Shown here: positions 1 through 64,000 of the stretch, piece by piece
Position numbering within the stretch: position 1 is the first letter of the stretch
How the letters are laid out: each line of letters begins with the position of its first letter
NCBI GenBank assembly: GCA_028716845.1
Contig: JAQUPF010000005.1
Location: 1 to 64,000 of the forward strand
Direction: 5' to 3'
From: a bacterium
GTDB taxonomy: Bacteria; Auribacterota; Tritonobacteria; UBA1439
DNA: 64,000 bases
Made by a program: the position numbers and the translations under genes
Notes under the pieces: model-generated
The model's input: only the letters and a program-made list of their open reading frames with translations
Databases searched by the model: none
What the model was told of the DNA's origin: nothing

Positions 1-176
1 CCAACTCACCACGGATGCACACGGATCATCACTACAGTTCAAAGTTGAAGGTTCAAAGTGGAAAGTCGAGAGCGGAATGAGTCGGAGTTTCCTCCGCGGA
101 TGTGCGCAGCAAATGACTCGTACCCGCTTTGAACTTTCGGCTTTGAACTTCCAACTGTAGTTGGATCCGTGGTCGA
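1..176. repeat. Mosaic intergenic repeat island (CACGGAT / TTCAAAGTTGAA modules) with long imperfect inverted arms (about 9-59 vs 127-172)
   Basis: Left arm CACCACGGATGCACACGGATCATCACTACAGTTCAAAGTTGAAGGTTCAAAGT; reverse complement of right arm CCACGGATCCAACTACAGTTGGAAGTTCAAAGCCGAAAGTTCAAAG. Confidence 0.75.
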
Positions 177-204
177 TTCCTGCTTCATTGCCGCGGCGGC
201 GGTC

Positions 205-609
205 TCACTCCTCCGTCGCGAGCGACACGTCCGTGATGCCGGCCTCCTGGCAGGCGCCGAGGACGGCGACGATGTGCTCGTGGTAGGACTTGGCGTCGCC
301 GCGGACGAAGACCCGCGGCTTCCGGGCGGCGGCGACGGCCTCGCGGAGCAGCCCCGGCAGCTCCTCGATCGTCACCTCCCGCTCCGCCATCGTGACCTTC
401 CCCTCGCGGTCCACCGTCACCGCGATCGGCTGGATGTCGATGGCGACCTGGCCCGCCGCCTTCGACTTCGGCAGGTCCACCTGGAGCTCCCGCTGGAGCC
501 GCTGGAACGAGGTGGCCACGAGGAAGAAGATGAGGAGGTTGAACATCACGTCGATGAGCGGCGTGAGGTTGAGGGAATCCTCCGCCCCTCTCCGGCAGAC
601 GATCCTCAT
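205..609 (-). CDS. exbD: ExbD/TolR family biopolymer transport protein
   Basis: MRIVCRRGAEDSLNLTPLIDVMFNLLIFFLVATSF: canonical ExbD N-terminus; start overlaps the exbB stop (ATGA). Confidence 0.92.
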   Translation of the reverse strand: MRIVCRRGAEDSLNLTPLIDVMFNLLIFFLVATSFQRLQRELQVDLPKSKAAGQVAIDIQPIAVTVDREGKVTMAEREVTIEELPGLLREAVAAARKPRVFVRGDAKSYHEHIVAVLGACQEAGITDVSLATEE

Positions 610-1340
610 CGCTCGTCCCTCCCCTCGAACAGGTCCTCGAGGAAGGCGCGCATCGTGATCTCCATCCGCTCGGAGATCCTCCCGTCGAGGATGCCCCTGA
701 AGTAGTTGTAGAACGCGAGGGCGGGGATGGCGATGGCGAGGCCGGTGGCGGTCGTGATGAGCGCCTCCGAGATCCCCGCCGCGAGCAGGTCCGCCCTCCC
801 GAGGCCCGCCTCCGAGGCGACGACGTTGAACGCCTTGATGATGCCGAAGACGGTCCCCAGGAGGCCGAGGAGCGGCGTGATGTTCGAAAGGATGAGGAGC
901 GGCCTCGTCCGGAGCGCGATGTCGTCCACCTCGCGGGTAGCGAGATCCTGGACGGTGCTGCGGATGACCTCGTCCGAGACGGAGGGGCGGTCGTTCAGCA
1001 TGAGGGCCACGTTGAAGACCGTCGCGACGGGGTTCGACCGCCGCCGGCAGAGCGCCCTCGCCTCGTCGAACTTCCCCTCCGACACGAGCCCCCGGACCTT
1101 CAGGACGAAATCGAGCGGGACGACCCGGGAGGGCCGCACCGCGACGAACCGCTCGATGATGAAGCCGGCCGTGAGGATCGAGCAGATCGCGAGCGGGATC
1201 ATCAGCACGCCGCCCCGCACGAGGCCGGCGTACCGGACCGAGAACCAGGAATCGGCCGCCGCGCCGGTCGCCGTCAGCACCAGCGCCGCCGCGGCGGCCG
1301 CCGCCATCGTCAGGTATCGCATCGTCGTTCCTCCCTTCAT
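606..1340 (-). CDS. exbB: MotA/TolQ/ExbB proton channel family protein
   Basis: ORF with signal peptide and ExbB core (ITPLLGLLGTVFGIIKAFNVV, LITTATGLAIAIPALAFYNYF). Confidence 0.93.
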   Translation of the reverse strand: MKGGTTMRYLTMAAAAAAALVLTATGAAADSWFSVRYAGLVRGGVLMIPLAICSILTAGFIIERFVAVRPSRVVPLDFVLKVRGLVSEGKFDEARALCRRRSNPVATVFNVALMLNDRPSVSDEVIRSTVQDLATREVDDIALRTRPLLILSNITPLLGLLGTVFGIIKAFNVVASEAGLGRADLLAAGISEALITTATGLAIAIPALAFYNYFRGILDGRISERMEITMRAFLEDLFEGRDER

Positions 1341-2296
1341 TCCGGAGGCGGCACGGGCGTCCCGTCCGCCTTCCTCCTCTCCGCCTCAACCACCCTGAAC
1401 CCCGGCCCGCGGAACGTCCAGACCGGGGCGAAGACGAGCCGCTCCATCCGCTCCGGGTCGTCGCCCGTCTCGGAGAAATACGCCTCCTCCGCCGCGAGGA
1501 TCGCCGCGACCGCCCGTATCGTCGGCCTGATGAAGGAGCGCGGCGGGCCATCGGCCGACTCCTGGAACGCCACCTCGGCCGCGCGCCGCGGGATGGCCTC
1601 GACGATCGCCCGCCGGGACGCCGACGGCCGCCGCGCGAGGACGTTCCGCACCTGCGGCGGGGTGAGGATCCACTCGGCGGTGAACCGGATGTTCATGTCC
1701 GTCACCTCCCGCGCGCCGAAGCCGAACTCCATGTCGAACTGCTCCATGAGGCGCGCGATCTGGTGCTCGGGGGTCTTCCGCAGGTCCACGACCCGGCGGA
1801 AGCCGACCGCCCCCTCCTCGATGCGCCGGATCCGCTGGCGGACCGTCTCGAACTCGATCTTCGCCCACTCCCGGGCCGCGCTCTCCTTCTCCCGCATCAC
1901 CTCCCGCACCCGCTCGGCGGGCGGGCGGGCGACCCGCTCGGTGATCTCCCTCGAGCGGACCGGCTCGAGCCGCCGCTCCATCTCTGCCGGCGTGTAGCCG
2001 CGGCGCCGCGGGGGGAGCGGCCGCGGCGCGACCGGGGGCGCCGGAGCGGCCGGCGGCGCCGGGCGTGGCGGGACCGGCCGCGGCGCGATCCGGAGGGCGA
2101 TCGACCTCGTCGGGCGCGGCGGCGGCGGCGGGCGCCTGCGCCACCAGGGCGGCGTCGAGAAGAGGACGATGAAATGGGCGATGAGGGAGACGAGCATGCA
2201 GACGGAGATGAGACGGTGCCGCCGCCACCCGGCGCGCAGCCGGGCGCCGAACGACGCCGCGCCCCCCGTCACCCGCGCCCTCATTCCTCCTCCCAT
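1337..2296 (-). CDS. TonB-like proline-rich membrane-anchored protein
   Basis: N-terminal TM (LISVCMLVSLIAHFIVLF) followed by Pro-rich stretch; directly upstream of exbB-exbD with overlapping start/stop. Confidence 0.6.
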   Translation of the reverse strand: MGGGMRARVTGGAASFGARLRAGWRRHRLISVCMLVSLIAHFIVLFSTPPWWRRRPPPPPRPTRSIALRIAPRPVPPRPAPPAAPAPPVAPRPLPPRRRGYTPAEMERRLEPVRSREITERVARPPAERVREVMREKESAAREWAKIEFETVRQRIRRIEEGAVGFRRVVDLRKTPEHQIARLMEQFDMEFGFGAREVTDMNIRFTAEWILTPPQVRNVLARRPSASRRAIVEAIPRRAAEVAFQESADGPPRSFIRPTIRAVAAILAAEEAYFSETGDDPERMERLVFAPVWTFRGPGFRVVEAERRKADGTPVPPPE

Positions 2297-4881
2297 TCCT
2301 CCCCCTCCTCGTCCTCCTCGCGCTCCCGCTCGGCCTCCTCCTTCACCTCGTCGGCGTCCTGGACGATCTCGTCCGCCTTCTCGATCAGCTCCTCGGCCCG
2401 CTCCCGCGCCTCCTCGTACTCACCCCGCTCGATCAGGTCCTCCACCTCCCGCAGCATCTCCTCGAGCGGGTCGTAGTCGGACCGGAGGTCGTCGAAGAGG
2501 CTCTCCTCCTCGATCTCCGCCTCCCGGGCGGCGTCCTCCGCCTCGTTGAAGGCGTTCTCCGCCTCCTCGTACGCCCTGCGGGCGTCCTCGAGCAGCTCCT
2601 CCACCGACCCCCGCGCCTCCTCCTCGATGCCGAGCGCCTCCTCCGCCTCGTACCGCGCCTCGGACGCCCGCTCCCACGCCTCCTCGGCGCGCTCCCGCGC
2701 AGGCCCGTACGACTCGTCGTCGAAGAGCCCCTGCGCCTCCTCGACCAGGTCGACGGCGGCGTCGAGGAGGGAGCGGGCCTCCGCCATCGTCTCCGGCGCC
2801 GCCTCCTCGCCGCGCTCGATCAGGTCCTCCGCGTCCCGTATCTCGTCGCGCGCCCGCTCGATCGCCTCCTCCGCCTCACCGGCCTCGTCCGGCGGCGCCG
2901 CCTCCGCGAGCAGGCCGAGCCGGTCGAGCATCCCCTCCGGGAGGTCCTCGATCTCGATCGCCGGGAACGGGTCCCGGAGGCCGAAGTAGAAGTCGATCTT
3001 CTTCCGCAGGACGAGCCGGCCGCCGTCCTCGCGGAGGACCCGGTGCCGGAGGAGGTCGCGGAAGACCTCGTCGATCCTCCCGTATCTTCTCATGCCCGCC
3101 TCGTACCAGGCCACCGCGATCAGCAGCTGCGCGCGGTCCCGCATGTCGGGCCCCGGGGAGGCGTCGAGGATCTCCTCGCAGAGCGCGTAGACCCGGTCCG
3201 TGTCCCCGACGAAGGAAGCCTCGTAGGCGCCCTTGAGGAGCGTGAGCCACCGCGCCGCCTCGAGGTCCCGCATCCGGTCGTGCATCCGCACCATCTCGCC
3301 GGCGGCGGCGGCGAACGGGCTCGCCGGGAACCGCTCGGTGATCCTCCGGAAGTGGCGCACCCCCCTCCCGTGGTCGCCCGCGTCGTAGAGCGCCTTCCCC
3401 CGCTGGAAGAGCCGGTACGCCTCCGTCCCGGCGAGGGCGTCGAGCGCCGCCCGCTCGTCGCCGCCCCACGAGCGGCTCAGCCGGAAGCCCCTGACGGCCC
3501 CCTCGACGTCGCCCCGGCCGAGCGAGTCGACGGCGGCCTGGAACAGCTCCTCCGAGAAGAGGGCCGACGGCGGCATCTCCCGCAGTCGCCGGCCCACCTG
3601 GCCGAGCCGGAGGCGGGCCGCCCGCTCCGTCTCGCCCGCCTCCCGGGGGATGGCGGCGTAGAGGGCGGCCGCCCTGAGCATCGCGTCCGCCGCCTCCCAC
3701 GGCCTCCCCGCCGAGAGGGCCGTGCCGGCCACCGACTCGAACCTGTTCGCCTCGCGGTACACCTTCCAGGCGTTCTCCGGGATGTCCAGGTTGTCGAGGC
3801 GGTCCGTGCGGTAGAGGACGCCGAGGTTGCGGAGCGTCCAGTCGGGGAGGTAGCCCTCCCTGAGGCAGACGCCGAGGACCGCCCGCGCCTCCGCGGTGCG
3901 GCCGGCCTCCATGAAGCCGCGGGCGAGCCGCGAGAGCGCCGTGAGGAACGAGGCTCGCATTCGCCGGCCCGCGGGGTCCCCGACGGCGATCCCCGCCGCC
4001 GCCAGCCGCTCCTCGAGCGCGGCGACGGCGAGGATGCCGCCGTACGCCGCCGCCATCTCCTCGAGCGACGCCAGGCGCTCCGCGGGGATCGAGCCGGCGA
4101 TCTCGGCCGCGCGGCGGTACGCCGCGACCGCGTCCTCACGCAGGTAGCGGTCGAGGGCGTACCCGCACGCGTCGACCTGGAAGCCGAACCGCGCCGGCGC
4201 CTCCGACGCGCCGGTCGCCCCGCCGCAGACGGTGGCGAGGGCGGAGGAGGTCGCGTGGACCGCGTTGCCGTAGAACCGGGCGGCGGCCGCCCGGGCGACC
4301 GGGTTGAAGCCCCTCCCCGACCGGTACTGCGCCTTGACCGGCCCCGCCCATCCGGCCGCGCGCTCCACCGCTGCGGCGATCTCGCGCTCCGGGACCGCCC
4401 AGACGCGCGGCGGCGCGGCGGCGGTCCGCACCTCGTCGATCCGCGACTCGATGTCGGCCATGAAGCGGTCCCGCTCGGCGCCGGGCGACGGATCGGCCGC
4501 GAATGGGCTGTTCGCCTCCGCGACGAGCCGCGCCATGACGCCCATCCGGTACGCCATGTAGGGCGTCCGCTCGCCGGGAAAGAGGTCCCGGAGGAGCGTC
4601 ACCTGGCCGCCGAGGAGGGCGGCGGCGTGGCCGGTCGTGTCGAACCGCTCGAAACCGGCGTACCGCCGGATCGTCTCCGGCGGGGCGCCGAATCCCTCGC
4701 GGAAGAACGGCGCCGTCCGGCTTAGGAACGCCCCCGCCTCGGCGGGGAGCGCGGCGACGGCGTCCGAGACGATCCTTTCGGCGACGGCCCCGCTCCAGCC
4801 GGCGGCGGCGGCGCAGGCGAGCGACTCGATCGCGAACGCCGCCGCGAGGGAGATCCCCACTCCGGTCGGTCTGGTGGCCAT
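2281..4881 (-). CDS. Secreted TPR-like repeat protein with long acidic coiled-coil C-terminus
   Basis: Signal-like N-terminus, helical repeats (YRLFQRGKALYDAGDHGRGVRHFRRITERFPASPFAAAA), Glu-rich C-terminal coiled coil; overlaps the TonB-like gene. Confidence 0.65.
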   Translation of the reverse strand: MATRPTGVGISLAAAFAIESLACAAAAGWSGAVAERIVSDAVAALPAEAGAFLSRTAPFFREGFGAPPETIRRYAGFERFDTTGHAAALLGGQVTLLRDLFPGERTPYMAYRMGVMARLVAEANSPFAADPSPGAERDRFMADIESRIDEVRTAAAPPRVWAVPEREIAAAVERAAGWAGPVKAQYRSGRGFNPVARAAAARFYGNAVHATSSALATVCGGATGASEAPARFGFQVDACGYALDRYLREDAVAAYRRAAEIAGSIPAERLASLEEMAAAYGGILAVAALEERLAAAGIAVGDPAGRRMRASFLTALSRLARGFMEAGRTAEARAVLGVCLREGYLPDWTLRNLGVLYRTDRLDNLDIPENAWKVYREANRFESVAGTALSAGRPWEAADAMLRAAALYAAIPREAGETERAARLRLGQVGRRLREMPPSALFSEELFQAAVDSLGRGDVEGAVRGFRLSRSWGGDERAALDALAGTEAYRLFQRGKALYDAGDHGRGVRHFRRITERFPASPFAAAAGEMVRMHDRMRDLEAARWLTLLKGAYEASFVGDTDRVYALCEEILDASPGPDMRDRAQLLIAVAWYEAGMRRYGRIDEVFRDLLRHRVLREDGGRLVLRKKIDFYFGLRDPFPAIEIEDLPEGMLDRLGLLAEAAPPDEAGEAEEAIERARDEIRDAEDLIERGEEAAPETMAEARSLLDAAVDLVEEAQGLFDDESYGPARERAEEAWERASEARYEAEEALGIEEEARGSVEELLEDARRAYEEAENAFNEAEDAAREAEIEEESLFDDLRSDYDPLEEMLREVEDLIERGEYEEARERAEELIEKADEIVQDADEVKEEAEREREEDEEGEEWEEE

Positions 4882-5165
4882 GCGCGGACTGCCCTGCCGG
4901 CCTCATGGGCCCCACCGTGTCCGGAGCCGGCGAGCGGTGCGGACGATTATAGTGGAATCCCGCGCGCGGGAGAAGCCGCAAGGGGATGACGCCGCTCCGA
5001 TGGACGCGGGGGGAGACGGCGGTTGCTTTCCAGATGGCCGCCATATTGCTATTTATCCGTCATGATTGCATTTTTTCCCGCATTTTTTCCTTGATAATTT
5101 TTCCTACTTTGCATAGTTTCAACTCATGCGGGCCGATGACGGTCCGCGCCAGGGAGGGGTACTCG

Positions 5166-6935
5166 ATGAAGTCCCGTATGGCGGCATGCGGCATCGCCGG
5201 TATCGCGCTGTTCGTTCTCTCCGTTTTCATCGCGCCGGCCGGCGCCCAGCTCGACACAGGGCCCTGGCCGATGTTCCGGCGCGACGTCGCGCACACCGGC
5301 CTGAGCGACGTCCCGGGGCCGTCGACGCCGACGCTGGTCTGGAGCTACGTGGCGGGCGGCATCGTCGACACCTCCCCCTCCATCGACTTGCAGGGGATCG
5401 TATACTTCGGTTCCTACGACAACAGGATCTACGCCGTCGACTCGGCAGGTTCGCTGCTCTGGACGTACGTCACCGGCAACGATGCGCGCTCCTCCGCCGC
5501 CGTCGACCAGTACGGGAACGCCCACGCGGGCTCCGGCGACTCGAGAATCTACGCGATCAGCCCCGCGGGCGTCCGACTGTGGAGCTTCGTGACCGGCGGC
5601 CCGGTCCGCTCCTCGCCCGCGATCGACGAGGACGGGAACGTCTACGCGGGCTCCGACGACAACCGCCTCTACGCCCTCAGTCCCGCGGGCGCCCGCCTCT
5701 GGAGCTACCAGACCGCGGATGAAGTCAGGTCCTCGCCGGCGCTCGACACGGACGGGAACGTCCATGTCGGCTCCAGCGACAACAGGGTCTACAAGTTCAG
5801 CCCCGCGGGCGCCCGCCTCTGGAGCTACCAGACCGACAGTGACGTCCGTTCCTCGCCGCTGATCGGCCCGGGCGGGAACGTCTACGTCGGCTCCAACGAC
5901 AACCGGCTCTACGCCCTGAACCCCTCCGGCGCCCGGCTCTGGTCCTACGTGACCGGAAACCAGGTCCGCTCCTCGCCGGCGATCGACACGGACGCGAACG
6001 TCTATGTCGGCTCCGACGACAACCGGCTCTACGCCCTGAACTCCTCAGGCACCCGCCTGTGGAGTTTCCTCACCGGGGGCGACGTCCGCTCCTCCGCGGC
6101 GATCGGCGCCGACGGGAACATCTACGTCGGCTCGAGCAACGGCATGATCTACGCCCTCACGTCGGCCGGGTCGCTCATCTGGAACTATGCCACCGGCGGC
6201 GCCGTGGTTTCCGCCCCCGCGATAGGAGCGGACGGTCAGCTCGCGGTGGGCTCGAGCAACAGCAGGATCCTCTATTTCCAGGACCCCACGCCGACGCCCA
6301 CGAACACGCCGACGGAGACGCCCACGAGCACGCCGACGGAGACGCCGCCGCCGACCAATACGCCCACCATAACGCCCACGCCGACCGTCACGCCCACGCG
6401 GACGCCGACGCGGACACCCACCGTCACGCCCACGCGGACCCAGACGCCGGTCGTCACCGCGACGCCCACGCAGCCGCCCCCGCTCCCGAACAGCTACATC
6501 AACCCGTCGCTCGCGCCGGGCCAGGTGCAGCCGGGCGGGACGGCGGGGCTCTCCTGGCGCTGCGACTTCAGCCCGTGGAACTACCTGGGGCAGCCGGTGG
6601 ACGTGTACCTCGCGGCGATCAAGGACCCGAAGGTCGCCGGGGCCGCCTCGACCGTGGAGGACGCCCTCGCCGGCGGCGAGGTCTGGATCTTCGAGGACGG
6701 GATGAAGAAGTCGTACCGGTACGAGGGCGTGGTGTATCGGCCGTGCTGGCGGGACGTGGCCTTCCCGCCGACGGCGCTCACCGGGACGCTCAACGTCGCC
6801 GCGCCGCTCGACCCGAAGTTCCACGGCGACTGGGTCTTCGCGACGGCGTTCATCCGGAAGAGCCCGCCGGGGGGCTTCGTGCGGACGGACGGCCGCCCCG
6901 TCGAGAACTCCGGCATCACGAAGGTCTCGCCGTAG
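5166..6935 (+). CDS. Secreted PQQ-type beta-propeller repeat protein with Thr-Pro-rich stalk and C-terminal domain
   Basis: Start [28 protein letters not shown] after GGGAGGGG SD; repeated units [41 protein letters not shown] stalk. Confidence 0.9.
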
Positions 6936-7044
6936 GCCGGCGCGGCGGCGTGGGGGGACCGTTTTTCTCTTGCCCCCCGCCCGCCCGTGTGATAGAAGGA
7001 ACCGTTTGGCCGGATCATGCCGATCCGGAAAGGAGGGGTGCCCG

Positions 7045-8970
7045 ATGAAGTCCCGCATGGCGATGCACGGCATCGCCGGTATCACGCTGCTCGTTCTCTC
7101 CATCCTCGTCGCGCCGGCCGGCGCCCAGCTCGACACCGGGCCCTGGCCGATGTTCCGTCGCGACGTCGCGCACACCGGCCGGAGCGAGTTCCCCGGCCCG
7201 TCGGCGCCGACGGTGCTGTGGACGTATAGCGGCAACATCCAGAGCTCCCCGGCCGTCGATTCAAACGGCGTCGTCTACTTCGCCTCGCAGGACAACAACG
7301 TCTACGCCGTCGACTCCTCGGGGACGCGCCTCTGGTCCTACCGGGCGATGTACCAATCGAGCTCATTCCATGCGTTCGATTCCTCCCCCGCCGTCGGTTC
7401 CGGCAGCGGCCCCCGCATCGGCGCGGATAACGACAGGGTCTATGCCATCGACGCGAACGGCGTCCCCCTCTGGTCCTTCGTGACCGACGACAGGGTGGAA
7501 TCCTCGCCCGCCATCGACGTCGACGGGAGGGTGTACGTCGGCTCGAACGACAACCGGCTCTACGCCATCAACAGCTCGGGCTCCCTCATCTGGAGCTACC
7601 AGACCCGCGACAGGGTGATATCCTCCCCCGCCATCGACGCGAACGGGAACGTCTACGTCGGCTCGCGTGACAACCGGGTCTACGCCATCAACAGCTCGGG
7701 CTCCCGCATCTGGAGCTACCAGACCGGCTATCAGGTACACTCGTCCCCCGCGATCGATGACGCGAATGGCAACGTCTATGTCGGCTCGAACGACAATCGG
7801 CTCTACGCCCTGAACCCCTCCACCGCCGGCCTGCGGCTGTGGAGTTATCAAACGGGGCGAGAGGTATACTCCTCCCCGGCGATCGACATGGACGGGAACG
7901 TCTATGTCGGGTCTGACGACAACCGGCTCTACGCCATCGACACATCCGGAAGCCGCATCTGGAGCTTCAACACCGGCCGCAGCGTCCGCTCCTCGCCCGC
8001 GATCGACTCCGAGGGGACCGTCTACGTCGGCTCGTGGAGCAACAGGATCTACGCCATCGATTCGTCCGGCTCCCTCGTCTGGAGTTTCCTCGCCAACACG
8101 GACGTCACCTCCTCCCCCGCCATCGGCGGCGAGGGGATCCTCGTCGTCGGGAGCTCCTCCGACGAGACGCTGTACTACTTCGCGTCATGTACCAGGACGC
8201 CCACGCCGACCGCCACGCCCACGGTGACGCCCACGAGCACGCCCACCGAGACGCCGACGGAGACGCCGACATGCACGCCCACCGAGACACCGGTGCCTCC
8301 GACAAGCACGCCGACATTCACGCCGACATTCACGCCGACGGCAACGCCCACTGATACACCGGTGCCTCCGACGAGTACGCCGACATTCACACCGACGAGT
8401 ACGCCCACTGATACACCGGTGCCTCCGACGAGCACGCCGACATTCACGCCGACGAGCACGCCCACCGAGACGCCCGAGCCCACGGCGACGCCCACCGAGA
8501 CACCCGAGCCCACGGCGACGCCCACGGAGACGCCGGTCGACACGCCGACACCGACGGAGACGCCGGGCGCCTCCGACACGCCGACGCCCACGGCGACGCC
8601 GATCGAATGCGACGACGCGGTGATCGAGCTGAACGCCGCCGTCCTCGAGCCGGCGCAGGAAGTCAAGTTCTTCGGCTGCATCCCGGCGGTGCCGGAGGGG
8701 CCGGTCGACGTCTACCTCGTCGCGGTGGACCCGGCGGGCGACATGTATTCCCTCCTCAGCGGCGGGGGGATCCGGCTCGGCCTGACGCCGTACCACAGGT
8801 CGATCTCCAACCCCTCCGGCTGCGACTGCGCGGACATGTTCACGCACGTCGTCTGCGAGAACCCGATGCCGGGCGTCTGGACGGCCGCCCTCGCCGTCCT
8901 CCCCGCGGGCGCGCCCGCGAAGGCCTCGAACGCGATCTACCTCTCGACGACGACCGTCATGCTGAAGTAG
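7045..8970 (+). CDS. Secreted PQQ-type beta-propeller repeat protein with Thr-Pro-rich stalk (paralog of preceding gene)
   Basis: Near-identical signal region ([45 protein letters not shown]), SD AAAGGAGG, same repeat unit. Confidence 0.9.
8275..8457 (+). repeat. Tandem repeat inside the Thr-Pro stalk (57-bp unit, 19 aa [19 protein letters not shown])
   Basis: Copies at 8344-8400 and 8401-8457 nearly identical; diverged, longer copy upstream. Confidence 0.85.
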
Positions 8971-8994
8971 GGATCGCCGGAAGGCGTGGCACGC

Positions 8995-9029
8995 GAACGC
9001 CCTCTCCCGCAGGGGAGAGGGCGTTTTTT
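8995..9029 (+). terminator. Rho-independent terminator downstream of PQQ-repeat gene
   Basis: GAACGCCCTCTCCC GCA GGGGAGAGGGCGTTTTTTC: perfect GC stem plus T-run. Confidence 0.88.
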
Positions 9030-9062
9030 CAACAGGTTGTATCCGGCGTCTATTGAATTCCG

Positions 9063-9398
9063 TTATGACAACATGCGTTCGAGGCTGCTGACAACCCCGG
9101 GAAGGTCATGGGTCACGATAGTCCACACGATGTCGAGATCGACATCAAAGTAGCCGTGGATGAGTCTGTTGCGCGTGGCCGCTATCTGACGCCAGGGAAA
9201 TTCAGGATACGCACGCTGAGTTTCCGGAGAAACGCGCCCCGCCGCTTCGCCTATGATTTCCAGTAATCTCACCAATGCAAGAGAAAGCTTTTCGTCCCTG
9301 TCCAGATCCCCGCGGCGGCCGCCTGCAACATAGGCGATCGCTTTCCGAGAGGCATCCAGCATATGGCGCAGACGGGCTTGATCATCAGCTCGCAGCAT
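9063..9398 (-). CDS. hepT: HepT-like ribonuclease toxin (DUF86)
   Basis: MLRADDQARLRHML...; RX4HXY motif present as RNRLIHGY; overlaps upstream nucleotidyltransferase. Confidence 0.85.
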   Translation of the reverse strand: MLRADDQARLRHMLDASRKAIAYVAGGRRGDLDRDEKLSLALVRLLEIIGEAAGRVSPETQRAYPEFPWRQIAATRNRLIHGYFDVDLDIVWTIVTHDLPGVVSSLERMLS

Positions 9399-9681
9399 AC
9401 TGCACCTTTGCCTCCGAGAGAATCTCATCCCGGAAATAGCGGCTCAGGAACCCGGGCGTATTCAGATCGACCTTCCGGCCGAATATCCGGGACAGCTCCT
9501 CTTCAATGTTGAAAAACTCCAGGCCTGGCGCATGCCCCGGCTCGAACTCAACCAGAACATCCAGATCGCTTTCCTTGCGAAGAGCGCCGTGTATTGTCGA
9601 ACCGAACAGGGAAAGCCTTCGGATATGATAGCGGCGGCAGAGATCCGCCACGGCTTTTCGATGCACCGCAAGTCCCCTCAT
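9385..9681 (-). CDS. mntA: MntA-like minimal nucleotidyltransferase antitoxin
   Basis: LSLFGSTIHGALRKESDLDVLVEF (GSX10DXD-type motif), 98 aa, overlaps hepT. Confidence 0.88.
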   Translation of the reverse strand: MRGLAVHRKAVADLCRRYHIRRLSLFGSTIHGALRKESDLDVLVEFEPGHAPGLEFFNIEEELSRIFGRKVDLNTPGFLSRYFRDEILSEAKVQYAAS

Positions 9682-9738
9682 ATTGACGGCATTGTAGCAT
9701 ATGCATCCGGGAAAGACAGGCTGTATATGGATGGGAAA

Positions 9739-9775
9739 GCCTCCCCGTTGGGGGAGAGGGCGTTCTTCTCCTCGT
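9739..9775 (-). terminator. Probable terminator hairpin at end of SSS symporter gene
   Basis: gcctcccc/gttg/ggggagaggg stem sharing GGGGAGAGGGCGTT with the 8995 terminator. Confidence 0.45.
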
Positions 9776-11280
9776 CAGCGCCTTCCCCGCCCGACGGACG
9801 ACCAGGCGGCGAGGAGGAACCCGCCGAGCATGATCGTGAGCGTTCCGACGACCGGGATGAGGAAGGCGTTCAGCGGGAAGCGGAGCGGGGCCGGGAGCCG
9901 CGCGGAGAGCGGGGAGAGCGTCATCCATGAGATGACGAGGATCCCCGCGACCGTCCCGCCGAGGGCCGCGCCGCTCCGCACCCGCCGGCCGAGGTAGCCG
10001 AGGAGGAAGAGGCCGAGGACCCCCCCGCCGAAGATGCCGGAGAGCCGCCACCAGGCGTCGAGGGCGCTCGCGACGCGCATCATCCCGAGGGCGAACGCCG
10101 TCCCGGCGGCGCCCCACAGGAGCGTCGCCCCGCGCAGCACCCGCATGGACTCCCGCTCGCCGCCCGCCGGCCGGACGTACCGCTCCCAGATGTCGAAGCG
10201 GGTGAGCGTCGCCGCGCAGTTGAGGCTCGTGCTCACGGTGCTCATCGCGGCGGCGAAGATCGCCGCGATGAGGAGGCCGGTCGCCCCCGCCGGCAAGCCG
10301 TGGACGATGAAGTACGGGAAGACGATGTCGCCCCTTCCGGCGGCCGCCTCCGCTTGCACGGCGGGCGGGAGGAAATCAGGCCGGGCGGCGCACCAGGCGA
10401 AGAGCGCCGTGCCGATGAAGAAGAAGAGCGCCGAGACCGGGATGTAGAGGAGGGCGCTCAGCCAGACCGACCGCGCCGCCGCCCGGCCGGAGCGGGCCGA
10501 GAGGTAGCGCTGGATGTAGGACTGGTCGACGCCGAAGTTCTGGAGGTTCATGAAGAGGCCGTAGAGGAGGACCACCCAGAAGGTGGACTCGACGAGCCCC
10601 GGCCCGAAGCCGCCGAGGCCGAACTTGCCGTGGGCGGCGGCGATGCGGAAGACCTGGCCCGGCCCCTCCGGCATCCGGAGCGGGATGAGCGCGGCGCAGG
10701 TGACCGCCCCGGCGACGAGGACGACGCTCTGGACGGCGTCCGTGTAGATGACCCCCTCGATCCCGCCCATGAGCGTGTAGAACGTCACGAGCGCCCCCGT
10801 CGCGAGGATGACGGCGCGCATGTCCCAGCCGAGGAGCTGGTGGAGGGGGAGGGCGAGGAGGTACATCACCGAGCCCATCCGCGCCGTCTGCGTGAGCAGG
10901 TAGCATGCGACCGCGTAGGTGCGCGCCCAGGGACCGAAGCGGTCCTCGAGGTGCCGGTACGCCGAGATGTGCCCCCCGCCGCGGTAGAACGGGACGAAGA
11001 AGCGGACGGCGAGCCAGGCGGCGGCCGGCAGGGAGAGGCTGAAGACGAAGGCGTTCCAGTCGCCCGAAAAGGCCTTCCCGGGGAGGGCGAGGAAGGAGAT
11101 GCTGCTCACGTAGGTGCCGAAGATGGAGAGGCCGACCGCCCACGCCGGGAGCCTCCCCCCGGCGCGGACGAAGGCGTCGGTCGCCCGGTTCCTCCGCGCG
11201 AAGGAGCAGCCGAAGCAGACCACCCCCGCCGTGTACGCCGCGATGACGAGGAGGTCGGCGAGCGGCAGGCGGTGGTCCAT
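9775..11280 (-). CDS. Sodium:solute symporter (SSS) family protein
   Basis: Multi-[76 protein letters not shown] is typical SSS N-terminus. Confidence 0.9.
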
Positions 11281-11326
11281 GGCGGCGCCATTATACCGTC
11301 CGGTCGGCCGGATTGCAGCCGCGGAA

Positions 11327-11385
11327 GCATGAAGAACAAATTCACCACGGATTACCACGGATTATTGCGGATCGAACTGCGGCGG
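11327..11385. repeat. Intergenic repeat island (GCATGAAGAACAAATTCACC boundary followed by CACGGATTACCACGGATTATTGCGGATCG)
   Basis: 20-bp boundary identical to 29669-29688; about 11-bp periodic CACGGATTA units. Confidence 0.75.
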
Positions 11386-11495
11386 CGGATTGGTTCATGT
11401 GCCCCCGCGGTTCAACATTTGCCTTGACCGCGGGCGGCGGGGGCTCCTACCATCGTGCCGGGAGCGGGGATGCACCCCCGGACCGGGAGGGGACC

Positions 11496-12428
11496 ATGAC
11501 AGCGGAGCCGAAGACGTACCGGTTGGTGACGAGGCCCGGATTCGACGGCCTCGCGTGCGCCGTCCTCCTCAGGCACATCGGCCTCGTCGGGGACGTCGAG
11601 TTCGTCCACCCGAAGGACGTGCAGGACGGCCGCGTCGCGCTCTCCGACCGCGACATCACCGCCAACCTGCCCTGGGTCGAGGATGTCCACCTCGCCTTCG
11701 ACCACCATTCCAGCGAGACGATCCGGGAGAAGGGGGAGCGGCCGAACCGCGTCCTCGACCCGACGGCCCCCTCCACCGCGCGGCTCATCTGGCGGCATTT
11801 CGGGGGCGCGGAGCGCTTCCCGGCCTCGTTCGCCGACCTGCTCGACGCGCTCGACAAGTGCGACGGCGGCCGGCTCACGGAGGAGGAGGTCCTCCACCCC
11901 TCCGGCTGGGTCCTCCTCTACTTCATCGTCGACATCCGGACGGGGCTCGGCAGGTTCAAGGACTACCGGGAGGAGACGCACGACTTCCTCATGACCCTCG
12001 TCGACCATTTCCGGGAGGGGACGATCGAGGGGGCCCTCGCGCTCCCCTCGGTCCGGGAGCGGGTCGATCTCTACTTCGAGCAGGCGGAGGCCTTCAGGGC
12101 GCAGCTCCTCCGGTGCGGCGAGGCGCGCGGCAACATCCTCCTCCTCGACATGCGGCGGGAGGAGGTCATCAGGACGGGGAACCGGTTCATGAAGTACCTC
12201 CTCTTCCCCGCCTGCAACGTCTGCATCCAGATCCTGTGGGGGGTCGGCCGGAAGAACACCGTCTTCAGCGTCGGCCGCTCGATCTTCAACCGGACGTCGA
12301 CGGCGAACATCGGGGAGATCCTCCTCCGCTTCGGGGGGGGCGGGCACGTCGACGTGGGGACCTGCCAGGTGCCGAACGAGCGCGCCGACGAGGTGCTCGA
12401 CGCACTCCTCCGCGCCCTCAGCGGCTGA
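11496..12428 (+). CDS. DHH family phosphoesterase (exopolyphosphatase-like)
   Basis: FDHHSSE (DHH) and C-terminal RFGGGGHVDVGTCQVP (DHHA1 GGGH) motifs; SD GGAGGGG. Confidence 0.85.
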   Translation: MTAEPKTYRLVTRPGFDGLACAVLLRHIGLVGDVEFVHPKDVQDGRVALSDRDITANLPWVEDVHLAFDHHSSETIREKGERPNRVLDPTAPSTARLIWRHFGGAERFPASFADLLDALDKCDGGRLTEEEVLHPSGWVLLYFIVDIRTGLGRFKDYREETHDFLMTLVDHFREGTIEGALALPSVRERVDLYFEQAEAFRAQLLRCGEARGNILLLDMRREEVIRTGNRFMKYLLFPACNVCIQILWGVGRKNTVFSVGRSIFNRTSTANIGEILLRFGGGGHVDVGTCQVPNERADEVLDALLRALSG

Positions 12429-12447
12429 TACGGGCGACGGCGACCCG

Positions 12448-14643
12448 TCACCTCGCCCGGCGCAGGATGTCCCGAACGACCGACCAGCGGCGCCGCGTCC
12501 CGTAGACGTCCCTGCCGAGGACCCAGTAGTCGTACTTCTCCCGCAGCGCCCCCTCCAGCCGCTGCACCTCCAGGAAGGCGTCCGTGAAGCGGAGGAGCGA
12601 CCCGTCGCCGCCGAGGGCGACCGGGTAGGCGTGCAGGAATTTCACCCTCTCCCGCTCGCCGAAGGAGGCGACGCGGAAGAACGGGTAGAGGAGCGTCCAC
12701 GGCACGCCTTCCTCGACGGTCGTCAGGAGCGCGTCGGCCCCGCTCCTCCCCTCGAAGTAGTCACGCTCGTGGGCGAGCTCGACCGCGCGGGCCCGCGGGA
12801 AAAGCCGCGGCAGGAACTCGGCGTACGCCGTCCCCTTCAGGACGGCAATCGGGACGCCGTCCATTCCGCGCACCGCCTCCATCCCCGAGAAGGCGGCCCG
12901 CCGGTGGTCCGGCACGACGAAGGCGAGCCGGGAGGTCATGTAGGAGGAGGAGAACCGCATCCGCCGCAGCCGCTCCGGCGTCACGACGACGCCCGCCATG
13001 ATGATGTCGCAGCGGCCCTCGTCGAGCGCCGGCCCCAGGGCGTCGTAGTCCACCGGGACGAACTCCACGAGCGGCAGGCCGATGAACGAGGCGAGCTCCC
13101 GCGCCGTCTGCGCGTCGAAGCCGACGAGGTCCCCCCGCCTGTTAAAGTAGGTGAACGGGAGCGCCTCCGCGTTGTAGCCGACCCGCAGCGCCCCCCGGGC
13201 CCGGATCCGGTCGACGTCGGCGGCCCCCGCCGCCGCGCGCGGCGGACCGGGTGGAGGGGCCTCCTCGGCCGTCCGGTACACGCGCGCGGCCGCCATGCCG
13301 CCCGCCCCCCGCGGCGCCGGGATCTCCAGGCCGATCACCCGCTCCTCGCCGCGCGTCGTCGTCGCGACGAGCCGCGCGAAGCCCGCGCGGAGCCCCCCGA
13401 TCGCCCCCGCCGCGAGAAGGGCCACGGCGAGGAGGGCGAGGGCGGCGCGCCGGGGGCGCGGCCGCGCCCTGCCCGTCAGGAGGGCGACGCAGAGGGCGGT
13501 GAAGGAGAAGAGGAACATGGTCGTGAGCGCCGCGCCGAAGTGGCCGAGGATCGCCGAGGCGGAGACGTAGAGGTTGAAGGCGTCCTCCGGGAGGCGGGCG
13601 AGCCGCAGGAGGAACGGGACGGCCGCCCTCGACGAGCCGAACGAGCTCATGACCCCCGCGACGGCGCACCGGAGCTGGACGCCGAGGCGGAGCGGGGCGT
13701 CGTAGAGCCAGCCGGCGAAGAGAACGAACAGGATCGGGGCGAAATCGCCGTACGAGGGGAAGTTGTAGGCGATCGGGACGAGGATCCCGGCGTAGGCGCC
13801 CGTCCGCCGCTCCGGCATGCCGCCCCGCTCGAACAGGCCGCGGACCCCCTTCTCGATGAGCGGGAGGGCGATGAACGTCTTCTGGGCGGCGAAGGAGAGG
13901 ACGAGCGCCCCGCCGCACGAGGAGAGGACGTCCCGGTAGCGGAAGCCGGTCGCCGCGGCGACGGCGAGCGGGAGCGCCACGAAGGTGAGGAGGAGATCGA
14001 GGACGATGGTGGCGGCGCAGTAGAACTGGAGGTGGGAGAGCGTCTCGAGCGAGAGGGTGCCGGCGGCGTGCGCCGTGACGGCGAAGATCCCGAACGGGGC
14101 GATGCGCATGAGGAATCCCATGACGCGAGAGAGGGCGTCGGAGAGGACGCCGAGGACGGCGAGGAGCGCCTCCTTGTTCCCCGAGCCGATGAGTGCCGCG
14201 CCGAGGAAGATGGAGAAGAGGACGATGGCCGGCAGCACCCCGTCGGCGAGCGCCCGGAACGGGTTCGCCGGGATGAAGGTGTCCACGAGGCTCACCTCCT
14301 CGGCGGCGGCGACCTCGCCGGCGCTGAAGAGCGAGCTCGCGGGGCGCGGGGGGAAGGCGAACTGCATGGCGAGGAAAAGCACGATCCCCGCGCACCAGAG
14401 CGCAAGGAGGACGGCGGTCCCGCGCCGCGCGACCGCGCCCGCCTCCCCCCTGTGGAGGCCGCCGATCCCGCCGACGACGGAGACGACGACGTAGGGGATG
14501 ACCGCCATCTGCATGAGGCGGATGAAGGCGGTGCTGAACGGCTCGAGGACCGCGCACAGGTCGCCGAGGAAGAGGCCGGTGAGGATGCCGGCGGCGAGCG
14601 CGGCCAGCGACCGCGTCGTCCAGGTGCGTGCACCCGTTCCCAT
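12448..14643 (-). CDS. Dicarboxylate/amino acid:cation symporter (SDF family) fused to C-terminal periplasmic substrate-binding (SBP_bac_3-like) domain
   Basis: Single 739-aa ORF (14667 alternative start); N-term LGALCAVLEPFSTAFIRLMQMAVIPYVVVSVVGGIG / GLHRGEAG type SDF; C-term RIRARGALRVGYNAEALPFTYFNRRGDLVGFDAQTARELASFIG SBP. Confidence 0.85.
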   Translation of the reverse strand: MGTGARTWTTRSLAALAAGILTGLFLGDLCAVLEPFSTAFIRLMQMAVIPYVVVSVVGGIGGLHRGEAGAVARRGTAVLLALWCAGIVLFLAMQFAFPPRPASSLFSAGEVAAAEEVSLVDTFIPANPFRALADGVLPAIVLFSIFLGAALIGSGNKEALLAVLGVLSDALSRVMGFLMRIAPFGIFAVTAHAAGTLSLETLSHLQFYCAATIVLDLLLTFVALPLAVAAATGFRYRDVLSSCGGALVLSFAAQKTFIALPLIEKGVRGLFERGGMPERRTGAYAGILVPIAYNFPSYGDFAPILFVLFAGWLYDAPLRLGVQLRCAVAGVMSSFGSSRAAVPFLLRLARLPEDAFNLYVSASAILGHFGAALTTMFLFSFTALCVALLTGRARPRPRRAALALLAVALLAAGAIGGLRAGFARLVATTTRGEERVIGLEIPAPRGAGGMAAARVYRTAEEAPPPGPPRAAAGAADVDRIRARGALRVGYNAEALPFTYFNRRGDLVGFDAQTARELASFIGLPLVEFVPVDYDALGPALDEGRCDIIMAGVVVTPERLRRMRFSSSYMTSRLAFVVPDHRRAAFSGMEAVRGMDGVPIAVLKGTAYAEFLPRLFPRARAVELAHERDYFEGRSGADALLTTVEEGVPWTLLYPFFRVASFGERERVKFLHAYPVALGGDGSLLRFTDAFLEVQRLEGALREKYDYWVLGRDVYGTRRRWSVVRDILRRAR

Positions 14644-14728
14644 GCGTCCGCGCCCTCCGGGGTTCACATACTATACCACAGAATCCTCGGTGGAGATCCA
14701 GGACCGCGACGGGGGCGCCGGGCGGGCG

Positions 14729-15145
14729 TCAGGGGGAGCCGGGCCGGTCATCCTCGGCATCCGGGACGGAGAGGAGTTCGGCGACCTTCCTCCCGATCTC
14801 GTCCCGGACCGCCCTGAATCCCCCGTCGTCCAGCCCCTTCGGGTCGGGGATCTCCCACGCGATCCGCCGCGCGCCGGGCACGAACGGGCAGACGTCGGCG
14901 CAGCCCATGGAGACGGCGACGTCGAACTCCCGCACCGGCAGGTCGCCGAATCCCTTCGACCGGTGGCCGGAGATGTCGATCCCCCGCTCCCGCATGAACG
15001 CGATGGCGCGCGGGTCGACCTCCCCGGACGGCCGCGAGCCGGCGCTGAAGGCCTCGATCGCGCCCGGCGCCAGGGCGCGCGCGAACCCCTCGGCCATCTG
15101 GCTCCGGCAGGAGTTCTCGACGCAGACGAAGAGGATTCTTTTCAC
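14729..15145 (-). CDS. arsC: Arsenate reductase, thioredoxin-coupled LMW-PTPase type
   Basis: MKRILFVCVENSCRSQMAEGFARAL and DPKGLDDGGFRAVRDEI motifs. Confidence 0.93.
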   Translation of the reverse strand: MKRILFVCVENSCRSQMAEGFARALAPGAIEAFSAGSRPSGEVDPRAIAFMRERGIDISGHRSKGFGDLPVREFDVAVSMGCADVCPFVPGARRIAWEIPDPKGLDDGGFRAVRDEIGRKVAELLSVPDAEDDRPGSP

Positions 15146-15191
15146 GACGATATGGCCCTCCCGACGCGCCGCATCACGCCCCCGCCGGCGG

Positions 15192-16385
15192 TCACGGCGT
15201 CCCCTCCCCCCGCCGGAACCAGCCGGACGTCCGCGTGCAGATCCGGACGAGGCCCAGCATGACCGGCACCTCGATGAGGACGCCGACGACCGTCGCGAGC
15301 GCCGCCCCCGAGGAGAGGCCGAAGAGGAGCGTGGCCGTCGCGATGGCGACCTCGAAGTGGTTCGAGGCGCCGATCATGGCGCTCGGTGCCGCGTCCTCGT
15401 AGGAGAGCCGGATCGTCTTCGCGAGGCCGTAGGTGATCCAGAAGATGAGGTTCGTCTGGATGAAGAGGGGGATCGCGATCCAGAGGATGGTGAGCGGGCG
15501 GGCGGTGATGACCTCCCCCTTGAACGAGAAGAGGAGAATGAGGGTGACGAGGAGCGCCGTGATCGTGACCGGCGTGAGGACGTGGAGGAACCGCTCCCTG
15601 AACCATTCGATCCCCTTCGCCCGGATGATCCATCTCCGCGAGTAGTAGCCCGCGAGGAGCGGGAGCGCCACGTAGATGGCGATGGAGAGGACGAGCGCCT
15701 GCCAGGGGACGGGGATCCGGCCGACGCCGAGGAGATACCCCCCGAGCGGGCCGTAGAGGAAGAGCATGGTGAGGGAGTTGATCGCCACCATGACGAGCGT
15801 GTGGCCGTCGTTCCCGCGGGCGAGATAGCCCCAGACGAGGACCATGGCGGTGCAGGGGGCGATCCCGAGGAGGATGCAGCCGGCGAGGTAGCTCCGCCAG
15901 AGGGGCACCTCGAGCACCTTCACCCCGCCGTGCAGCACCACCCGTCCCGCCCCGTACGCGGCGCCGAGGGGGAGGTCGAGGCCGAACGGCATCTTCACGT
16001 AGTCCATCGCGTCGGCGCCGATGAGATTGATGAACAGCGTCCCCAGGAAGAAGACGGAGATGGCGTACATGGTGAACGGCTTGATCAGCCAGTTCGCGAC
16101 GAGGGTGAGGGCCACGGGCCTCGGCGTCTTCCCCGCGCTGATCACCTCGGCGAAGTCGATCTTCACCATGATCGGGTACATCATGAAGAAGAGACAGATC
16201 GCGATGGGGATCGAGACGACCGGCGCGTCGCCGACATGGATGGCGAGGCCGTCGAGGAACGTCGCCACCCCCGGCGCGACCCGCCCGAGCCCTATCCCCG
16301 CGAGGATGCACAGAACGACCCACACCGTCAGGTACTTTTCGAATACACCGAGACCGCGCCCCGCCGCCTTTCCTTCCGCACCCAT
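15192..16385 (-). CDS. acr3: ACR3 family arsenite efflux transporter
   Basis: [38 protein letters not shown], multi-TM, ACR3 motifs ([19 protein letters not shown]). Confidence 0.93.
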
Positions 16386-16398
16386 AGGAAGACCCTCC

Positions 16399-17280
16399 TT
16401 ATGCTTGCATTCCCGGCGCTGTTTCCCGCCGCCGGAACGGTTTTACCGCTCTCACCGTGATGCTCGCGACGGAACCCTGCAGGTGCCGTCTCGCATTCGG
16501 GTCCGCGCCGCACGCCTCGATGACCGCCTGCGCCGTCACGTCGTGGATCATGTCTTCGAGGGGGAAGGCCCGCTCCCGGAGCAGCTCGATCCCCCCGAAT
16601 CCCGCCGCGCGAACGGCGTCGAGATAATCCTCCCTGCGGATCGCTCCCGAAATGCATCCGATACAGCCCGATACCGAGTTCCTGATTCCCTCCGGCAACT
16701 CACTTACCAGCACGATGTCCGACACCATCAGCCTGCCGCCCGGCTTGAGTACCCGGAACGCTTCCTGAAATACCCTCCTTTTATCGGGTGAAAGGTTGAT
16801 GACGCAGTTTGAAATGATGATATCCACGGAGCGATCCTCGACGGGGAGTTTCTCGATTTCGCCGAGCCTGAACTCCACGTTCAGGAATCCCCCTTCGCGC
16901 GCGTTCCGCCGCGCCTTCTCCACCATCTCGGGCGTCATATCCACACCGATGACGCGCCCGCGCTCCCCCACCCGCCGCGCCGCGAGGAAGCAGTCGAAAC
17001 CCGCCCCCGCGCCCAGATCGAGGACCACGTCACCCTCCCCGATCGCCTCGTGGGCGAGCGGGTTCCCGCAGCCGAGGCCGAGGTTGGCTCCTTCAGGAGC
17101 CGCCCTTAATTCCTCCTCCGAATAACCTATGTTCGAGCTGATGCCCTCGGGTGTGCTGCCCGAACAACACGAAGACGAAGCGCCGCAACACGACCCCTGT
17201 CCCTTTGCCACCTTCGCGTACCCCTCCCGGACGATCTCCTTTATGCGCCTTCCATCCGGCGCCTCTTTGCCGCCTTTCAT
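16399..17280 (-). CDS. arsM: Arsenite S-adenosylmethionine methyltransferase
   Basis: SAM motif [21 protein letters not shown]; conserved Cys motifs ([23 protein letters not shown]); embedded in ars operon. Confidence 0.92.
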
Positions 17281-17379
17281 GCCATCCTCCGCTCGCCTTC
17301 CCCCGTTCGTGCCCCGGACGTCGCCGCCCTTCACCGATTGCCCGCGGCCCGGGGCATATCTTCTCCCTTGAGGCGGGCC

Positions 17380-18093
17380 TCATCCTCCCGCATGGCCCTC
17401 CTCCCTTTTCCTCTCCTCCATCCGCTTCCGCACCCACTCCACCATGGCGTGCCCCTTTTCCATCTGGGCGCGCTCCTCCTCGGTTTTCGGCTCCTTTTCG
17501 GGCTGCGTGACCCGCCAGGTGATCTTTCCGCTCAGCGGCGGCTTCCGGAGCGCCCCGGGGTCGAAGAGCCGGTGCCCGCGGAACCCCGTCGGCTCCTCCT
17601 GGTAGCAGGCCTGCACCGCCCCGCGCACGAGCTCCACGGACCCCTCGTTGAGGAAGTCCAGCAGCGTCACCTGCTCCCGGAACCGATCGATGTGCTCCAT
17701 CGGGATGTTGAAGAGGTAGGGGGTGGGAGAGTGGCTCCCGATTATTCTCTTTCGCTCATCCACGCCGTTTTTGAGGAGCGCGGCGACCGCCGCGCCCGTG
17801 AGGTGGCCGGGGGATTCCGGGCCGAGCTGGACGAGCCAGCGGATGTTCGGGTTCGCCGTGACGTTGAGGATGATCTTCTCGATGCCGATGTTCTCCGTCT
17901 GGAGGGTCCCCGCGAGCGCCGCGCCGGTCTCGACGGCGACGCGCACGAGGCGCTCGAAGTCGGGGGGCGTCTCCTCTCTTCGCCGGTTCAGGATGACGCA
18001 GACGGCGACGGGGGAGTAGTCGTTCCCGCGGAGGTAGCATCCTTCCTCGGGCGGGTAGTCCGCCGCCGGCTCCGTCTTGTAGACATTCGCCAT
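17380..18093 (-). CDS. MtrA-like (tetrahydromethanopterin S-methyltransferase subunit A family) soluble corrinoid-type protein
   Basis: GAALAGTLQTENIGIEKIILNVTANPNIRWLVQLGPESPGHLTGAAVAALLKNGVDERKRIIGSHSPTPYLFNIPMEHIDRFREQ resembles the MtrA core (TENxGIEK, NPNIR, GHxTG, NGV, IIG, NIP); no C-terminal TM. Confidence 0.85.
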   Translation of the reverse strand: MANVYKTEPAADYPPEEGCYLRGNDYSPVAVCVILNRRREETPPDFERLVRVAVETGAALAGTLQTENIGIEKIILNVTANPNIRWLVQLGPESPGHLTGAAVAALLKNGVDERKRIIGSHSPTPYLFNIPMEHIDRFREQVTLLDFLNEGSVELVRGAVQACYQEEPTGFRGHRLFDPGALRKPPLSGKITWRVTQPEKEPKTEEERAQMEKGHAMVEWVRKRMEERKREEGHAGG

Positions 18094-18110
18094 GTCCCGC
18101 CGCCTCCGAT

Positions 18111-18803
18111 CTAGCAGCACCCCCGCACGATGAGGTACACCCCCCCCGCGAGGACGAGCGCGCCGCATATCCGCCTGAGGATCACGGCACCCCGCGAGCG
18201 CTCGTTCCAGTTCAGGTAGTGCTGGACCGACTCGGTGAACGTCCCGGCGAGGACGATGAGCAGGCAGTGGCCGGCGCCGAACAAGAGGAGGAGGAGCGCG
18301 CCGTAGCTGTGCGCGAACCTGAACGTCACGCCGAGCATGGGGGCCATGAAGGCGAAGGTGCACGGCCCGAGGGCGATCCCGAACAGGAGGCCCAGTATGA
18401 ACGCCGCGACCGCTCCCCGGCGCTTCATGTTCACCCGCCCCGCACCCGAGAACGGGAGGGGGAAGAGATCAAAGAGATGGAGGCCGACGACGAGGAAGAC
18501 CGCCGCGACGAACCAGTCGCCGTACGGGCCGAGGTCGCCGAGCATCCGCCCCGCGAGGGCGGTGAGCACGCCGATGAGCGCGATCGTCACGAGTATCCCG
18601 ACGGCGAAGAGCGTCGAGATGAAGAAGGCGCGCCGCGTGGAGATCCGCCCCTGCTCGTCGATGAAGCCGACGATGAGGGGGATGCTCGCGAGGTGGCAGG
18701 GGCTCAGGAGGATGCTCAGGATCCCCCACGCGAACGACGCCCCGAGCGCCGCGAGGGGGGCGCCCTCCACCGCGTGCGTCAGGATGGCGAACAGCCGTTC
18801 CAT
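18111..18803 (-). CDS. CcdA/DsbD-type thiol:disulfide transmembrane protein
   Basis: Six-TM ORF with SILLSPCHLASIPLIVGFI and FGIALGPCTFAFMAPML paired Cys-Pro motifs. Confidence 0.88.
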   Translation of the reverse strand: MERLFAILTHAVEGAPLAALGASFAWGILSILLSPCHLASIPLIVGFIDEQGRISTRRAFFISTLFAVGILVTIALIGVLTALAGRMLGDLGPYGDWFVAAVFLVVGLHLFDLFPLPFSGAGRVNMKRRGAVAAFILGLLFGIALGPCTFAFMAPMLGVTFRFAHSYGALLLLLFGAGHCLLIVLAGTFTESVQHYLNWNERSRGAVILRRICGALVLAGGVYLIVRGCC

Positions 18804-18807
18804 CGCC

Positions 18808-19242
18808 CTATCCTTCCGGCGGAGCGAGGTTCAGGCCGAGATCCCGCCACTTCCCCAGGATGTCCCCCTTCGACATGAACCCCTCGTGCCTGTACAGCTC
18901 GTTCCCGGAGGCGTCGATGAAGATCTGCGTCGGGATGATGCGGATCCGGTATCTCCTCGCCTCCTCGGGCCTGTCGCCCACGTCGATGAACTCGACATCG
19001 AAACGCCCCGCGTACTCCCGTTTCAATTCATCGAGGATGGGAGCCATCATCTTGCACGGGATGCAGAAGGAGCGGCCGAGATCGACCAGCCGGGGAATGC
19101 CCTCGCGCGGGGCGGGCGCCTCCATCGCGGATTGCCCGTCCGCCCGCTCCGGAACGGTGGATTCCTGCCCCCCGCAACCCGTCGCCAGCACAAGAAGCAT
19201 TCCCAGAGCCGTTATCGTGCATGTCGAGAATCGTCGTGCCAT
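18808..19242 (-). CDS. Thioredoxin-fold lipoprotein
   Basis: Lipobox LLVLATGC; FCIPCKMMAPILDELKREY thioredoxin CXXC; IIPTQIFID cis-Pro. Confidence 0.9.
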   Translation of the reverse strand: MARRFSTCTITALGMLLVLATGCGGQESTVPERADGQSAMEAPAPREGIPRLVDLGRSFCIPCKMMAPILDELKREYAGRFDVEFIDVGDRPEEARRYRIRIIPTQIFIDASGNELYRHEGFMSKGDILGKWRDLGLNLAPPEG

Positions 19243-19315
19243 CGGATCGCCTCCCCCTTCCCTCTTCGTCGCTTGAGGGCCCTGAGGCCCTATCGTCGCC
19301 GCGGGCGACCGCTCC

Positions 19316-19546
19316 CTAGCCGAGCAGGGACTTGAGCTCCTCCACGCCGGGCACCTTCCCCATGGTCTTGACATCGCCGTCCACGACGACCGCGGGCGTG
19401 AGCATCACGCCGTACGCCGCGATCTTCTTGAGGTCCCTCACCTCCACGATTTCCGCCTCCCTTCCGAGCGCGGAGAGGGCCGCGCGAACGTTTTCCTTCG
19501 TCCTCGCGCACTTCGGACATCCCACGCCCAGAACTTCGATCTTCAT
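19316..19546 (-). CDS. Small thioredoxin family protein (redox-active disulfide type)
   Basis: MKIEVLGVGCPKCARTKENV ... MLTPAVVVDGDVKTMGKVP. Confidence 0.9.
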   Translation of the reverse strand: MKIEVLGVGCPKCARTKENVRAALSALGREAEIVEVRDLKKIAAYGVMLTPAVVVDGDVKTMGKVPGVEELKSLLG

Positions 19547-19584
19547 CCCGTCCTCCCTTCCCGTTCCATCGCGCACCCGACGCC

Positions 19585-20760
19585 CTATTCACCGAACACC
19601 GCTCCGAAGAGAAATCCGGAGACGGTGGCCATCGCAACCACCAGGGCCACGAAGACAAGGGTCTTCCTCGTCCCGATGATGCTCCGTATCACGAGCATGT
19701 TGGGGAGCGAGAGCGCCGGCCCCGCGAGAAGGAGCGAGAGCGCCGGCCCCTTCCCCATCCCGGCGCCGATCAGCCCCTGGAGGATGGGCACCTCGGTCAA
19801 GGTGGCGAAGTACATGAGGGCCCCGGCGAACGAGGCGAAGAAGTTGGCGGAGAGCGAGTTCCCCCCGACGAGGCCCGCCACCCAGTGCGAGGGGATCATT
19901 CCCTCGCGGCCCGGCCGCCCGAGAAGGACGCCCGCGACGAGCACGCCCGCGAAGAGGAGCGGCAGGATCTGCCTGGCGAAGGTCCACGTGGCGGCGACCC
20001 ACTCCCCGAGCTCCTCCTTCCGGAACCAGGCGGCCAGCATCAGGAGAAGGGCGGCGAGCGAGAGGCCGCTCAGGATCCACTTGATCCTGAAGACGAACAT
20101 CCACGACCCCTCCTCTCCGCCGGCCGCGCCGCTCCAGTTGGCGAAGACGAGGAAGGCCACCATCGAGCCGAAGTAGAGGCCGTTCTTCCACAGGGGGCGC
20201 GATTCCCCCGCCTCCCCGCCGAAGTGCATCTGCCCGGCGGCCTTTTCCATCTCCTCCCTGCGGAAGATCAGGTGCATGAGGAGGCCGATCACGACGCTGA
20301 AGATGACGGCCCCCGCCGCGCGCGCGATGCCCAGCTCCATCCCGAGGACCCGGGCGGTCAGGATGACGGCGAGGACGTTGATGGCGGGGCCCGAGTAGAG
20401 GAAGGCGGTGGCGGGCCCGATCCCCGCCCCCCGCTTATAGATCCCGGAGAAGAGCGGAAGGACGGTGCAGGAGCAGACCGCGAGGATCGTGCCGGACACG
20501 GAGGCCACCCCGTAGGCGAGGAACTTGTTCGCCCCTGCCCCGAAGTACCGGATCACCGCGGTCTGGTTCACGAAGACCGATATGCCCCCCGCGATGAAGA
20601 AGGCGGGGACAAGGCAGAGGATGACGTGCTCCCGCGCGTACCATTGCAGGAGCAGGAGCGCCTCCTTGAGCGGGCCCCCGAATGGAAGATCCGCGAACGG
20701 GAGGAAATAGGCAAGCAGGAAGACGGCGAGGATCAGGCCGAACGCGAGCGAATTCTTCAT
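19585..20760 (-). CDS. arsP: DUF318/ArsP-type permease
   Basis: AVCSCTVLPLFSGIYKRGAGIGPATAFLYSGPAINVLAVILT; multi-TM; ars operon context. Confidence 0.85.
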   Translation of the reverse strand: MKNSLAFGLILAVFLLAYFLPFADLPFGGPLKEALLLLQWYAREHVILCLVPAFFIAGGISVFVNQTAVIRYFGAGANKFLAYGVASVSGTILAVCSCTVLPLFSGIYKRGAGIGPATAFLYSGPAINVLAVILTARVLGMELGIARAAGAVIFSVVIGLLMHLIFRREEMEKAAGQMHFGGEAGESRPLWKNGLYFGSMVAFLVFANWSGAAGGEEGSWMFVFRIKWILSGLSLAALLLMLAAWFRKEELGEWVAATWTFARQILPLLFAGVLVAGVLLGRPGREGMIPSHWVAGLVGGNSLSANFFASFAGALMYFATLTEVPILQGLIGAGMGKGPALSLLLAGPALSLPNMLVIRSIIGTRKTLVFVALVVAMATVSGFLFGAVFGE

Positions 20761-20791
20761 TGCGTCATAGAATCCCTGTCTCGGCGGGGTC

Positions 20792-21157
20792 CTATTCGGC
20801 GGATCGGGAGCAAGCGGGGCGGCCGCAGATCGCCTCCCGGTTCGACATTCCCGCCTTCCGCCTGTCCCGGAGGACGACGGGATCGGCGTTCCCCCACTTT
20901 CTCATCTGCAGGAGGAGGGCGTCGATCATGCCGTCGCCGCCCCGCGCGAGCGAATAGTTCGTCCAGACGCCGTCCTTCTCGTCCCGCAGGAGGCCCGCAT
21001 CCCTGAGGATGCACAGGTGCCGCGAAACGCTCGGCTGCGCGATGCCGAGGACGGCGGTGATCTCGCAGACGCACATCGGCTTCACCTCGAGCATCTTGAG
21101 GATCCTGAGCCGGTTCCGGTCGGCGAGCGCCTTGAAGATTCTCTCCAGCGTCCTCAT
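20792..21157 (-). CDS. arsR: ArsR/SmtB family metalloregulator
   Basis: LEVKPMCVCEITAVLGIAQPSVSRHLCILRDAGLL: Cys-box plus wHTH. Confidence 0.93.
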   Translation of the reverse strand: MRTLERIFKALADRNRLRILKMLEVKPMCVCEITAVLGIAQPSVSRHLCILRDAGLLRDEKDGVWTNYSLARGGDGMIDALLLQMRKWGNADPVVLRDRRKAGMSNREAICGRPACSRSAE

Positions 21158-21186
21158 ATATAGCCATTATTGTATATCGCTATATG
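21155..21186 (-). promoter_or_regulatory. Putative ArsR operator/promoter (AT-rich inverted repeat at arsR start)
   Basis: catATATAGC ... GCTATATg inverted arms with TATACAAT-like -10 on the minus strand, in an otherwise high-GC context. Confidence 0.6.
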
Positions 21187-21229
21187 ATAGCACATGCCCG
21201 CCCGTCGTCAAGGAGGAACCATCGGAGTC

Positions 21230-22255
21230 CTACTTCAGGCCGAAACGCGGGCCCGGGAGCGGCGGTGGGCCGCGCAGGCGCCGGCGCCAGAGGAGGAGCG
21301 CCGTCGAAACGGCGAGGGCGAGGGCGATTGCGGCCGCCGCGATCAGGCCGGTCCGCCTCACGGGCTTTTCCTCCACGGCGACGGGGACGGGCGTCGGCGT
21401 CGGCGCGGGCCGCGGCGGGGCCTTCCCGAACGCCGCAAGGAGGAGCTCGGCCGCCTTCCGGTCCCTCGCCGGCCGCTCGCGGGCGCCGGCGACGACCGCG
21501 ACGAGGCGCCTCCCGCCCCGGGAGGCGGTCGCGGCGACCGAGTAGCCGCCGAGCCGGAAGTAGCCGGTCTTCAGGCCGTCGCACCCCTCGAAGGTCCGGA
21601 GCAGCCGGTTGTGGCTGCGCATCAGGAATGCCCCGTCCCGGAAGCCGCGCTCGGCGACCGAGGTGAGGGCGAGGACGGCCGGGTGCCGGAGGGCCTCGAG
21701 CGACAGGACGGCGATCTCCCGCGGCGTGCTCACGTCCGGCCGCTGCCCCCGCGCGGGCGGGAGGCCGTGGACGGTGTGGAAGACGGTCCGCTCCATCCCC
21801 AGGTCGGCGGCCCTCCGGTTCATGAGGCCCGTGAACGCCTCCGTCGATCCCGCGACGTGGACGGCGAGGGCGACGGCGGCGTCGTTCGCCGACTGGACCA
21901 TGAGGGCGGCGAGGAGCTCCTCCACCGGGAACGTCTCCCCCTCCTTCAGGTACACCTGCGAGCCGCCCATGCGCGCCGCCTCGGCGGTGACGCGCACCGG
22001 GTCGCCGGCGCCGAGCGTCCCGCTGTCGATCCGCTCCCGGACGATGAGGAACGTCATGAGCTTGACGATGCTCGCCGGGTAGCACTCCGCGTCCGCGTTC
22101 TCCTCGAAGACGACCTCCCCGGTCTCCGCCTCCAGCACGATCGCGCCGAGGTACGGGTCCCCGGTGCGGTCGGGGATCTCCTCCCGCGCCGCCGCGGGGA
22201 GCGCGATCGCGAACGCCGCGGCGACGAGCGCCGCTTTCGAAAGATGTTTGGGCAT
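21230..22255 (-). CDS. D-alanyl-D-alanine carboxypeptidase (PBP5-like serine peptidase S11)
   Basis: CYPASIVKLMTFLIV (SXXK), SANDAAVALA (SXN), GLKTGYFRLGGYSVAATA (KTG). Confidence 0.92.
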   Translation of the reverse strand: MPKHLSKAALVAAAFAIALPAAAREEIPDRTGDPYLGAIVLEAETGEVVFEENADAECYPASIVKLMTFLIVRERIDSGTLGAGDPVRVTAEAARMGGSQVYLKEGETFPVEELLAALMVQSANDAAVALAVHVAGSTEAFTGLMNRRAADLGMERTVFHTVHGLPPARGQRPDVSTPREIAVLSLEALRHPAVLALTSVAERGFRDGAFLMRSHNRLLRTFEGCDGLKTGYFRLGGYSVAATASRGGRRLVAVVAGARERPARDRKAAELLLAAFGKAPPRPAPTPTPVPVAVEEKPVRRTGLIAAAAIALALAVSTALLLWRRRLRGPPPLPGPRFGLK

Positions 22256-22374
22256 GTCCGGACCTTCCCCCTCTCCGCGCGGCGGAGGCCGCGCCCGGTT
22301 CCGCGGGACACAATAGCAGATCGGCGCCGGATGGCAAGCGCGATGCCGCACCGAAGGCGACAATGGACTCCCTT

Positions 22375-22440
22375 TTCAACTTTGAACTTTCGACTATGAA
22401 CTGTGGTTGCATCCGTGTGAATCTGCGGTGAATTGCGGCT
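22375..22440. repeat. Intergenic repeat island (TTTGAACTTTCGACTATGAACTGTGGTTGCATCCGTGTGAATCTGCGGTG)
   Basis: Shares TTTGAAC, GTGGTTGCATCCGTG and CTGCGG modules with the other islands. Confidence 0.65.
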
Positions 22441-22482
22441 TCGGATCGGCGGGGGAAAGGATTATACTATCGGGTGGAGGGG

Positions 22483-23556
22483 ATGGAGGAACGCCCCGTG
22501 GAGACGCAGTCGAGGAGGGAGTTCGTGAAATCGTGCGGACGCGCCGCCCTCGCCTGGTTCGGATCGTCGTTCATCCCCCTCCAGGCGGGGTGCGCGGAGC
22601 GGCCGGGGGACGGCGCCGCGGGAGCGGCGGACGGCTTCGAGCCGTCGTACCTCGCCCTGCACCGGAGCGGCGAATTGAAGCGGCGCGGCGAGACGCTCCG
22701 GGGAATGATGGAGCGCTGCGCCCTCTGCCCGCGGGAGTGCGGCGCGCGGCGCCTCGCCGGCGAGCGGGGATTCTGCCGGGCGTCGTCCGGGCTCGAGGTG
22801 TCGTCGCACCACCCGCACCTCGGCGAGGAGCGTCCGCTCGTCGGCCGCGGCGGCTCCGGGACGATCTTCTTCACCCACTGCGCCCTCCGCTGCGTCTTCT
22901 GCATCAACTGGGAGATCAGCCAGGGGGGCATGGGGGAGGCGCGGAGCGTCGGGGACCTCGCGGGGATGATGCTCGACCTCCAGCGGAGGGGCTGCCACAA
23001 CATCAACGTCGTCACGCCGACGCACTACTCGCCGCACATCCTCCTCGCCCTCGACCGCGCCGCCGGGGAGGGATTGCGGCTCCCCCTCGTCTACAACACC
23101 TGCGGCTGGGAGCGGGTGGAGATTCTCCGCCTCCTCGACGGCATCGTGGACATCTACCTGCCGGATTTCAAGTACTCTGACGGGGAGATGGCGGCGAAAT
23201 ACTCGGCGGGAGCGGCGGCGTACCCGGAGGTCACGCGGCGGGCGTTCCTCGAGATGCACCGCCAGGTGGGCGTCGCGAGGCCCGGCCCCGACGGCATCAT
23301 GCGGCGGGGGCTCATGGTCCGCCACCTCGTCATGCCGAACGACGCGAGCGGCACCGCCGGCGTGATCGACTGGATCGCGGCGAACCTGCCGAAGGACACC
23401 TATGTCAACATCATGTCCCAGTACAGGCCGATGTACCGGGCGTTCGACCATCCCGAGATCGCCCGCAGGGTCACGAGGAAGGAATATGCGGAGGCGGTGC
23501 GGCACGCCCGCGCGGCCGGCCTGACCAACCTGGAGATCCAGGGCCTCGTGCTCTAG
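22483..23556 (+). CDS. Radical SAM protein (PflA-like) with twin-arginine signal
   Basis: SRREFVKSCGRAALAWFG Tat-like N-terminus; CALCPRECGARRLAGERGFC and CALRCVFCINWEIS (CX3CX2C). Confidence 0.85.
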   Translation: MEERPVETQSRREFVKSCGRAALAWFGSSFIPLQAGCAERPGDGAAGAADGFEPSYLALHRSGELKRRGETLRGMMERCALCPRECGARRLAGERGFCRASSGLEVSSHHPHLGEERPLVGRGGSGTIFFTHCALRCVFCINWEISQGGMGEARSVGDLAGMMLDLQRRGCHNINVVTPTHYSPHILLALDRAAGEGLRLPLVYNTCGWERVEILRLLDGIVDIYLPDFKYSDGEMAAKYSAGAAAYPEVTRRAFLEMHRQVGVARPGPDGIMRRGLMVRHLVMPNDASGTAGVIDWIAANLPKDTYVNIMSQYRPMYRAFDHPEIARRVTRKEYAEAVRHARAAGLTNLEIQGLVL

Positions 23557-24671
23557 GGGGTCCCGCGGGTATCACGCCGCCGACCCCGCTGCGGGATCCA
23601 GACCCCCGTCTCGCGCAGCTCCGCCCTCGGTATGCCGTACTGCTCGGCGATGGCGCCGATCTCCCTGTAGGTGCGGTACTCGGCCATCCGCCGCAGGCCG
23701 TCGAGGTCCGTGTGCTCGAGCCGCCGCAGCTGGCGCTGGAGGCGCCGCTGGTCCTCCTCCGGTGAGGCGGCCTGCCGCTCCCGCAGCTCGGCGAGCATCC
23801 GCTCCCGCTGCCGGGCGAGGTCCGCGTCCGTCGGCCTGGCCGTGAGCGCCTTGAGGCGCTCGCCGAACTCCCGGCGGTACTGCTCGCGCCGGCCCTGATC
23901 CACGAGCGGTTCGTAGCGCTCGACGAACGATTCGAGGTTCGAGGCGATCTCCGCGGACTCGGGCCCCCATCGCCGGCGCGGCGGGGGCTCGACGCCGAGG
24001 GCGCGCAGCTGCTCACGGCCGATCCCGTATTCCTCCATCATCCTGTTCACCGATTCGATCCGTTCGAGCTCGTCGAAGTAGTCGAGGACGCCCGCGAGGT
24101 CCTCGGGGTGCGCCTCCTCGATCCGGCGGATCCGGTCCTCGAGGAGGTCGCGCTCATCCGGCTCGGTCGCCTCCGCCATCCGATCCCGCAGGTCGCGGAG
24201 CATCGTCTCCCGCCGCTGCGGCGCCGCCTCCGCCCCGCCTCGCGTCCCGAGGGACGCCGCGTACGCGGCGAGGTCCGCCCTGAATCGCTCGCGCGTCTTC
24301 TCGTCCAGTGCGGCGGCGAACCGCTCGACGGCGTCCTCGTCCGGCCGCGCCTCCGCCGCCGCCTCGGCCGGGGGCGCGTCGACGAGCGGGACCTGCTCGT
24401 GCGCCGCCACGGGCGGGGCCGGCTCGACCAGGGCCGCCACGGGCGGGGGCGCGGCCGGGGCGGGCGGGACGCGCCCGATCTCCTCGGCGAGCCGCCCGCG
24501 CAGGGCCTCGATCTCCCCCTCGTACGCGGCGATCCGCCGCTCGTGGGCGCTCACCTTCGCCCTGAGGGAGATGAGTTCCGGATCGACCGCCGGGGCGGCC
24601 TCCTCCCGGCGCCCGCACCCGGCGCAGAGCGCGAGCGCCGGCACGACCAGACAGAATGTCTTCATGCGCAT
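23553..24671 (-). CDS. Coiled-coil lipoprotein of unknown function
   Basis: Signal + lipobox ALALCAGC; extensive charged helical repeats. Confidence 0.7.
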   Translation of the reverse strand: MRMKTFCLVVPALALCAGCGRREEAAPAVDPELISLRAKVSAHERRIAAYEGEIEALRGRLAEEIGRVPPAPAAPPPVAALVEPAPPVAAHEQVPLVDAPPAEAAAEARPDEDAVERFAAALDEKTRERFRADLAAYAASLGTRGGAEAAPQRRETMLRDLRDRMAEATEPDERDLLEDRIRRIEEAHPEDLAGVLDYFDELERIESVNRMMEEYGIGREQLRALGVEPPPRRRWGPESAEIASNLESFVERYEPLVDQGRREQYRREFGERLKALTARPTDADLARQRERMLAELRERQAASPEEDQRRLQRQLRRLEHTDLDGLRRMAEYRTYREIGAIAEQYGIPRAELRETGVWIPQRGRRRDTRGTP

Positions 24672-24734
24672 TTCGGTCTCCTCCCCCGTCTCCTCTTCGT
24701 TGTTATTTTACCACGCCCGGCCCTATAATGTCCC

Positions 24735-26477
24735 GTGCGAACGCAGCCGGCCGGCCCCAGCGACGCGCGTCCGGGCTCTCCCGCGGGGGAGCCCGGACGC
24801 CGCGGCGCGCCCCGCCGCGTCCTCGTCCTCGTCGCCGCGGCGGTCGCCGCCGCGTTGGCGACGGGCGTCCACGACGACCGGCTGTTCGGCCCCGACGAGC
24901 CGCGCGAGGCCGAGATCGCGCGCGAGACCCTCGCCGACGGCCGGTGGGTGACGCCCCACCTCTGCGCCCTCCCGTTCCTGGAGAAGCCCCCCCTCTACTA
25001 CGACAGCGTCGCCCTCGCCTACGCCGCCGCCGGGCGGATCACCGCCGGCGTCGCCCGCTCGGTCTCCGTCCTCTACGCCCTCCTCATGGCCGCCGCCCTC
25101 TTCCTCTTCGCCCGCCGCGCCGCCGGGACGCGGGCCGCCGTCTTCTCCGTCCTGGTGCTCCTGACCATGCCCCGCCTCTGGCGGTACGCCCACACCGTCC
25201 TCCTCGACATCGCGATGGGGGCGTTCTGCGTCTGCGCCCTCGCCTCCTTCGCCGGCGCGCGCGCCCGCGCGGGGAGGGAACGGGGCGGCGGGAGCCTCGT
25301 CCCGTTCGCCCTCTTCTCCGCCGCGGCGTTCCTCACGAAGGGATTCCTCGCGCTCTTCAACATCGCCGTCGTCGTCACGGGGTTCTGCGCGGTCGCCCGC
25401 CCCCGGGACTGCCTCCGCCGACTCCTCTCCCTCGCCCCGCTCGCCGCCTTCCTCGCCCCGGTCGCCGTCTGGGTCGCCCTCTTCGCCCGGGAGGGGGGCG
25501 TCGTCTACCTCCACGAGCACTTCGTCAACAACATCGCGGGGCGCCTCCTCCAGATCCGCTTCGAGCATCCGGGCGCCCGGTTCGCCCACACCGACATCGG
25601 CTACGCCCTCCCCTGGCACTTCTACCTCGCGGCGCTGCCGGAGATGTTCGGCGTCTGGGCGGCGGCACTGCCGATCGCGGTCTGGGCGGCGGCGCGGCGC
25701 CTGCGGGCCGCGGCGGCGGGCGAGCGGGAGGACCTTCTCTTCGCCCTCTCCTGGGCGATCCTTCCCGGCCTCCTCCTCTCCTTCTCGCCGGTCAAGGAAC
25801 GCACCTACATCCTCCCCTCCTACGCGGGCGTCGCCTTCCTCGCCGGCTGGTGGCTCGACGGCGCGCTGCGGCGGCGCGGGGAGACGGGGTGGAGGGGGGC
25901 GGGCTGGCTCGCCCTCGTCTTTCCGTGCGCCGTCTTCGTCCTCGCCGGCGGCGGGGGCGACCCGAGACTCTTCACGGCGGCGGCGGCCGCCGCCCTCGCC
26001 CTCCCCGCCGCGGCCCTCGTCGTCCTCGCCGCCCGGAGGCGGCTCCTCGAGGCCTCCTTCCTCGGCTTCGCCCTCCTCCTCTGCGTCCTCATGACGAGCC
26101 ACGCCCCGAACGTCGTCTACCGGCGCTGGCGGACGCGCTGCTTTTCGGCGTTCGCGCGGGACGTGTGGGCCCGGGCGGGAGACGACCCGGTCGTCCTCTA
26201 CCGGCCGAACGACAACGCGCGGGGATCGGTCCCCTTCTACGGCAACCGCACCACGCCGGAGATCAACCTCCCGCCGGAACTGCGCGCCGTCGCGGCGGCG
26301 CCCGGGCGGACGTTCGTCGTCATCAGGGAGTGCGTGTACGAGGACCTGCGGCGGGACGACCCCGCCCTCGCCGGCATGCTCCACCCCGTCCCGATGCCGG
26401 TGTACGAGTCGGACCCGGTCTTCCTGCTCGCCCCGACGAGGGAGGGGCGCCCCGGGCCGCCGACCGGGAGCCGCTGA
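24735..26477 (+). CDS. ArnT/PMT-like glycosyltransferase family 39 membrane protein
   Basis: FGPDEPREAEIARETLADGRWVTPHLCALPFLEKPPLYY motif; multi-TM. Confidence 0.87.
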   Translation: MRTQPAGPSDARPGSPAGEPGRRGAPRRVLVLVAAAVAAALATGVHDDRLFGPDEPREAEIARETLADGRWVTPHLCALPFLEKPPLYYDSVALAYAAAGRITAGVARSVSVLYALLMAAALFLFARRAAGTRAAVFSVLVLLTMPRLWRYAHTVLLDIAMGAFCVCALASFAGARARAGRERGGGSLVPFALFSAAAFLTKGFLALFNIAVVVTGFCAVARPRDCLRRLLSLAPLAAFLAPVAVWVALFAREGGVVYLHEHFVNNIAGRLLQIRFEHPGARFAHTDIGYALPWHFYLAALPEMFGVWAAALPIAVWAAARRLRAAAAGEREDLLFALSWAILPGLLLSFSPVKERTYILPSYAGVAFLAGWWLDGALRRRGETGWRGAGWLALVFPCAVFVLAGGGGDPRLFTAAAAAALALPAAALVVLAARRRLLEASFLGFALLLCVLMTSHAPNVVYRRWRTRCFSAFARDVWARAGDDPVVLYRPNDNARGSVPFYGNRTTPEINLPPELRAVAAAPGRTFVVIRECVYEDLRRDDPALAGMLHPVPMPVYESDPVFLLAPTREGRPGPPTGSR

Positions 26478-26488
26478 CGGAGGGGCCC

Positions 26489-27523
26489 ATGCGCGCGCAG
26501 GCGTCCTTCTTCCGCAACATCGACTTCGACGACCTGCTCGAGCGGTTCTTCGTCGCCGCGGTCCTCGCCATCCTCGGCATCCGGTTCTTCCTCCACCTCA
26601 CCGGCTACCCGCAGCTCGGCGGCCGCGGCCTCCACATCGCCCACATGCTCTGGGGCGGCCTCATGATGCTCGCGGCCATCGTCCTGCTCCTCGTGACGCT
26701 CGACCGGGGGACGCGGCGCTTCGCCGCCCTCCTCGGCGGCCTCGGCTTCGGGACCTTCATCGACGAGCTCGGAAAGTTCATCACGAGCGACAACGACTAC
26801 TTCTTCAAGCCGACGGTCGCCCTCATCTACATCATCTTCATCTCGCTCTTCCTCGCCTTCCGGGCGCTGCGGCGGTACGGCGGCTTCTCGCGGGAGGAGT
26901 TCCTCGTCAACGGCATCGAGATCCTGAAAGAGGCGGCGGCGGGCCGGATGACGGCGGACGACCGGGAGCGGGCGCTCCGCTTCCTCCGCCTCGCCGATCC
27001 CTCAAGCCCGATCACCGCGGCGGCCGCGGCGTGCCTCGTCCGCCTGCGGGCCGCCCCCCCGGAGGAACCGGGCCTCGCGGCGCGGCTGAAGGCCTCCGTC
27101 CGCGCCCTCTACGCGCGGCTCGCCCGGCGCCCCTGGTTCGCGCGCGCGGTGACGGCCTGCTTCGTCGTCGAGGCAGCGGCGGGCGCCGCGATGCTCCTCG
27201 CCTTCGTCGCCTGGGTGCGGGACGGCCGGACGGCCGCCCTCCTCCCCTCGCCGAGCGCCACCGAGGGGATGAGCCTCGCGGCCTCCGCGCTCTCCGCCGT
27301 CTTCATCGTCCTCGGCGTCGTCCGCCTCCGCCGGTCGCGCCTCGCCGCGTACGAGATGTTCAAGAAGGCGCTGCTCGTCTCCATCTTCTTCTCGCGCGTC
27401 TTCGCCTTCTACGAGCACCAGTTCCAGGCGTTCTACGGCCTCGTCGCGGACATCCTCCTGCTCCTCGCGATCAACTACCTCATCGCCGAGGAGAAGGAGA
27501 TGCCGCCGGAACCGGCTGCCTGA
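26489..27523 (+). CDS. Hypothetical multi-TM membrane protein
   Basis: 344-aa ORF MRAQASFFRNIDFDDLLERFFVAAVLAILGIRFFLHLTG..., coupled to preceding gene. Confidence 0.7.
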   Translation: MRAQASFFRNIDFDDLLERFFVAAVLAILGIRFFLHLTGYPQLGGRGLHIAHMLWGGLMMLAAIVLLLVTLDRGTRRFAALLGGLGFGTFIDELGKFITSDNDYFFKPTVALIYIIFISLFLAFRALRRYGGFSREEFLVNGIEILKEAAAGRMTADDRERALRFLRLADPSSPITAAAAACLVRLRAAPPEEPGLAARLKASVRALYARLARRPWFARAVTACFVVEAAAGAAMLLAFVAWVRDGRTAALLPSPSATEGMSLAASALSAVFIVLGVVRLRRSRLAAYEMFKKALLVSIFFSRVFAFYEHQFQAFYGLVADILLLLAINYLIAEEKEMPPEPAA

Positions 27524-27540
27524 ACCGCCCCGCTCCGAGG

Positions 27541-27912
27541 ACGCAATGCACCAATCCACCGCGGATCCACAGTGTTCCTGCCGCGGATCGACGCGGATAC
27601 AACCCGCCACAGAGGACACAGAGAACGCAGAGGATAGTGCTGCTTTCGACTTTGAACGTTCAACTTTGAACTAGAGTTGTTCTCTGTGATCTCCGTGGCG
27701 AAAAGAGAGAGCTGCTGTTCACGTTCATCCGCGGCGGAGGTCAGCGTCTTTCTTGCCGCGGATCCTCGCAGGTGATCGCAGATTCTTGTCAACCATCGGC
27801 GTTCTATCAGCGATAATCCAGGCAAATCCGCGGCAAAGCACCTTTTCTCTTTTCGCTTTGGGCTCTCAACTGTGGGCTGTAGTTGGATCCATGGATATCC
27901 GTGGTGCGGGGT
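27541..27912. repeat. Large mosaic repeat island with CACAGAG inverted arms (27607-27632 vs 27677-27700) enclosing a TTTGAAC core
   Basis: CCACAGAGGACACAGAGAACGCAGAGG ... TTTGAACGTTCAACTTTGAACT ... TTGTTCTCTGTGATCTCCGTGGCG; multiple CCGCGGAT units. Confidence 0.8.
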
Positions 27913-29622
27913 TCATCGAGGGGCGGGGGACGCGGGCCTGACGATCGCGGCGAATTTCCCGGCGGGGTCGCCGAGGGCCGGCTCGACCGCGTGGGGGAGA
28001 CCCACGAGGATCGCGAGCGCGTCGTCGAGGCGCCGGCGGCGGACGAGGACGTAGCCGACGCCCGGCTCGGCGAAGAACGCCCGGAGGTCCTCCGGGACGT
28101 TGAGCTCCGTCACCTCGCGCTCCATGTAGTAGCCGAACTCGTAGAGCCAGAAGTCGTAGAGGGCGAACGGGTCCGGGCGGCGGACCGTCCGCCGGAGCAG
28201 TTCGGTGTACGGCCGCACGCTCGTCGCCCGGTCGAGCTCGGGGAGGACGGCGCGCAGGTAGAAGACGTGGACGCCGGCCATCACGGCGGCGATCCCCGCG
28301 ATGAGCATGCCCGCCGCGCCCCCCGGCCGCCCGATCCGCCGCAGGCCGCAGGCGAGGAACACGGCCGCGGCACCCAGGAACGCCGCGAGAAGCACCCCCT
28401 CGCCGGCGATGATCCCCGCGAAGGCCCGCATCGAGTCCCTGTCCCGCTCGTTCGAGTGCCGGTCCACGAGTTCGGAGGAGACGACGCGCTCCGCGAGCCC
28501 CGGCACCCGGACGAGGACGACCGCCGCGAGCGCCGCGACGACCACCGCGATGAGCAGGCACACCATCACCCGCGACGCGGCGACCCGCCAGCCGCCCGAC
28601 GCCCTCGCCGCCTCCCCCCAGAAGAGTGCCGTGAGGAGGGCGGCGGCGGGATAGAGCGGCAGGAGGTAGTCGCCCCGCTTGTAGACCGAGATCGAGAAGA
28701 AGAGAAAGACCCAGGCGAACCAGGAGAGGGGAAAGAGGAACCGCCGGTCCCGCCGCGCCGCGACGGCCCCGGCGATCGCGAAGGGGAGGAAGACGCTCCA
28801 GGGGAGGAAATCGGCCGCGACACGGGGCACGTAGTACCAGAACGGCTGCGATCGCGTGTAGGCCGCGAAGACCGTCACGTTCCGGTGGAGGAAGAACTCA
28901 CGCGGGAACGCCCCCGCCGTCCGGAGGCTCACGGCGAGGTACCAGGGGGCGGCGACCGCGATGAAGGCGATGATGTTCCGGGGCGCGAGGAGCGCCCGGA
29001 GCTGGCGGAGGTCGCCGGCGGCGAGCAGGAAGAGGAGGATGCCGCCCGCCGGGACGATCACGCCGACCGGCCCCTTGTCGAGGAAGGCGAGCGCCGCGAA
29101 GACCGCCGCCAGGAGATAGGCGGAGCGGCGCCGGGCCCCGTCCGCGTAGCCGCGCCAGAAGGAGAGCATGACGAGGGCGATGAGGAGGGTGAGGGACATG
29201 TCGATCCGCGGCGTCCGGGCCATGTGCATCACCTTCACGCCCGTCATGTAGATGAGCGCGGCGCGGAAGCCGCAGCGGGGACCCGCGATCCGGCCGCCGA
29301 GGGCGTAGACCGCGTAGACGCTCCCGAGGGCGGCGAGGGCGGTCGGGAGGCGGACGCTGAACTCGTTGACGCCGAGCGGGATCGAGAAGAGGGCGAGCAC
29401 CCATATCCAGAGGATCGGCTTCTCGTGGTCCGGGTGGCCGTTCACGTACGGGACGATCCACTCCCCCCGCTGGAGCATCTCGCGCGCCATCCAGGCGTTC
29501 CGCGCCACGAGGTCGCCCCAGAGGTCCGTCCGGCCGAGGCCGGTGAAGAAGAGGAGGAGGGCGAGGAGCGTGAGGATGTAGACGTGCCGCCGCCCGATCG
29601 GGATCGCCGTCATCGCCGCCAT
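27913..29622 (-). CDS. ArnT/PMT-like glycosyltransferase family 39 membrane protein
   Basis: GRTDLWGDLVARNAWMAREMLQRGEWIVPYVNGHPDHEKPILWIW; multi-TM. Confidence 0.87.
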   Translation of the reverse strand: MAAMTAIPIGRRHVYILTLLALLLFFTGLGRTDLWGDLVARNAWMAREMLQRGEWIVPYVNGHPDHEKPILWIWVLALFSIPLGVNEFSVRLPTALAALGSVYAVYALGGRIAGPRCGFRAALIYMTGVKVMHMARTPRIDMSLTLLIALVMLSFWRGYADGARRRSAYLLAAVFAALAFLDKGPVGVIVPAGGILLFLLAAGDLRQLRALLAPRNIIAFIAVAAPWYLAVSLRTAGAFPREFFLHRNVTVFAAYTRSQPFWYYVPRVAADFLPWSVFLPFAIAGAVAARRDRRFLFPLSWFAWVFLFFSISVYKRGDYLLPLYPAAALLTALFWGEAARASGGWRVAASRVMVCLLIAVVVAALAAVVLVRVPGLAERVVSSELVDRHSNERDRDSMRAFAGIIAGEGVLLAAFLGAAAVFLACGLRRIGRPGGAAGMLIAGIAAVMAGVHVFYLRAVLPELDRATSVRPYTELLRRTVRRPDPFALYDFWLYEFGYYMEREVTELNVPEDLRAFFAEPGVGYVLVRRRRLDDALAILVGLPHAVEPALGDPAGKFAAIVRPASPAPR

Positions 29623-29668
29623 TATAGCAGGGGCGCGCGGCCGCCGCCCCGAAAAACCCCGCCCGGCG

Positions 29669-29815
29669 GCATGAAGAACAAATTCACCGCGGATTCACAC
29701 GGATGATTACGGATCGACACGGATGCAACTACAGCACAAAGTTGAAAGTTCAAAGTCATTGTCTTTCGGCTGCAACCTCACCCGTGCGGATCCGTGGTGC
29801 GTGGTCCATCGGGCG
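29669..29815. repeat. Mosaic intergenic repeat island
   Basis: GCATGAAGAACAAATTCACC boundary (identical to 11327), CACGGATGATTACGGATCGACACGGAT, CAAAGTTGAAAGTTCAAAGT core, GCGGATCCGTGGTG closing arm. Confidence 0.8.
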
Positions 29816-29946
29816 CCGATTCCGTCTTGACGGGCGGCGCGCGACGGCCATAATAGCAGGATATCCATGGGGGTGCCGGCCCCTCACCGCGAATGCGGCC
29901 GCGGCGCCCCCCCCGCAGACCCTGCGCGAGGAAAGGCGCCCCACCG

Positions 29947-31296
29947 ATGGCGTGCAGACGGAGAACCGCCCCCGCCCTGACGGGGCTCCTCATCCTCTCG
30001 TCGGCCCTCCCGGCGGGCGCGGCGGCGCCGGCCCCCGTCCCGATGTCCATCGAGGACGCCATACGCACCGCCTTCGCGAACAACAAGCGGATCCAGATCC
30101 AGGAGAAGGAGATCCGCGCGGCGAAGGCGGCCCGGCTCGGCGCGGTGAGCGCCTTCCTCCCGAAGGTGAACGTGGACGGCGGCTACACCCGCAACGACGC
30201 CGTCCTCGGCGAGGCCGTCCCGCTCGCCGGCGAGACGGAGAAGGACATCGGCCTCTTCACCGGCTACGAGAACGACATCCGGGCGGGGGCGTCGGTCGAC
30301 CAGCCGATCTACACGGGCGGCGCGAACCTCGCCGCCCTGCGGAAGGCGCAGATCGGGATCAGGGTCCAGGAGGAGACCCTCCGCGCGACGAGGCTCGACG
30401 TGGAGCTCGACGCGAAGCGGCTCTACTACGGCCTCCTGCTCGCGGCCGAGAACGAGCGGATCGCGCGGAACCTCGTCGCCCAGGCGCGGTCGCACTACGA
30501 AAACGTGCGCGACAAGTACGCCCACGGCACCGCCTCCCGGTTCGACCTCCTCCAGTCGAAGATCCACGTCTCCCTCCTCGTCCCCCAGCTCGTCCAGGCG
30601 CGGAACGCGATCGACCTGACCGAGGCCGACCTGAAGAAGCTGCTCAGCCTCCCGATGCGCGCCGCGATCCTCCCGCGGGACGCGCTCCTCCACGTCCCGG
30701 TCCGGATCGACGAGGAGTCGTTCCTCAGGACCGCCCTCGAGCGGCAGCCCGAGGTCATCCTGCGGACGCTCGGCGTCGACATGGGGGAGTGGTCGGTCCG
30801 GCAGGCGCGCGCCGGCCGGCTCCCGCAGGTGGCGGCGAACCTGCGATACGAGACGGCGGCGGACTCGGCCGGGGACCTCCTCGCCTCCCGCCACAGCCTC
30901 TGGCGGGCGGGGGTGTCGGTCACCGTCCCGATCTTCGACGGCTTCTACACCAAGTCGAAGGTCGACGAGGCCTGGGCCCGGTACGCCCAGGCGGGGCTCG
31001 AGCGGGAGGACGTCCTCGAGCGCGTCGCCGTGGAGGTCAGGCGGGCGTGCCTCGACCTGCGGCAGGCGCAGGCGATCGTGGACTCGCAGCGGGACAACAT
31101 CGTCGAGGCGACGGAGGCGCTCCGCCTCTCCGAGGTGCGGTTCGACAACGGCGTCGGCACAAACCTCGACGTGATCGACGCCTTCGTCTCGCTCAGCCAG
31201 GCCGAGCAGTACCTCGCCGGCGGCATCTACGACTACATCATGGCGAAGTCCTACCTGCACCGGACGATGGGCGAGAGCGTGCTCACGGAGGAATAG
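29947..31296 (+). CDS. TolC family outer membrane efflux protein
   Basis: MSIEDAIRTAFANNKRIQIQEKEIRAAKAARLGAVSAFLPKVNVDGGYTRN: TolC repeats and signal peptide. Confidence 0.9.
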   Translation: MACRRRTAPALTGLLILSSALPAGAAAPAPVPMSIEDAIRTAFANNKRIQIQEKEIRAAKAARLGAVSAFLPKVNVDGGYTRNDAVLGEAVPLAGETEKDIGLFTGYENDIRAGASVDQPIYTGGANLAALRKAQIGIRVQEETLRATRLDVELDAKRLYYGLLLAAENERIARNLVAQARSHYENVRDKYAHGTASRFDLLQSKIHVSLLVPQLVQARNAIDLTEADLKKLLSLPMRAAILPRDALLHVPVRIDEESFLRTALERQPEVILRTLGVDMGEWSVRQARAGRLPQVAANLRYETAADSAGDLLASRHSLWRAGVSVTVPIFDGFYTKSKVDEAWARYAQAGLEREDVLERVAVEVRRACLDLRQAQAIVDSQRDNIVEATEALRLSEVRFDNGVGTNLDVIDAFVSLSQAEQYLAGGIYDYIMAKSYLHRTMGESVLTEE

Positions 31297-31300
31297 AGCG

Positions 31301-32203
31301 ATGGGAAAGACACAGGAGGCGGTTGCGCGCGCGCGGGACGCGGCGGTGCGGGCGGTGAAGTCGCTCCGGGGGAACAGGCGCCGGCTCCTCCTCGTCGCGG
31401 GGGCGGCGGCGGTCATCCTGCTGCTGCTCGGCGTCTGCATCCGGTGCAGGGAGCTGCGCGAGCGGGGGACCCTCAAGGTCTCCGGCACGATCGAGGGGGA
31501 CAACGTGCGCATCTCGTTCCGGGTCGGCGGCCAGATCGTCGAGCTCCTGACCGACGAGGGGCGGGTGGTGAAGCGGGGCGACATCGTGGCACGGCTCAAC
31601 ACCGACGAACTGGTGAAGATCCGGGACGAGGCGGCGGCGGCGCTCCGGGCGGAGGAGTTCAGGCGCGAGCTCGCCTCGATCGACTACATCCGCGCCGAGA
31701 ACCTGTTCCGCGAGGGCGCGGTCGCGGCGCAGGCGAGGGACGAGGCGAAGACGCGGGCCGACTCCACGCGCGCGAACGTCGAGCACCTCGCGGCGCGCCT
31801 CGAACTCGCCGAGACCCGCCTCGGCTTCGCCGACCTCGCCTCCCCCCTCGACGGCTTCATCCTCGTCAAGAGCGCGCTCCCGGGCGAGGTCGTCCAGGAG
31901 GGGGCGCCGGTCTTCACCTCGATCGACCTGGACAACATCTGGGTCACCGCCTACATCGACGAGACCGACCTCGGCCGGGTGAAGCTCGGGCAAAAGGCGT
32001 TCGTGATGACGGACAGCTACCCCCGAAAAAGGTACGACGGGGAGGTCTCCTTCATCTCCCAGGAGGCGGAGTTCACCCCGAAGTACATCCAGACCACCCG
32101 GGAGCGGGTGAAGCTCGTCTACCGGATCAAGGTGCGGGTGGACAACTCGAGCCTCGACCTCAAGCCCGGCATGCCCGCGGACGCGTACATCGCCGTCGAC
32201 TGA
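31301..32203 (+). CDS. HlyD-family membrane fusion/periplasmic adaptor protein
   Basis: LKVSGTIEGDNVRISFRVGGQIVELLTDEGRVVKRGDIVARLNTDEL; LASPLDGFILVKSALPGEVVQEGAPVFTSIDLDNIWVTAYIDETDLGRV. Confidence 0.92.
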   Translation: MGKTQEAVARARDAAVRAVKSLRGNRRRLLLVAGAAAVILLLLGVCIRCRELRERGTLKVSGTIEGDNVRISFRVGGQIVELLTDEGRVVKRGDIVARLNTDELVKIRDEAAAALRAEEFRRELASIDYIRAENLFREGAVAAQARDEAKTRADSTRANVEHLAARLELAETRLGFADLASPLDGFILVKSALPGEVVQEGAPVFTSIDLDNIWVTAYIDETDLGRVKLGQKAFVMTDSYPRKRYDGEVSFISQEAEFTPKYIQTTRERVKLVYRIKVRVDNSSLDLKPGMPADAYIAVD

Positions 32204-32205
32204 CC

Positions 32206-32958
32206 ATGCCCGCCATCGAGACCCGCGGCCTCACGCGGCGGTTCGGCGCCCTCACCGCCGTCGACCGCCTCACCTTCGCCGTCGAGGAGGGGGAGATCTT
32301 CGGCCTCGTCGGCCCGGACGGCGCCGGGAAGACCACCACCATGCGCCTCCTCACCGGCATCCTCGACCCCACCGGGGGCGACGGCTGGGTGAACGGCAGG
32401 CACATCGCGAGGGACGCGGAGGCGCTGAAGGGCGACATCGCCTACATGTCGCAGCGCTTCGGCCTCTACGAGGACCTCACGGTGATGGAGAACATCGACT
32501 TCTACGCCGACATCTACCGGGTCCCGCGCGCCGAGCGGGCGGGCCGGATCGACCGCCTCCTCGGCTTCAGCGGCCTGACCCCGTTCAAGGGGCGGCTCGC
32601 GGGCAACCTGTCCGGCGGGATGAAGCAGAAGCTCGGCCTCGCCTGCGCCCTCATCCACACCCCGAAGGTGCTCTTCCTCGACGAGCCCACGAACGGCGTC
32701 GACCCGGTCTCCCGGAGGGACTTCTGGCAGATCCTCTACGGCCTCCTGAAGGAGCGGGTGAGCATCCTCTACTCCACCTCGTACCTGGACGAGGCGGAGC
32801 GCTGCCGGCGCGTCGCCCTCATCTACCGCGGGTCGCTCCTGCGGTGCGACACCCCCGAGGCGATCAAGGCGGAGGGGGGCGCCGGCACGCTCGAGGAGGC
32901 GTTCATCGGGATCATCGGCGGCCATGAGCAGTCCACGACCCACGGCCATGCGGCGTAG
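32206..32958 (+). CDS. ABC transporter ATP-binding protein (exporter, first subunit)
   Basis: Walker A GPDGAGKTTT, LSGGMKQKLGLA signature, VLFLDEPTNGVDP. Confidence 0.93.
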   Translation: MPAIETRGLTRRFGALTAVDRLTFAVEEGEIFGLVGPDGAGKTTTMRLLTGILDPTGGDGWVNGRHIARDAEALKGDIAYMSQRFGLYEDLTVMENIDFYADIYRVPRAERAGRIDRLLGFSGLTPFKGRLAGNLSGGMKQKLGLACALIHTPKVLFLDEPTNGVDPVSRRDFWQILYGLLKERVSILYSTSYLDEAERCRRVALIYRGSLLRCDTPEAIKAEGGAGTLEEAFIGIIGGHEQSTTHGHAA

Positions 32959-33946
32959 CGAGCAGGCGGCGGGCGGCGACATCGCGGTCGAGGTGCGCGA
33001 CCTCGAGAAGCGGTTCGGCGCCTTCACCGCCGTCAACCGCGTCAATTTCCAGGTGCGGCGCGGCGAGATCTTCGGCTTCCTCGGGCCGAACGGCGCCGGC
33101 AAGTCCACGACCATCCGGATGCTCTGCGGCATCCTCCCCCCCACCGCCGGATCGGGACAGGTCGGCGGGTTCGACATCGCCCGGGAGCAGCGGCGGATCA
33201 AGGAGCATATCGGCTACATGTCGCAGAAGTTCTCGCTCTACGAGGACCTGACGGTCGAGGAGAACATCGACTTCTACAGCGGCATCTACCGGATCCCCGC
33301 CGCGGAGAAGGAGGCCCGGAAGGAGGACGTCATCCGGGCCGCGGGGATCGGCGAGTTCCGATCGAGTCTCACCGGCACCCTCTCCGGCGGCTGGAAGCAG
33401 CGGCTCGCCCTCGGCTGCGCCATCATGCACCACCCCGGCATCATCTTCCTCGACGAGCCCACCTCGGGCGTGGACCCGATCACGAGGGCCAACTTCTGGA
33501 GCACGATCAAGGACCTCGCGAAGGCCGGCGTGACCGTCTTCGTCACCACCCACTACATGGACGAGGCGGAGAACTGCGACCGGATGGCGCTCATCTACCG
33601 GGGGACGATCATCGCGATGGGGACCCCCCTCGAGATGAAGACGCGGTGCATGACGGACGAGGTCATGGAACTCCGGATGCCGGGCGCCGAGGCATGGGCG
33701 GACCGTCTCCGGGACGTCGAGGGCGTCAGGGAGACGGCGCTCTTCGGCTCGGCGCTCCACCTGGTCGTGGAGAACGCGGAGAGGGTCGGCCCGCGGATCG
33801 GCGCCGCGCTCGAGGAGGGCGGCGCGCGCGGCTGCCGCCCCGAGAAGATCACCCCCTCGCTCGAGGACGTCTTCGTCTCGCTCATCGAGACGTACGACGC
33901 GCGGGAGGGGGAGGACCGCAGGACGGCGGGGGGAGGCGGCGCGTGA
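32924..33946 (+). CDS. ABC transporter ATP-binding protein (exporter, second subunit)
   Basis: GPNGAGKSTTIRML, LSGGWKQRLALG, IIFLDEPTSGVDP. Confidence 0.93.
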   Translation: MSSPRPTAMRRSEQAAGGDIAVEVRDLEKRFGAFTAVNRVNFQVRRGEIFGFLGPNGAGKSTTIRMLCGILPPTAGSGQVGGFDIAREQRRIKEHIGYMSQKFSLYEDLTVEENIDFYSGIYRIPAAEKEARKEDVIRAAGIGEFRSSLTGTLSGGWKQRLALGCAIMHHPGIIFLDEPTSGVDPITRANFWSTIKDLAKAGVTVFVTTHYMDEAENCDRMALIYRGTIIAMGTPLEMKTRCMTDEVMELRMPGAEAWADRLRDVEGVRETALFGSALHLVVENAERVGPRIGAALEEGGARGCRPEKITPSLEDVFVSLIETYDAREGEDRRTAGGGGA

Positions 33947-35073
33947 ACGCCGGGAGGGTGACGGCGGTCGCGAGGAAGGAGGCCCTCCAGATCCGCCGCG
34001 ACCCGCGGAGCCTCGGCCTCGGCCTCGCGATCCCGGTCCTCCTCCTCGTCCTCTTCGGCTACGCCCTCACCCTCGACGTGGACAACGTGCCCACGGTCGT
34101 CTGGGACCGGGACAACTCGCAGACGGCGAAGGATTTCATCCTCAATTTCAGCAACTCGCGCTACTTCGACGTCTACGCGTACGCCGACACCTACCGCGAC
34201 ATCGTGCGTCGGATCGACCGGGGCGAGGCGCTCATCGGCATGGTGATCCCGAAGGACTTCTCCCTCGCGATCGAGTCGGGCGCGCGGACGCCCGTCCAGT
34301 TCCTCCTCGACGGGAGCGACGCCAACACCGCGACGATCGCCCGCGGCTACGTCACGAGCGTGGTGAACCGCTACAACGAGGGGCTCCGCGCGCGCCCCCC
34401 GCGCGCGGGGGGCGTCGTCAACCCCCTGCCCGTCATCTTCCGCCCCCGGCCGTGGTTCAACCCGAACTTCGAGAGCAGGATCTTCATCATCCCGGGCCTC
34501 ATGGTCGTCATCATCATGATCATCGCCGCGCTCCTCACCTCGCTCACGGTCGCGCGGGAGTGGGAGCGCGGGACGATGGAACAGCTCATCTCCACCCCCG
34601 TGACGCCGGGAGAGCTCATCGCGGGGAAGTTCATCCCCTACTTCTGCATCGGCCTCTTCGACCTCCTCGTCGCGGTGGTGCTGGCGGTCGCCGTCTTCGG
34701 CGTGCCGGTGCGCGGGAGCGTCCTCCTCCTCCTCGCCCTCAGCTCCCTCTTCCTCGCCGGCGCCCTCATGATGGGGATCCTCATCTCGGTCGAGGCGATG
34801 AACCAGCGGCTCGCGAGCCAGCTCGCCATGCTCACCACCTTCCTCCCGGCGTTCCTGCTCTCCGGCTTCGTCTACCCGATCTGGAACATGCCGGCCGTCA
34901 TCCAGGCGGTGACGTACCTCATCCCGGCGCGCTACTTCATCGTCATCCTCCGCGGCATCTACCTCAAGGGCGTGGGGCTGCGCGACCTCTGGACCCAGAC
35001 GCTGTTCCTGTTCATATTCGCGGCGGCGGTGTCGCTGCTCGCGGTGCGGAGGTTCAGGAAGAAGGTCGCCTGA
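33943..35073 (+). CDS. ABC-2 type permease
   Basis: GTG start (GTGA overlap with upstream stop); VARKEALQIRRDPRSLGLGLAIPVLLLVLFGYALTLDVDNVP. Confidence 0.92.
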   Translation: MNAGRVTAVARKEALQIRRDPRSLGLGLAIPVLLLVLFGYALTLDVDNVPTVVWDRDNSQTAKDFILNFSNSRYFDVYAYADTYRDIVRRIDRGEALIGMVIPKDFSLAIESGARTPVQFLLDGSDANTATIARGYVTSVVNRYNEGLRARPPRAGGVVNPLPVIFRPRPWFNPNFESRIFIIPGLMVVIIMIIAALLTSLTVAREWERGTMEQLISTPVTPGELIAGKFIPYFCIGLFDLLVAVVLAVAVFGVPVRGSVLLLLALSSLFLAGALMMGILISVEAMNQRLASQLAMLTTFLPAFLLSGFVYPIWNMPAVIQAVTYLIPARYFIVILRGIYLKGVGLRDLWTQTLFLFIFAAAVSLLAVRRFRKKVA

Positions 35074-35187
35074 CCGCCGTTTCTCGTTGATCGTTTCTCG
35101 GGGGAAGGCGGCCGCTCAGAAGAATCGTTTCTCGTTTCGCGGGAGGGGGCAGCCATTCGGGGCGTGCCCATCCCGCAGGAGAGGGCC

Positions 35188-36318
35188 ATGTTCGAGCGGA
35201 TCAGGAGCATCCTCATCAAGGAGTTCCTCCAGGTCTTCCGCGACCCGCGGATGCGGACGATGATCTTCGTCTCCCCCCTCGTCCAGGTGATCGTCTTCGG
35301 CTACGCGGCGAACATGGACGTCCGGAACGTCCCCGTCGCGGTCTACGACCTCGACAACACGAGGGAGAGCCGCGACCTCATCCGCTCCTTCACCTACTCG
35401 CGCTACTTCCGGGCGCGGTACGCGATCTCCACCGACCGGGAACAGGCCGGCCTCATCAACAGGGCGCGGGCGAGCGCGGTCCTCCGCTTCGACCGCGGCT
35501 TCGGGCGGGACATCCGGGGGAACAGGAGCGCCCCGTTCCAGCTCATCCTCGACGCCACCGACTCGAACACGGCGAGCATCGTCCTCGGCTACGCCGGCCA
35601 GATCGTCGACGAGTACGCGGGGCGCGTCCTCGCCGGGCGGGAGGCGACGTACGCGGGAGGGGCGCCCGCGCGCCCCTCGGTGGACATGCGGGTGCGGACC
35701 TGGTTCAACGAGAACCTGGAGTCGACGGACTACTACCTGCCGGGGGTGATCGCGCTGATCGTGACGGTGATGTCGCTCCTCCTCACCGCGATGGCGATCG
35801 TCCGCGAGAAGGAGATCGGGACGATGGAGCAGCTCATCGTGAGCCCCCTGAGGCCGATCGAGCTGATCCTCGGCAAGATCACGCCGTTCGCCGTCATCGC
35901 CGTCGGGGAGATGTTCGTCCTGGTCATCGTGGCGGTCGCCTGGTTCGACATCCCGATGCGCGGGGGCGTCCTCCTCCTCCTCGGGGCGACGATCATCTAC
36001 CTCCTCACGACCCTCGGCATCGGCCTCTTCATCTCGACGATCTCGTCCACCCAGCAGGAGGCGATGCTCTCCTCGTTCTTCTTCTTCTTCCCCGCGAACC
36101 TCCTCTCCGGCTTCACCTACCCGATCCAGAACATGCCGGTCGTCATCCGGTACGTCACCTACCTGAACCCGCTCCGCTACTACCTCGTCATCCTCCGCGG
36201 CATCTTCCTCAAGGGGGTCGGCATCGACATCCTCTGGCCCCAGATCCTCGCCCTGTTCGTCATGGGCCTCGTCGTCATCGTCTTCAGCGCCCTCAAGTTC
36301 AGGAAGACCCTCGGGTAG
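35188..36318 (+). CDS. ABC-2 type permease
   Basis: MFERIRSILIKEFLQVFRDPRMRTMIFVSPLVQVIVFGYAANMDVRNVPVAVYD. Confidence 0.92.
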   Translation: MFERIRSILIKEFLQVFRDPRMRTMIFVSPLVQVIVFGYAANMDVRNVPVAVYDLDNTRESRDLIRSFTYSRYFRARYAISTDREQAGLINRARASAVLRFDRGFGRDIRGNRSAPFQLILDATDSNTASIVLGYAGQIVDEYAGRVLAGREATYAGGAPARPSVDMRVRTWFNENLESTDYYLPGVIALIVTVMSLLLTAMAIVREKEIGTMEQLIVSPLRPIELILGKITPFAVIAVGEMFVLVIVAVAWFDIPMRGGVLLLLGATIIYLLTTLGIGLFISTISSTQQEAMLSSFFFFFPANLLSGFTYPIQNMPVVIRYVTYLNPLRYYLVILRGIFLKGVGIDILWPQILALFVMGLVVIVFSALKFRKTLG

Positions 36319-36348
36319 GGGGCGTTGCGGAACCCCGAGGGAATCGGA

Positions 36349-36789
36349 TCAGAAGAGGCCGAGGAACTTCCTGCGCCGCGGCGGGGGGGCGGGCTCCTCG
36401 GCGAGGCGTCGCGCCTCCCCCTCCAGGTCCTCGACCATCTTCGAGTAGCGGGCGAGCGCCTGCCGGTGCTCCTCCTGGGCGGCCGCGGCGACCGCGGACA
36501 TCTGGGCGACCTCGCGCTGGAGGGACGCGACCCGCGCCCTGGAATGGAGGATCGCGGCGGCGAGGGCGGCGGCGAGGAGGGCGGCCGCCGCGGCGACGAG
36601 CGGCAGGCCGCGCCGGGATGCGCGGCGGGGGGGAAGGCGGGGCGGGGGATCGGGCCGGGGCGCCGCCGCAGCCGGCGGGGCGGGCGCGGCGCCGTCGAGG
36701 ACGTTCCGCGCCCGGCTCAGCGCCTCCCGCGCCCGGAGGAGCGCGCCGCTCTCCCCCTCCGCGCCGCCCGTCGGTCTGCTCTCGTCCAT
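36349..36789 (-). CDS. Hypothetical protein with single TM and coiled coil
   Basis: LPLVAAAAALLAAALAAAILHSR TM followed by coiled coil. Confidence 0.55.
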   Translation of the reverse strand: MDESRPTGGAEGESGALLRAREALSRARNVLDGAAPAPPAAAAPRPDPPPRLPPRRASRRGLPLVAAAAALLAAALAAAILHSRARVASLQREVAQMSAVAAAAQEEHRQALARYSKMVEDLEGEARRLAEEPAPPPRRRKFLGLF

Positions 36790-36808
36790 GGCGGACGGCC
36801 CTCCCCAG

Positions 36809-36996
36809 TCAGCGCCAGAAGCTCCGCACGTAGCGCTCGAACCGGTCCCTGCGGAAACGGTACTCGACCGAGGTCCGGTCCGGGACGCCGGGCACCGACG
36901 AGCGCACGCTCGTCTCCACGCGCTCGATGGCGCCGCTCCTGTGCGCGGCCCACGCGAACAGCGCGAGCAGGACCAGGATGCAGATGATCAACCGCT

Positions 36997-37000
<4 letters not shown>
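36809..37000 (-). CDS. Small secreted/membrane hypothetical protein (63 aa)
   Basis: [67 protein letters not shown] overlap with glnS stop. Confidence 0.6.
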
Positions 37001-38730
<1,730 letters not shown>

Positions 38731-38813
38731 CCGTCCCCGCCTCCCCCGCGGCCGCGTCACCGCTCGCAGGTGCATTCTATCGCACCGGGACGGCCCGTTC
38801 AATCCGCCAATGA

Positions 38814-38849
38814 CCGGCCTTTCCCCGCTGCGGAACGGGGAAAGGCCGG
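38814..38849. terminator. Perfect hairpin between glnS and lipoprotein gene (possible terminator/attenuator-type structure)
   Basis: ccggcctttccccg ctgcgg aacggggaaaggccgg; no clear T-run. Confidence 0.4.
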
Positions 38850-38860
38850 GAGATTTGCTG

Positions 38861-38890
38861 TTGACAGTCGGAACCGGCCGGCCGTATGAT
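38861..38890 (+). promoter_or_regulatory. Sigma70-like promoter
   Basis: TTGACA - 18 bp - TATGAT upstream of ATG 38964. Confidence 0.7.
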
Positions 38891-38963
38891 GTCGGCGATA
38901 TTCCGGAAGTTCCGAAGCCCCGGCGGCGGGGCGGGAGCGACGCCACTATCGGGGAGGGTCATC

Positions 38964-39392
38964 ATGAGGAAGCTGTGCCAGTGCCTGCTGGCGATCACCG
39001 TGGCGGCCGCGGTCGGCTGCGTGTCCGGCTGCAGGAAGGCCGACCAGCCCGGCGGCGTGCCGAGCGTCCAGTTCAGCACCGATGTCTCGTTCGAGGACAT
39101 CCCCGTGCCCGCGGGCTTCACGCTGAAGCGCAAGGACTCCTATTCGTTCCAGAACGACATGGTGCGGGTCGGCCGCCTCGTCTACACCGGCAGGAGCGGC
39201 GTCAACAACGTGCTCGCCTTCTACCAGCAGCAGATGCCGCTCCACGGCTGGCAGGAGATGAGCTATATCGACTTCCGGAGCAGCGTCCGCTACTACGAGA
39301 AGGCGGGGCAGTCCTGCATCCTCACCGTCCAGCCGAGGAAGGCCTGGCGGAACGTGGAGATCGTCCTCGACACCCGCCCGAAGGCGAGGTAG
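38964..39392 (+). CDS. Small lipoprotein of unknown function
   Basis: MRKLCQCLLAITVAAAVGCVSGCRK (lipobox); SD GGGGAGGG; single domain C-term. Confidence 0.75.
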   Translation: MRKLCQCLLAITVAAAVGCVSGCRKADQPGGVPSVQFSTDVSFEDIPVPAGFTLKRKDSYSFQNDMVRVGRLVYTGRSGVNNVLAFYQQQMPLHGWQEMSYIDFRSSVRYYEKAGQSCILTVQPRKAWRNVEIVLDTRPKAR

Positions 39393-39416
39393 CCGGACCG
39401 GACGGATCGGAGAGGA

Positions 39417-39452
39417 AAAGGCCGTCTCCCCGACGGGGGGACGGCCTTTCCA
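39417..39452. terminator. Bidirectional terminator between convergent genes
   Basis: AAAAGGCCGTCTCCCCGACGGGGGGACGGCCTTTCC. Confidence 0.8.
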
Positions 39453-39473
39453 CGCGAACGGGGCGCCCTCGCC

Positions 39474-40145
39474 TCAGTCCGCCTCGATGCCGAGCATCCG
39501 CGCGGCCTCCCGGTCGTTGCCGCGCATCGTCTCCTCCAGCCGCCGCCTGATCTCCTCGCGCCCGGCGGCGTCGGCATTCTCCGGCACCGATATCGGGCCC
39601 GCCATGACGAACGCGGCCTTCGTGAACGGCATCGGCACGATGAACCGGTCCCAGCTCGCGAGCCGCCGCTTCCGCCGCATGTCGTAGGTCGCGGGGTAGA
39701 TCGGGACGCCGCTCATCTGCGAGAGGATGACGACCCCCGGCTGCACCCGGTAGCGGGGGCCCCGGGGGCCGTCGGGCGTGATGGCGGCGTCCAGCCCCGT
39801 GGCGAGCATGGCCGCCATGTCGAGGAGCGCCGCCTCCCCGCCGCGGCTGCTCGAGCCGCGCACGACCTCGAATCCGAATCCCCCGAGGACCTGCGCGATG
39901 TACTCCCCGTCCCTGCTCATGCTCGTCATGGCGCAGAGGTTCTTGCGCCGCCGGAGGTGCGGGTAGTAGTACGGCATGAGGAGGAGCCGGTTGTGCCAGA
40001 AGCAGTAGATGCAGTTCTTCCCCTCCCTCCCCCGCGCCAGGGCCGGCCCGTCGTTCACCCAGTCGGTCCTGATCGTCGCCCCGAGGAGCCGGATCGCGGC
40101 GGGGAGGCCGCGGCGGCAGAGGAGGCGAAGGAGCCTGTCGTTCAC
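39474..40145 (-). CDS. DUF374 lysophospholipid acyltransferase-like protein
   Basis: IYCFWHNRLLLMPYYY, MTSMSRDGEYIAQVLGGFGFEVVRGSSSRGG, AITPDGPRGPRYRVQPGVV. Confidence 0.92.
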   Translation of the reverse strand: MNDRLLRLLCRRGLPAAIRLLGATIRTDWVNDGPALARGREGKNCIYCFWHNRLLLMPYYYPHLRRRKNLCAMTSMSRDGEYIAQVLGGFGFEVVRGSSSRGGEAALLDMAAMLATGLDAAITPDGPRGPRYRVQPGVVILSQMSGVPIYPATYDMRRKRRLASWDRFIVPMPFTKAAFVMAGPISVPENADAAGREEIRRRLEETMRGNDREAARMLGIEAD

Positions 40146-40177
40146 GCGATCGTTCCCTCCCGGGGACGCGGCGGGCC

Positions 40178-41986
40178 TCAGCCGGCGAACTGCATCTCGT
40201 AGAGCTTCCGGTAGAGGCCGGGACGGGACGCGAGCTCGTCGTGCCTGCCCGTCTGCACAATCCGGCCGTCCTCCAGGACGACGATGCGGTCGGCGTGCGT
40301 GACGGTCGAGAGCCGGTGGGCGATGACGAACACCGTCCGGCCGCGCATCAGCCGGTCGATGGCGTCCTGGACGAGCCGCTCCGACTCGGTGTCGAGGGCG
40401 GAGGTCGCCTCGTCGAGGATGAGGATGGCGGGGTCCTTGAGGACGGCGCGCGCGATCGCGAGCCGCTGCCGCTCCCCGCCCGACAGCATCTCCCCCTTCT
40501 CCCCGATGACCGTGTCGTAGCCGTCGCGGAGTTCGGAGATGAAGTCGTGCGCGTTCGCCATCGCCGCCGCCGCGGCAATCCGCTCGAACGGCGCCTCGAG
40601 CCGCCCGTACGCGATGTTGTTCCGCACCGTGTCGTTGAACAGGATCGTCTCCTGCGTGACGATCCCGATCTGGCCGCGGAGGCTCGCGATCGTGGCGTCC
40701 CGGAGGTCGACCCCGTCGATGCGCACCCGTCCCTCCGTCGGGTCGTAGAACCGCGGGATGAGGTTCACGAGCGAGGTCTTCCCCGAGCCGCTCGGCCCGA
40801 CGATCGCGACGATCTCGCCCACGCGCACCTCGAGGTCGATCCCCCGGAGCACCCCCGCCTCCGCGTCATGGTAATCGAAGCTGACGCCCTCGAAGACGAT
40901 CCCCGAGCGCATCCGGCCGATCTCGACCGCGTCCGGCCGCTCGCACATGGTCGGGCGGGTGTCGAGGAGGGAGAAGATGCGGTCCGCGGCGGCCATCGCC
41001 TTCTGGAAGCCGACGTTGAGCTTCCCGATGTTCTTGAGCGGCTTGATCATGGAGGCCATGCAGCCGATGAAGACGACGAAGAGGCCGACCGTGAGGTCTC
41101 CCTTGATGACGAGCCGCGCGCCGTAGTAGCAGAGGAAGCCGACGACGATCATCCCCCCCCACTCGGTGAGCGGGCTCAGGATCGCGGCCTTCTTGACCGT
41201 GGCGACCATGACGCGGAACAGCGTCCGGTTCTCGTTCTTGAACCGGCGCCCCTCGTACGATTCCATGCAGAACGCCTTCACCACCTGGATGCCGGAGATG
41301 GTCTCGAAGAGGATGGAGGATATGTCCGCGACCTTCTCCTGGGCGCGCTTGGTGAGCCGCCGGACCTTCCTGCCCACGATCCCGATCGGGGAGAGGAGGA
41401 ACGGGAGGCCGATCATGGTGAGGAGCGCGAGCTGCCATTGGATGCAGATGGCGATGACGGCGTAGGCGGGAAGCTGGATGCAGTCCATGAGCGATTTCGC
41501 GAACCGCCCGGAGACCGCCTCGAGGACGAAGCTCACGTCGTAGTTGATCCGGGAGACGAGCTCGCCGGTGCGCTGTCGGTCGAAGTAGTCCATCGAGAGC
41601 GACTGGATGTGGCGGTAGAGGTGGTTGCGGAGGTCCTTGACGACGCCCTGGCCGACGTACTCGAGCATGACCTCGTGGAGGTAGTCCGCGAGCCCCTTGA
41701 AGAAGGTGCAGATGAGGACGAAGAGGACGATCATGTTGAGCATGTTGGGGTAGCGCGGCACGGTGTTGAGGTAGTCCACGAGCTCCTGCACCTCGGGCCG
41801 GAACGGCATCCTGACGTCGTCGGGGATGGCGAGATCCCTCCCGTTGAAGACGACGTCCACCATCGGCACGAGCGACATGATGCTCACGCTCTGGAGGATC
41901 GTGAAGGCGACCATGGCCATGACGGCCACCATCAGCTTCCACTTGTACGGCTTCAGGTACCGGAGGAGCCGGATGAACGTCCTCAT
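40178..41986 (-). CDS. msbA: MsbA-like lipid A/ABC exporter (fused TM and ATPase)
   Basis: IVGPSGSGKTSLVNLIPRFYDPTEG, MLSGGERQRLAIARAVLKDPAILILDEATSALDTESE; adjacent to lpxB. Confidence 0.9.
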   Translation of the reverse strand: MRTFIRLLRYLKPYKWKLMVAVMAMVAFTILQSVSIMSLVPMVDVVFNGRDLAIPDDVRMPFRPEVQELVDYLNTVPRYPNMLNMIVLFVLICTFFKGLADYLHEVMLEYVGQGVVKDLRNHLYRHIQSLSMDYFDRQRTGELVSRINYDVSFVLEAVSGRFAKSLMDCIQLPAYAVIAICIQWQLALLTMIGLPFLLSPIGIVGRKVRRLTKRAQEKVADISSILFETISGIQVVKAFCMESYEGRRFKNENRTLFRVMVATVKKAAILSPLTEWGGMIVVGFLCYYGARLVIKGDLTVGLFVVFIGCMASMIKPLKNIGKLNVGFQKAMAAADRIFSLLDTRPTMCERPDAVEIGRMRSGIVFEGVSFDYHDAEAGVLRGIDLEVRVGEIVAIVGPSGSGKTSLVNLIPRFYDPTEGRVRIDGVDLRDATIASLRGQIGIVTQETILFNDTVRNNIAYGRLEAPFERIAAAAAMANAHDFISELRDGYDTVIGEKGEMLSGGERQRLAIARAVLKDPAILILDEATSALDTESERLVQDAIDRLMRGRTVFVIAHRLSTVTHADRIVVLEDGRIVQTGRHDELASRPGLYRKLYEMQFAG

Positions 41987-43224
41987 GTGACGGTCGCCTC
42001 CGCCGCCGGCGCGGGGGTCGCGGCGCGGGCGGCATGGGACGCCCGGGCGAGCTCGGCGAGGACCACTCGGGCGGCGCGGGCGCTCGCGCCGGTCTCGCCG
42101 ACGCGGCGCCGCACCTGCCGGAGCTCCTCCACCGCCCGCTCGTGCCGCGCCCCGTCGAGAAGGAAGCCGAGCGCCGCCCCGGCGACCGCCGCCGGCGTCG
42201 CCCGCCGCTGGATGAACTCGGGCATGATCATCCTCCCGGCGATGACGTTGACGAGACCGATGTAGGGGAGCCGGACCAGCATCCTCCCGAGGAGATACGT
42301 GGGCCAGGCCACCTTGTAGATGATGACCATGGGCGTGAGAAGGCACGCCGTCTCGAGCGTCGCCGTCCCCGAGGCGACGATCGCGAGGCGCGAGGCGCGC
42401 ACGATGTCGTAGAGGCTCTCCGGGACGAGCCGCACGGGGACGGGGCACGCCGCGACGTGGCGGCGGACGAACTCCCGGAAGGGGGCGGGCGGATCGGGCA
42501 TGACGAACTCGGCGGCCGGCATCCCGGCGCGCACGACGGCGGCCGCCCCGAGCATCACCGGCACGTGGCGCCGGACCTCGTTCCACCGGCTGCCGGGCAG
42601 GAGGGCGACGACCGGCGCGCCGGCCCCCGCCCCCCATCGCGCGCGCACCTCCCCCGGGTCCGCGTCCGTCCGGATGTCCTCGAGGATCGGGTGCCCGACG
42701 AAATCGACGGGCATCGCCGTGTCCGCGTAGAACTCCTTCTCGAAGGGGAGGATGGCGATCATCCGGTCCACCGTCCGGCCGATCGTCCGCTTCCGGCGCA
42801 TCCCCCATGCCCAGACCTGGGGGGAGATGTAGTAGATCACCCGCACGGGGAGCCGCCGGCGCCGGATCCGCTTCGCGAGCCGGATGTTGAAGCCGGGGTA
42901 GTCGACGAGGACGACCGCGGCGGGGCGCTCCCGCTCGATGAAGGAGAGGAGGCGGTGGAATATCCGCCGGAGCTCCCGGTAGTGCCGGAGGACCTCCACC
43001 GAGCCGAGGACGGCGAGGGAGGCGAGGTCATGGAGGAGCGTGGCGCCCGCCGCCCGCATCCGCTCGCCGCCGGCGGCGTGGATCTCGATCCCCGGGGCCA
43101 TCCGCCTGATCTCCCGTATCAGCTTGGCCGCGTGCTTGTCGCCGGAGACCTCCCCCGCGACCACGAGGAGGCGGCCGCGCGGCCCTCCGCCGGCGCGCGG
43201 GACGAGCGGTGCGGGGTTGTTCAC
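41983..43224 (-). CDS. lpxB: Lipid-A-disaccharide synthase
   Basis: GTG start; RLLVVAGEVSGDKHAAKLIREI, VIYYISPQVWAWGMRRKRTI, LLPGSRWNEVRRH, ASGTATLE. Confidence 0.94.
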   Translation of the reverse strand: MNNPAPLVPRAGGGPRGRLLVVAGEVSGDKHAAKLIREIRRMAPGIEIHAAGGERMRAAGATLLHDLASLAVLGSVEVLRHYRELRRIFHRLLSFIERERPAAVVLVDYPGFNIRLAKRIRRRRLPVRVIYYISPQVWAWGMRRKRTIGRTVDRMIAILPFEKEFYADTAMPVDFVGHPILEDIRTDADPGEVRARWGAGAGAPVVALLPGSRWNEVRRHVPVMLGAAAVVRAGMPAAEFVMPDPPAPFREFVRRHVAACPVPVRLVPESLYDIVRASRLAIVASGTATLETACLLTPMVIIYKVAWPTYLLGRMLVRLPYIGLVNVIAGRMIMPEFIQRRATPAAVAGAALGFLLDGARHERAVEELRQVRRRVGETGASARAARVVLAELARASHAARAATPAPAAEATVT

Positions 43225-44213
43225 AGCAGCCTGCCCAGGTCGAGCGGCGGGGACGTCTTCTGTTCCTCGATCGCCCGACGGTAGAGGGGGTTCTCCTGGA
43301 GGAGCCGCGTGATATCCGACGCCACCTGGAGGGCGTAGCGGCCGTGCTCGCCGGGGACGACCGGCTGGCCGGCCGCCCGGACGCACCCGAGGAAGGAGAG
43401 GATCTCCAGCTTGAGCGGCTCGTCCTTCTCGAGCGGCATCCGCTCCCGCGCGATCCGGTCCCCCACCCGCCGGTAGATCACCCCCTCCTGTTTCCAGTAG
43501 TCGAGCGAGATGTAGGCGTTGCTCTGGAAGATCCTGATCTTCCGCATCTTGTCGAAGCTGATCCGGCTCGCGGTGAGGTTCGCGATGCAGCCGCTCTCGA
43601 AGCGGATGCGGGCGTTCGCGATGTCCTCGCTCGGGCTCAGGACGGGGATGCCGACCGCCTGGATGTCGCTGATCGGCGCGCGCACGAGGTTGAGGATGAT
43701 GTCGATGTCGTGGATCATGAGGTCGAGGACGACCCCCACCTCCGTCCCCTGCCGCTTGTAGGGGGAGAGGCGGTGGACCTCGATGAAGCCGACCTTCGTG
43801 AGGATCCGGCGGAGGGCGAGGATCGCGGGGTTGAACCGCTCGATGTGCCCCACCTGGAGCACGAGCCCGCGCGCGCGCGCCAACTCGATGATCTCGGTCG
43901 CCTCGGCGGTCGTGAGGGCGATCGGCTTCTCGAGAAGGACGTGCGCGCCGCGGCCGATGGCCTCGAGGGCGATGGCGCGGTGGACGTCCGTCGGCACCAC
44001 GACGCTCACCGCGTCGAGCCGTCCCGGGACGTCGGCGAGCCGCGCGTAGGCCTCCGTCCGGAGCCCCCGCGCGATCCTGGACGCCGCCCGCTCGTCGATA
44101 TCCACCACCCCGGCGAGCTCCACGCCGGGGATGTCGGCGTAGATCCGGGCGTGGTGCCTCCCGAGGTTCCCCACCCCCACGACGGCGACGCGCAGCCGCT
44201 CCCCCTCCGTCAT
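43221..44213 (-). CDS. Gfo/Idh/MocA family oxidoreductase (candidate GnnA-like)
   Basis: LRVAVVGVGNLGRHHARIYADIPGVELAGVVD; VLLEKPIALT; located between lpxI and lpxB. Confidence 0.88.
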   Translation of the reverse strand: MTEGERLRVAVVGVGNLGRHHARIYADIPGVELAGVVDIDERAASRIARGLRTEAYARLADVPGRLDAVSVVVPTDVHRAIALEAIGRGAHVLLEKPIALTTAEATEIIELARARGLVLQVGHIERFNPAILALRRILTKVGFIEVHRLSPYKRQGTEVGVVLDLMIHDIDIILNLVRAPISDIQAVGIPVLSPSEDIANARIRFESGCIANLTASRISFDKMRKIRIFQSNAYISLDYWKQEGVIYRRVGDRIARERMPLEKDEPLKLEILSFLGCVRAAGQPVVPGEHGRYALQVASDITRLLQENPLYRRAIEEQKTSPPLDLGRLL

Positions 44214-44261
44214 ATCCTCCGCTCCCGCATCACCCCGCACCCCCCGTGGCCCTCGTCGAAA

Positions 44262-44572
44262 AAGGGAATAATAGCTTCGCCGCAGATTGCCGCAGATCCC
44301 CGTGGAGAAAAGAAAAGTTCCAAGTCAACTTCCCCCTTCCATCCCCGTTCAATCAGCGTCCATCTGCGTGAATCTGCGGCAAGGCGTTGTCCTCCCCTTT
44401 CCACTTTCCGTCTTTGATGGTTACCCCGGTCGGATCCTCGCATATCCGCGGCAACAACATTACTCCACGTTCGTCGCGCGTACATCGTCCCTCGCACTCC
44501 GTCATATCTAGATCCGCGGGTATCAGTAATGATCCGTGAGAATCCGTGGTGGATTTGTTCTTGATGCTCCGG
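44262..44572. repeat. Mosaic repeat island inside the lipid A operon
   Basis: GCCGCAGATTGCCGCAGATCCCCGTGG, GTGAATCTGCGGC, and AATCCGTGGTGGATTTGTTCTTGATGC, the reverse complement of the GCATGAAGAACAAATTCACC boundary (2 mismatches). Confidence 0.75.
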
Positions 44573-44579
44573 GCAGGGG

Positions 44580-45383
44580 TCAGATCCCGACCACCGCGAT
44601 CCTCGCCTCGTCCGCCCGCCGGAGGAACGCCTCCCGGTCGAGCATGATCGTCCGTCCGGCCTCGAGCGCGAGGGCGGCCGCCCGCGCCTCCGCGAGGAGG
44701 CCGATCGTCTCCCCGCCGACGACGGGGACGTCGAAGCGCATGTCCTGCCGCGGCCTGCTCACCTTGACGGCGACCATCCCCTTCGGGCAGAGGCGGGCGG
44801 CCCTCCTGATGGTCTCGTCCGTCCCCTCCATCGCCTCCACCGCCACGACCGCCTTCTTCCTGACGACCACGATCTGTCCGATGTCGAGCCGCGCGACCTC
44901 GCGGGCGATCCCCGCCCCGAAGCGGATGTCCTCCGCCGCGGCGGCGCCGGGCCGCCGCCTCGTCATCGGCCCCTCGCGCGCCATGAGCGCGTTGAGGTAG
45001 AGGGTCGAATCGAGGAGGCGGATGCCGTCCCGCTCCATCTCTTCCGCGATCGCCCTGAGGACCGTGTCGGCGCGACGGTCCGCGACGCGCGCGGCGAGCG
45101 CGAGCATGCGGAGATCGAGCCGGAGCTCGCTGATGACGAGCCGCGGCTCGAGCCGCCCGGCCATCACCGCCTCCGTCACCCCCGCCGCGCGCAGCGCCCT
45201 GATGAGCTTCCCGAGCTGGCCGACGCGGACCCAGTGGACCTCGTCGGCGGCGCGCCCGATGTCGGCCGGCGTCTGGCCGGGGAAGGCGACGGCGACGATC
45301 CGCTCAACCCCCCTGCCCCTCGCCTCCCGCGCGATGGCGGCGGGGAGCCCGCCGCTCCCCGCGATGAGGCCGAGACTCCGCAT
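44580..45383 (-). CDS. lpxI: UDP-2,3-diacylglucosamine diphosphatase, LpxI type (DUF1009)
   Basis: MRSLGLIAGSGGLPAAIAREARGRGVERIVAVAF; VVRKKAVVAVEAMEGTDETIRR. Confidence 0.92.
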   Translation of the reverse strand: MRSLGLIAGSGGLPAAIAREARGRGVERIVAVAFPGQTPADIGRAADEVHWVRVGQLGKLIRALRAAGVTEAVMAGRLEPRLVISELRLDLRMLALAARVADRRADTVLRAIAEEMERDGIRLLDSTLYLNALMAREGPMTRRRPGAAAAEDIRFGAGIAREVARLDIGQIVVVRKKAVVAVEAMEGTDETIRRAARLCPKGMVAVKVSRPRQDMRFDVPVVGGETIGLLAEARAAALALEAGRTIMLDREAFLRRADEARIAVVGI

Positions 45384-45411
45384 GCGAACCTCCGCGCCGG
45401 CCGTTCAGGCG

Positions 45412-46188
45412 CTACCGGGCGATGCCCCTGCCCGAGGACTCGATGAAGCCGACGATCCTCGCCACCGACTCCGAGGAGGGGAACTCGGTCCTGAGGCGGT
45501 CGATCGCCTGCGAGACGTTCATGCCGGAATGGAAGAGGACCTTGTGCGCCGCCCTGATTTCCCTGACGGCGTCGGCGCTGAACCGCCGCCGCCGGAGCCC
45601 CTCGAGGTTCACCCCCCGGACGGCGGCGGGATGCCCGTCCGCCATCATGTAGGGGGGGATGTCCTGGACGACCTTCGAACAGCCTCCGACGATGGCGAGC
45701 GTCCCGATCCGGCAGAACTGGTGGATCCCGACGAGCCCCCCGATGATGGCGCCCTCCTCGACGCGTATGTGCCCGCCGAGCGTCGCGGCGTTGGCGAGGA
45801 TGCAGTTGTCGCCGATCTCGCAATCGTGGGCGATGTGGCAGTACACCATGAAGAGGCTGTCGTCCCCGATGGCCGTCTCCGAGCGCCCCGTGACGGTGCC
45901 GACCTGGATCGTCACGTACTCCCGGATCGTGTTCCCGCTCCCGATCCGCAGCCGCGTCGGCTCGCCCCGGTACTTCAGGTCCTGGTTGATCTCGCCGATC
46001 GAGGCGAACTGGAATATCCGGTTGCGCTCGCCGATCTCGGTGATCCCCGTGATGACCACGTGCGGGCCGACGACCGTCCCGCGCCCGATGCGGACGTCGG
46101 GGCCGATGATCGAGTAGGGGCCGACCTCGACGTCATCGCCGAGCTCGGCCCGGGGGTCCACGATCGCGGTGGGGTGGATGGTCCTCAT
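45412..46188 (-). CDS. lpxA: Acyl-[ACP]-UDP-N-acetylglucosamine O-acyltransferase
   Basis: MRTIHPTAIVDPRAELGDDVEVGPYSIIGPDVRIG; FASIGEINQDLKYRGEPTRLRIG; hexapeptide repeats. Confidence 0.95.
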   Translation of the reverse strand: MRTIHPTAIVDPRAELGDDVEVGPYSIIGPDVRIGRGTVVGPHVVITGITEIGERNRIFQFASIGEINQDLKYRGEPTRLRIGSGNTIREYVTIQVGTVTGRSETAIGDDSLFMVYCHIAHDCEIGDNCILANAATLGGHIRVEEGAIIGGLVGIHQFCRIGTLAIVGGCSKVVQDIPPYMMADGHPAAVRGVNLEGLRRRRFSADAVREIRAAHKVLFHSGMNVSQAIDRLRTEFPSSESVARIVGFIESSGRGIAR

Positions 46189-46201
46189 GAGAGGGGCGGC
46201 G

Positions 46202-47500
46202 TCAGATGAACGAGAAGCTGAGGATCGCCTCCGCCGCGACCTGGCCGTCCACGAGCGCCCTGCCGCGGACCCTCCCGGTCTTCGACTTCCAGCGGATGAC
46301 CTCGATCTCGAGCCGGAGCTGGTCCCCGGGCACCACGGGCCTGCGGAACTTGGCCTCCTCGATGGCCATGAAGAAGGCGAGCTTGCCGATGTTCTCATCC
46401 GTGTTGAGCATCAGCACGCCCGCGGTCTGCGCGAGCGCCTCGACGATGAGGACGCCCGGCATGACCGGCTTCTCGGGGAAGTGGCCGAGGAAGAAGAACT
46501 CGTTCGCCGTGACATTCTTGATCCCGACGATTCGCTCCCGTCCCTTCACCTCGATGATCCGGTCGACGAGGAGAAACGGGAAACGGTGCGGGAGAACGCG
46601 CTTGATCTCGTTCACGTCCATGATGACTCCTTCCGTCCGGTGCGCGGGCGGGACGACCGGCGCCGCCTTCCCCGCACGCCCCGCGAGGGACCGGGCGAGC
46701 TCGACGTTGAGCTCGTGGCCCGACCGCATCGCGATCACGTGGCCGCGCAGGCGCCTCCCGACGAGCGTGAGGTCCCCGATGAGATCGAGCACCTTGTGGC
46801 GCGCGAACTCGTCGGGGAAACGCAGCCGCTCCTTGCTGTAGATGGCCCCGTCGCCGATGACGACGGCGTTGTCCAGGCTCCCCCCCTTGATGAGGCCCTG
46901 CTGCACGAGCGCCTCGATCTCGTCGTAGAAGCAGAACGTCCTCCCGGGGGCGATCTCCCGCTCGAACGTCTCCTCCGTCATCGTGAAGCTCACGAACTGG
47001 GCGGGGAGGGAGGGGCGCCTGAAATCCATCGTGTAGGACACCCTGAACTCGGGGGCCGGGATGACGGCGATGGCCGCGTTGTCCTTGGCGACCCACGCCG
47101 CCTCGCGGACGACGAGCTCCTCGCGGGGCGCCTCCTGCTCCGCCAGGCCGGCCGACCGGATCATCCGCACGTACGGCGTGGCGCTCCCGTCCCCGACCGG
47201 CGGCTCGTTGGAGTCGAGCTCGACGACGGCGTTGTCGACGCCGCACCCCCGCATCGCCGCGAGGACGTGCTCGACGGTGTGGACCTCGGCGGCGCCCGCG
47301 GCGATGGTGGTCCCCCGCCGCACGCTCGAGACGTTCTCCGCGAGGGCCGGCACCTCGGGGGCGCCGGGCAGGTCCGTCCGCACGAACCGGATCCCCGCGC
47401 CGACGGGCGCCGGCTTGAAGACGAGCCGGGTCTTGTTCCCCGTGTGGACGCCGACGCCCGTGAGGCCGACGGGGGTCTTAATCGTTCTCTGTCGCTGCAT
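46202..47500 (-). CDS. lpxC/fabZ: Bifunctional LpxC (UDP-3-O-acyl-GlcNAc deacetylase) / FabZ (3-hydroxyacyl-ACP dehydratase) fusion
   Basis: N-term TIKTPVGLTGVGVHTGNKTRLVFKPAP and TVEHVLAAMRGCGVDNAVVELD; C-term VLPHRFPFLLVDRIIE...FFFLGHFPEKPVMPGVLIVEALAQTAGVL. Confidence 0.95.
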   Translation of the reverse strand: MQRQRTIKTPVGLTGVGVHTGNKTRLVFKPAPVGAGIRFVRTDLPGAPEVPALAENVSSVRRGTTIAAGAAEVHTVEHVLAAMRGCGVDNAVVELDSNEPPVGDGSATPYVRMIRSAGLAEQEAPREELVVREAAWVAKDNAAIAVIPAPEFRVSYTMDFRRPSLPAQFVSFTMTEETFEREIAPGRTFCFYDEIEALVQQGLIKGGSLDNAVVIGDGAIYSKERLRFPDEFARHKVLDLIGDLTLVGRRLRGHVIAMRSGHELNVELARSLAGRAGKAAPVVPPAHRTEGVIMDVNEIKRVLPHRFPFLLVDRIIEVKGRERIVGIKNVTANEFFFLGHFPEKPVMPGVLIVEALAQTAGVLMLNTDENIGKLAFFMAIEEAKFRRPVVPGDQLRLEIEVIRWKSKTGRVRGRALVDGQVAAEAILSFSFI

Positions 47501-48536
47501 GGCCGGGGAGGCGCCGATCGAGGTCGGCGAGCTTCCGCTCGAGTTCCTTGACCTTCGCCGCGAGGTCGGGGAGACGGCTGAGTGCGGCGTGCGTCTTCTT
47601 GTACTGCTTCGCCTCCATGACCGGCAGGCCGATGTAGTAGGAGTTGGGGGGGATGCTCTTCGAGACGCCGCCCTTGGCGCCGATGATCGTGTTGTCGCCG
47701 ATCGTCACGTGGCCGACGACGCCCACCTGGCCCGCGAGGATGACGTTCTTGCCGATGGAGGTGCTGCCCGAGATGCCCACCTGGGCGACGATGATGCTGT
47801 TCTCGCCGATGTCGCAGTTGTGGGCGATCTGGACGAGGTTGTCGATCTTCGTCCCCCGGCGGACGATCGTCCGGTCGAAGCGCGCCCGGTCGATCGAGAC
47901 GTTGGCGCCGATCTCGACATCGTCCTCGATCACGACCCGGCCGATCTGGGGGATCTTGTGGTGGACGCCCTTGACGGCGACGTAGCCGAAGCCGTCGCTG
48001 CCGATGACGGTCCCGCCGTGGATGATCACCCGGTCGCCGATCTCGCACCGTTCCCGGATGGTGACGTTCGGGTAGATGTGGCAGTCGGCGCCGACCTTCG
48101 CGTCATGCCCGATGTAGACGGCGCTCCTGACGATCGAACGGTCGCCGATCGACGCCCCCTCCTCGACGACGGCGAACGGCCCCACGTGGACGTCCTTCCC
48201 GAGGGAGGCCTTCGGGCTCACCGCCGCCATCGGGTGGACGCCGGGGGGGAACTCGATCTTCTTCGGGCCGAAGCGCTCGATGAGCGCCCCGAACGCGAGC
48301 GAGGCGTTCTCCACGCGGACGAGCGGCTTCGCGCAGCTCAACTCCCACCCCTTCTCGACGATGACGGCGGCGGCGCGCGTCGTCTCGAGCAGGGGGGCGT
48401 ACTTCGGGTTGGCGAGGAAGGTGATGTCGCCCTCGCGCGCCTCCTTGATCCCCGAGGCGCCGGTGATGACGAGGTCCCCTCCCTCCTCCACCTCGCCGTT
48501 GAGGAGCGAGGCGATCTCACGCAGCTCCATCTTCAT
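47478..48536 (-). CDS. lpxD: UDP-3-O-(3-hydroxyacyl)glucosamine N-acyltransferase
   Basis: MKMELREIASLLNGEVEEGGDLVITGASGIKEAREGDITFLANPKY; hexapeptide repeats. Confidence 0.95.
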   Translation of the reverse strand: MKMELREIASLLNGEVEEGGDLVITGASGIKEAREGDITFLANPKYAPLLETTRAAAVIVEKGWELSCAKPLVRVENASLAFGALIERFGPKKIEFPPGVHPMAAVSPKASLGKDVHVGPFAVVEEGASIGDRSIVRSAVYIGHDAKVGADCHIYPNVTIRERCEIGDRVIIHGGTVIGSDGFGYVAVKGVHHKIPQIGRVVIEDDVEIGANVSIDRARFDRTIVRRGTKIDNLVQIAHNCDIGENSIIVAQVGISGSTSIGKNVILAGQVGVVGHVTIGDNTIIGAKGGVSKSIPPNSYYIGLPVMEAKQYKKTHAALSRLPDLAAKVKELERKLADLDRRLPGHAATEND

Positions 48537-48605
48537 CGACGACTCCCCTCCCGCCGCGACGGCTGGATCCCCATCACGGCGAACCTTCCTCGGCCGCATT
48601 CGGCA

Positions 48606-48850
48606 ACGCAACCACAGAGATCACAGAGACGATGGAGATGACATTCGTTGCCGCAGATTCCCGCAGATCTTCCATCATATCCGACAGGTGACTGTTCCTT
48701 TTCCAATACAGGGCTGCACCCTTTCTCCGTGCCCTCTGTGTACTCTGTGGCTCAACATCAGGATATCTCTCCTGCTCCGCACTCAATGCTGCAGCATCCG
48801 CGACAATCGGCGCTCATCCGCGGCTGGAACAAAAGGCCTTACGCCGCTCC
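48606..48850. repeat. Mosaic repeat island with CACAGAG inverted arms (48611-48638 vs 48724-48752) between ompH and lpxD
   Basis: AACCACAGAGATCACAGAGACGATGGAGA ... CTCCGTGCCCTCTGTGTACTCTGTGGCT; inner GCCGCAGATTCCCGCAGATC. Confidence 0.8.
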
Positions 48851-48863
48851 CGCCGGTACGCAC

Positions 48864-49382
48864 TCATCTCCGCCCCTCGCCGTATTTCCTGTTCAGCAGG
48901 TTCAGCACCTTGTCGGTGACGTCCAGCCGGACGGCATGGTAGCCCACGTCGTCCCCCGTGAAGGTGAAGAGGGCGTCGTACCCGTCGCCGCTCCCGACCT
49001 CGGCGATGGCGCCCCGTATCTCGCCGATGATCTCGTCCTGGAGGCGCGCCTGCTTCTGGAGCGCCTCCCGCTTCACCTTCTCCTCGAACCCGTAGAGCGC
49101 CTTCACCTTCTCGTCGATGACCGCCTCCTTGCCGCGCTTGGCCTCGTCGCGGAGGAGGTCGGCCTCGTCCTTCAGCCGGTTGATCTCCTCTACCATCACC
49201 TTCCGCTCGGCGATCCGCTCCTTCCCCTCCTGCGTGAGCCGGGCCTTCAGGTCGACCGTCTTCTGGTAGCGCTCGAACACCTTCTCCATGTCCACGAAGC
49301 CGATCTTGCCCGCCGCCGCGCAGACCTGCGCGCACGCGACGATCGCCGCCGCCCATGCCGCCGCCCGCCCGCCGTTCGTCAT
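48864..49382 (-). CDS. skp: OmpH/Skp family periplasmic chaperone
   Basis: Signal peptide; KIGFVDMEKVFERYQKTVDLKARLTQEGKER; between bamA and lpxD. Confidence 0.88.
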   Translation of the reverse strand: MTNGGRAAAWAAAIVACAQVCAAAGKIGFVDMEKVFERYQKTVDLKARLTQEGKERIAERKVMVEEINRLKDEADLLRDEAKRGKEAVIDEKVKALYGFEEKVKREALQKQARLQDEIIGEIRGAIAEVGSGDGYDALFTFTGDDVGYHAVRLDVTDKVLNLLNRKYGEGRR

Positions 49383-49400
49383 TCCCCCGTCCCGCGCCTG

Positions 49401-51740
49401 CTAGAAGATGGTCCCGACGTTGAAATTGAACGCGCCGTTCTCCCCCTCGGTCCACTGGTCCGTGATGACCGGGATGCCGTAGTCGAGCTTGATCGGCCCG
49501 ATCGGGAGGTTCAGGCGCAGGCCCGCCCCGACCGAGGCGACGATCCCGTCCATGAAATCGCCCGGTTTCTCGTAGACGTTCCCCATGTCGAAGAACGCCG
49601 CCCCCCGGATGCGCGAGATGAGCGGGAAGGTGTACTCGATGCTCCCGACCACCATCGCGTCGCCGCCGATCGGAGCGTCGTTCGAATCCCGCGGACCGAC
49701 GTCGCGGTACTCGAAACCGCGGATGGAGTCGCCGCCGCCCAGGAAGAACCGCTCCGACAGCGGGACCTCGCTCGACCTGCCGTACGAGCTCGCGAGGCCC
49801 GCGCCGCCCGCCACGCGGACGACATGGTCGGGGAACCGCTCGATCGGCACGAAGTACTGGCTGCCGAGCGCCTCGATCTTCATGAAATCGGCGTCGCCGC
49901 CGAGGCCCGCGAACTCCGCCGTGATGGTGGAGACGGCCCCCCGGGTGGGGAAGATGATCGAGTCGCGGGTGTCGCGCGTGACCCCGATGCTCACCGAGCT
50001 CAGGATGGTGCTGCCGTCCTCCTCGAGGAGGGTCTCCGAGGCGTCGTCGTCGACGTCGAGCGTGACCTGCTCGAGCCGGTAGACGAGGTCCCCCCGGAAG
50101 AACTCCCCGAACCCCTTCCCGAGGCGCAGGGCGCCGCCGAGGCGCGATTCGTCGTAGTAGTCGCTCAGGTACTGGCTGCTCCGCGAGTAGAGGTCGAATC
50201 CCGCCGCGAGCCGCTGCCCGAGGAAATACGGCTCCGTGAAGCTCACGAGGAGATCCTGCCGCTCGAAGCCGATCTCCGCCCGCAGGCGGAGCTTCTGGCC
50301 GCCGCCGGTGAAGTGGGGGAAGTTCCGGATGTCGAAGTTGCTCTGGGAAACCTCCGCGAAGCCGACGAAGCCGTCGATGGAGCTGAAGCCGGCGCCGAAG
50401 CTGAGCTGGCCCGTCTTCCCCTCCTCCACGTCGACGCTCAGGTCCTGGGCCCGCTCGCCGGGGCGCGGCGCGGCGGTGATCTCGACCGCGTCGAAGTAGC
50501 CCGTGTTCTGGAGGCGCTCCTTGCTCCGCTGGACCTTGAGGCTGTTGAAGACGTCGCCGGGCATGACGCTCATCTCGCGCCTGATGACGCTGTCCTTCGT
50601 CCGGGTGTTCCCACGGATGTCGATCCTGCCGACGTAGTAGGGGTCGTACTCCTGGATGGCGTAGGCGATGTCGATCCTCCCCGTCTCCGGGTTGAGCGTC
50701 CGCTCGACGGAGACCTCGGCGTCCGTGTAGCCCTTGGAGAAGTACATCCCCCGGATCGCGGCGTAATCGGCCTGCAGCCCGACCGGGCTGTACGTCGCGC
50801 CGCTCCCCATCGAGAGGGTGCGGCGGAGCTCGTCGGTGTCGTAGATCCTGTTGCCGGCGAAGGTCACCTCGCCGACGTCGTAGGTCTGGCCCTCTTCGAT
50901 CCGGACGACGAGGTCGATGAACCGCCCGTCCGCGGAGACCGACCGCTCCACCCCGCTCACCTTCATGTCCACGTAGCCGAGCGAGGCGTAGTGGGCGCGG
51001 AGGCGCTCGAGGTCCTCGGCGAACGCCTCTTCGTTCAGGAGCCCCTTCGAATAGAGGTAGTTCATGGGCCACTGGTAGAGCGGCCAGGGCGCCCGCCGCT
51101 TCGTCTGCATGAGCGCCGAGAGCGTGCGGGCGGGGACGTGGTCGTTCCCGAGGAAGGAGACGCGGCTGATCGCCTGCCGCGGCCCCTCGTGCACCGTGAC
51201 GAGGACGATCGCGCCCCGGCCGTCCTGCTGGGGCACGATCTCGTGGCCGATCTGCGCGACCGGGAACCCCTCGTCGGCGTAGAGCCGCCTGAGGGCCTCG
51301 ACGTCCTCGACGAGCAGCCGCTCGTTCAGCGCCTCGCCCGGCAGGGACCTGATCTCCCGCAGGAGCCGGTGGGAGCCGATCTCCTCGTTCCCCCGGATGA
51401 CGATCTCCATGAGCTCCGGCTTCTCCCGGACGACGAAGGCGACCTTGATCCCCCCGTCCACCCGCTCGACGTCGACGCTGATGCCGCTGAAGTAGCCGAG
51501 CTCGTAGAGGCGCTTGACGTCCCCCTTCACCGTCTCCTCGCTGAAGAGGCCCTGCTCGCGCGTCTCGAGGCGGTTGAGGATCATCACGTCGCTCACGGTC
51601 CGGTTGCCGAGGACCGACACCGCCTCGATACGCTCCCCCTCGCACTCGAGGCAGAGGGCGGCCCCGGCGCCGAGGGACGCCGCGAGGAGGGCGGCGGCCG
51701 CGAGGCGGCGGAGACGGCGGCTAGACGGCGTCCGTTTCAT
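49401..51740 (-). CDS. bamA: Outer membrane protein assembly factor BamA
   Basis: POTRA repeats, C-terminal barrel SVGAGLRLNLPIGPIKLDYGIPV..FNFNVGTIF. Confidence 0.95.
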   Translation of the reverse strand: MKRTPSSRRLRRLAAAALLAASLGAGAALCLECEGERIEAVSVLGNRTVSDVMILNRLETREQGLFSEETVKGDVKRLYELGYFSGISVDVERVDGGIKVAFVVREKPELMEIVIRGNEEIGSHRLLREIRSLPGEALNERLLVEDVEALRRLYADEGFPVAQIGHEIVPQQDGRGAIVLVTVHEGPRQAISRVSFLGNDHVPARTLSALMQTKRRAPWPLYQWPMNYLYSKGLLNEEAFAEDLERLRAHYASLGYVDMKVSGVERSVSADGRFIDLVVRIEEGQTYDVGEVTFAGNRIYDTDELRRTLSMGSGATYSPVGLQADYAAIRGMYFSKGYTDAEVSVERTLNPETGRIDIAYAIQEYDPYYVGRIDIRGNTRTKDSVIRREMSVMPGDVFNSLKVQRSKERLQNTGYFDAVEITAAPRPGERAQDLSVDVEEGKTGQLSFGAGFSSIDGFVGFAEVSQSNFDIRNFPHFTGGGQKLRLRAEIGFERQDLLVSFTEPYFLGQRLAAGFDLYSRSSQYLSDYYDESRLGGALRLGKGFGEFFRGDLVYRLEQVTLDVDDDASETLLEEDGSTILSSVSIGVTRDTRDSIIFPTRGAVSTITAEFAGLGGDADFMKIEALGSQYFVPIERFPDHVVRVAGGAGLASSYGRSSEVPLSERFFLGGGDSIRGFEYRDVGPRDSNDAPIGGDAMVVGSIEYTFPLISRIRGAAFFDMGNVYEKPGDFMDGIVASVGAGLRLNLPIGPIKLDYGIPVITDQWTEGENGAFNFNVGTIF

Positions 51741-53124
51741 CCCCCCGCTCCGTGTAGTTCTCGAAGTGCGTGCACTGCTCGAGGAAGGTGAGCTTCACCG
51801 TCCCGACCGGGCCGTTCCGCTGCTTGGCGATGATCACCTCGGCCCGCCCCTTGACCTCCTCGTTGTCGGGCTCGTAGTACTCCTCCCGGAAGAGGAGCAT
51901 CACGACGTCCGCGTCCTGCTCGATGGCGCCGGATTCCCGCAGATCGGAGAGCCGGGGGCGATGGTCCGGCCTCGCCTCCGCCTCCCGGTTGAGCTGGGAG
52001 AGGACGATGACGGGGATGTTGAGCTCCCGGGCGAGGGCCTTGAGGGAGCGCGAGATCTCCGAGATCTCCTGCTGCCGGTTCTCGATCTTCCGGCCGTAGC
52101 TGCGCATCAGCTGGAGGTAGTCCACGACGATCAGCCGGACCCCCTCCTGCGCCGCGAGGCGGCGCGCCTTCGCGCGCATCTCGAGGACGGAGATCGACGG
52201 GCTGTCGTCGATGAAGATGGGGGCGGCGGCGAGCTTGCCGGCGGCGTTCACGAGCTTCGGGAAGTCGTGTTTCTCGGATATGAAGCCGGTGCGGACGTTG
52301 TGGGCGCTCACGCGGGCGTGGGAGCAGAGCATCCGGAGGACGAGCTGCTCCTTGGCCATCTCGAGGCTGAAGACCGCCGCCGGCATCCGCTCGCTGACGG
52401 CGGCATGCTCGACGATGTTGAGGGCGAGGCTCGTCTTCCCCATCGAGGGGCGCGCGGCGATGATGACGAGGTCCGACGGCTGGAAGCCGGCGGTCATGGT
52501 GTCGAGGTCGGTGTAGCCGGAGGCGATGCCGGTGACGTATTCCTTCTTCTGGTAAAGGCTCTCGACCGTCTCGATGCTGTGCTTGATGAGGTCGCCGATC
52601 CGGACGAAGCCCTGGAGCTGCCGCCGTCCCGAGATCTCGAATATCTGCCGCTCGGCGTCGTCGAGGACCTCGTTCGCCTCCTCGCCGCCCTCGTAGCAGC
52701 GGTCCACGATGGAGGAGGAGACGCGGATGAGGCGGCGCAGGATCGCCTTCTCGCGGACGATGTCGAGGTAGTGGCCGACGCTCGACGGCGAGGGGATGGC
52801 GTCGATGAGCGTGCTGACGTACGCCGCCCCGCCCACCGATTCGAGCTCCTTGCGGTCCTTGAGGTGCTCGGTGAGGGTGACGATGTCCACGGGGCGGTTC
52901 GAGTCGTAGAGCTCGACGATGGCCGCGAAGATCCTGGCGTTCGCGTCCCGGTAGAAGCTCTCGGCGTCGATCGACTCGATCGCGCGGCCGATGGCGTCCT
53001 TGTCGAGCAGCATCGCCCCGAGGACGCCCTGCTCGGCGTCGAGGCTCTGCGGCGGGAGTCTGTCCAGAACCGCTTCTCGCGCGCCCATACGCCCCCCGGA
53101 AGGGCCGCAGGCCGGACGGGACAC
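51721..53124 (-). CDS. dnaB: Replicative DNA helicase DnaB
   Basis: RLPPQSLDAEQGVLGAMLLD; LVIIAARPSMGKTSLALNIVEHAA; LSQLNREAEARPDHRPRLSDLRESGAIEQDADVV. Confidence 0.97.
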   Translation of the reverse strand: MSRPACGPSGGRMGAREAVLDRLPPQSLDAEQGVLGAMLLDKDAIGRAIESIDAESFYRDANARIFAAIVELYDSNRPVDIVTLTEHLKDRKELESVGGAAYVSTLIDAIPSPSSVGHYLDIVREKAILRRLIRVSSSIVDRCYEGGEEANEVLDDAERQIFEISGRRQLQGFVRIGDLIKHSIETVESLYQKKEYVTGIASGYTDLDTMTAGFQPSDLVIIAARPSMGKTSLALNIVEHAAVSERMPAAVFSLEMAKEQLVLRMLCSHARVSAHNVRTGFISEKHDFPKLVNAAGKLAAAPIFIDDSPSISVLEMRAKARRLAAQEGVRLIVVDYLQLMRSYGRKIENRQQEISEISRSLKALARELNIPVIVLSQLNREAEARPDHRPRLSDLRESGAIEQDADVVMLLFREEYYEPDNEEVKGRAEVIIAKQRNGPVGTVKLTFLEQCTHFENYTERGDETDAV

Positions 53125-53159
53125 CCCTCAGGCGGGCCGCCCCACGGGCCCCGGTCCGG

Positions 53160-53609
53160 TCACTTCTGCACCACCCACACCTTCACGCGGGCGACGGTCT
53201 CCGCGTGGAGCCGCACGTCGACCGTGAAGACCCCGAGATCCTTGATCGGCTCCGCGAGCTCGACCTGCCGCTTGTCGACGGCGAACCCGAGCTGCCCGAT
53301 CCCCTCGGCGATGTCGGCCGCGGTGACCGCACCGAAGAGCTTGCCGTCCTCCCCGGCGTGCATCGAGATGGTGCAGGAGAGCTGGCTGAGCCGATCCGCC
53401 TCCGCGCGCATCCGCTCCGCCTCGCGCCGCGCCTCGGCCTCCCGGCGCACCCGCGCCTCCTCGAGCATCTTGACGTACTTGGGCGTGGCGGGCGCGGCGA
53501 GCTTCCGCGGGAAGAGGTAGTTCCGCGCGTAGCCCGGCGCGACGCGCCGGACGTCGCCCTGCGCGCCGAGGCCCGGCACATCCTGCATGAGTATGACTTC
53601 CGATTCCAT
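53160..53609 (-). CDS. rplI: 50S ribosomal protein L9
   Basis: EVILMQDVPGLGAQGDVRRVAPGYARNYLFPRKLA. Confidence 0.96.
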   Translation of the reverse strand: MESEVILMQDVPGLGAQGDVRRVAPGYARNYLFPRKLAAPATPKYVKMLEEARVRREAEARREAERMRAEADRLSQLSCTISMHAGEDGKLFGAVTAADIAEGIGQLGFAVDKRQVELAEPIKDLGVFTVDVRLHAETVARVKVWVVQK

Positions 53610-53641
53610 ACGACCGCCTCTCCCGCCGGCGTCCGCCCGGC

Positions 53642-53863
53642 CTACTCCGCGACGAAGGGGAGGAGCGAGAGAATGCGCGCCCGCTTGATGGCCCGCGAGA
53701 GGCGCTTCTGATGGCGCGCGCAGAGGCCGGTGATCCGGCTCGGCAGAATCTTCCCCCGCTCCGTGATCATCTTCCGGAGGAGCTGGACATCCTTGTAGTC
53801 GATTTCGACGACCTTGTCGGTACAGAACCTGCATTTCTTTTTCTTGGTGAACTTGCGTTTCAT
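53642..53863 (-). CDS. rpsR: 30S ribosomal protein S18 (Cys-containing form)
   Basis: [55 protein letters not shown]. Confidence 0.97.
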
Positions 53864-53903
53864 TCAGATCTCCCCGCGCCGACGCGCCCTTGCACGCCCA
53901 TCA

Positions 53904-54356
53904 TCAGAACGGGACGTCGCTCTCCCGCTCGTCGTCCGCCCGATGCGTCTCCTCTCCGCCCTCGCTGTCGGGGGCGGGTGACGGCTCGTCGACCGCCTCG
54001 GCCGCCGGGCGGGCGGGCGATCCCTTGCCCCGCCCGAGGAATTGCACGCGCGCCGCGCGGACGCGGATCTTGCTCCGCTTCTCCCCCTCGCCGGTCTCCC
54101 ACGAATCGAGCTGGAGCCGGCCCTCGACGAAGATCGGCGATCCCTTCGTGAGGTACTCCGCCGCGGTCTCCGCCTGCCTCCCCCACGCGACGATGTCCAC
54201 GTAGCAGACCTCGTCCTTGCGCTCGCCGGCCTTGTTCGTGTAGGAGCTGTTGATCGCGAGACTCAGGTCCGCGACCGCCGAGCCGCCGGGGGTGTAGCGC
54301 AGCGTGGGCGGCTTCGTGAGATTCCCGATGAGGAACACCCTGTTCAACGATGCCAT
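53904..54356 (-). CDS. ssb: Single-stranded DNA-binding protein
   Basis: MASLNRVFLIGNLTKPPTLRYTPGGSAVADLSLAIN; acidic C-terminus ending DVPF. Confidence 0.96.
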   Translation of the reverse strand: MASLNRVFLIGNLTKPPTLRYTPGGSAVADLSLAINSSYTNKAGERKDEVCYVDIVAWGRQAETAAEYLTKGSPIFVEGRLQLDSWETGEGEKRSKIRVRAARVQFLGRGKGSPARPAAEAVDEPSPAPDSEGGEETHRADDERESDVPF

Positions 54357-54358
54357 GA

Positions 54359-54697
54359 TTACCTCCGCTCGTGGCCCGCGGCCTGAGCGCCGGCGCCCTC
54401 GGCCGGCGGCCGCTCCCCCCCTCGCACGAACATGTGCCGCAGCACGTTCTGGTTCTTCCCGAACTGCCGGGTGAGGCCCTCCAGGACCGCCGGCTTCGCC
54501 CGGAAGCGGACGCACAGCGGGCAGCCGTCATGCTGCCTGCCGACCGTGTAGGAGAGACGCTGCTTCGAGCCGAGCGTCTTCTCCTCGATCGTCGCCCCCG
54601 CTTTCTCCAGCTCGGCGGCGATCTCCTCGGCGGCCTTGCCGACCTGCTCCTCCGGCAGGTCCGCCCGCAGGATGAACATCCCCTCGTATTCTTTCAA
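54359..54697 (-). CDS. rpsF: 30S ribosomal protein S6
   Basis: LKEYEGMFILRADLPEEQV; probable TTG start at 54697 with upstream GAGAGGAG. Confidence 0.9.
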   Translation of the reverse strand: MKEYEGMFILRADLPEEQVGKAAEEIAAELEKAGATIEEKTLGSKQRLSYTVGRQHDGCPLCVRFRAKPAVLEGLTRQFGKNQNVLRHMFVRGGERPPAEGAGAQAAGHERR

Positions 54698-54794
54698 TCT
54701 CGACCCGCTCCTCTCGTTCCGCCGGCCGCTGCCGGCACGCCGATCCACATCCTACCAAAGCGCCGCCCCCCTCACAAGGCGCAAACCGGCGGCG

Positions 54795-55361
54795 TCATCC
54801 GGCCGGCGGATTGAACCTGTTCATGGCCGCCTCGATCCCCGACCGCGCGATCTCCTCGACGGCCTCCGCGGCCCGTTCGATCGCCCGCGCCGCCTCTTCG
54901 TCCTCCCCGGGGCCGAACCGACCGAGCACATGCGGCACCCACCCCCCCGCCGGCCGGCCGACGCCGATGCGGAGCCGCGGGAACTCCTCCGTGCCGAGCG
55001 CCCCGATGACCGACTCGAGCCCCTTGTGGCCCCCGGCGCCGCCCCCCTTCCTGATCCGGATCCTCCCGAGCGGCAGGGCGATGTCGTCGGTCACCACGAG
55101 GAGGTCGGCGGGCGCGCATTTCTCCCACCGCATGAGGGCGGCGACCGCGGCGCCGCTCACGTTCATGAACGTCTGCGGCCGGGCGAGGGTGAGCGTCCGC
55201 CCGCCGACCGGCGCCCGCGCCGCGCGGGCGCGGAGGCGCCACCTCCGCCGGAAGACCGCCCCCGCCCGCTCGCCGAGGCGCTCCACCGCCTCGGCGCCGA
55301 CATTGTGCCGGGTGCCCCGGTACTCCTCCCCGGGGTTGCCCAATCCGACGACGAGTTTCAT
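54795..55361 (-). CDS. pth: Peptidyl-tRNA hydrolase
   Basis: MKLVVGLGNPGEEYRGTRHNVGAEAVERL; RPQTFMNVSGAAV; GGGAGGHKGLESVI. Confidence 0.96.
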   Translation of the reverse strand: MKLVVGLGNPGEEYRGTRHNVGAEAVERLGERAGAVFRRRWRLRARAARAPVGGRTLTLARPQTFMNVSGAAVAALMRWEKCAPADLLVVTDDIALPLGRIRIRKGGGAGGHKGLESVIGALGTEEFPRLRIGVGRPAGGWVPHVLGRFGPGEDEEAARAIERAAEAVEEIARSGIEAAMNRFNPPAG

Positions 55362-55380
55362 TCCCCCGAGGGGCGGCCGA

Positions 55381-56103
55381 TCAGCTCTTCTCCCTCCCCT
55401 TCGCCTCCTCCTTCTTCTCCTTCTTCTCCTTCTTCTCCTCCGCCTCCGCCGGCTCCTTCTCCGCGCCCTCCGCCGGCGCCGCCTCGGCGGCCGCCGCGGC
55501 CTCCTCCGGCGCGGCCTCCTCCACCTTCTCCACCTTCGGGACGGACACGGTGAAGACGGTGAGCTCGGGATCGTTCAGGATCTTCACGCCCGGCGGCAGC
55601 GTGATGTCCTTCACCTTGATGCCGTCGCCGATGTCGAGCGCCGAGACGTCGACGGCGAGCTGCTCGGGCAGGTCGGCGGGAAGGCACTCCACCTCCACCT
55701 CCCGGAGGATCTGCTCGAGGATGCCGCCCTGGGCGATCCCTGCCGCCGTGCCCGTGTCGACGACGGAGATCTCCGCGGTGAGCGTCTCGGTCATCGAGAT
55801 CGCCGCGAAATCCACGTGGAGGACGGTGTCCTTCAGGCGGTCCCGCTGCACCTCCTTGACGATCACCGTCTCGGTCAGCGGCTTCTCCGACCCGCCGCCG
55901 GCGACCTCCAGGTCGATGATCGCGTGCTCCCCCCCCCGCCCCCTGATGATCTTTTGGATCTCCTTGCCGTCCATCCCGATCGGGAGGCTCTCCCTCCCCT
56001 GCGCGTAGAGGATGCCGGGGATCTCGCCGCGCCGGCGGATCCGCCGCGCCTCCCTCGTCCCCCGCTCCCCCCGCACCTTCGCCGAAAGCTTTATCCTGGC
56101 CAT
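55381..56103 (-). CDS. rplY: 50S ribosomal protein L25/general stress protein Ctc
   Basis: Ctc/L25 N-domain (RIRRRGEIPGILYAQGRESLPIGMD) and TL5-like C-domain; acidic Ala-Glu-Lys tail. Confidence 0.92.
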   Translation of the reverse strand: MARIKLSAKVRGERGTREARRIRRRGEIPGILYAQGRESLPIGMDGKEIQKIIRGRGGEHAIIDLEVAGGGSEKPLTETVIVKEVQRDRLKDTVLHVDFAAISMTETLTAEISVVDTGTAAGIAQGGILEQILREVEVECLPADLPEQLAVDVSALDIGDGIKVKDITLPPGVKILNDPELTVFTVSVPKVEKVEEAAPEEAAAAAEAAPAEGAEKEPAEAEEKKEKKEKKEEAKGREKS

Positions 56104-56159
56104 GGATCTCCTCCCGTCCTATAAGACGATGCGACCGCCCGATTTATTCCGCTCGGGCG

Positions 56160-57422
56160 TCATTTTTTCCCTTTTTTCCTGATGGGCGCCGCCGGGACGC
56201 CGGCGACGACCCCCCCGTCCGGGACGTCCCGCCCCTTCAGGACGACCGACCCGGCGCCCGTGACCGCCCCCTTTCCGACCGTCACGGGGGCCACGAGCGT
56301 CGTCCCGCTCCCGATGAACGCCCCGTCGCCGATGATCGTCCGGTGCTTGCGCACGCCGTCGTAATTCGCCGTGATCGTTCCCGCGCCGATGTTCGCGCCG
56401 CTCCCGATGAGGGTGTCGCCGATGTAGCTCAGGTGCTTCGCCTTCGTGCCGCCGCCGATGACCGAGTTCTTCACCTCGACGAAGTTCCCCACCTCGGCGC
56501 CGTCCTCGAGCAGCGTCCCCGCCCGGACGTGGCTGAACGGCCCGACGCGGCAATCCGCGCCGATGCGGACGCCGCCCCCGATGACCGTGAACGGGTAGAT
56601 GATCGTGTCGCGGCCGATGGAGACGTCCGCGGCGATGTAGGTGGTCGACGGATCGACGATGGTGACGCCGTCCCGCATGAGCGCCCCCTGGATCCTCCCC
56701 TGGAGGATCCGCTCGATCCGCGCGAGGTCCTCCCGGGAATTGACGCCGAGGACCTCGCCCGGCGTCTCCGTCTGGACGGCCTCGAGCGGCTTCCCCCCGG
56801 CCGCGATGCTCCCCACGGCGTCCGTGAGGTAGAACTCCCCCTGGCGGTTCTCCGGCGAGAGGCCGGCGAGGGCGGCCGCGAGCTCCGGCGCGCGGAAGAC
56901 GTACAGCCCCGCGTTGATCTCCTCCACGGCCTTCTCGAAGAGGGAGGCGTCCTCCTCCTCGACGATCTTCTGCACCCTGCCGGTCGTCCTCCGGATCACC
57001 CGCCCGTAGCCGCTCGGGTCCTTGAAGACGGCCGTCAGGAGCGTGCACGCCGCGCCGGCGTCCCGGTGCGCCCCGACCAGCCGCGCGAGCGTCCCGGGGC
57101 GGATGAGGGGGACGTCCCCGCTCATGATGAGGAGGTCGCCCTCGTACCCCTCGAGGAGCGCCATCGCCTGCGCCACGGCGTGGCCCGTCCCGAGCTGCTC
57201 CTCCTGCCGGACGAACTCGCACCCCTCCCCCGCGATCTCCCGCACCCGCTCCGCGTCGTGGCCGATGACGACGATGATGCGCTCCGGCGCGACGGACCGC
57301 GCCGCGTCGAGGACCCAGGCGAGGAGCGGCCTGCCGGCGAGCGCATGGGCGACCTTCGCGCACCGGCTCTTCATCCGCGTCCCCTCGCCCGCCGCGAGGA
57401 TAATGCACGACAGTTTATTCAT
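56160..57422 (-). CDS. glmU: Bifunctional GlmU (UDP-GlcNAc pyrophosphorylase / GlcN-1-P acetyltransferase)
   Basis: SCIILAAGEGTRMKSR; hexapeptide C-terminal half with NIGAGTITANYDGVRKHRTIIGDGAFIGS. Confidence 0.95.
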   Translation of the reverse strand: MNKLSCIILAAGEGTRMKSRCAKVAHALAGRPLLAWVLDAARSVAPERIIVVIGHDAERVREIAGEGCEFVRQEEQLGTGHAVAQAMALLEGYEGDLLIMSGDVPLIRPGTLARLVGAHRDAGAACTLLTAVFKDPSGYGRVIRRTTGRVQKIVEEEDASLFEKAVEEINAGLYVFRAPELAAALAGLSPENRQGEFYLTDAVGSIAAGGKPLEAVQTETPGEVLGVNSREDLARIERILQGRIQGALMRDGVTIVDPSTTYIAADVSIGRDTIIYPFTVIGGGVRIGADCRVGPFSHVRAGTLLEDGAEVGNFVEVKNSVIGGGTKAKHLSYIGDTLIGSGANIGAGTITANYDGVRKHRTIIGDGAFIGSGTTLVAPVTVGKGAVTGAGSVVLKGRDVPDGGVVAGVPAAPIRKKGKK

Positions 57423-57516
57423 GGCGCGCTTCCCTCTCCCCCACCCCGCCCCCGCCCCGCAATCCACTCAATAATCCCATTCCCCCTTCTCCCCTCATCC
57501 CTAATCCCTGCAGTAC

Positions 57517-57590
57517 TGGTTGCCCGGCGAGGATTCGAACCTCGAAACTCGGCTCCAAAGGCCGATGTGTTACCGTTACACCACCGGGCA
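57517..57590 (-). tRNA. tRNA-Gln (UUG), CCA encoded
   Basis: RC TGCCCGGTGGTGTAACGGTAACACATCGGCCTTTGGAGCCGAGTTTCGAGGTTCGAATCCTCGCCGGGCAACCA; loop CTTTGGA. Confidence 0.95.
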
Positions 57591-57806
57591 GCGCGATTCG
57601 TGCTGGCAGGGTGAATTCCGGCGGGCATGATCGGATACGCGGCGGGCGGGGAGCGCCGCGCCGCTCCCGCGCGCGTGACGTCTCCCCGTCGGTGGATGCC
57701 GCTCCACGCAACTCCCCATTCCGTACCGGCGATGTATGTTAATACGATATATGGGCGAAGTCAACCGGGCTTCTCGGCCCGACCTTTTCACTCTTCACCG
57801 CAGTGC

Positions 57807-57881
57807 TGGTGGGCCCGGTAGGACTCGAACCTACAGCCAACGGATTATGAGTCCGCTGCTCTGCCATTGAGCTACGGGCCC
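57807..57881 (-). tRNA. tRNA with CAU anticodon; resembles tRNA-Ile2 (lysidine type) more than elongator Met, CCA encoded
   Basis: RC CGGGCCC acceptor region, GTAGCTCAATGGCAGAGCAGCGGACTCATAATCCGTTGGCTGTAGGTTCGAGTCCTACCGGGCCCACCA. Confidence 0.9.
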
Positions 57882-57966
57882 GACGTCGCGCCACTATAGC
57901 ATTCCCCGACCGGCCGTTCAACAGCATGGAGCGATGTCCCGCCCTGGAGGCACTCAGTCCCTTCCC

Positions 57967-58308
57967 TCACTCATCACGGCCGGATCCCGGAGTCCCTTCA
58001 TTGCGCGTGCGTGAAGGGTGCCGCGGCTGCGACGGCCCTCTCAAGCCGAGCAGGACCCGGTAAGGTCCCGGTGTGCCCGGCGGAACAAGCGCCACGCGGT
58101 CGCCGTCGCGGAGCTCTCGATTCCACGGGACTATCCTCCCGTTCAGGAACACCGCGTCCACCTCGTCCTCCGGGAGCCCGCACCTCGCGATGAGTTCCAG
58201 AACGGTCGTCCCGTTCGCCACTTCGATCCGCTCGTTCACAAAGCCCTTCCCCGCGGCCGCAAGCTTCGGCCCGAGGGAGGAGAACGCATTGAACGAGATC
58301 GTGATCAT
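57967..58308 (-). CDS. MoaD/ThiS-like ubiquitin-fold protein lacking a C-terminal GG
   Basis: NGTTVLELIARCGLPEDEVDAVFLNGRIVPWNRELRDGDRVALVPPGTPGPYRVLLG. Confidence 0.75.
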   Translation of the reverse strand: MITISFNAFSSLGPKLAAAGKGFVNERIEVANGTTVLELIARCGLPEDEVDAVFLNGRIVPWNRELRDGDRVALVPPGTPGPYRVLLGLRGPSQPRHPSRTRNEGTPGSGRDE

Positions 58309-58355
58309 CGCAACCTGCGACCCTGTTCTAGAGAGTGGAGGCAGGATACTTGCCG

Positions 58356-58811
58356 TTACCGCCTCACGCCGCTCTTCTCACCCCGCAACCTGGTTCTTAT
58401 CCCGGTGAGGATGTCGTAGTAGCGCCACGCCGCGGGCGCGTTGGGTCCTTGGCGGTGATCCGGCCTCAGGACGAGATCGCCGGTCGAGAGCAGGACCTTC
58501 TTCACGTCGGGATTCTGGCGCACCTTTTCCCACGTCGCGGCGAAATTGGACAGCACGCCGAGCTCGTTGCGCTTCGAGAGTATCACTTCGCCCGGCCCGG
58601 CTTCCTGCGGCAGGATCTCCCACGCCGGCGCCCCTTTCCTCGGCGCTTCGGCCCACCATTGCAAAGGATACTGCCATATCTCCTGTACAATCAGAGTAAT
58701 TACATTTGCCCGACAGCCCATTGAGCTGTCATCCGTCGCCAAAACCAGCCACCGAGGAGATCCGCTTTGCCACGAGGAGATCCGCTCCTTGACATGCGGC
58801 GCATTCTTCAT
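58356..58811 (-). pseudogene. Internally truncated NADAR-family remnant
   Basis: ILSKRNELGVLSNFAAT joined directly to WEKVRQNPDVKKVLLSTGDLVLRPDHRQGPNAPAAWRYYDILTGIR; the intervening NADAR core is missing. Confidence 0.5.
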
Positions 58812-58862
58812 GCATAATTATAACATGCGATGGGCGTGCGTCCGACGGGAGGGAGGTGCATC

Positions 58863-59687
58863 GTGAAGAGGTTTTTCGCCCCGGCGATGGTCATCGCGCT
58901 GGTCCTCATCTGGGCGGGTGAGGCCGCGTGCCAGATCAACGTCAACACCGCCTCGCAAAAGGAGCTCGAGAGCCTTCCCGGCATCGGTCCCGTGATGGCG
59001 GGGCGGATCATCGAGGGCAGGCCCTATCGAAACGTCAATGACCTGCGGCGCGTGAAGGGGATCGGGCCGGCGACGCTCGACAAGTTCAAGCACCTTGTGA
59101 CCGCCGGCCCGGCCGCGGCGCCGCCGCCGCCCCCGGCGAGGGAGGCGCCCGTCGCACGGAAGGCGGCGCCGGCACCCGTGTCCGTCCCCGTCTACTCCGT
59201 CGAGCGGTACAACACCCTCAAGTGCTTCAAATGCTCGAACGTCTACCAGGTTTCGAGCGATCTGAAAGACGGATGGTGCCCCTACTGCGGCCTGAAATGG
59301 CACATCAGGGGAGCGGCGGAGGCGGCCCCGCCGGCCGCGGCCCCTCCCGCCGCTGCCGCGCCGCCACCCGCCGCGGCGGCGCCCGTGGCGGGGGCGATAC
59401 CGTTCACGGATGCGGGCAACTACACGGGCCAGACGAAGACCGTCGAGGGGACGATCGTGGGGACGCACCTCTCCTCGCGCAGCAGGAACCTCTACCTGAA
59501 TTTCCACAAGGACTATACCGCGTACATCTCCGTCAAGATCCCGGCCGCGGACCTCGGGAAGTTCCGCAGCGACGCCGCCTCCTACTACAACGGGAAAAAG
59601 GTCATCGCCACCGGCATGATCAACAAGGAGGGGAATTTCCTCAGGCTCACCGTGACAGACCCCGCCCGCCTGCGCGTGGTCGACTGA
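58863..59687 (+). CDS. Secreted ComEA-type helix-hairpin-helix protein with zinc-ribbon-like CxxC pair and C-terminal OB-like domain
   Basis: GTG start after GGGAGGGAGGTG; INVNTASQKELESLPGIGPVMAGRIIEGRPY; CFKC...CPYC; VEGTIVGTHLSSRSRNLYLNF. Confidence 0.8.
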   Translation: MKRFFAPAMVIALVLIWAGEAACQINVNTASQKELESLPGIGPVMAGRIIEGRPYRNVNDLRRVKGIGPATLDKFKHLVTAGPAAAPPPPPAREAPVARKAAPAPVSVPVYSVERYNTLKCFKCSNVYQVSSDLKDGWCPYCGLKWHIRGAAEAAPPAAAPPAAAAPPPAAAAPVAGAIPFTDAGNYTGQTKTVEGTIVGTHLSSRSRNLYLNFHKDYTAYISVKIPAADLGKFRSDAASYYNGKKVIATGMINKEGNFLRLTVTDPARLRVVD

Positions 59688-59696
59688 TCGGGCGGC

Positions 59697-60611
59697 TCAG
59701 CGGCCGCTCGCGGAGTCGATGAGGGTGTCGATCTCCGCGGCGAGGGTGCGGATGGGGCGGGGGTCGACGACCTCGTTCCCCGTGTCATACTCGGTGCCGA
59801 AGTTGTGGTTCGCGTGCGGGACGATGACGAGCCCCTTCGGCGTCTCGATTTGCTCGAAGAGATTCTCCGTGTAGCGCCTGACGTCCGGCCAGTCGCCGTC
59901 CGCCAGGATGAAGTAGACGTTCTTCGGCCCCTCGATCGGCAGGTACTGGAACAGGTTGAGCGGCCGGACGAGCCGCATCCAGTACTCCTCCCCCACCGGC
60001 TGCCCGACGGCCCGCTCGAGCTTCTCCATGTACTGCCGCCGCACGGCCGGCGGGTACGCCTCCGGGAACTTGTAGTTCCCCGGCGCGATGCTCACGATGT
60101 TCCGCACCTCGGGAGACGTCGCCCCGACGATGAAGGAGAGGTTTCCGCCGAGCGAGTGCCCCGCGACGGTGATCTCCTCCCGCCGGACGGGGAGCCTGGC
60201 GAGCATGTAATCGAGCGCCGCCCGGGTGTCGGTGACGAAGTCGAGGTCCTGGGGGACGCGGAACCGCGATATCTTGTACGACTCCCCGAAGCCGCGCAGG
60301 TCGAAGCTGAGGACGAGGTATCCCTTCCGCGCGAGGGCGGGGAGGAGCAGCCGGTAGAGCGCCGTGTCCTTCCCGCTCGGGAGCGTGCCGTGGACGAAGA
60401 GGATGCCGGGATGCCGGGACCAGGGGAAGCGGGGCGGGTAGTGGACCCTGCCCGCGAGCGTGAAGGTGTGCGGCCCCGAGAAGACCACCTTCCTCGTCCG
60501 GACCCGCAGGCGTTCCTTCACCCTGCCGACCTGCGTCCCCGCCGCGAAGCCGGCGCCGAGGCAGGCGGCGGCGAGCAGGGCGACGGCCGTTTTCCCCCTG
60601 AAGATATGCAT
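59697..60611 (-). CDS. Alpha/beta hydrolase
   Basis: ILFVHGTLPSGKDTALYR, VAGHSLGGNLSFIVG nucleophile elbow, HANHNFG. Confidence 0.88.
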   Translation of the reverse strand: MHIFRGKTAVALLAAACLGAGFAAGTQVGRVKERLRVRTRKVVFSGPHTFTLAGRVHYPPRFPWSRHPGILFVHGTLPSGKDTALYRLLLPALARKGYLVLSFDLRGFGESYKISRFRVPQDLDFVTDTRAALDYMLARLPVRREEITVAGHSLGGNLSFIVGATSPEVRNIVSIAPGNYKFPEAYPPAVRRQYMEKLERAVGQPVGEEYWMRLVRPLNLFQYLPIEGPKNVYFILADGDWPDVRRYTENLFEQIETPKGLVIVPHANHNFGTEYDTGNEVVDPRPIRTLAAEIDTLIDSASGR

Positions 60612-60688
60612 GGCGGCATCCCCCGTGCGGCGACCGCACGCCCATAAATATAGCACACGCCGGGGGGCGCCCGTCGGGCGCCGGGCGT

Positions 60689-61084
60689 TCAGCCGTTCCC
60701 GAGCGGGAGCACCTCGATCGGGATGAGGCCCTCGCCGGGATCGGCGATCTTCCCGAAGGCGCCCCGCGTGAGATCGATGATGCGTCCCTTCCGGACGTGG
60801 CGCCTCGCGGGCCCCCGGTCGTTGACCCGCACGACCACCGATTTCCCGTTGTTGAGATTCGTGACCCTGAGGAGCGTGTTGAACGGCATGCCCCATGCGG
60901 CGCACGTGAGCTGCCGGTCGCAAAACACCTCCATGTTCGCGGTCGTCTGCCGTATGCCGGGGTCCCGTTTCGAATACCAGGAGGCGGTCCCCACCATGCC
61001 CTCGCCCTGCACATACTCGTCGGCCGAGGATAACGCGCCGCCGATTGCCGCCCAAGCGGCGAGAATTGCGATAACGGCCCTCAT
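60689..61084 (-). CDS. rlpA: RlpA-like double-psi beta-barrel septal ring protein
   Basis: GTASWYSKRDPGIRQTTANMEVF, VRVNDRGPARRHVRKGRIIDLTRGAFGKI; SD AAGGAGG. Confidence 0.88.
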   Translation of the reverse strand: MRAVIAILAAWAAIGGALSSADEYVQGEGMVGTASWYSKRDPGIRQTTANMEVFCDRQLTCAAWGMPFNTLLRVTNLNNGKSVVVRVNDRGPARRHVRKGRIIDLTRGAFGKIADPGEGLIPIEVLPLGNG

Positions 61085-61301
61085 CTCAAACCTCCTTGAC
61101 AACATTGACCTGCTGTCACAAGCCAGGCGGCGGTCTGGAATGGCCCCGGCTTGAACTGCCTGCTCCGGGGCGACCGCGGCTTGATAGTTGCTACTCTATG
61201 GACAGCAAGAGGTTAGCTATTACTGCGGCTTTTGAATTGTGGGTGAAGGGTAGCACATGCCGGGGGAAAGTCCAGGGAAAAAGCCAGGCCCATGGGAACG
61301 C

Positions 61302-62657
61302 CTAGAAGCTGTACCGGAGGCGGGCGTAGAGGGCGTTGTCGTCCTTGAGCTGGCCGAACATCGTGTACGGGTGCCTGCCGCCGAAGAGGTCCGCCCCCAC
61401 GGTGACGTTCCACCGGTCGGTGAGGTTCCAGCCGAAGCGGGGGCGGAGGTGGAAGTCGGCGTCGGTCGGGCTGAAGAAGACGAACAGCGAGGCGGTCGCG
61501 TTCTGGCTGAAGAGGCGCTGCGTGAGGCGGAAGGTGAGGAGCTGGCGGAACTCGTCGCGCGAGTACGGCGCCCCGTCCGGCAGCGCCTCCCGGTAGGCGG
61601 CGCGGTCCAGCATCTGCTCGACGTAGTACTGGAGGCCGAGGGTGAAATCCGTCCACAGGTCCCGCTCGTAGCCCGCGAGGTACCGCAGCTGCGGCGGCTC
61701 GACGGACGGGTCGCGCCCCCGCCGGTTGTCCTCCGAGTTGTACCAGGAGAACTCGACGGTGCCGATCCCCCCCGCGGCCGGGACAGGCCCGCGCGCGCTC
61801 GCGCCGGCGGCCGTGAGCCGGGGGTAGAAGAGGTCGCCCGCCGCCGGGTCGTCCACGCCGAGCGCCTGCTTGTAGAACCCCTTGAAGCCGTAGGCGGCGA
61901 GCTCGTAGCTTCCCACGGAACGGTAGATCCTCCCCGCGTACTCCATCGTGTCCATCGTCCGCGGCGGGCGGTTGAAGTGGAGGACGCTGTCCTCCCCCGC
62001 GATGCGGCCGAGCAGGGGGTCGTAGAACGAGAGCCGCTCCCCGCGGATCGGGTTGTCGGGGGTGAAGAACGGGATGAGGACGAAATCGGCGTTCGCCGCG
62101 CCGCTGAAGGCGCTCACGCGGAGGGCGTCGGAGGGGCGCTTGAGGTACTCGTCGTCGCGGCCGACGAAGAACGAGACCCAGTCCTTCGGGAAGAGGTCGT
62201 TGAGGAAGATGAGGTCGCCCGTCCCCCAGGTGAGGATCTGGCGGCCGGCCTTCACGTCGAGCCAGTGGAGCGGCGTGAACCGGGCGTTGAGCTCCCTGAA
62301 CTCGACGCGGAAGCGCTCCTCGACGCCGTCGCCGACGAAATCCGTCTTTACGGCGAGGGCGGTCCCGTAATCGGGGAGGAAGGCGGGATGCTCGGGCCGG
62401 TAGGTGGTCTGGAGCTGGACGCGCCCCTCCATCAGGTTGAAGGAGTGGTTCCGGATGAGGCGGTTCCTGTCGGGGAGCCAGCCGAGGGCGCCCTCGCTGA
62501 AGCCGTGGATCTCGAACGGGATGAGGCGACGGGCCTCCTCCACCCCATCCCGCGCGCGTTCGAGCGCCGGACGGGGCGCCTGTTCGGGCGGGTCGGCGGC
62601 GGCCGGGACCGCCGCCGCGGCCGCGCAGAGGGCGACGAGGGGGAGCGCGCCTCTCAT
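61302..62657 (-). CDS. Outer membrane beta-barrel protein (DUF1302/alginate-porin-like)
   Basis: Signal peptide, amphipathic strands, GRQILTWGTGDLIFLNDLFPKDW, C-terminal aromatic LRYSF. Confidence 0.72.
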   Translation of the reverse strand: MRGALPLVALCAAAAAVPAAADPPEQAPRPALERARDGVEEARRLIPFEIHGFSEGALGWLPDRNRLIRNHSFNLMEGRVQLQTTYRPEHPAFLPDYGTALAVKTDFVGDGVEERFRVEFRELNARFTPLHWLDVKAGRQILTWGTGDLIFLNDLFPKDWVSFFVGRDDEYLKRPSDALRVSAFSGAANADFVLIPFFTPDNPIRGERLSFYDPLLGRIAGEDSVLHFNRPPRTMDTMEYAGRIYRSVGSYELAAYGFKGFYKQALGVDDPAAGDLFYPRLTAAGASARGPVPAAGGIGTVEFSWYNSEDNRRGRDPSVEPPQLRYLAGYERDLWTDFTLGLQYYVEQMLDRAAYREALPDGAPYSRDEFRQLLTFRLTQRLFSQNATASLFVFFSPTDADFHLRPRFGWNLTDRWNVTVGADLFGGRHPYTMFGQLKDDNALYARLRYSF

Positions 62658-62680
62658 CGGGCGCGTCGCGTACCGCGGCC

Positions 62681-63475
62681 CTACTTCAGCCATTTCGTCG
62701 GGGCGCGGCGGAGGTACCGCTCGGTGAAGATGTCGTCGGGGAGGCCGACGCCGTACGCCACGTCGCTGAAGACCGAGACGGTGTGCCCGCCGCTCTCGAG
62801 GTTGTTCGCCTTCGAGCGGACGACGGTCGGGTGGCCCCCGATCTCCCGCACCTCGAGCGCCTCGACGACCCGGTACTTCTTCCCGGCCCGGTCGAAGTAC
62901 TCCGCCCGCATCGGCATGAAGGTCGCCCGGTCGATCCAGACGTCGTAGCGGGCGAACTCGACGCCCCGCGGCTCCCTCGGCGTGCTCCGGATGACGTACG
63001 CCTCCCCCTCCGTCCGCAGGAGCTCGTGGACGTCCTCCTCGGGGCCGCGGCCCGAGACGTCCTCGTACAGGAAGTCGCTGCCGACGAAGCTCGTGCGCTT
63101 GTCACCCGCCGCGATGCGCTTGACGAGGTCGAGCGCCGGCTGGTACAGCCACCGGTCGTCGTCGCGCCCGACGTGCTTCCAGACGAGGTAGGCCATCCCC
63201 CGCACGTCGGCCGGCCGCTGGAAGTGGACGTAGAACTTCTGATCGCCCCCCTCGGCGACGTTCCGCCGGAGGATGGTCATCCGCCGCTCGCGGGTCCTCC
63301 CCCGGCCGTCGGTGATCGTCATCTCGACCTGGGCGCGCCCGTCCGCCCCGGCGTAGTACGCGACGAGGTTCGCGCGGTTGACGATCTCCTCGGCCGTCGG
63401 CGCCTTCTCCTCCCCGCGCGCGCCCGCGGCGGACGCCGCGAGGATGCACAGTGCCGCAGCAGCTGTCCTCATCAT
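62681..63475 (-). CDS. Outer membrane lipoprotein-sorting (LolA-like) protein
   Basis: Signal peptide; EEIVNRANLVAYYAGADGRAQVEMTITDGRGRTRERRMTILRR...GDQKFYVHFQRPADVRGMAYLVWKH. Confidence 0.85.
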   Translation of the reverse strand: MMRTAAAALCILAASAAGARGEEKAPTAEEIVNRANLVAYYAGADGRAQVEMTITDGRGRTRERRMTILRRNVAEGGDQKFYVHFQRPADVRGMAYLVWKHVGRDDDRWLYQPALDLVKRIAAGDKRTSFVGSDFLYEDVSGRGPEEDVHELLRTEGEAYVIRSTPREPRGVEFARYDVWIDRATFMPMRAEYFDRAGKKYRVVEALEVREIGGHPTVVRSKANNLESGGHTVSVFSDVAYGVGLPDDIFTERYLRRAPTKWLK

Positions 63476-64000
63476 TTCGACCCTCCCTCCGGTTTGCCGA
63501 GCTCCTCGAGACAGGCCCGCCGGCGCGCGAGGCGGTTGCAGGCGAGCATCGCCCCCACGACGAGCCCGCCCGCGGCGAGCGTCGTCCCCCCCCATCCCGT
63601 GAGGCGGTACTGGTGGAGGACGAACGCCGTGCCGGCCGTCGCGGCGAGGCCGACGGCGAGGCAGGCCGCGCAGCTGCACGCCGCCGCGGGCGCCCGGGGC
63701 GCGAAGAGCCGCCGGCGGAGCGCCGTCATGAGCGCCGGCAGGATGACGAGCGTCCCCGCCCCCGACACGACCATGATGGCCGCCATGAAGAAGCCGACCG
63801 TCCGGTACGGCACGAGCGGGGCGAGGAGGAGCGGCGTGAACCCCACGGCGATGACGATGACGTTCCTCGATATCGCGCGGGCCGGCTCCCCCGCCATCTC
63901 CATCGCGGCGGCGCGCCACTCCCCCGTCCGCGCGACGCACTCCCGCGCGCGCTGGAGGTAATGGATGGCGAAGTCCACGGACAGCCCCAGCGTGAGCGAG
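63472..64000 (-). CDS. RND/MMPL family transporter, C-terminal fragment (5' end outside window)
   Basis: MDFAIHYLQRAREC...AMEMAGEPARAISRNVIVIAVGFTPLLLAPLVPYRTVGFFMAAIMVVSG; open at the window edge. Confidence 0.82.
   Translation of the reverse strand, partial: SLTLGLSVDFAIHYLQRARECVARTGEWRAAAMEMAGEPARAISRNVIVIAVGFTPLLLAPLVPYRTVGFFMAAIMVVSGAGTLVILPALMTALRRRLFAPRAPAAACSCAACLAVGLAATAGTAFVLHQYRLTGWGGTTLAAGGLVVGAMLACNRLARRRACLEELGKPEGGSK

Follow-up and report, generated by a model that had tools for sequence, protein, structure and literature searches.

MtrA is the corrinoid subunit of the Na+-pumping methyl-H4MPT:CoM methyltransferase, and the presence of an mtrA-like gene inside a bacterial arsenic (ars) operon raises the question of what such a protein might do there. 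The gene lies in the window analysed here, a stretch of 64,000 nucleotides from a Candidatus Auribacterota genome, within a tight nine-gene ars operon that runs on one strand in the order arsR-arsP-trx-trx-ccdA/ArsG-like-mtrA-arsM-acr3-arsC, as the first-pass annotation had correctly laid out with the mtrA-like gene between the ccdA-like gene and arsM.

The window operon and its MtrA-like protein

The ars-type mtrA-like gene occupies 17380-18093 on the minus strand (start ATG at 18093, stop TGA ending at 17380) and encodes 237 residues, exactly the ORF that had been annotated, and the motifs TENIGIEK, NPNIR, GHLTG, NGVDERKRIIG and NIP that had been read from it are all found in the translation. 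Profile searches bore out the proposed MtrA-type identity: the Pfam MtrA profile (PF04208) matched residues 6-173 with E=2e-39 and 135.5 bits (cut-off 25), NCBIfam NF002126 scored 174.9 bits, above its cut-off of 161, and the sequences of MtrA structures in the PDB matched with E=1e-34. On the basis of these scores, the likeness to MtrA is no chance resemblance. The equivalog profile for the canonical Mtr-complex MtrA, TIGR01111, reached 125.6 bits, below its cut-off of 249. This is the single MtrA in the window genome, and its close relatives are found in records named Candidatus Auribacterota.

The surrounding genes, likewise on the minus strand, are separated by gaps of 4-46 nt, save for one ORF overlap. 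The operon's first gene, arsR (20792-21157), encodes a metalloregulator (HTH_5, 1e-16; NF033788 above cut-off) and is preceded on the same strand by a promoter-like match, TTGACG-16-TATCAT (21184-21211), from a sigma-70-like consensus scan that gave 2 sites versus 0.4 expected and in which a match is no evidence of function. Next come arsP (19585-20760), of the organoarsenical efflux permease family (ArsP_1, PF03773, 9e-74), whose product bears the motifs CLVPAFFIAG and LAVCSC described for cluster-1 ArsP (PMC4435449); a gene for an ArsE-type small thioredoxin-like protein (19316-19576, TIGR00412 above cut-off); a second trx gene for a thioredoxin-fold lipoprotein (18808-19374; PF00085, 2e-10; lipobox LATGC in the translation), whose start probably lies at about 19242 rather than at 19374; and a gene for an ArsG-like DsbD/CcdA transmembrane protein (18111-18803; DsbD_TM, 3e-14; NF040495 for ArsG below cut-off). 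On the other side of mtrA lie arsM (16399-17334), for an As(III) SAM methyltransferase (NF008823, 353 bits against a cut-off of 263) with LGCGN and SNCVIN motifs, the arsenite efflux gene acr3 (15192-16385; TIGR00832, 5e-112, above cut-off) and arsC (14729-15145), for an arsenate reductase of the LMW-phosphatase type (LMWPc, 8e-25; TIGR02689, 1.5e-26, below cut-off). Judged by these genes (ArsR, arsenite efflux, arsenate reductase) and their spacing, the run is a predicted arsenic resistance operon. In a comparison with the ArsEFG system for aminobenzylarsenical efflux, the ArsE-type protein scored above cut-off and the ArsG-like protein at 53 bits against a cut-off of 200, and no ArsF gene was found in the window operon; a CxxC-bearing protein is encoded between the ArsG-like gene and mtrA in two other loci (L008 and L009). 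Elsewhere in the window, a 739-aa ORF (12448-14667, minus strand) seems, from its translation alone, to combine a dicarboxylate-symporter-like half with a periplasmic solute-binding half.

The AlphaFold (AF2) model of the window MtrA (pLDDT 92.7) has a cobalamin-binding-type Rossmann domain at residues 4-173, an extension conserved in the ars type at about residues 164-200 and a charged C-terminal helix at residues 205-235. In this model the C-terminus contains no membrane helix and its final 35 residues form a charged helix, in keeping with the earlier view that a charged soluble tail replaces the membrane anchor. The structural check proposed in the first-pass annotation, which concerned superposition on MtrA and the cobalamin His ligand, also came out in its favour: the best PDB match (Foldseek) was the cobalamin-bound MtrA 5laa, with a TM of 0.94 (normalised to the target) and an rmsd of 1.6, and His97 corresponds to the ligand His84.

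According to PMC4915002, M. fervidus MtrA holds cobalt by His84 and contacts cobalamin through Thr53, Asn55, Gly57, Asn64 and Tyr18, and through the backbone of Asp17 and Lys52. In the window MtrA, His84 maps to His97, Thr53 to Thr66, Asn55 to Asn68, Gly57 to Gly70, Asn64 to Asn77 and Tyr18 to Tyr20, and E67 corresponds to E54 of methanogen MtrA. His97 is invariant in 33/33 aligned proteins (30 of class 1 and 3 of class 2, the two groups defined below), as are T66, E67, N68, G70 and N77, and at the Tyr20 position 27 of the 30 class-1 sequences have Tyr and the other 3 have Phe. The Asp17 and Lys52 positions differ, being Cys and Gln in the window MtrA and Cys/Arg and Gln across the alignment. 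C163 is the sole invariant Cys of class 1; it is common to class 2 and likewise a Cys in methanogen MtrA. By sequence, the cobalt-ligating His and most of the cobalamin pocket are kept, and together with the model this points to a putative soluble corrinoid-type protein of the MtrA family.

With methanogen MtrA (PF04208; 5laa, 5l8x, 8q3v) the ars type has in common the fold, the cobalt-ligating His and the nucleotide-tail pocket, at ~36% identity in the structural alignment. By contrast, it has neither the C-terminal membrane helix nor an MtrH partner, is bacterial and sits in ars operons, reads LQTEN and PTPYLFN where methanogen MtrA has CKTEN and GAIPYIEN, and falls in a separate clade. That methanogens and some bacteria possess cytoplasmic MtrA homologues, with a soluble MtrA domain and the His as in the ars type, was already noted in PMC4915002, in passages that leave arsenic linkage unmentioned; compared with the homologues as described there, the ars type adds the conserved extension CYQEEPTxFxGYxLxDPGAYPEPP..ITWRV and the charged C-terminal helix.

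Distribution and ars linkage of class 1

A scan of GTDB genomes for MtrA relatives yielded 62 loci in two groups, class 1 and class 2; as it used two peptide patterns drawn mainly from the ars-linked family, its proportions describe the ars-type clade and not all bacterial MtrA. Class-1 proteins are 46-88% identical to the window MtrA and form one clade (99/98) in a maximum-likelihood tree, apart from class 2 and from methanogen MtrA (the 5laa row of the tree is M. fervidus MtrA). Bacterial members are spread over about ten phyla, among them Auribacterota, Planctomycetota, Lentisphaerota, Verrucomicrobiota, Actinomycetota, Elusimicrobiota, Chloroflexota and Nitrospirota, with one Acidobacteria MAG, and archaeal members occur in Methanophagales, Methanotrichaceae, Alkanophaga, Bathyarchaeota and Asgard groups. 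A survey of 395 Planctomycetota genomes revealed 2 class-1 members, both previously found and both ars-linked, and class 1 is therefore rare and patchy. The viral contigs searched held no relative, and among the plasmids searched class 1 was absent and only class-2 relatives were found.

In 20/37 class-1 loci at least one of the core ars genes acr3, arsP, arsM and arsC is found no more than 5 kb from mtrA, with Acr3 and ArsP neighbour calls checked in part with TIGR00832 and PF03773, and in 13/37 no more than 300 bp away; the 17 loci lacking one within 5 kb owe this in some cases to contig ends, and in others the absence is real. Ars linkage holds for every one of the 11 proteins in the subclade of the window MtrA, and in the class-2 comparison set acr3 is near in 1/24 loci. 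The neighbourhood survey suggested in the first-pass annotation thus showed ars linkage recurring over many phyla. The co-occurrence with arsM and arsP anticipated there held as a linkage to ars operons generally, but the most frequent structural-gene neighbour is Acr3, followed by ArsP and ArsM.

Contamination of the MAG was considered and rejected, since mtrA recurs in four more genomes of the family, directly 5' of arsM and acr3 in G001 and G003, ~5 kb from arsM and acr3 in G002, and behind arsP on a short contig in G004. Another genome of the family (G005, 80% complete) has arsR-arsM-acr3 and is devoid of arsP, mtrA and RACo_C_ter (PF14574; RACo), which activates corrinoid proteins by reduction. 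Three Planctomycetota chromosomes, each a single contig (G099, G103 and G129), have arsR-arsP-mtrA-acr3 operons, with cluster-1 motifs in their ArsP, and no ArsM in the genome, so MtrA is more than an aid to ArsM. With several operon-bearing genomes devoid of any ArsM, the earlier idea of MtrA feeding ArsM fails as a general role, and an ArsM accessory was rejected on this ground. Ars operons of different phyla include this conserved corrinoid-type protein, whether ArsM is present or not.

At the genome level, ArsM scored above cut-off in 26/40 class-1 genomes versus 25/97 background genomes, and outside the window's family in 21/35 versus 19/91 (Fisher 4e-5). RACo was found in 24/24 class-1 genomes tested versus 39/97 background genomes, where nearly all of the 24 are ars-linked (the exception in locus linkage is the genome of L024). 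Outside the window's family RACo was found in 19/19 versus 34/91 (Fisher 1e-7), a comparison that is confounded by anaerobic lifestyle; RACo is also expected in anaerobes from general corrinoid metabolism. No CobS turned up in 8 genomes, the window genome among them, so de novo cobamide completion was rejected there and the cobamide is probably salvaged. A MetH-like protein in the window genome indicates that cobamide is used. One contig of this genome (C3, 118827-231872) encodes more than 15 proteins with B12-binding domains in 113 kb, mostly of ~500 aa.

MtrH above the family cut-off was absent from the window genome, in agreement with the earlier remark that other Mtr subunits are not visible, and from all bacterial class-1 genomes tested, occurring in archaeal ones only, so MtrH was rejected as the supplier of methyl groups. 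No methyl donor or acceptor partner was found in the window operon. In an actinobacterial MAG, a gene for an MtaA/CmuA-like URO-D methyltransferase (L029:3977-5083) lies downstream of arsR-acr3-mtrA, and its product is a candidate methyl acceptor enzyme; a conserved partner of the MtaA/CmuA type was rejected, as such a gene follows mtrA in this locus only.

Possible roles in arsenic methyl chemistry

On the basis of the conserved His and most of its pocket, the fold match and the recurrent ars linkage, a corrinoid carrier for arsenicals stands as the best hypothesis: class-1 MtrA may be a dedicated corrinoid methyl carrier that passes methyl groups to or from arsenicals, a reading to which we give a probability of just under one half (about 0.48). 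The direction and chemistry we infer as follows. MtrA would bind salvaged cobamide in the base-off/His-on state, a RACo-type reductive activator with its gene elsewhere in the genome would maintain MtrA in the active form, and the exposed corrinoid of MtrA would swap methyl groups with thiol-bound trivalent arsenicals, with no need for MtrH. In the favoured and somewhat more likely direction, cob(I)amide would take the methyl group from methylarsenite that comes either from ArsM of the same cell or from competing organisms, the freed As(III) would go to Acr3, ArsP would export methylarsenicals left undemethylated, and the methyl group would pass from the MtrA corrinoid to a thiol or pterin acceptor. 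Demethylation is favoured because Acr3 is the commonest partner, because ArsP marks exposure to methylarsenicals even where ArsM is missing and because no methyl donor system is encoded; as a claim taken alone it is rather unlikely, and if MtrA demethylates, having it share an operon with ArsM would in part be futile. Counting against the carrier reading are the lack of a partner gene for methyl donation or acceptance in the operon, the missing CobS, the 17 class-1 loci devoid of a core ars gene within 5 kb and the general expectation of RACo in anaerobes.

The reverse direction is the nearest variant of this reading. Here CH3-Co(III)-MtrA would pass its methyl group on to As(III) or MAs(III) bound by thiols, replacing ArsM or acting beside it, and ArsP would export the product, methylarsenite, as an antibiotic or a volatile species. 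Such methylation has a precedent in a known side reaction of methanogens, where methylcobalamin and MtaA methylate metalloids without ArsM (PMC6205960), and it would fit both the company of ArsP and mtrA in the ArsM-less Planctomycetota and the MtaA/CmuA-like gene of L029. We consider it unlikely, with an MtrH-type donor absent in the bacteria tested, an As(III) exporter as the commonest structural-gene neighbour, and little gain for a cell already holding ArsM.

A non-metabolic role, in which the corrinoid protein senses arsenicals, redox or the methylation state of cobamide together with ArsR, is a real rival on account of a protein of Candidatus Alkanophaga (L041:9995-10855) in which MtrA is fused to an ArsR-type winged helix (HTH_20, 2e-8). 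It is also consistent with arsR within 5 kb of mtrA in 17/37 class-1 loci and with an ArsR-family gene in 18/24 class-2 loci, overlapping by 4 nt in L058. However, ArsR is present in ars operons anyway, the window MtrA has no DNA-binding domain, and gene order varies such that mtrA often adjoins acr3 or arsM and not arsR; sensing is decidedly unlikely. Yet more doubtful is a role in protection or repair, in which arsenicals poison thiol-dependent methyl transfer and MtrA responds by shielding or recycling cobamide or by passing methyl groups to homocysteine or a different acceptor, with arsenic as no substrate. The presence of a MetH-like protein and RACo, and the proposal that methanogen MtrA donates methyl groups directly to the core methionine synthase MesA (PMC7857596), speak for it, whereas the listed neighbourhoods showed no gene for methionine synthesis, and G129, although it carries the operon, is without the PF02607 corrinoid methyltransferase domain. 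A cobamide-free metallochaperone, with the MtrA fold binding metal or metalloid directly via invariant His/Cys for efflux, would suit the heavy-metal efflux contexts of the distant class 2 (MtrA with DUF4346), with RND-type pumps and a Planococcus plasmid P-type ATPase. It is very improbable: class 1 keeps the residues for the cobamide nucleotide tail, which a metal site would not need, and its single invariant Cys (C163) is matched in methanogen MtrA.

If class-1 MtrA is indeed a corrinoid methyl carrier for arsenicals, it perhaps takes the place in anaerobes, independently of oxygen, of ArsI, which is an O2-requiring non-haem Fe dioxygenase. The likeness to this C-As lyase would be one of function only, the demethylation of methylarsenite in an ars operon, as the two are unrelated in protein and chemistry. 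Tentatively, and at somewhat less than even odds, we envisage that biological arsenic methyl chemistry has, in addition to SAM-dependent ArsM and O2-dependent ArsI, a third branch based on corrinoids, in which an MtrA-derived B12 protein, encoded in anaerobic ars operons that spread horizontally, would take methyl groups off arsenic or put them on without oxygen. Demethylation of methylated arsenic in anoxic paddy soils and sediments bears on rice straighthead disease and arsenic toxicity, and the known demethylase, ArsI, needs oxygen. The ars-type mtrA, found in anaerobes, is a concrete candidate gene for it and, if the third branch is real, might fill the gene gap in the anaerobic demethylation of methylarsenite; the B12 protein at the core of methanogenesis would then serve a second time, in metalloid resistance, having spread by horizontal transfer.

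Demethylation of methylarsenicals by methylotrophic methanogens is documented, with a corrinoid route presumed (PMC6776024, PMC10579292), and methanogens are thought to demethylate DMAs via a corrinoid protein (PMC6776024). The presumed transfer from As to a corrinoid protein is the one proposed here for the ars type, but the methanogen route is proposed to involve corrinoid proteins of the methylotrophic substrate type that feed CoM, not an ars-operon MtrA (PMC6776024, PMC10579292). ArsM operons with ArsP and Acr3, such as that of Paraclostridium EML (PMC11653729), follow the same logic as the window operon, with ArsR, ArsM, Acr3 and ArsP making and exporting methylarsenite, but no corrinoid protein is described for them. 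Within the open full-text literature searched (subscription papers and preprints being outside its scope), no title or abstract links MtrA to arsM or arsenic operons, and two surveys of ars operons leave corrinoid proteins and MtrA unmentioned. The occurrence of a corrinoid-type MtrA in ars operons of numerous unrelated anaerobic bacteria and of some archaea suggests an undescribed B12-based route for adding or removing methyl groups on arsenic.

MtrA relatives in other genomic settings

Class 2 is a second bacterial MtrA class (loci L048-L066, L068-L072 and L076). Its ArsR/SmtB-family genes were counted above, and RND-type metal pumps or DsbD proteins are often encoded in the vicinity; on Planococcus plasmids, class-2 MtrA is found beside ArsR, a cation transporter and a heavy-metal P-type ATPase. 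In one member (L058:1583-4111) a Cys-rich domain at the N-terminus is joined to MtrA and PterinBD-DUF4346 in a single protein, and the open literature searched contains no mention of DUF4346.

In the archaeal locus L041, the MtrA-HTH fusion gene is followed by two genes for thioredoxin-like proteins and a GntP permease gene. A subclade of class 1 from Elusimicrobia, Chloroflexi, Nitrospirae and Lokiarchaeota is without ars linkage in the loci seen (L026:5957-8529, L036:2199-4433, L040 and L042), and possibly acts on a different metal substrate. Three of its loci have a gene for a Cys-containing membrane or zinc-ribbon protein nearby, weakly MerT-like in L026, and in Chloroflexi and Nitrospirae the MtrA is considerably lengthened at its C-terminus, and related Cys-bearing proteins are encoded downstream.
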